From: a virus
Reading direction: 5' to 3' (one strand)
DNA: 22,274 bases
IMG/VR virus record: IMGVR_UViG_3300032093_000929
Location: 1 to 22,274 of that record
In this document: one piece after another, positions 1 through 22,274 of the stretch
Layout: every line of letters starts with the position of its first letter
Numbering within the stretch: the stretch's first letter is position 1
Program-made: the position numbers and the translations under genes
Notes under the pieces: model-generated
Seen by the model: the letters and a program-made list of their open reading frames with translations, nothing else
Told to the model about the DNA's origin: nothing
Databases searched by the model: none

Positions 1-1
1 T

Positions 2-1165
2 GGTGAATCAGTAGATGTACCTACAGACGGTGGTAGAAATGGAAGTAAAAAATCTAAAAATAATTTTTCTTCAAATATTGGTAACATAATTGGACAAGGT
101 TTCAGATATGTGTTCCCAACAGTTAGTGAAATATTAAAACGTGTATCTTTATTAGGTCCAGGTAGTAAATTTTATTCTAAACAAAGATTTAGTATTGTCG
201 ATTCGAGATTTCCAACAGAAGGAGGTTATAATAAACGAGCTAACAAGATTTTGAAGGGTTTGTTGGAAAACCCTGCAAGAATATTGTTTGTAGAACAAAC
301 TGCTTTAATTACTATTGTTGGTATAGCAAAATCAATCGAAAGAGGAACACTACCTAAAGATGAAGAAGCTATAAATACTGCAATTGCAGATTATAAGAAT
401 AGTGAAATATGGAAATACAGTGTACCGTATTTATTAGCGGGTACACTTGCCGATGTCTATCAGAGGATTATTAATTTAAGAAAAATTAGTTACGCTTCTT
501 GTAGAAGTAAAGCAGAAAAAAAATTAAATCCTAATGATCCTCTTTATGAAATAAAGAAAAAGGAAGTTGAAGTGGAAATTGAAGCGTGTAAAGATGAGGT
601 AGACTCATTTTTTGATAAAATTGATGCTTTTGGAAAAGACTTTACTAAATTTAAAAAAGAATTTGCCGACCTTAGTAATATAGATCAATGGGATCAATCA
701 AAAATAGAAAAATTTTGTGAAGAAGATTTAGCGGATAAACAAGAGGTTTTGAAAAATTTGAGGGTTAGTTTAACTAATTTAGATGATGAAATAAAAAATC
801 GATTTAATACAGATGACATTAAAAAAAGAGAATATATTGTTACTATAATTAATACTTTGAAGAACGTTATGCCTGCGTTACCTGAATTACCTACTCCAGA
901 AGAAGTAATTAGTCAATTAATGCCTAAAACGGAAATTAATGGTAAAAAAATAACCCCTTTAGATATACAAGGGTTAGAAACTAAATTAAACGCAGCATGT
1001 GCTGAATACTGGAACAAAAAAAGAGATGTTCAAGATCAAATAGTTGATCCAGATGATTATGAACAACCAATAGATACAATTAATGTTGACCCTGACACTA
1101 AAGAAAGTTTAGACGCAGATTTTGGTATGATAGAAGTAATTGTAGAACCAATAGAAATAGTTTAA
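2..1165 (+). CDS. Unknown phage protein, 5'-truncated by the window edge
   Basis: The frame is open from the first complete codon at base 2, and the GTG at 110 is only an internal valine. The real start therefore lies upstream of the window and at least 387 codons are present. I do not recognise the family. Visible features are a polar, Gly/Ser/Lys-rich stretch at the left edge and a moderately hydrophobic patch around VPYLLAGTLADVYQRI. A long highly charged helical region rich in Lys and Glu follows and may form coiled coil. The C-terminus is acidic and rich in Asp, Pro and Val. Four cysteines are scattered through the helical part. It lies 36 bp upstream of the gp26-like gene in a tail/baseplate cluster, so a virion or tail-assembly role is likely by context only. 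No catalytic motif was seen. Confidence 0.75.
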   Translation, partial: GESVDVPTDGGRNGSKKSKNNFSSNIGNIIGQGFRYVFPTVSEILKRVSLLGPGSKFYSKQRFSIVDSRFPTEGGYNKRANKILKGLLENPARILFVEQTALITIVGIAKSIERGTLPKDEEAINTAIADYKNSEIWKYSVPYLLAGTLADVYQRIINLRKISYASCRSKAEKKLNPNDPLYEIKKKEVEVEIEACKDEVDSFFDKIDAFGKDFTKFKKEFADLSNIDQWDQSKIEKFCEEDLADKQEVLKNLRVSLTNLDDEIKNRFNTDDIKKREYIVTIINTLKNVMPALPELPTPEEVISQLMPKTEINGKKITPLDIQGLETKLNAACAEYWNKKRDVQDQIVDPDDYEQPIDTINVDPDTKESLDADFGMIEVIVEPIEIV

Positions 1166-1183
1166 TATTTACTTTTAATAATA

Positions 1184-1191
1184 TATAAATA
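1184..1191 (+). promoter_or_regulatory. Possible T4-type late promoter element (TATAAATA)
   Basis: An exact TATAAATA, the -10 element of T4 late promoters, sits in the 36-bp gap 10 bases before the ATG of the gp26-like gene. The position is right for a late tail gene. However, the same octamer also occurs by chance inside coding regions at 7667 and 19879 in this A/T-rich sequence. The assignment is therefore tentative. Confidence 0.28.
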
Positions 1192-1201
1192 GTTTTATAA
1201 T

Positions 1202-1981
1202 ATGGAAAATTCAAATAATATTTTAGACCCAAATTATGTACCTGAAGATTACAAGGTACCTTATGATATAATAGAATTACCTTCACAAGGTTTATTATAC
1301 CCTAATAAAAAAGCGCAAGTTAAAGTAGAATATTTAACTGCATATGATGAGAATATTTTAACATCCCCAAACATTTTGGCGAATGGTAAAATTATAGATG
1401 TTCTTTTAGAAAGAAAAGTTAAAGATTTAGGTTTCGACCACAAACTTTTATTAGAAGGTGATAGAATGGCAATAATATTATTTTTAAGAGTGTCTGCATT
1501 TGGACCTATTTATCTACAACCAGTAATTGATCCAATAAGTAAAAAAATTGTGGAGGGTGAAGTTGATTTAACTCAATTACAAAATAAAAAATTACTTGTA
1601 AAACCAGACGAACAAGGGTTATTTGATTTCATTTTACCTACTTCTAAAAAGAATATAAAATTCAGATTTCTATCAGGAAAAGATGAAGAAGAAATTGACA
1701 TTTTAGATAATCAATTAATGGAAAGAAATAAAAATGAAATTTCTAATAGAACTACATTAAGGTTAGAAAGATTAATTATGGATATCGATGGTGAAAGAGA
1801 TAAAATAAAAATATCTAATTTACTAAAGGCATTACCTATTATGGATATTAGAAAATTAAATAAATATATTTCTGAAATCGAACCAGGAGTAGATTTCAAA
1901 ACTAGCGCTAGGACTCTGGGGGGAGAGTCCGTTACTACCTTTCTTAGAATCAATAAAAATTTATTTTGGCCTGACATCTAA
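1202..1981 (+). CDS. T4 gp26-like baseplate hub / tail-assembly protein
   Basis: This 259-aa protein resembles the T4_baseplate (gp26-like) family. Near the N-terminus it has an IELPSQGLLYP segment followed by a VEYLTAYDENIL segment. Next come a 'LLEGDRMAIILFLRVSAFG' core and a C-terminus ending in LFWPDI. Members of this family are small proteins needed for baseplate hub or tail-tube assembly. They are usually encoded a little upstream of the tape-measure gene, as here. The ATG at 1202 follows an A/T-rich 36-bp leader with no Shine-Dalgarno sequence. The last 30 codons overlap a second open frame shifted by +1, and codons 240-241 lie in a run of six Gs. A minority of ribosomes may therefore make a longer product of about 301 aa (see 1923-2108). 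Family assignment is by remembered sequence pattern, not by a search. Confidence 0.68.
   Translation: MENSNNILDPNYVPEDYKVPYDIIELPSQGLLYPNKKAQVKVEYLTAYDENILTSPNILANGKIIDVLLERKVKDLGFDHKLLLEGDRMAIILFLRVSAFGPIYLQPVIDPISKKIVEGEVDLTQLQNKKLLVKPDEQGLFDFILPTSKKNIKFRFLSGKDEEEIDILDNQLMERNKNEISNRTTLRLERLIMDIDGERDKIKISNLLKALPIMDIRKLNKYISEIEPGVDFKTSARTLGGESVTTFLRINKNLFWPDI
1911..1930 (+). promoter_or_regulatory. Hairpin with G6 loop: candidate programmed frameshift signal
   Basis: The bases read GGACTCT, then GGGGGG, then AGAGTCC. The two arms are perfect reverse complements of 7 bp, and the loop is the longest G run I noticed in the window. Both are unusual in such A/T-rich DNA. The element lies inside the region where the gp26-like frame and the overlapping +1 frame (open from 1893) are both readable. 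If the glycine tRNA on GGG at 1919-1921 slips forward one base, it re-pairs perfectly with GGG at 1920-1922. Reading then continues at GAG 1923 in the second frame. Confidence 0.55.
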
Positions 1982-2108
1982 CCATCAACAATATCTTTTA
2001 AAAGAAATATTGTTTTTGGTTGGTCGAGGTTTTACATATTCAGATATTCTGATTATGCCAACTTATATGCGTAAATTTTATATTGATTATTTAGTCCCTA
2101 AAGAGTAA
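1923..2108 (+). CDS. Frameshift extension of the gp26-like protein (tail-assembly chaperone 'T'-like, no own start)
   Basis: This open frame runs from 1893 to the stop at 2106-2108, in the +1 frame relative to the gp26-like gene. The coordinates start at the proposed shift point. The part beyond the gp26 stop contains YLLKEILFLVGRGFTYSDIL and then MPTYMRKFYIDYLVPKE. This reads as a genuine protein, with an amphipathic helix, a G-x-T/S-Y-x-(D/E)-I-x-x-MP turn and an aromatic/basic helix. It resembles the small proteins encoded next to gp26 in T4-like phages and the T domains of tail chaperones. No ATG, GTG or TTG codon precedes the core. The first TTG, at 2010, falls inside it. Translation as a fusion by +1 (or -2) frameshifting at 1918-1923 is therefore the most economical reading and would give about 301 aa. 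Alternatives are initiation at a rare codon, or a one-base error in the G run that splits a single gene. Confidence 0.55.
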   Translation, partial: ESPLLPFLESIKIYFGLTSNHQQYLLKEILFLVGRGFTYSDILIMPTYMRKFYIDYLVPKE

Positions 2109-2122
2109 AATAAAATACTCAT

Positions 2123-2137
2123 ATATTTATATAATAA
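2123..2137 (+). promoter_or_regulatory. Shared upstream motif, copy 1 (possible late promoter)
   Basis: The 15-mer ATATTTATATAATAA ends three bases before the ATG at 2141. It recurs identically at 4913-4927, in front of another structural gene, and with one base deleted at 15545-15558. It could be a phage late promoter or an A/T-rich translation leader. Low sequence complexity limits the confidence. Confidence 0.35.
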
Positions 2138-2140
2138 ATA

Positions 2141-2650
2141 ATGTATATGAATATAGATAAATATATAACTACAGTATCTAATCTTAATATGTTAATAGAG
2201 ACAATAACTAATAATGATATTGAAGATGTCCAGAATAGTATTAATGTCGCAAAAGAGAAAATAGATATGTTAGATGCTCAGATACAAAGTCGATTGGCTA
2301 CATCAAATGAGTCAAATGTTATACCCTACACTGATATTAGAATAGAATTTTTTGACACAATTAAAACTAACGTAAGAGAATCTGTAGAAAAATACGAAAT
2401 AGAACTTAGTGGGAGAGAAAATTTAAAGGTTGTTGGTTTTGATGCAATAGAAAAATTTATTGTTGTCCGTAAAAACCAATGGATTAAATCAGTTGCATTA
2501 AAAATATATTATAAAACAATTGGTACAAGAATAAAACAAACAGGAGAATATCAATTATTTTATAATGAAAGAGGGGACCTTTCTGGATACAATATGACAA
2601 GATCGGGTATTAAGGATGGTTTTAGATTTGAAATAATTTCACTTTCTTAG
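2141..2650 (+). CDS. Unknown phage protein in the tail cluster
   Basis: This 169-aa protein is not recognised. The N-terminal 50 or so residues are helical and polar, with heptad-like spacing of Ile, Leu and Met suggesting a short coiled coil. The C-terminal half alternates hydrophobic and polar residues (VALKIYYKTIGTRIK, then GEYQLFYNERGDLSGYNM) and looks like a small beta-rich fold. It has no cysteines, signal peptide or membrane segment. ATG codons at 2141 and 2147 are both possible starts. The first is chosen because it gives the longest frame directly after the ATATTTATATAATAA motif. Its place between the gp26-like gene and the tape-measure gene suggests a tail or baseplate assembly role, by context only. 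Confidence 0.72.
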   Translation: MYMNIDKYITTVSNLNMLIETITNNDIEDVQNSINVAKEKIDMLDAQIQSRLATSNESNVIPYTDIRIEFFDTIKTNVRESVEKYEIELSGRENLKVVGFDAIEKFIVVRKNQWIKSVALKIYYKTIGTRIKQTGEYQLFYNERGDLSGYNMTRSGIKDGFRFEIISLS

Positions 2651-2656
2651 ATAAAA

Positions 2657-2803
2657 ATGTTAGAAAATTTAGGAAATAATGTAAAAAAAATTGTTAATAA
2701 TTCAGTTCAAAAAACTGAAATTAATGAAATAGTAAAAATTTTTGAAAAAATAAAAAAAGATTTTGAAAAAATAAAAGAGGATTTTGAAAAAAATAAAAAG
2801 TAA
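2657..2803 (+). CDS. Small 48-aa coiled-coil peptide
   Basis: This short frame starts at ATG 2657, seven bases after the previous stop. Its TAA shares an A with the ATG of the tape-measure gene (TAATG), so the two are probably translationally coupled. The product starts MLENLGNNVKKIVNNSV and ends with three near-identical heptads, FEKIKKD, FEKIKED and FEKNKK. These predict a strongly charged amphipathic helix. It resembles no family I can name. A role in binding the tape measure, whose own N-terminus is also coiled coil, is conceivable. The neat fit between two genes supports it being translated. The strong Lys/Glu bias means chance cannot be fully excluded. Confidence 0.6.
   Translation: MLENLGNNVKKIVNNSVQKTEINEIVKIFEKIKKDFEKIKEDFEKNKK
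2741..2800 (+). repeat. 21-bp tandem repeat encoding heptads
   Basis: Two full copies and one shortened copy of a 21-bp unit, each starting TTTGAAAA, lie at 2741-2761, 2762-2782 and 2783-2800. They keep the reading frame of the 48-aa peptide and encode its three heptads, so they look like expansion within a coiled coil. Confidence 0.7.
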
Positions 2804-4761
2804 TGAGTTCACCTGCAACACAAGATGATATAGAAAAATTAAAGGAACAGATAAAGGATCTTAATGAAAGAATCGATGAGTTAACTGGAAACATGTCCAA
2901 ACTTAAAAAAGAAAGTGAAGAGTTTAATGGACGTATTGGGGATAGTAATGACTTATTAGGTGATGCAGTTCTGAAAGTGAGAGACATGGGTAAAGAATTT
3001 AGAAAATTTGCCACCGATACAAAAGCCCAATACCAATTAGCAGAAGGTTTAGCGGAAAAAAGTAAAGAAACTGCGGTAAATATTGGTATTTCTGTTGGTA
3101 GAAGTCAACAATTTACAAAAGAATTTAATAGGGCAACTGCTGAAGTTACTAAATTTGGTGGTTCAATGAACGATGTCGCGGGTATTATGGAAGAAATGAG
3201 TGATAAAAGTGGTAGGGCTAGAATTATTTCATCTGAAGAAGTAGGGAATATTTTTAAAATTTCAAAATCATTAGCACTTGATAAAGATTCAGTAGCTCAA
3301 ATGGCAGAACGTTTCGATTTAATGGGTGTGAGTTCAGAAAAATTTTATGAACATATAAATCAAATGACTATAGATAGTCAAAAATTAGGATTAAATTCTA
3401 AAAAAGTTGGTGAAGCTCTACAAAATAACTTTGAAACTATGTCTAATATGTCATTTAAAAATGGTGTCAAAGGTATGACCGAAATGGCAAAGTTAGCAGT
3501 CCAAATGAGAATGGATGTTCAGGATATGTTAACAATGGCAGGAAAATTCTACAACCCTGAAGATGCAATAAATGCAGCTGCCGAATTACAACTTTTAGGT
3601 GGTGATATTGCAGAGGCGTTTGGTGATCCTTTTGAGACTATGTATTTGGCTAGAAACAAACCAGAAGAATTAGCTAAAAAGGTTTCAAAAATGACTGAAA
3701 ATATGATTCAGTTTAATGAAGAAACAGGTGAGTATGAATTACCTGCAGAAGCAAGACAACAATTTGAAGCATTAGCAAAAACAATTGGTGGAACTGCAGA
3801 TGACTTAATTGATATGTCTAGACAGGCAGCTAAAATTAAAGACATCAAGATGAACGTTTCTGGAAATATCACCGATGAAGATATGAGGGAAGGTTTGGCT
3901 GGTATGGCTAAAATGAAAGATGGTAAATGGGTAGTAGATTTTAAAGGAGAACAATTAGATATTGGCGATATTGGTATGGATCAAGCTGCAGAAATTTTGG
4001 CAGCACCAAAAGATTCAGATGATGCTATAATGGATATTGCAATGAATTCAATGACTACCAATCAAATATTAACAAATATTTTAGCGGCAATGAAAACTGG
4101 TTATGTCGCAGAAAAAAATGTATATGAAATAAGTGAAGATATTCTTAGACCAAGTATGAGATCACTTACTGAGGGCGTTGAAGGTCAAGTTGAAAAAGTA
4201 ATACAAAAACTTCAAGATACTCCTATTGGGGATATTAGAAAATTAATGTTAGAACAAGGAAGGGCATTAGGTTTAGAATCTGGAGAAAAAATAAAACAAG
4301 TATTCGAAATAGATATGTCCGAAGAACTTATAGATTTAGTAGAAAAACTACCTAAACTTAAAATGGACCTTGATGAAATTTTAAATAAAGTTAGACTTGA
4401 TGGTGAATCAGTTGAAAAAACTGGTGAAGAACATAATGATTTTATGTTAAGGTCTTCAGGTGAAATTACGAGTTTTACTAATGAAGATGATATTATTGGT
4501 GCAAAAAAAGGTGGACCATTAGATAAATTAATGGATAAAAGTTTATCATCAAATAATATTGGTGGTGTACCCTCAAAAATAGAGTTTGGTACATTGGATA
4601 TATCAGGTAGAATTGAACTTGTTTCTCCAAATGGTTCTATTAGTAATATTGATATGGAATCATTAAAACCTATGATACAAAAAACAGTTATATCTCACTT
4701 AAATGGTACATTTAGAAATGGTGGAGTACCTTCAAGTAAAGAGTCAACAGATGTAATGTAA
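2803..4761 (+). CDS. Tail tape-measure-like protein (gp29 role)
   Basis: This 652-aa protein is largely alpha-helical and Met-rich. It begins with a coiled coil at about residues 7-45 (DDIEKLKEQIKDLNERIDEL). A long polar helical body follows, with repeated MAKLA, MAGKF and AAELQLL-type segments. A Gly/Ser-rich linker precedes a compact C-terminal beta/helix piece at about 600-640 (DISGRIELVSPNGSI). Tape-measure proteins span the tail tube and set its length. At about 1.5 angstrom per helical residue, 652 aa would span a little under 100 nm, close to T4 (gp29, 590 aa). No obvious transmembrane segment or peptidase motif is visible. Supporting context is the upstream gp26-like frameshift pair and the downstream baseplate tube, wedge and hub genes. 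The start overlaps the preceding stop as TAATG. The assignment rests on length, composition and gene order. Confidence 0.68.
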   Translation: MSSPATQDDIEKLKEQIKDLNERIDELTGNMSKLKKESEEFNGRIGDSNDLLGDAVLKVRDMGKEFRKFATDTKAQYQLAEGLAEKSKETAVNIGISVGRSQQFTKEFNRATAEVTKFGGSMNDVAGIMEEMSDKSGRARIISSEEVGNIFKISKSLALDKDSVAQMAERFDLMGVSSEKFYEHINQMTIDSQKLGLNSKKVGEALQNNFETMSNMSFKNGVKGMTEMAKLAVQMRMDVQDMLTMAGKFYNPEDAINAAAELQLLGGDIAEAFGDPFETMYLARNKPEELAKKVSKMTENMIQFNEETGEYELPAEARQQFEALAKTIGGTADDLIDMSRQAAKIKDIKMNVSGNITDEDMREGLAGMAKMKDGKWVVDFKGEQLDIGDIGMDQAAEILAAPKDSDDAIMDIAMNSMTTNQILTNILAAMKTGYVAEKNVYEISEDILRPSMRSLTEGVEGQVEKVIQKLQDTPIGDIRKLMLEQGRALGLESGEKIKQVFEIDMSEELIDLVEKLPKLKMDLDEILNKVRLDGESVEKTGEEHNDFMLRSSGEITSFTNEDDIIGAKKGGPLDKLMDKSLSSNNIGGVPSKIEFGTLDISGRIELVSPNGSISNIDMESLKPMIQKTVISHLNGTFRNGGVPSSKESTDVM

Positions 4762-4789
4762 ATTTTTTTAAAATATTTTAAAATCACTA

Positions 4790-4818
4790 TTGACTTTTTA
4801 AAATATAATTACTATTAT
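4790..4818 (+). promoter_or_regulatory. Promoter-like TTGACT-N17-TATTAT
   Basis: TTGACT at 4790-4795 is followed, after exactly 17 bases, by TATTAT at 4813-4818. It lies in the 179-bp non-coding gap after the tape-measure gene. The same TTGACT hexamer with the same 17-bp spacing occurs before the gp32-like gene (16578-16606). It would drive the baseplate genes from 4941. Distance to the ATG is about 120 bases, which leaves a long leader. Confidence 0.42.
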
Positions 4819-4844
4819 TACAAGGACCTGCAAATACTAGTAAA

Positions 4845-4883
4845 AATAATATTATATTAATAATAACAAATATAAATATTATT
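4845..4883 (+). other. A/T-only inverted repeat in the 4762-4940 gap
   Basis: The 179-bp gap between the tape-measure gene and the 1200-aa baseplate gene holds no open frame on either strand that I can support. Besides the promoter-like sequence it contains AATAATATT (4845-4853) facing AATATTATT (4875-4883). These could pair as a 9-bp A/U stem, extended by ATA/TAT, with a loop of roughly 15 bases. The stem has no G or C, so a stable RNA structure is doubtful. Confidence 0.3.
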
Positions 4884-4912
4884 ATTTAATTATCCAGAAT
4901 TTTATTGATCTA

Positions 4913-4927
4913 ATATTTATATAATAA
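4913..4927 (+). promoter_or_regulatory. Shared upstream motif, copy 2 (possible late promoter)
   Basis: ATATTTATATAATAA here is identical to the copy at 2123-2137 and ends 13 bases before the ATG of the 1200-aa baseplate gene. The octamer TATTTATA inside it is the reverse complement of the T4 late-promoter element. Whether it acts as a promoter is inference. Confidence 0.38.
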
Positions 4928-4940
4928 GAAAATATTATAT

Positions 4941-7900
4941 ATGGCAGGAATATTAGATTATAGTAAAGGTATATATTCTACACAAGGATTTAGAGATAGT
5001 CTATTGAATAGAAATTTACCTCCACCAGTTAATGAAACTTTAACTCAGGCAGGATTAGTTTCTAAATTACAAGATATAGGTACAGTAATAAGTGTGCCTG
5101 TTAATGGTGAGGCAAATGAAAATATACCTGTCCATTACGATGTAAATAAAAGATTATTCCCGTTAGGTAATTTTTATAGAGTTACACAGAATGTTAATTT
5201 AAACAGATATATTCCACAAGATGAAATATATGAAGTTTATGAATTAACTTACCCTATTAATTTAGGTTATCCATTACCTGAAGGTTTTGGTGAAAAAGTA
5301 AGAGATGATTATCCAATATCATATAATCAAGAACAATTTTTTTTAGTTAATAAAGGTGATCAAAAAGGTGTTAAATTTCCATTTAATGTAATTGATACAT
5401 ATAAATCATTAAATTTCCAAAAAGAAAGTTCATTAGGGTTAATAGGTGGTCAACAATTAGAAAAAACTATAATAGATAAAATCGCACAAGTTTCTGAAGA
5501 AGTTGGTAACTCTAATAAAAAAACAGGGTATATTACAGAACCAATTGATAATATTGTTGACAATTTCGTTAATAAATTAAGAGGTAATGATCAATTCTTC
5601 AATACTCTACCAAATAATGCAGTTGGGTGGAATGAATATAATAGTAGTGCAAAATCAGGTTCAGAATTATTAAAATCAGATTTAGATATACAAGAAGGTG
5701 TTGAACCTACTATGACCACTGAAGTAAGGATGAATACTTTATTAAGTAGGACTAGTACAACACAAGTATCATTTGCGTTTAACTTATTAAATAGAAATGA
5801 CTACAGACCATTATATGAAGATAGAAGATTAGAAGGTACATCAGACGCAGGTTTAAATGAGAGATACTATATAGGTAATGAGAAAAATACTAATAGAGGT
5901 AATAGAATAACTAAAAAATTTAATAGTGATGACTTTAATGGTGGGCCTGATACATCAGGAAACGCTAAAAGAACTACAATTGAGGGAGTAGGAGAACCTT
6001 TTGGTGAACCAAATAAATTTTTCTGGGCAACAGGTGGTGAACAAAATTTTAATGAAAAAACTTTATTATATAAAACACAACAATTAGTTGATAATAATCA
6101 AAATGATGTGTTTATTAATCAAACTAAAAAGTATTTTAAAGATAAAGAACAAGGTAGAATTATAAGTAGGGGTAATGCAATTAAAACTCTTGATTTAATA
6201 GATATAGATGGTAATGGTAATTTTTGTAGAGTTTGGACTGTTAATGATAGATATAGTTATGCAAACGCTATAAGAAATACAGGTTTATTTTTCTCACCTG
6301 ACAAAGACTTACAAGGTTTTTCAGTTACTAATGGTAAAGCGTCTCAAAGTGTATTGATGGATAATGGTATACCTAAGTACCATCCTGTATTATCAGATTC
6401 CTCAACTACTCGTAAAAAATTTATGTTATCCATAGAAAATTTGGCTTGGGCAGATAACTTAGCAGATTTACCATTGAGTGAAATTGGTCCTGGAGATATT
6501 TTAAATGGGAACAAAGGTAGAATAATGTGGTTTCCACCATATGAATTAACTTTTGATGAAAATACTAGTGCGAATTGGAATAAAAATGAATTTATAGGTA
6601 GAAGTGAACCTGTTTATACATATAATAATTCTAGTAGGTCAGGACAATTAGGTTTTAAAATAATTGTCGATCACCCTAGAGTTATAAATTGTTATAGAGG
6701 AAACTCTACAAACCTTACTGAAAGATTCTTTGCGGGTTGTGCTACACCTGAAGAGTTTTTAAGGGCATTAGAATGTTCAGTAACCCAAAGTGACTTAGAA
6801 GAAATAAAGAAGAAAATTTATGAAAAAAAACCTCAAAAAACTGTAGATGTTGAAAGTAAAGATGATGATGGTACAGTATTACTTGATCAGATAAAAGATT
6901 GTGATTCTAAAACTGAAAATTGTAAGGCAAAAAGAATACCAAATGAAGATAATTTAAATTCAATAGTATCAAAAATAAAAACATTTGTAGAAAAACAAAG
7001 TGGTAACACTAACCCAAAAGTTAAAATTACATTAAACGGATGGGTAGGAAAGGGTGCTACTGTAGATAAAAGCGGAGAACCAACAAGTGATAATGGTACA
7101 AAATTAAGTAAAGAATTTGCGGATAAAGTTAAAACAGAAATTGAATCTAAATTAAATTCTTCGGGTATTGACACAAAATTATTATCTAATATAAGTCCTA
7201 TTGTGACTAAAGGTAATATTGCGGCAAATACTGAAAATGAAAATGATTATAGGGTTCATGTAAAAATGGAAAATGATACCCAAAATTCTGATCAAACTAA
7301 ACCAAAAGACGAAGATAAAGGAGATGGTGCAGGTAGTTTTGATCCTGAAGATATTAGATTAGTAGATAATTTAATTATCGATGAGGGGGCATATTTTGAT
7401 TACATTGATGAAAATTACCCTAATTATTTTAAATATATTTCTGCAAAAATAAAATATTTCCATCCTGGATTTCATAGTATTACACCAGAAGGTTTTAATA
7501 GTAGACTAACTTTTTTAAATCAGTGTATGAAACAAGGTCCGAGTATATATGATAGAAAAACTTTAAAAGATGGAACTGAGGTTGGGGTTCAACCACAAAA
7601 CTTATCTTTTGGTAGACCACCAATTTGTATATTAAGAATAGGTGATTTTTTCCACACTAAAATTGTTATAAATAGTTTATCTATAACTTATGATGGACCT
7701 CAATGGGATCTTAACCCTGAAGGTATAGGGGTACAACCTATGATTGCTACAGTATCTTTAAGTATTGATTATATTGGCGGACATTCTTTAGTTGGACCAC
7801 TTAATAGATTACAAAACGCAGTTTCATTTAATTATTATGCGAATACAGAAATGTACGATGTTAGATCTGATAGTATCGATTCGTCTACAGGTAAAGTAGT

Positions 7901-8543
7901 AGATGGGGTAAAATTAGGTGAACTTAAAAAAGGTTTAGTTGGTGAAAAGAATTTAGAAAAATATATCGAATCACTTAAAAAAGAAGGTATCGTTGATCAA
8001 ACAAAAGAAAATGAGAATGCTAATGGTGCAAAAACTACTGAAAATACAGGAGTATTAGAAATTGCAATAAAAGATAAAAATAGTGTAGTTATAAAAACCA
8101 AAGACGGTAAGAAACCAGGAGATATTGAAATTGATGGTAAAAAAGAAAGTAAGAATAGTATTGTTGGGGAAATATCTGTTGGTAACACTAAAGTAAATGA
8201 AAAACCTGATAGTGAAACATCTGAAGTAGTAATAAATGTTTTATCTGTGGATAAGTTTGAAGGTAAAATTATGTTACCTGAAACACTGAAAAATTTAGAG
8301 ACTGCCGTTGCAGAAAAACAAAAGGAATTAGATGATTTAATTGCGCTTGCTAAAATTGATCCTACTGTAAAAAATTCTGAAATAAGGAAAGCAGAAAATG
8401 ACTTAAAAGATCAACAAAAAAATTTAGAAAAATATAAATCATCTGCTTCTGACAAAGTTACTGTAGTTGCTTATTTAGATAAAAATAAAAAAACAACTAC
8501 TGTGAGTAAAACATTTACAATCACTCAAAATGGGTTAAATTAA
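4941..8543 (+). CDS. Large baseplate / tail-tube-junction protein with OmpA-like segment
   Basis: This 1200-aa protein looks modular. Residues 1-400 are Asn- and Tyr-rich with many short beta-like segments. About 525-585 contains GRIMWFPPYELTFDENTSA, reminiscent of tube or baseplate beta-barrels. About 669-775 looks OmpA-like, with a beta strand ITLNGWVG, then DNGTKLSKEFADKVKTEI and SSGID, as in peptidoglycan-binding OmpA domains. About 800-975 (DFFHTKIVINSLSITYDGPQ, then IATVSLSIDYIGGHSL) resembles tail-tube-like domains of baseplate hub and tube-initiator proteins. The last 100 residues include a coiled coil near 1105-1165 and a beta-rich tail. In T4 the genes after the tape measure encode gp48 and gp54, the tube cap and initiator. 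That role fits position and the 800-975 domain, but the protein is about three times longer. It lies 5 bp before the gp53-like gene. Confidence 0.6.
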   Translation: MAGILDYSKGIYSTQGFRDSLLNRNLPPPVNETLTQAGLVSKLQDIGTVISVPVNGEANENIPVHYDVNKRLFPLGNFYRVTQNVNLNRYIPQDEIYEVYELTYPINLGYPLPEGFGEKVRDDYPISYNQEQFFLVNKGDQKGVKFPFNVIDTYKSLNFQKESSLGLIGGQQLEKTIIDKIAQVSEEVGNSNKKTGYITEPIDNIVDNFVNKLRGNDQFFNTLPNNAVGWNEYNSSAKSGSELLKSDLDIQEGVEPTMTTEVRMNTLLSRTSTTQVSFAFNLLNRNDYRPLYEDRRLEGTSDAGLNERYYIGNEKNTNRGNRITKKFNSDDFNGGPDTSGNAKRTTIEGVGEPFGEPNKFFWATGGEQNFNEKTLLYKTQQLVDNNQNDVFINQTKKYFKDKEQGRIISRGNAIKTLDLIDIDGNGNFCRVWTVNDRYSYANAIRNTGLFFSPDKDLQGFSVTNGKASQSVLMDNGIPKYHPVLSDSSTTRKKFMLSIENLAWADNLADLPLSEIGPGDILNGNKGRIMWFPPYELTFDENTSANWNKNEFIGRSEPVYTYNNSSRSGQLGFKIIVDHPRVINCYRGNSTNLTERFFAGCATPEEFLRALECSVTQSDLEEIKKKIYEKKPQKTVDVESKDDDGTVLLDQIKDCDSKTENCKAKRIPNEDNLNSIVSKIKTFVEKQSGNTNPKVKITLNGWVGKGATVDKSGEPTSDNGTKLSKEFADKVKTEIESKLNSSGIDTKLLSNISPIVTKGNIAANTENENDYRVHVKMENDTQNSDQTKPKDEDKGDGAGSFDPEDIRLVDNLIIDEGAYFDYIDENYPNYFKYISAKIKYFHPGFHSITPEGFNSRLTFLNQCMKQGPSIYDRKTLKDGTEVGVQPQNLSFGRPPICILRIGDFFHTKIVINSLSITYDGPQWDLNPEGIGVQPMIATVSLSIDYIGGHSLVGPLNRLQNAVSFNYYANTEMYDVRSDSIDSSTGKVVDGVKLGELKKGLVGEKNLEKYIESLKKEGIVDQTKENENANGAKTTENTGVLEIAIKDKNSVVIKTKDGKKPGDIEIDGKKESKNSIVGEISVGNTKVNEKPDSETSEVVINVLSVDKFEGKIMLPETLKNLETAVAEKQKELDDLIALAKIDPTVKNSEIRKAENDLKDQQKNLEKYKSSASDKVTVVAYLDKNKKTTTVSKTFTITQNGLN

Positions 8544-8548
8544 TAAAT

Positions 8549-8875
8549 ATGGGAAAAGAATATTTTGATAGATATCAGAGTTTTAAATTTGATGGTAAGT
8601 ATTTACCATTACCTTATATCGGTATACCACCTAAAGGTTCGGATAAAAGTGTTGTATATGAATCTCAAATTTCTAGGTTAGATAAGTTGAGTCAAAAATA
8701 TTATAATAACCCTTATCATGGTTGGTTAATATTACTAGCAAACCCACAATACGGTGGTGTTGAAGAAAATATACCTAATGGTGAAATAATTAGAATACCA
8801 TTTCCTTTTAGAGATAGTGTGCAACAATATATTGATGAAACACAGAAATACATCAATTTATATATTAAAAAATAA
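8549..8875 (+). CDS. gp53-like / LysM-type baseplate wedge protein
   Basis: This 108-aa protein has the layout of T4 gp53 and related LysM-type baseplate proteins. An N-terminal arm (FDGKYLPLPYIGIPP) is followed by a helix (SQISRLDKLSQKYYNNPYHG). The hallmark 'W-L-I-L-L-A-N-P' then leads to a G-E-I-I-R-I-P strand that ends the LysM-like fold. gp53 joins baseplate wedges around the hub in T4. The N-terminal arm would be expected to make those contacts. The gene sits only 5 bp after the 1200-aa baseplate gene and 6 bp before the hub gene, so all three are surely co-transcribed and their products probably contact each other. The ATG at 8549 is preceded by AATTAATAAAT with no Shine-Dalgarno sequence. 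Similarity was judged by pattern only. Confidence 0.66.
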   Translation: MGKEYFDRYQSFKFDGKYLPLPYIGIPPKGSDKSVVYESQISRLDKLSQKYYNNPYHGWLILLANPQYGGVEENIPNGEIIRIPFPFRDSVQQYIDETQKYINLYIKK

Positions 8876-8881
8876 AATTTT

Positions 8882-11800
8882 ATGGACCCTAAAGTAGATA
8901 AAATTGGTAAAGCATTTATTGTTGATCCAAACCCGCCAGGTATGGAAATAGTTCCGCCAGAAGATTTATTCATTTATGTTAAATTTTCTGCTTACCCTAG
9001 AAGTAGGGTAACTTATGGTGGTGAGAATAAAACTTTTAATAGTGGTATAGAAGATGAAGTTCATTTCATATCAACTAATTTAAAATATAATAGTCAAACA
9101 GGTAAATTAGATCCTACATTACAAAAATCTTATGCGACTACTGATTGGACAAATATCGGTGGATTTTCTAAAGATGTGAAATCAAGAAGTGCTGGTGCTT
9201 TAGAGGGGTTTGGTATTAAATCTATTGATATAAAATATAATTCTAGTTTAGTACCTACAGTAGATATTACATTTACAGATGTTAGAGGTGGTGCATTGTT
9301 CGATGTTATTAAAGATGATGATAGATTATCACCTTATAGTATATTTTTTAAAATGCCTTATCCAGTTTTTAACCTATCAATTAAAGGATATTTTGGACAA
9401 AAAGTTGATTTTTGTTTACATATGGTTAATTGGACATCTAGTTTTGATGGTTCGACAGGTAATTTTGATATTAGTGCAAATTTTTTAGGATTCCAACAAG
9501 CATTTTTAAATGATATGGTTTTAGGTAACATAATAGGTGTGATAAACACACCTGAAGGTTATAATAAATTAAATAAAATTTATGATGAAAGTAATTCACA
9601 AATTGGTTCTTCCGATTTAAATGGTAAAACTTTAGAAGAGATTAGAAAAAATGGTGATTTAAATATAAGAAAAATAGATGATTTTTTTACTCAAATAAGT
9701 AAATTACAAGTACAATCTGAAATTATAAAAACAGATTTAGATAGTTTTAAGTTATTAAAAGATTTAAATGGAAAATTAAGTTTATTAAAAACAATTAGAA
9801 CTTTTATCGGTTCTCCTATATTGAAAGAGGCGGAGAATAATAGTAATGGTAGTAGTCAAAAAAATCAACAAACTAAATCTTATTTAGAAACTGATAATAG
9901 AAAAGATCAAATACAGACATCACCTATAAAAGATGATGAGTTGATTATTAATAATAATTATTTATCTATACGTGATTACATTATTTTTAATTCAGTTAAT
10001 AGGTTAGCATTTAAATCTTATGTTAGCACATTAAATTCAATAATATTAAAATATCAAGAATATATTAATACTACAGAAAAAACTGTAAAAGATGAAGTAA
10101 AAGATAAAAATTTGATAGAATCTTTTAAATCTATAGGTGATGAGAATAATTGGGAAAATTTTATTGTATCACCGACATTAAATGCTAGTGGTAAACCTGA
10201 TTTTAAAAAATTACAAAACGTATTAGAAGATTTATATACTTCAGGGTCAACAATATATTTAATTAAACCTTATGTTGGTGGACCTGAAGTAAATACTGGT
10301 TTTGATGTGGGTTCTTTTATAAAAAGGGTAAATGAAAGAAATTTTTATGCACCTAAAACAAAATTATTAGAATCAACAAATGTATTGATTGCAGATTTTA
10401 GAAAACAAAGAACTTTATTAGAAGATATTATAATAGATTTAGAATCTATTATAAAAGTACAAAAAGAAAAAGTACAAGAAGAATTAAATAAAAAATTATT
10501 AGAGAATTTTAGATCAGAATTAAAAGTTAATTTTGACCCTACAATTGGTAAATGTTTTGAGATTATTGCAAATAATACACAAGCAATGGTTGAAACTGTT
10601 TATGATATTAGTCAGGCAGCGGAACAGAAATCTATTTCTAGTAATAGACAGAGTGTATTAAAAACTTATGAAACTGACGTTCCAACAGGAATAGATGGGG
10701 TTGCTTGGCCTTCAATATACCAAAAAAATGATAAGGGGGACATTCAAGAAATATATGTGGGTGAAATAACTGGTGTTAATACATCAGATTTCCCTGAATG
10801 GGATTTTGTTGAAAGGGTTTTTGAAAACTTAGTGGGTAAAACTAAACAATTAGAAGATGTTAGTAAATCTTCTATATTAAAAAATGGTTTAGATACTGAC
10901 AATTGGTTTCCTATTAACCCTATTGATTATAGTATAAATCCTTGGATAAAATTAAATTCTTTAAATGACGTTAAAAAAATAGGTAATGAATTAGTTGAAA
11001 AATTTTTTACTAGAATTGCGTTATTAGATAACTATACAAGATATTCCCCTAATACTGGATTAAAAGACATTGATAGTTACGCTAGATTAGAATCTATTGC
11101 GGCAAATAAAACAATTTTTTCAGAAAAGGCTAGACAAATAATATCTAATATATTGATAGATATAGACACTCAAATTAATGCAACTGGTTCTATTTTTGTT
11201 CCTGATGATAAATTTGATTTAAAAAAATGTAAGTTCTATACCGATTTTATTTTAGAAGAACCTAATAACTATATTATTAGTGAAGAGAATAGTTTTCAAA
11301 AAATAGGGAATTTTAAAATAAGTGGTACGTTTTCTGATAAAGTAGATTATATTTTATTTGATGATCCGTCTATCATTAATAATAGTAAAAAATTATTTCA
11401 AGAAATAAAAGACGATGAAACATATAGAAAATTTGCAGATAAAAAATCTAGTCCACCAAGTAAAGAATTTAAAACCAATCTATTCTTTAAAAATTTTATT
11501 TCTAGTGCAAATAATCTAACAACATATAATTCTTTTAATGTTTGGTTTGATGATGTTTGTAATAACATTCTTAAATCTAGTGATAATGAAATATTAGGTA
11601 ATTTAAATAAATGTAAAATAATTGATTTTAATCCAGGTCTTTCTACATTAAATAATTCGAGTGGTTCTACATATAATAGTAAATATATTAATATGACATA
11701 TTTTAGACAGAATACTAATACTTCTGTTGATTATGAAGATATTATGACATATTCAGAACTATACGATAAACAAAGTTCTAATTACGCTAGGGCATTATTA

Positions 11801-14512
11801 TTGTTATCTACATTCCCGTTCAAAAATTTTAAAAAAGGGTTTTTAGAGTCTGTTTTTGATACCAAAGTATTTGATGGGGCGAGAGTAATTAATTTACCTA
11901 AATTATATGTTTATTATATTGGGGCATTATTGTGGAGATATGAGGAATCTATAAATCTTGTGGATCCATTAAAATTCACTTTCTCAACAGGAAAAGATTA
12001 TTCTAATTTTAGTTCTCCCGCAAATTCTTATTTATATAAGGTAGGACATAGATTAACCACAAATGTTACAACAGAACCATTAGAAGATGAATTAATTAAT
12101 TTACCTAAATCGGTTAAAGATAAACTTATTAATAAATTTAAGAGTTGGGTGGATAGTGATAATTTTAACAATAGTAAAAATGGTTTTTTTGAAAGATCAG
12201 TAAAATTATATGTACCTGATTTAATTACCCAAACTACCCTAACTACACAAGAACAAGATTTAGCTCAAAATAATATTTTTACTAAATTAAAAGAAACTAC
12301 AGATTTAATTTTATTGAATCCTGATATTTTTGATAATGTTAAGATTGCACAACTAAGTCAAAATAAAGGATTGATTGTAGATAAATCATTATTGAAAAAA
12401 TATGTTAGTAATTTTAAACAAAAGTTTAATGAGGTAGGTAAAGAAAATGATAATGGTAAAAAAGAAGGTAATGAAGAAAAAAAAGATGATAATAAAAGTA
12501 CAAATATTATAAAATTACAACTTTATAATTATTTTAAAAATATAAGTAATAAATGGATAGGTAATAGCGGTTCTTTTAGTATATGTGGAGATTCTTCTGA
12601 TAAAAATTTATTTGAATATTTTAAATTTATAGATAGAGGTTGGAGATTTATTGGGGATGAAGCAACATTTAATTTAAAAAGTTTTCTTTCTTTAGGTAGT
12701 AATTTAAATACTAGTGTTTATTTCTTTATGTCTAAACTTTTAAGAGACAGTAATTTTCTTTTCCAAATATTACCTACATATATTAATTTTAAAAGTGCTA
12801 CTGAAGTCGCTAAGATATTCCAACCACAAACGGTATTAGAAAATAATGATTCTTCAGGACCTATATTTTGTTGTATTTGGGTTGGTGGGGCATCACAAGC
12901 GTTAGATATTGGTGAGAGAAGTAATTATTATTTTAAAGATGACGGATTTAGTTTAACTACAGGTAATATTCCTTCAGATATTGTTGATGAAAATAAATCA
13001 GATACTATTAATAATCAAGGTGATATTGATTTAGGTGATTCTTCTTTAGTCGCATTTAGAGTTTCATTTGGGGCACAAAATCAGACAGTTTTTAAAAATG
13101 TTTCATTAAGTCAACAGGAACATAGAGAGACAGGGGAATATTTTAAAGCATTATCTGATTTAGTAGATAAAAGAGGTGGTACCCAAAAAGCATATGTAGG
13201 TACAGATTTATTAAGATTATTTAAAACTAGATCATATACTTGTAAAGTTGAGGCTATGGGATGTATGAATATACAACCATTAATGTATTTCGATTTACAA
13301 AATGTTCCATTTTTTAATGGTGCATATCTTATAACTAGTGTTAGCCATAACATAACACCAAACCAAATGTCTACTAGTTTTGAGGGGTTAAGACAATCAA
13401 AATATATAACATCACCTTCAAAACAGATTACTGCGGATTTAGATATAGATTTAAATGAAAGTAGTGAGACACCAAAAATAGAGTTCACTAATCTTAATAA
13501 TAAAAATGAAATATTTAGTATAGGTGTTTTAAACCCTACAGATTTATTTGATTATCAGAAAAACTTTGGTGTTGGTACTGTAGCAAATGTGGATGAGGGT
13601 GTTAATAAATTTAAAAATATTGGTGTTACTACTTTTACTGATCAAAAATTAAGAGAAGTAATAAATGATTTAGAAAGTAAAATGAAATTCAATAACATTT
13701 TGACTAATTCACAAGTTACTATGTTTTTATCTGCAATTCTTTCTAATTCAGAAAATTTATCCAAAAGTGAAATTTCTTGGGATGTGGAAAACAAAGAGAC
13801 ATATGTAGATAAATTCCCTAGTACTGATCCTATAAATCCTGATAAAATTAAATATTACGGAAAATCAAATTCTTCAGATAAATATTTGTCATATTTACCT
13901 ATTTTTACGGGTGGGTCAGTTAACAATATTGCTTATGACGGTAAATTTCCTGGTAACGATACATTAAAAGAGTATTCAATAAATGATCAGATTGAAGGAA
14001 GAAAACAAGATATAAATAATAGGATATCTAAATTAGATGTTAATGACCCAAAACAAAAATCTGAAAAAGATACTTTAGAAAAAGAATTAAAAGATTTAAC
14101 TAAACAGGAAGAAAATTTAATTAAGACTACTAAATATTATAACATATTTGAGGGTGATGCCTATAGATATAAACCTAGAGGTTATTTATATGTTATTGGT
14201 AGAAAACAATACTATGATATATATGGTGACTCAGGTTTGGCAGAACCTACAATTGCATCATCAGGAGAACCTTCTACTATATTGACTAGTTTAAAAGTTT
14301 GGAATTATTTAAAAGATGGTGATAAAAATGCGTATGATTATTCTTCATTACCATCTGGTTCGGCATCAATATATAGTAAGTGTATAAATTTAACACATCA
14401 ATATAGTCCAAAGGGGTTAGAAAATGCCTTTACTACTTTTGAAAAAGTATTGACTACCTTTGTTGATAAAAATAATCAACCACTTATTAATTATTTTAAT
14501 CCAGGACCTTAA
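8882..14512 (+). CDS. Giant baseplate hub protein with C-terminal GH19-like muralytic domain
   Basis: This 1876-aa protein has a gp27/gp44-like hub layout. Residues 20-215 form beta-rich segments ending in a conserved-looking FLGFQQAFLNDMVLGNIIG. A long charged helical middle spans about 260-620, and more unassigned sequence follows. At 1391-1512 is a hub D-like domain (VEAMGCMNIQPLMYFDLQ, then GAYLITSVSHNITPNQM). Residues 1600-1876 resemble GH19 chitinase/lysozyme domains. TMFLSAILSNSENLS has Glu1624 at the place of the catalytic acid. Residues 1763-1778 (YKPRGYLYVIGRKQYY) match the GRGxxQLTGRxNY signature. A coiled coil of about 50 residues (1701-1750) separates these two motifs. The likely role is the central spike-hub carrying a lysin that opens peptidoglycan on injection, as gp27 plus gp5 do in T4. 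The first Gly of GRG is Pro, so activity is uncertain. Confidence 0.62.
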   Translation: MDPKVDKIGKAFIVDPNPPGMEIVPPEDLFIYVKFSAYPRSRVTYGGENKTFNSGIEDEVHFISTNLKYNSQTGKLDPTLQKSYATTDWTNIGGFSKDVKSRSAGALEGFGIKSIDIKYNSSLVPTVDITFTDVRGGALFDVIKDDDRLSPYSIFFKMPYPVFNLSIKGYFGQKVDFCLHMVNWTSSFDGSTGNFDISANFLGFQQAFLNDMVLGNIIGVINTPEGYNKLNKIYDESNSQIGSSDLNGKTLEEIRKNGDLNIRKIDDFFTQISKLQVQSEIIKTDLDSFKLLKDLNGKLSLLKTIRTFIGSPILKEAENNSNGSSQKNQQTKSYLETDNRKDQIQTSPIKDDELIINNNYLSIRDYIIFNSVNRLAFKSYVSTLNSIILKYQEYINTTEKTVKDEVKDKNLIESFKSIGDENNWENFIVSPTLNASGKPDFKKLQNVLEDLYTSGSTIYLIKPYVGGPEVNTGFDVGSFIKRVNERNFYAPKTKLLESTNVLIADFRKQRTLLEDIIIDLESIIKVQKEKVQEELNKKLLENFRSELKVNFDPTIGKCFEIIANNTQAMVETVYDISQAAEQKSISSNRQSVLKTYETDVPTGIDGVAWPSIYQKNDKGDIQEIYVGEITGVNTSDFPEWDFVERVFENLVGKTKQLEDVSKSSILKNGLDTDNWFPINPIDYSINPWIKLNSLNDVKKIGNELVEKFFTRIALLDNYTRYSPNTGLKDIDSYARLESIAANKTIFSEKARQIISNILIDIDTQINATGSIFVPDDKFDLKKCKFYTDFILEEPNNYIISEENSFQKIGNFKISGTFSDKVDYILFDDPSIINNSKKLFQEIKDDETYRKFADKKSSPPSKEFKTNLFFKNFISSANNLTTYNSFNVWFDDVCNNILKSSDNEILGNLNKCKIIDFNPGLSTLNNSSGSTYNSKYINMTYFRQNTNTSVDYEDIMTYSELYDKQSSNYARALLLLSTFPFKNFKKGFLESVFDTKVFDGARVINLPKLYVYYIGALLWRYEESINLVDPLKFTFSTGKDYSNFSSPANSYLYKVGHRLTTNVTTEPLEDELINLPKSVKDKLINKFKSWVDSDNFNNSKNGFFERSVKLYVPDLITQTTLTTQEQDLAQNNIFTKLKETTDLILLNPDIFDNVKIAQLSQNKGLIVDKSLLKKYVSNFKQKFNEVGKENDNGKKEGNEEKKDDNKSTNIIKLQLYNYFKNISNKWIGNSGSFSICGDSSDKNLFEYFKFIDRGWRFIGDEATFNLKSFLSLGSNLNTSVYFFMSKLLRDSNFLFQILPTYINFKSATEVAKIFQPQTVLENNDSSGPIFCCIWVGGASQALDIGERSNYYFKDDGFSLTTGNIPSDIVDENKSDTINNQGDIDLGDSSLVAFRVSFGAQNQTVFKNVSLSQQEHRETGEYFKALSDLVDKRGGTQKAYVGTDLLRLFKTRSYTCKVEAMGCMNIQPLMYFDLQNVPFFNGAYLITSVSHNITPNQMSTSFEGLRQSKYITSPSKQITADLDIDLNESSETPKIEFTNLNNKNEIFSIGVLNPTDLFDYQKNFGVGTVANVDEGVNKFKNIGVTTFTDQKLREVINDLESKMKFNNILTNSQVTMFLSAILSNSENLSKSEISWDVENKETYVDKFPSTDPINPDKIKYYGKSNSSDKYLSYLPIFTGGSVNNIAYDGKFPGNDTLKEYSINDQIEGRKQDINNRISKLDVNDPKQKSEKDTLEKELKDLTKQEENLIKTTKYYNIFEGDAYRYKPRGYLYVIGRKQYYDIYGDSGLAEPTIASSGEPSTILTSLKVWNYLKDGDKNAYDYSSLPSGSASIYSKCINLTHQYSPKGLENAFTTFEKVLTTFVDKNNQPLINYFNPGP

Positions 14513-14531
14513 CATTTTAAAAAAATATTAT

Positions 14532-14539
14532 TATATTTG
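14532..14539 (+). promoter_or_regulatory. TAnnTTTG element next to a start codon
   Basis: TATATTTG is an exact match to the TAnnTTTG -7 element of Bacteroidota housekeeping promoters, and is followed by C. It ends five bases before the ATG at 14544. No clear -33 TTG lies at the right distance upstream. If it is used, transcription would begin at or within a base or two of the start codon, giving a leaderless mRNA. Confidence 0.35.
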
Positions 14540-14543
14540 CACT

Positions 14544-15143
14544 ATGTATTTTGGAAATATAATATCTAATTCCCCTATTAGTATAGAAGGGTTCAAAAAT
14601 TATGGTAAGGATGATTTAATTAATAACGATTTACCTATTTTAATTATTGGTTGGGATTTAGTTAAAGAAATGTATGGTAATAAAGTTTCCATTTTACATA
14701 AATCTATTAATTTAAAAACATATTGGACATTTAATTCTAAAGAGAGGAAGGCAGATTTTGAAACAGATATAGAATCTTTTAAGGAATTTTGTTACAATAG
14801 TTTTGGTGATAACATACCTTATGTTTATTTAGATATTTTATATGGTAAAAAAAACGTTAATAAAAAAATAATTAAAAAAATTTTAACGTTAGTAAAACCA
14901 TATGTGTATGTATCAGATAATAATATGGTTTATATATTCGGTGATAATATAATTTTTGGAATTGATTTAAACATTTTAGATTATTTTGACGGTAAAAAAG
15001 AAAAAACGTTAAGGGTGATAAATAATTTAAATTCTGCCGTTTTGATAGATTCTGAGATATTTAATAAATACAGGGATTTTTTATATAAAATAAAAAATAA
15101 AAACAGATTAATCCCGTATATTATTAAAAATGGAAACGACTAA
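14544..15143 (+). CDS. Unknown phage protein
   Basis: This is a 199-aa protein from the ATG at 14544. The frame is open further upstream, but an earlier start would overlap the hub gene. The chosen ATG sits just after the hub stop and the TAnnTTTG element. I do not recognise it. The sequence alternates beta-like strands (LPILIIGWDLVKEM, VYIFGDNIIFGIDL) with Lys-rich helices and reads as one compact alpha/beta domain. It has no signal peptide or membrane segment and one cysteine, in FKEFCYNSF. Its end overlaps the next gene by 14 bp, so the two are probably coupled. The position after the hub suggests a tail-assembly or head-completion accessory, but the sequence does not show it. Confidence 0.68.
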   Translation: MYFGNIISNSPISIEGFKNYGKDDLINNDLPILIIGWDLVKEMYGNKVSILHKSINLKTYWTFNSKERKADFETDIESFKEFCYNSFGDNIPYVYLDILYGKKNVNKKIIKKILTLVKPYVYVSDNNMVYIFGDNIIFGIDLNILDYFDGKKEKTLRVINNLNSAVLIDSEIFNKYRDFLYKIKNKNRLIPYIIKNGND

Positions 15144-15543
15144 AATTATAACATTAGCATCTTTTGTATATATAGATAAAATCGAATCATTCAAAAAGTA
15201 TCTACAAAAAAGATTTAAAATAAATTACGAAAACATATTTCAGTATTCATTCTATGATGATAGTAAAAAAATACTAACATATAGAATACCTTTAAAGAAT
15301 GAAAATAAAATAGACATATCTAGTCTAATACCACCCACAATTATTGTACACAAAAAGGGTGAATGTTTTTACACTATTAACGCTCTGAATAAACTTATTG
15401 AATTTATTTACAATTTAGATAGTGGTAATATAAATCACTTAGAGTATAAAATAGAATGGGATAACTATCAAAATAAAATAATTCTTATTAAGAACGATGA
15501 ATTAAAAATAATAGACATTATTAAAGATTTTTCTGAAAAATAA
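15130..15543 (+). CDS. Unknown phage protein, overlaps upstream gene
   Basis: This 137-aa protein starts at an ATG inside the last codons of the preceding gene, in a different frame. The sequence is rich in Lys, Ile and Tyr, with predicted short strands (IITLASFVYID, SLIPPTIIVHKKGECFYTIN) and an amphipathic C-terminal helix. One cysteine is present. No known motif was found. Co-occurrence with the 199-aa gene, with overlapping ends, suggests the two work together. Function unknown. Confidence 0.66.
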   Translation: METTKIITLASFVYIDKIESFKKYLQKRFKINYENIFQYSFYDDSKKILTYRIPLKNENKIDISSLIPPTIIVHKKGECFYTINALNKLIEFIYNLDSGNINHLEYKIEWDNYQNKIILIKNDELKIIDIIKDFSEK

Positions 15544-15544
15544 G

Positions 15545-15558
15545 ATATTTATTAATAA
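15545..15558 (+). promoter_or_regulatory. Shared upstream motif, copy 3 (one base shorter)
   Basis: ATATTTATTAATAA differs from the 15-mer at 2123 and 4913 by loss of a single A. It ends ten bases before the ATG of the 62-aa gene. The spacing to the start codon is similar to that of the 4913 copy. Confidence 0.28.
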
Positions 15559-15568
15559 AAATAAAGTT

Positions 15569-15757
15569 ATGGAAGATAATAAAAATAAAAAATCTACAGA
15601 AAACTTAGGGAAAAAATTAGATGATTTTTTAACTAATAAAAAAACACAATCTAAAGAGTGTGTAGGTGATGAATGTCTGATTAATGACGGAAAAGAAATT
15701 GTTGAAAGAGTAAATAAAGTTTACAAAACTAATGATGGTAGACAACTTTTAATGTAA
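15569..15757 (+). CDS. Small 62-aa protein with C-x4-C
   Basis: This short polar protein has a Lys/Asn-rich N-terminus and a C-x4-C pair (KECVGDECLI). It ends EIVERVNKVYKTNDGRQLLM, where the DGRQLL tail looks like a conserved recognition segment. It lies 25 bp after one gene and 7 bp before the acidic 250-aa gene and has a clear ATG, so it is probably real. The two cysteines alone are too few for a zinc site. They could bind metal as a dimer or form a disulfide. I do not recognise a family. Confidence 0.6.
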   Translation: MEDNKNKKSTENLGKKLDDFLTNKKTQSKECVGDECLINDGKEIVERVNKVYKTNDGRQLLM

Positions 15758-15764
15758 TATATAT

Positions 15765-16517
15765 ATGAACAATAAAAAAAAATTTATTTTAGAGGATTTA
15801 AAAAGATATAAACAACTTTTGGAATACACTTTTTATGTTCCAGAAGAAAAAGAAGATGATTTAGATGGTGATTTACTATTAGATGATTCTTTTTTAACGG
15901 AACAAGATCCTGCAGGTGACGATCCTTTTATGGATGTTGCCGATCCTGAAGCTGGTGATACAGAAAAAGAAGAACCTGCTGGACAAGCACCTGCTGGAGA
16001 TACAGAAAAAGAAGAACCTGAGGGACAAGCACCTGCTGGTGATGAACCTGTTGAAGATGAAGAACCAGAAATAGAAGATGAATTTGCCGATACTGAAGGT
16101 GTAGGGGACACTTCCGAAGATGAGGATACTGTTGAAGTTGATGTAACTGATTTGGTTGATAATACTGAAGAAACTAAAAAATCGGTTTCAGATGTTAGCG
16201 ATAAAATGGAAGAATTACTTTCTAAATTATCAGAATTGGAAAATCAAATATCTGGTATGGATGAAGTCATTAGTAAAATTGATTCGTTAGAAAAAGAAAT
16301 AGAAAAAAGAAACCCAACACCTGTTGAAAAATTAGAAATGAGATCGATGCAAGATTTTAACTTCCCATATAGTGTTAAGTTAAAAGATTTTTGGTCAGAT
16401 AAAGAAGGTTATGAAGCAACTAATGATTCAGAAGAAGAATTTATTTTAAGACAAAGTGATGTTGAGAATTTTGACAGAAATGAAATAAAAGCCTCTTTTG
16501 ATTACCCTAAAAAATAA
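15765..16517 (+). CDS. Acidic repeat-containing phage protein (possible scaffold or head/tail accessory)
   Basis: This 250-aa protein has three parts. Residues 1-30 form a basic/hydrophobic helix (FILEDLKRYKQLLEYTFYVP). About 25-130 is extremely acidic and disordered, rich in Glu, Asp, Pro, Ala and Gly, and contains two copies of a 14-aa repeat AGDTEKEEP(A/E)GQAP plus a fragment. About 135-185 is a coiled coil (DKMEELLSKLSELENQISGM). The end is acidic and aromatic (FNFPYSVKLKDFWSDKEGYE). It has no cysteines. Strongly acidic proteins with coiled coils serve as scaffold or core proteins in T4-like proheads, which is one possibility. The gene is the last before the 16538 terminator. No family was recognised. 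Confidence 0.68.
   Translation: MNNKKKFILEDLKRYKQLLEYTFYVPEEKEDDLDGDLLLDDSFLTEQDPAGDDPFMDVADPEAGDTEKEEPAGQAPAGDTEKEEPEGQAPAGDEPVEDEEPEIEDEFADTEGVGDTSEDEDTVEVDVTDLVDNTEETKKSVSDVSDKMEELLSKLSELENQISGMDEVISKIDSLEKEIEKRNPTPVEKLEMRSMQDFNFPYSVKLKDFWSDKEGYEATNDSEEEFILRQSDVENFDRNEIKASFDYPKK
15951..16050 (+). repeat. 42-bp tandem repeat inside the acidic gene
   Basis: Copies lie at 15951-15992 and 15993-16034, with a 16-base partial copy at 16035-16050. The two full copies differ at only a few bases and keep frame, encoding a 14-residue unit rich in Glu, Pro and Ala. Copy number could vary between related phages. Confidence 0.8.
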
Positions 16518-16537
16518 AAAAATATCTGTTTTAAAAG

Positions 16538-16567
16538 AACCTCACTAACAAAGTGGGGTTTTTTTTT
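16538..16567 (+). terminator. Strong intrinsic terminator ending the structural block
   Basis: AACCTCAC (16538-16545) pairs with GTGGGGTT (16553-16560) in an 8-bp stem with one T-G wobble and a 7-base loop. The run of Ts continues through 16567. It lies 20 bp after the acidic gene. It is the clearest classical terminator in the window and separates the structural from the replication genes. Confidence 0.88.
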
Positions 16568-16577
16568 CTAAAATAAT

Positions 16578-16606
16578 TTGACTTTAGTACAATTTATTCG
16601 TAATAT
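16578..16606 (+). promoter_or_regulatory. Promoter for the replication operon: TTGACT-N17-TAATAT
   Basis: TTGACT (16578-16583) and TAATAT (16601-16606) are separated by exactly 17 bases, directly after the terminator and 31 bases before the gp32-like start. The downstream element continues as TAATATTG, one base off the Bacteroidota -7 consensus TAnnTTTG. It could be read by the host housekeeping sigma factor early in infection. Confidence 0.62.
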
Positions 16607-16637
16607 TGTCTATTATTAATCATTAAAAAAAATAAAA

Positions 16638-17549
16638 ATGAGTAAAACTTTAGATGCAATTTTATCCCAGTATGAAAAAAATACTGAAGATAAGAAAACT
16701 ACTACTAAGTTGTCTAATGAAGACAGACTGAAAAAGTATTTTAGTGAAAAGTTACCTAAAGGTGTAAAATCACAAACTAAAAGATTTAGGATTTTACCTA
16801 AAAAAGATGGGACTTCCCCATTTACTGAGGTATACTATCACGAAAAACTTGTTAATGGTAAGTGGGATAAAATTTATTGTAACCATTTAAATGATGGGGA
16901 TCATTGTCCTTTATGTGAGGCAAAGGATGCACTTTATGAAGATGGTTCTGAGAGAGCTAAAAAATTGGCAAAAGAATTTATTGCTAGAAAATTCTATGTT
17001 GTTAAAGGTATTGACAGAGACAACGAAGAAGATGGTGTTAAATTTTGGAGATTTAAACATAAATATACTGGTGACGGTATTATGGATAAAATCATTCCAT
17101 TATTTAAATTAAAAGGTGACATTAGTGATCCTAGAGAAGGTAGAGATATTATTATCACTACAGGTAAAAACGATAAAGGACATAGTGTGGTTAATTCTAT
17201 TATGGCTGATGATGCTACTATCTTAACAAAAGATAAGGAAAAGGCAAATGAGTGGTTTAATAACGAAGAAACACACAAAGATGTTTACTCTAAAAAATCT
17301 CAAGAGTATTTGGATATTGTAGCAACAAATAAGACACCTATTTGGGATTCTGAACAAAAGAAATTTGTTGCTGAAGAAGACAAAGAAGAAAAAGAAACTG
17401 CATCATTGAGTGAAGAAATCAATATGATGAAATCTGAAACATTAAAACCAAAAGAATTAAATATTACTGATAATTCTGATGACGATGATGACGATGACAC
17501 AACTTCATTCAGTTTAGAAAGTGATGATGACGATGAATTACCATTTTAA
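16638..17549 (+). CDS. gp32-like single-stranded DNA-binding protein
   Basis: This 303-aa protein has the gp32 layout. It coats single-stranded DNA at the replication fork and during recombination. The zinc site is visible as His68, Cys81, Cys90 and Cys93. The His-Cys spacing of 13 equals that of T4 gp32 (His64, Cys77, Cys87, Cys90), and the 'NGKW' before the cysteines is also shared. The C-terminus is a very acidic, disordered tail with seven consecutive Asp residues, ending DDDELPF. This is the expected docking segment for partner proteins such as recombinase and helicase loader. The basic N-terminal arm (residues 1-45) would serve cooperative self-contact. It is the first gene after the promoter and terminator, and recombinase, nuclease and helicase genes follow. 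Confidence 0.9.
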   Translation: MSKTLDAILSQYEKNTEDKKTTTKLSNEDRLKKYFSEKLPKGVKSQTKRFRILPKKDGTSPFTEVYYHEKLVNGKWDKIYCNHLNDGDHCPLCEAKDALYEDGSERAKKLAKEFIARKFYVVKGIDRDNEEDGVKFWRFKHKYTGDGIMDKIIPLFKLKGDISDPREGRDIIITTGKNDKGHSVVNSIMADDATILTKDKEKANEWFNNEETHKDVYSKKSQEYLDIVATNKTPIWDSEQKKFVAEEDKEEKETASLSEEINMMKSETLKPKELNITDNSDDDDDDDTTSFSLESDDDDELPF

Positions 17550-17558
17550 TTTATAGTT

Positions 17559-18608
17559 ATGGCTAAGACACCATTAAAGAAAAAGGCATCTGATTTTTCG
17601 TCAATAAGAAAAAAGTTCTCTTCTAGTGATAAGTATAAAGAACAAAAATACTTTGATCTAGGAGAAGCTTTCCAAAAATCTACAGGATTACCAGGTCCTG
17701 CTATGGGTCAGATTAACATGCTTTTAGGTCACTCGGATACTGGTAAAACAACTGCATTAATTAAAACTGCGGTAGATGCTCAGAAAAAAAATATATTACC
17801 TGTTTTTATTATTACTGAACAAAAATTTAGTTTTGAACACGCTAAACAAATGGGTTTAGAAACTGAATATATTGAAGAAGTAGATGAAAAAACTGGTGAG
17901 GTTAGTGCATATTGGGATGGTTTTTTACTTTATAGATTAGGGTTTGATTATATTGAACAAGCGTTTGATTATGTAACAGAAGTATTAGACGCTCAAAAAA
18001 GTGGTGAAATTCCATACGACATAGTATTCTTATGGGACTCAATCGGTACAATACCTTGTCAAATGAGTTTTGAGGGTAAAGGTGGTAATCAACATACTGC
18101 GAGAGTTATTTCAGAAAAATGGGGTATGGGGTTGGCTCAAAGAATTACATCTTCGAGAAAAGAAAGTTTCCCATATACTAATACTATGATTTTTGTAAAC
18201 CAACCTTGGGTAGCGTTGCCAGACAATCCATTTGGACAACCTACTATACAACCTAAAGGTGGTAACTCAATTTACCTATCTTGTGCCTTAGTATTCTTAT
18301 TCGGTAATCAAAAGAGTTCTGGTGTGTCTAAACTTTCTGCAACGAATAAAGGTAGAAAAGTTAACTTTGCAATTAGAACTAAGGTTGGTATCCATAAAAA
18401 CCATATGAATGGTTTAGGTTATGCTGATAATAAGATATTGGCAACTACACACGGATTCATCGAAGATGATAAGAAGGCAATTGATGATTATAAATCCGAT
18501 AACAAAGATTATTGGGCAGAAGTGTTCGATACTGTTGGGGATGAAGAATCATTTGATGTTGTAGAGGAGAATTTTATTGAATCTCCTGTTGATTATTCAG
18601 ATGATTGA
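17559..18608 (+). CDS. uvsX: UvsX/RecA-like recombinase
   Basis: This is a 349-aa RecA-fold ATPase of UvsX size (T4 UvsX is about 390 aa). The Walker A motif is GHSDTGKTT at residues 57-65, with Lys63. The Walker B motif is IVFLWDSIG at 155-163, with Asp160. The 'PKGGNSIYLSCALVFLFG' segment near 230-250 matches the DNA-binding loop L2 region that ends in a conserved Gly-Gly-Asn. It forms filaments on single-stranded DNA and performs strand exchange for recombination-dependent replication and repair. It starts 9 bp after the gp32-like gene, its functional partner. The C-terminus is acidic. The start is an ATG with TTTATAGTT upstream and no Shine-Dalgarno sequence. Confidence 0.9.
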   Translation: MAKTPLKKKASDFSSIRKKFSSSDKYKEQKYFDLGEAFQKSTGLPGPAMGQINMLLGHSDTGKTTALIKTAVDAQKKNILPVFIITEQKFSFEHAKQMGLETEYIEEVDEKTGEVSAYWDGFLLYRLGFDYIEQAFDYVTEVLDAQKSGEIPYDIVFLWDSIGTIPCQMSFEGKGGNQHTARVISEKWGMGLAQRITSSRKESFPYTNTMIFVNQPWVALPDNPFGQPTIQPKGGNSIYLSCALVFLFGNQKSSGVSKLSATNKGRKVNFAIRTKVGIHKNHMNGLGYADNKILATTHGFIEDDKKAIDDYKSDNKDYWAEVFDTVGDEESFDVVEENFIESPVDYSDD

Positions 18609-18614
18609 TTGTTT

Positions 18615-18632
18615 AACCATTAAATAATGGTT
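18615..18632 (+). promoter_or_regulatory. Hairpin directly before a GTG start
   Basis: AACCATT (18615-18621) and AATGGTT (18626-18632) are perfect inverted repeats of 7 bp around a 4-base loop. The stem ends two bases before the GTG of the exonuclease gene and has no long U run. It could be a weak terminator, a processing site or a structure that limits translation of the downstream gene. The position so close to the start favours translational control. Confidence 0.5.
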
Positions 18633-18634
18633 TT

Positions 18635-19678
18635 GTGAAAATACCAAATAGAAAAACTAAAACATTTCAAAAAACACTTATTGTTGATGGAGACTCTCTG
18701 ATTAAAACCGCCTATCATGGGGCTAAAGATCTTTACTACAAAGATACTCATATAGGCGGAATTTTTCAGTTCCTAACAATGGTTAGGAAACTTATAAATG
18801 AGTATAAGTTTGACAAAGTATATGTGTTTTGGGATGGACAATTTAGTGGTAGGTTAAGGTATGAAATTTATGAAGATTATAAATCTAACAGAGACAAAGA
18901 TTTTTATAACGATCAACCACCTTCAGAAATTGAATTGTATCTACAAAAAGAAAGAGTTAAATTTTATTGTGAAGAATTGTTTATAAGACAATATAGTGAT
19001 GATATTATTGAGGCGGATGATTTAATTGGTTATTACGTAAAGAACATTTCAGAGGACGAAAAAGTTGTGATAATGACTAATGATAGAGATATGTGTCAAT
19101 TAATCAATGAGAGAGTCGGAATTTATGTTATAAACTTAAAAAAGATAATCACTAAAGATAATTATTTGGACCACTTTAATCATCATTATAGTAATCTAAA
19201 ATTAATCAAAATTATATCTGGTGACGTTAGTGATAATATAAAAGGTATCACAGGTGTAAGTGAAAAAACTTTATTGAAATTTTTTCCCGAAATTAAAGAA
19301 AAAACTTTGACATTGGAATATATTTTTAGTAAAATTAAAGATATACAAAAGGATAGAAAAAGTAATTTAAAATCGTTGGATAATATCATTAATAAAGTAA
19401 CAAAGGGTAAACAAAAAGAAAAAATATTCGAAGTTAATGAAAAACTAATCGATTTAAGCAACCCTATTATTACAGAAAATATAAAATCAGATTTAGATTA
19501 TTTAATGTCTACGACAATTGATCCTGAAGGTAGAGAAATTAAAAATGTAATTAAAATGATGATGGAAGATGGTTTAATGATGGCAATACCAGGAGGACAA
19601 GATGGGTATTTAAATTTTTTACAACCATTCCTTTCATTAATTAAAAAAGAAAAAAAATTTTATAACAGTTTAAAATGA
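18635..19678 (+). CDS. 5'-3' exonuclease / RNase H of the FEN (PIN-like) family
   Basis: This is a 347-aa protein with the acidic metal-binding residues of phage 5' nucleases. They are IVDGD (Asp18, Asp20), VFWDG (Asp67), IEADDLIGYY (Glu126, Asp128, Asp129) and TNDRDM (Asp150, Asp152). The helix-turn-helix loop SGDVSDNIKGITGVSE includes Asp197 and Asp200. This family removes RNA primers and flaps from lagging-strand fragments. T4 RNase H is the likely functional equivalent, also with an operon position near gp32. The start is a GTG, which is unusual here because nearly all other genes use ATG. The ATG at 18627 is out of frame and reaches a stop after three codons. A hairpin lies just before the start. 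The last bases overlap the next gene (ATGA). Confidence 0.88.
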   Translation: MKIPNRKTKTFQKTLIVDGDSLIKTAYHGAKDLYYKDTHIGGIFQFLTMVRKLINEYKFDKVYVFWDGQFSGRLRYEIYEDYKSNRDKDFYNDQPPSEIELYLQKERVKFYCEELFIRQYSDDIIEADDLIGYYVKNISEDEKVVIMTNDRDMCQLINERVGIYVINLKKIITKDNYLDHFNHHYSNLKLIKIISGDVSDNIKGITGVSEKTLLKFFPEIKEKTLTLEYIFSKIKDIQKDRKSNLKSLDNIINKVTKGKQKEKIFEVNEKLIDLSNPIITENIKSDLDYLMSTTIDPEGREIKNVIKMMMEDGLMMAIPGGQDGYLNFLQPFLSLIKKEKKFYNSLK

Positions 19679-20172
19679 GTACAAATATGAAAAAGAGTTA
19701 TCAAAGTTACCCGTATGAATTCTTATTTATGATTAACGGTAATCCTATTGTTGGAAGAAATTTCCCAATAAAAAATTTTAATAGAGATAGTTTAAATTCT
19801 TTAGATTTAAAATATGTTATAGACGATGTAGTAGATGTAATTAAACTACACTTTAAGAACAATACTTATGAATATCTTTATAAATATTATAGTTATTTTG
19901 CAGAAAATATTAATAATGAAGAATATGAAACAAAGGATATCTATGAAAATGAAGATTTCTTCACATTCCAAATTAAAGTTAATGGAAAAGTAGTTATTGA
20001 GAAAATTTTCACTGGAAATGACTTCCCACCAAAGGTAAGATATGATGTGGATATAAGAAAAATTATACCTAAAATCATCGAAATCATACAATATGGATTG
20101 AGTGAAAAAAATTATATAAAAAATTATGGCGATTATGATTTAAACAAGATATTTATTAATAACCAAATCTAA
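19675..20172 (+). CDS. Unknown small protein in the replication operon
   Basis: This 165-aa protein overlaps the exonuclease gene by 4 bp (ATGA), a sign of translational coupling, and ends 7 bp before the helicase gene. It is Tyr-, Asn- and Lys-rich with no cysteines. A beta-like start (YEFLFMINGNPIVGRNFPI) mirrors a later one (FFTFQIKVNGKVVIEKIF), which suggests an internally duplicated or beta-rich fold. Helices contain DVIKLHFKNNTYEYLYKYY. I do not recognise it. Its place between nuclease and helicase makes a replisome accessory (helicase loader, primase-associated or modulator) plausible. There is no sequence similarity I can see to T4 gp59, so this is inference from context. Confidence 0.68.
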   Translation: MSTNMKKSYQSYPYEFLFMINGNPIVGRNFPIKNFNRDSLNSLDLKYVIDDVVDVIKLHFKNNTYEYLYKYYSYFAENINNEEYETKDIYENEDFFTFQIKVNGKVVIEKIFTGNDFPPKVRYDVDIRKIIPKIIEIIQYGLSEKNYIKNYGDYDLNKIFINNQI

Positions 20173-20179
20173 AAACGTT

Positions 20180-21562
20180 ATGGCAAAAAATGAAAGTTCT
20201 AATTTAGGGTATTTAGGATATAGTTTTCAAGTAAAACTAGTTAAGCAATTAATTGAAGATCAAAAATTTTCGGAAAGTATTATCACTATAATCGATCCAA
20301 ATTATTTTGATAATGAGTATATGAGGTTAGTTGTTGCTAGTGTCAAAAATTATTATGAGAAATATGAAACCATACCGTCTTATGATACCATCTTTAACCT
20401 TATTAAAACTGAAGTAAGAAGAGAAATTGCAAGAGAATCAGCAAATGAGTTAATTAAAGAAGTTAAAGATTCAGATAATAAGGATTGTTTACACACACAA
20501 GACGTTGCCATTAAGTTTTGCAAACAACAAGAGCTTAAGAAGGCTACTTTAAAAATTCAGAAGATTTTAGATACAGGAGATTTTGATAGATACGATGAGT
20601 GTGAAGAAATAGTTAAACAAGCCATAACTGTTGGTACAGAAAAAGACGATGGTATAGATGTTTTTCATAATATTAAAAATGTTTTATCAGCGGATTTTAG
20701 AAGCCCAATCCCTACAGGTTTAATTGGAATAGATAACTTAATGGGTGGTGGACTATCAAAAGGTGAGTTAGGAGTTATTTTGGCGGCGTTTGGTGTAGGT
20801 AAAACTACATTAATCACTAGAATGGCGAATACTGCCTATAAGATGGGTAAAAATGTAGTACAAATCTTCTTTGAAGATAATGCAGAAGTAATACAAAGAA
20901 AACACTACACATGTTTTACTGAAATCCCTTTAAATGAATTAGAGGAAAGAAGTGATGAGGTAGAACAAAAGTTAACTAATTTTCAAGACTTAACAGGGAA
21001 TTTAATATTGAAAAGAATGCCTAGTGATGGTACTACAATACCACACATTAGACAATATCTAAAAAAATTAATTTCTAATGGTGTAAAACCTGATGTTATT
21101 TTCTTAGACTACATAGACTGTGTACAACCTACGAAACAATTTAAAGATGAGTTTAGTGGTGAAGGTAATGTAATGAGACAGTTTGAAACTATGTTATCTG
21201 AATTAGGTGTTGCTGGGTGGACTGCGGTACAAGGAAATAGAAGTGCGATTGGTGCTGAATTAGTGGAGGCTAATATGATGGGTGGATCCATTAAAAAAGG
21301 GCAAATTGGGCATTTCATTTTATCTGCAGCTAAAACATTAGAACAAAAAGAAGAAGGTAGGGCAACTTTAGCGATACTTAAATCTAGGTTTGGTAAAGAT
21401 GGTGTTGTATTTGAGGATATTTTATTCGATAATGGTACGTTAGTTATTGATACTAGTGATAGTAGAGATGTTACTTTATTAGAACATGATAAAATATCAA
21501 AACAAAAAGATTCTAAATTTATTCAAGAAACATTAAACAAAAAAAGGGAATCATTTAATTAA
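20180..21562 (+). CDS. DnaB/gp41-like replicative DNA helicase
   Basis: This 460-aa protein is close in length to T4 gp41 (475 aa). An N-terminal helical domain (about 1-150) is followed by a RecA-like motor. The motor opens with GLIGIDNLMGGGLSKGELG and a Walker A GVGKTT at 205-210 (Lys208). A catalytic-type IFFEDN follows at about 228-233. Walker B is DVIFLDYID with Asp310. A later GNRSAIG segment holds a likely arginine near the subunit interface. This is the hexameric 5'-3' helicase that unwinds DNA at the fork with primase and gp32. It lies last in the tight replication gene cluster. The start is an ATG 7 bp after the preceding gene, with no Shine-Dalgarno sequence. Confidence 0.9.
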   Translation: MAKNESSNLGYLGYSFQVKLVKQLIEDQKFSESIITIIDPNYFDNEYMRLVVASVKNYYEKYETIPSYDTIFNLIKTEVRREIARESANELIKEVKDSDNKDCLHTQDVAIKFCKQQELKKATLKIQKILDTGDFDRYDECEEIVKQAITVGTEKDDGIDVFHNIKNVLSADFRSPIPTGLIGIDNLMGGGLSKGELGVILAAFGVGKTTLITRMANTAYKMGKNVVQIFFEDNAEVIQRKHYTCFTEIPLNELEERSDEVEQKLTNFQDLTGNLILKRMPSDGTTIPHIRQYLKKLISNGVKPDVIFLDYIDCVQPTKQFKDEFSGEGNVMRQFETMLSELGVAGWTAVQGNRSAIGAELVEANMMGGSIKKGQIGHFILSAAKTLEQKEEGRATLAILKSRFGKDGVVFEDILFDNGTLVIDTSDSRDVTLLEHDKISKQKDSKFIQETLNKKRESFN

Positions 21563-21661
21563 TGTGATTTTTTTGAAAAAAAATGAGTTATTTTATAGGT
21601 CATATAGGAATCTACACACTAATAAATAATTAATAATAAAAATTAAAAAAAGTATTAAAAA

Positions 21662-22274
21662 ATGGAATTATCAAATAAAATTTTGTCTGACATTACGGTT
21701 TATATGAAGTATGCTAAATTCTTACCAGAAATGAATAGAAGAGAAACTTGGGAAGAATTAGTTACTAGAAACAAAGAAATGCATCAAAAAAAATACCCCA
21801 ATATTAAAGATGAAATTGAAGAAGTTTATAAATTAGTTTATGATAAAAAAATACTACCTTCAATGAGAAGTTTACAATTTGGTGGTAAACCTATTGAAAT
21901 ATCTCCTAATAGAGTTTATAACTGTGCATATTTACCTATCGATCATACGGATGCCTTTTCAGAAACAATGTTTTTATTGTTAGGTGGGACAGGTGTAGGT
22001 TATTCGGTACAAAAACATCACGTAGATAAACTACCAGAAATTAGAAAACCTAATCCTGATAGAAAAAGAAGATATTTAATAGGGGATTCAATAGAAGGAT
22101 GGGCAGACGCAATTAAATTATTAGTAGAATCTTATTTTGGTGTAAAGTCATCTACTCCGATATTTGATTATTCAGACATTAGACATAAAGGGGCATTATT
22201 AGTGACATCGGGTGGTAAAGCACCAGGTCCACAACCATTAAAAGACTGTATACATAATATTAAAAAAGTATTGA
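21662..22274 (+). CDS. nrdJ: Adenosylcobalamin-type (class II) ribonucleotide reductase, 5' part
   Basis: The frame opens at ATG 21662 and runs off the window edge after 204 codons. The sequence matches the start of class II (B12-dependent, NrdJ-type) reductases. It has RRETWEELVTRNKEMH, then ILPSMRSLQFGG, then the conserved VYNCAYLPID with the first redox cysteine. A Gly-rich FLLLGGTGVGYSVQ follows. Class II enzymes of the Lactobacillus monomeric type share this arrangement and reduce nucleoside triphosphates for DNA synthesis. Class I enzymes have a different N-terminus. The radical and C-terminal cysteines lie beyond the window, so the class rests on the N-terminal pattern. The 99-bp gap before it is A/T-rich, with no terminator or riboswitch that I can support. 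Confidence 0.8.
   Translation, partial: MELSNKILSDITVYMKYAKFLPEMNRRETWEELVTRNKEMHQKKYPNIKDEIEEVYKLVYDKKILPSMRSLQFGGKPIEISPNRVYNCAYLPIDHTDAFSETMFLLLGGTGVGYSVQKHHVDKLPEIRKPNPDRKRRYLIGDSIEGWADAIKLLVESYFGVKSSTPIFDYSDIRHKGALLVTSGGKAPGPQPLKDCIHNIKKVL

Follow-up and report, generated by a model that had tools for sequence, protein, structure and literature searches.

The tail assembly chaperones G and G-T of phage lambda, reportedly described by Xu, Hendrix and Duda, are a close counterpart of the locus analysed here. Like the gp26/gp51-like family considered below, lambda uses one gene, located upstream of the tape measure, to make a short and a long product through a programmed frameshift near its 3' end, with a C-terminal domain present in the minor product only. 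However, lambda shifts by -1, while the present family, from contractile-tailed phages of the T4 type, would shift by +1 at UUU-Y; the two are likened by arrangement and not by sequence. A review describes G-T frameshifting as a conserved trait of long-tailed phages, "except T4" (PMC5009743). The same review lists +1 frameshifts in Listeria phage PSA and in the archaeal myovirus HSTV-2, with which the present family would share the +1 recoding of a tail or structural gene, although the PSA shift, at CCC, affects major proteins and the one predicted here a chaperone. A further likeness is found in prfB (RF2), where a pyrimidine-rich codon slips by +1 with a Shine-Dalgarno (SD)-like G run a few bases upstream. 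Unlike prfB, which has a stop codon in the A site, a spacing of 3 nt and autoregulation as its outcome, the gp26/gp51 family has no A-site stop, a spacing of 5 nt and a product ratio as its predicted outcome.

For T4 itself, gp26 and gp51 appear among the chaperones listed for hub assembly, with gp51 described as essential, of unknown function and absent from the particle (PMC3004832). Cyanophage gp51 has been described as only about 20% of full length, with the first ~200 residues missing (PMC3037559). No published report of frameshifting in the gp26/gp51 family was found in the open-access papers searched, and some deposited records already name gp26/gp51 "tape measure chaperones".

The window—the whole stretch of 22,274 nt analysed here, from a virus record of IMG/VR—is a 22-kb record with T4-type genes, including those for gp32, a RecA/UvsX-like protein, a DnaB/gp41-like protein and a 5'-3' exonuclease. 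One gene with a short product and a frame-shifted longer one is apparent in this phage and in about 300 relatives. We consider it highly probable that the gene encodes a T4 gp26/gp51-type tape-measure (hub) assembly chaperone, made as a 259-residue short form and, by a +1 slip on UUU, as a minor long form of 301 residues (255 + 46). The role of tape-measure chaperone is suggested by homology and gene order. Most ribosomes would terminate at 1979-1981 and release the short form; in a minority, tRNA-Phe would slip forward by one base on UUU while UGG waits in the A site, and these ribosomes would read on to 2108 to yield the long form. Its extra ~45 residues would be the domain found at the C-terminus of T4 gp51, and recoding would set how much short form is made per long form, as for lambda G and G-T. 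Like those genes, the locus holds an overlapping second frame without a start of its own and a slippery site at the junction.

The gp26-like gene and its overlapping frame

Table 1. Coordinates of the features discussed, numbered from the first base of the window.
Feature	Position	Strand	Description	Basis
T4 gp26/gp51-like gene	1202..1981	+	259-aa 0-frame product; short form, G-like	PHROG 150, alignments of relatives, AF2/BFVD
Open +1-frame stretch with C-terminal extension	1893..2108	+	no usable start	frame kept in 198 loci; pN/pS
Candidate hairpin	1911..1930	+	7 bp, GGACTCT-GGGGGG-AGAGTCC, G run as loop; ends 33 nt upstream of slip codon	compensatory changes
Proposed +1 slip site	1964..1967	+	UUU-U	cognate +1 re-pairing class in permitted interval, 198/198 loci
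Predicted extension after slip	1968..2108	+	46 codons, GLTSNHQQYLLKEILFLVGRGFTYSDILIMPTYMRKFYIDYLVPKE	homologous to T4 gp51 C-terminus
Probable tape-measure gene	2803..4761	+	652 aa	location; weak similarity to the protein annotated as tape measure in phage immuto

The 0-frame product ends in NLFWPDI. In profile searches it matches PHROG 150 ("baseplate hub", E 1.3e-5) and has no direct Pfam match; PF12322 matches its relatives L003 (4e-15; L numbers designate loci) and SP-15 (1.5e-28). AlphaFold2 (AF2) models were made for this form and for a T4-type gp51. The model of the window protein (pLDDT 89) matches baseplate hub and hub assembly proteins in BFVD, among them the SP-15 hub protein with a TM-score of 0.78/0.82.

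As the first-pass annotation implied, the gene lies upstream of a probable tape-measure gene, with an intervening ORF of 169 residues (2141-2650). The similarity of the tape-measure candidate to the annotated protein of immuto is weak (E 5e-5, from one pairwise comparison), and in both immuto and LIS04 the gp26-like gene is directly upstream of the tape measure by annotation. Downstream of the candidate, in the place of baseplate genes, two large ORFs (4941-8543, 1200 residues, and 8882-14512, 1876 residues) have no Pfam matches.

The first-pass annotation had described the overlapping frame exactly: it opens behind a TAG at 1890-1892 and closes with a stop at 2106-2108. It had also stated that no ATG, GTG or TTG precedes the protein-like core. 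ATG and GTG are indeed absent, but the statement is off by one codon for TTG, the first of which (2010-2012) lies within the domain, one codon ahead of the residues FLVGRG, where a start would remove the first helix.

Relatives were taken from phage isolates and from IMG/VR, and the gene end was located in 207 loci. A +1-frame ORF extends at least 100 nt beyond the 0-frame stop in 189 of 198 loci; the other frame is open over that length in 14 of 205. Among non-redundant homologues the proportion rises to 125 of 126, compared with 42 of 336 other genes of the same loci (12.5%). Past the stop, pN/pS in the +1 frame is 0.14/0.60 in the clade of the window and 0.18/0.66 in that of immuto; in the other two frames non-synonymous change exceeds synonymous change and stops are abundant. 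These counts, together with pN/pS in that frame, show that the overlap is no chance event, that the extension is coding and that its relation to the upstream frame is conserved. A sequencing or assembly artefact, or the decay of a single-frame gene, might be suspected in a single metagenomic contig with G and T runs, but the same frame relation recurs in isolates and independent contigs (~190 of the latter and isolates together) under purifying selection; the homologues refute this explanation, which retains practically no probability. Two loci with an apparent -1 relation within +1 clades (L070 and L080) may reflect contig indels. With the extension alone as query, too short for the purpose, tblastn against phage records gave no convincing match.

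The arrangement had been presented as a case of A/T-rich phages, probably of Bacteroidota. It is not peculiar to them: the +1 form occurs in phages of Flavobacterium, Microcystis, Bacillus (SP-15), Listeria (LIS04) and Streptococcus (GXN1), as well as in huge uncultured phages, and the hosts of the wider family include Synechococcus.

A second reading of the overlap is that the extension is made as a small protein of its own, from a cryptic or non-standard start or by termination-reinitiation, and acts in trans with the short form. It has some support from start codons. In L197 and L202, nested among +1 frameshifters, the extension is a gene of its own with an ATG and ~35 extra N-terminal residues, and in the Vibrio phages D507 and VAP7 it is likewise a separate ATG gene, which brings the loci of this kind to four; in several cyanophage loci an ATG lies just 3' of the gp26 stop. 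Some ATG, GTG or TTG is present in the overlapping frame of 149 of the 198 +1 loci, all three being absent from only 49, and since TTG or GTG occurs somewhere in that frame in many, some +1 loci may hold weak internal starts. These codons, however, vary in position and kind, and ATG is lacking ahead of the core in the window and in the isolates Syn10 and Syn33. This reading is considered unlikely, also for two reasons given below. Homologues with separate genes and clear starts, which the first-pass annotation had named as evidence against a fusion, are limited to the few loci just listed, and the frameshift reading stands.

The proposed slip site and its surroundings

The shift is permitted between the last upstream +1-frame stop and the 0-frame stop. 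Each of the 198 +1-extension loci holds UUU and then U or C within this interval, including those where it is narrowest (23 nt in L187-L195, GGC TTC TTT TGG CCT GAC GAA). The motif nearly always encodes (F)F-W/R-P, as in TTT TTT TGG CCT, TTT CTT TGG CCT, TTT TTT CGT CCT and TTA TTT TGG CCT. In the window it is part of FFWPD, where the P-site UUU at 1964-1966 would re-pair at 1965-1967 with UGG as the A-site codon. In tests of RF2, UUU has been placed in the next tier of slippery codons (PMC10885494). Both the occurrence of slippage, +1 on UUU, and its rate are predictions from sequence, as is stimulation by the elements described below. Either UUU-Y or, in the relatives treated in the next section, U_UUU_UUC is invariant, although reinitiation at a separate small gene does not need them.

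The same frame would be reached by a -2 slip, as in Mu. The frame alone cannot distinguish the two, and the runs of seven T found at many loci would tolerate -2. Yet in several loci a -2 slip would move the P-site tRNA onto a codon with which it does not pair, such as UAU in the window (TTA TTT TGG) or UCU in L187 (TTC TTT TGG), whereas a +1 slip leaves it on a cognate codon in 198 of 198 loci, which makes -2 slippage quite improbable. Transcriptional slippage at the T run, which would join the frames in the mRNA, is less probable still: the seven-T runs at many sites speak for it, but the run counts only four T in the window and three in the immuto clade (TTTCTTTGG), and the frame is kept regardless.

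Other sites for a +1 shift on the ribosome were also considered. The first-pass annotation implied slippage at the G run, ~40 nt upstream of the proposed UUU-U site. This is contradicted by close relatives (L008, L009, L011 and L014) with a +1-frame TAA directly 3' of that run, and the G run is therefore excluded as the place of the shift. A Ty1-like CUU-AGA (CTT AGA, 1943-1948) is present in the window clade only and absent from distant relatives; it is not needed, and is at most a possible helper. A shift driven by a stop codon, in the style of prfB, was rejected, the position of the 0-frame stop being variable. The A-site codons at the proposed slip differ as well (UGG, CUU, CGU and others), and no single "hungry codon" can therefore account for the slowing of the ribosome. 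With the G run set aside, what the first-pass annotation observed is confirmed and its interpretation is partly supported: the 259- and 301-residue G/G-T-like products are well backed by frame conservation, pN/pS and the slip motif.

Two elements are candidate stimulators, each associated with particular clades. A conserved Gly lies about three codons ahead of the first UUU; of 76 Gly codons at a distance of two to three codons, 42 read GGG, compared with 11% in the gene body (p 7e-20). This GGG forms an SD-like GGGG, separated by 5 nt from the slip codon. The window and its clade are without it. The hairpin of the window, which holds the G run in its loop, has compensatory changes in L010, L016 and L018, with a covariation score of 0.235 that none of 500 shuffles equalled. 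Lying upstream, distant enough for refolding behind the ribosome, it is a possible stimulator in the window clade. The perfect 7-bp form with its G6 loop covaries in about ten close relatives (L008-L012 and L016-L019) and is absent from more distant ones. The 81-nt region around the G run folds no more stably than its shuffles (z 0.22), and no conserved 3' structure was seen, individual folds varying among the relatives.

The -1 relatives, T4 gp26/gp51 and duplicated copies

In 80 cyanophage-type loci and in the Desulfovibrio phage 7757, the Stenotrophomonas phage YB07 and the Vibrio phage D490, the extension is found in the -1 frame, with U_UUU_UUC at the FF codons. Among the non-redundant cyanophage-type relatives, the FF motif is TTT TTC in 65 of 65, and the 60 preceding Ser codons are all TCT or AGT. 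U_UUU_UUC/U is also found in Atu_ph07, PA5oct, RAS14 and LR756511. Several jumbo phages thus have this proposed -1 site in common with the cyanophages, and the hosts of the -1 group comprise Synechococcus/Prochlorococcus, Desulfovibrio, Stenotrophomonas, Vibrio, Agrobacterium and Pseudomonas.

Cyanophage gp26 and "gp51" hold the same two domains and the same FF junction as the window family, the ~200 residues missing from "gp51" being the gp26 frame. They differ from that family in a predicted -1 shift at U_UUU_UUC, in place of +1, and in the annotation of the extension as a separate truncated gene. Public records place the start of the extension at an internal Met or omit it altogether in L314 (Syn33, 1462-1599), L313 (Syn10, after 1423), L001 (3857-3967) and L007 (3635-3754); these are probably mis-annotations.

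T4 gp26 and gp51 both match PF12322 (9e-64 and 4e-52) as well as PHROG 150. T4 gp51 aligns across the join with the +1 fusions (E 9e-7) and with the -1 fusions (5.5e-18), and the two kinds of fusion align with each other (1.2e-17), all as pairwise E-values that are not database-calibrated. By hhalign, the extension alone matches the gp51 C-terminus in its +1 and -1 versions (3.2e-5 and 7e-9; reversed controls 0.14-0.46), and the +1 extension matches that of the cyanophages (2.4e-7). The model of a T4-type gp51 (pLDDT 89) ends, after the motif helix, in helices at residues 208-247. Its BFVD matches, many of them shared with the window model, include gp26, the SP-15 protein and a "tape measure chaperone". 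Neither gp26 nor gp51 has a match among PDB chains by sequence or fold, the T4 gp51 model having no fold match.

The T4 proteins (PF12322, PHROG 150/634) are homologous to the products of the window family, gp26 corresponding to the short form and gp51 to the fusion, C-terminal domain included. By sequence the two are paralogues, gp51 holding short form and extension in one frame. In the tree they group together (96/85), as sister to the -1 frameshifters (100/98), and their genes lie divergently. This homology and the alignments across the join indicate that T4 makes the two forms from two divergently transcribed paralogous genes without a frameshift, in contrast to the one gene and recoding of the window family.

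A second duplication has been observed within the +1 group. L071 (3001-4531), L316 and L317 have the gp26-like gene twice in tandem: first a short copy, which lacks the extension, and then a long copy whose N-terminal segment is coiled-coil-like. In L316 and L317 the long copy is complete, with the extension in the same frame; it falls among the +1 phages in a tree that omits their short copy, and its grouping with gp51 is rejected (p-AU 4e-11). Twice independently, the extension has thus come to be joined in one frame to an additional copy of the main domain, which argues for the fusion as the functional long product and against a small protein made on its own. The sequences show that frame, extension and slip motif are conserved, and that the fusion is homologous across the join to one-frame proteins, namely T4 gp51 and copy 2 of L316 and L317.

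One junction in several arrangements

A wider reading, which we regard as probable though with less assurance than that of the window gene, is that T4-type contractile tails descend from an ancestral state with frameshift-coded short and long chaperones. At the same conserved FF codons, the shift would have changed direction between +1 (UUU-Y) and -1 (U_UUU_UUY), with clade-specific stimulators (the SD-like GGGG, or the 5' hairpin with its G6 loop behind the ribosome), and recoding would have given way to duplication into a short copy and an in-frame long copy at least twice, in the T4 lineage and in that of L316 and L317. The +1, -1, split and duplicated loci would then form a natural series of answers to one stoichiometry problem.

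The frameshift reading joins three separate statements: the exception made for T4 (PMC5009743), the truncated cyanophage gp51 (PMC3037559) and the hub chaperones of T4 (PMC3004832). The data indicate that the relatives of T4 use G/G-T-like frameshifting; the apparent exception of T4 looks like gene duplication, and the "truncated" cyanophage gp51, on these data, like the second half of a frameshift fusion. A role is thereby proposed for a widely mis-annotated overlapping ORF, two proteins are predicted to be co-made in a fixed ratio, and the puzzling hub chaperones gp26 and gp51 become directly testable.

Two variants of the locus stand apart. In L028, L029, L031, L034, L037, L039, L041, L045, L046 and L054, the gp26-like frame starts 130-200 codons earlier than that of the window, as if an upstream domain were fused to it. 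In the Rhodothermus phage RM378 (L207, 2998-3880), a +1 extension at FFW has a sequence unlike the usual domain, and the adjoining tail tube gene is on the opposite strand.
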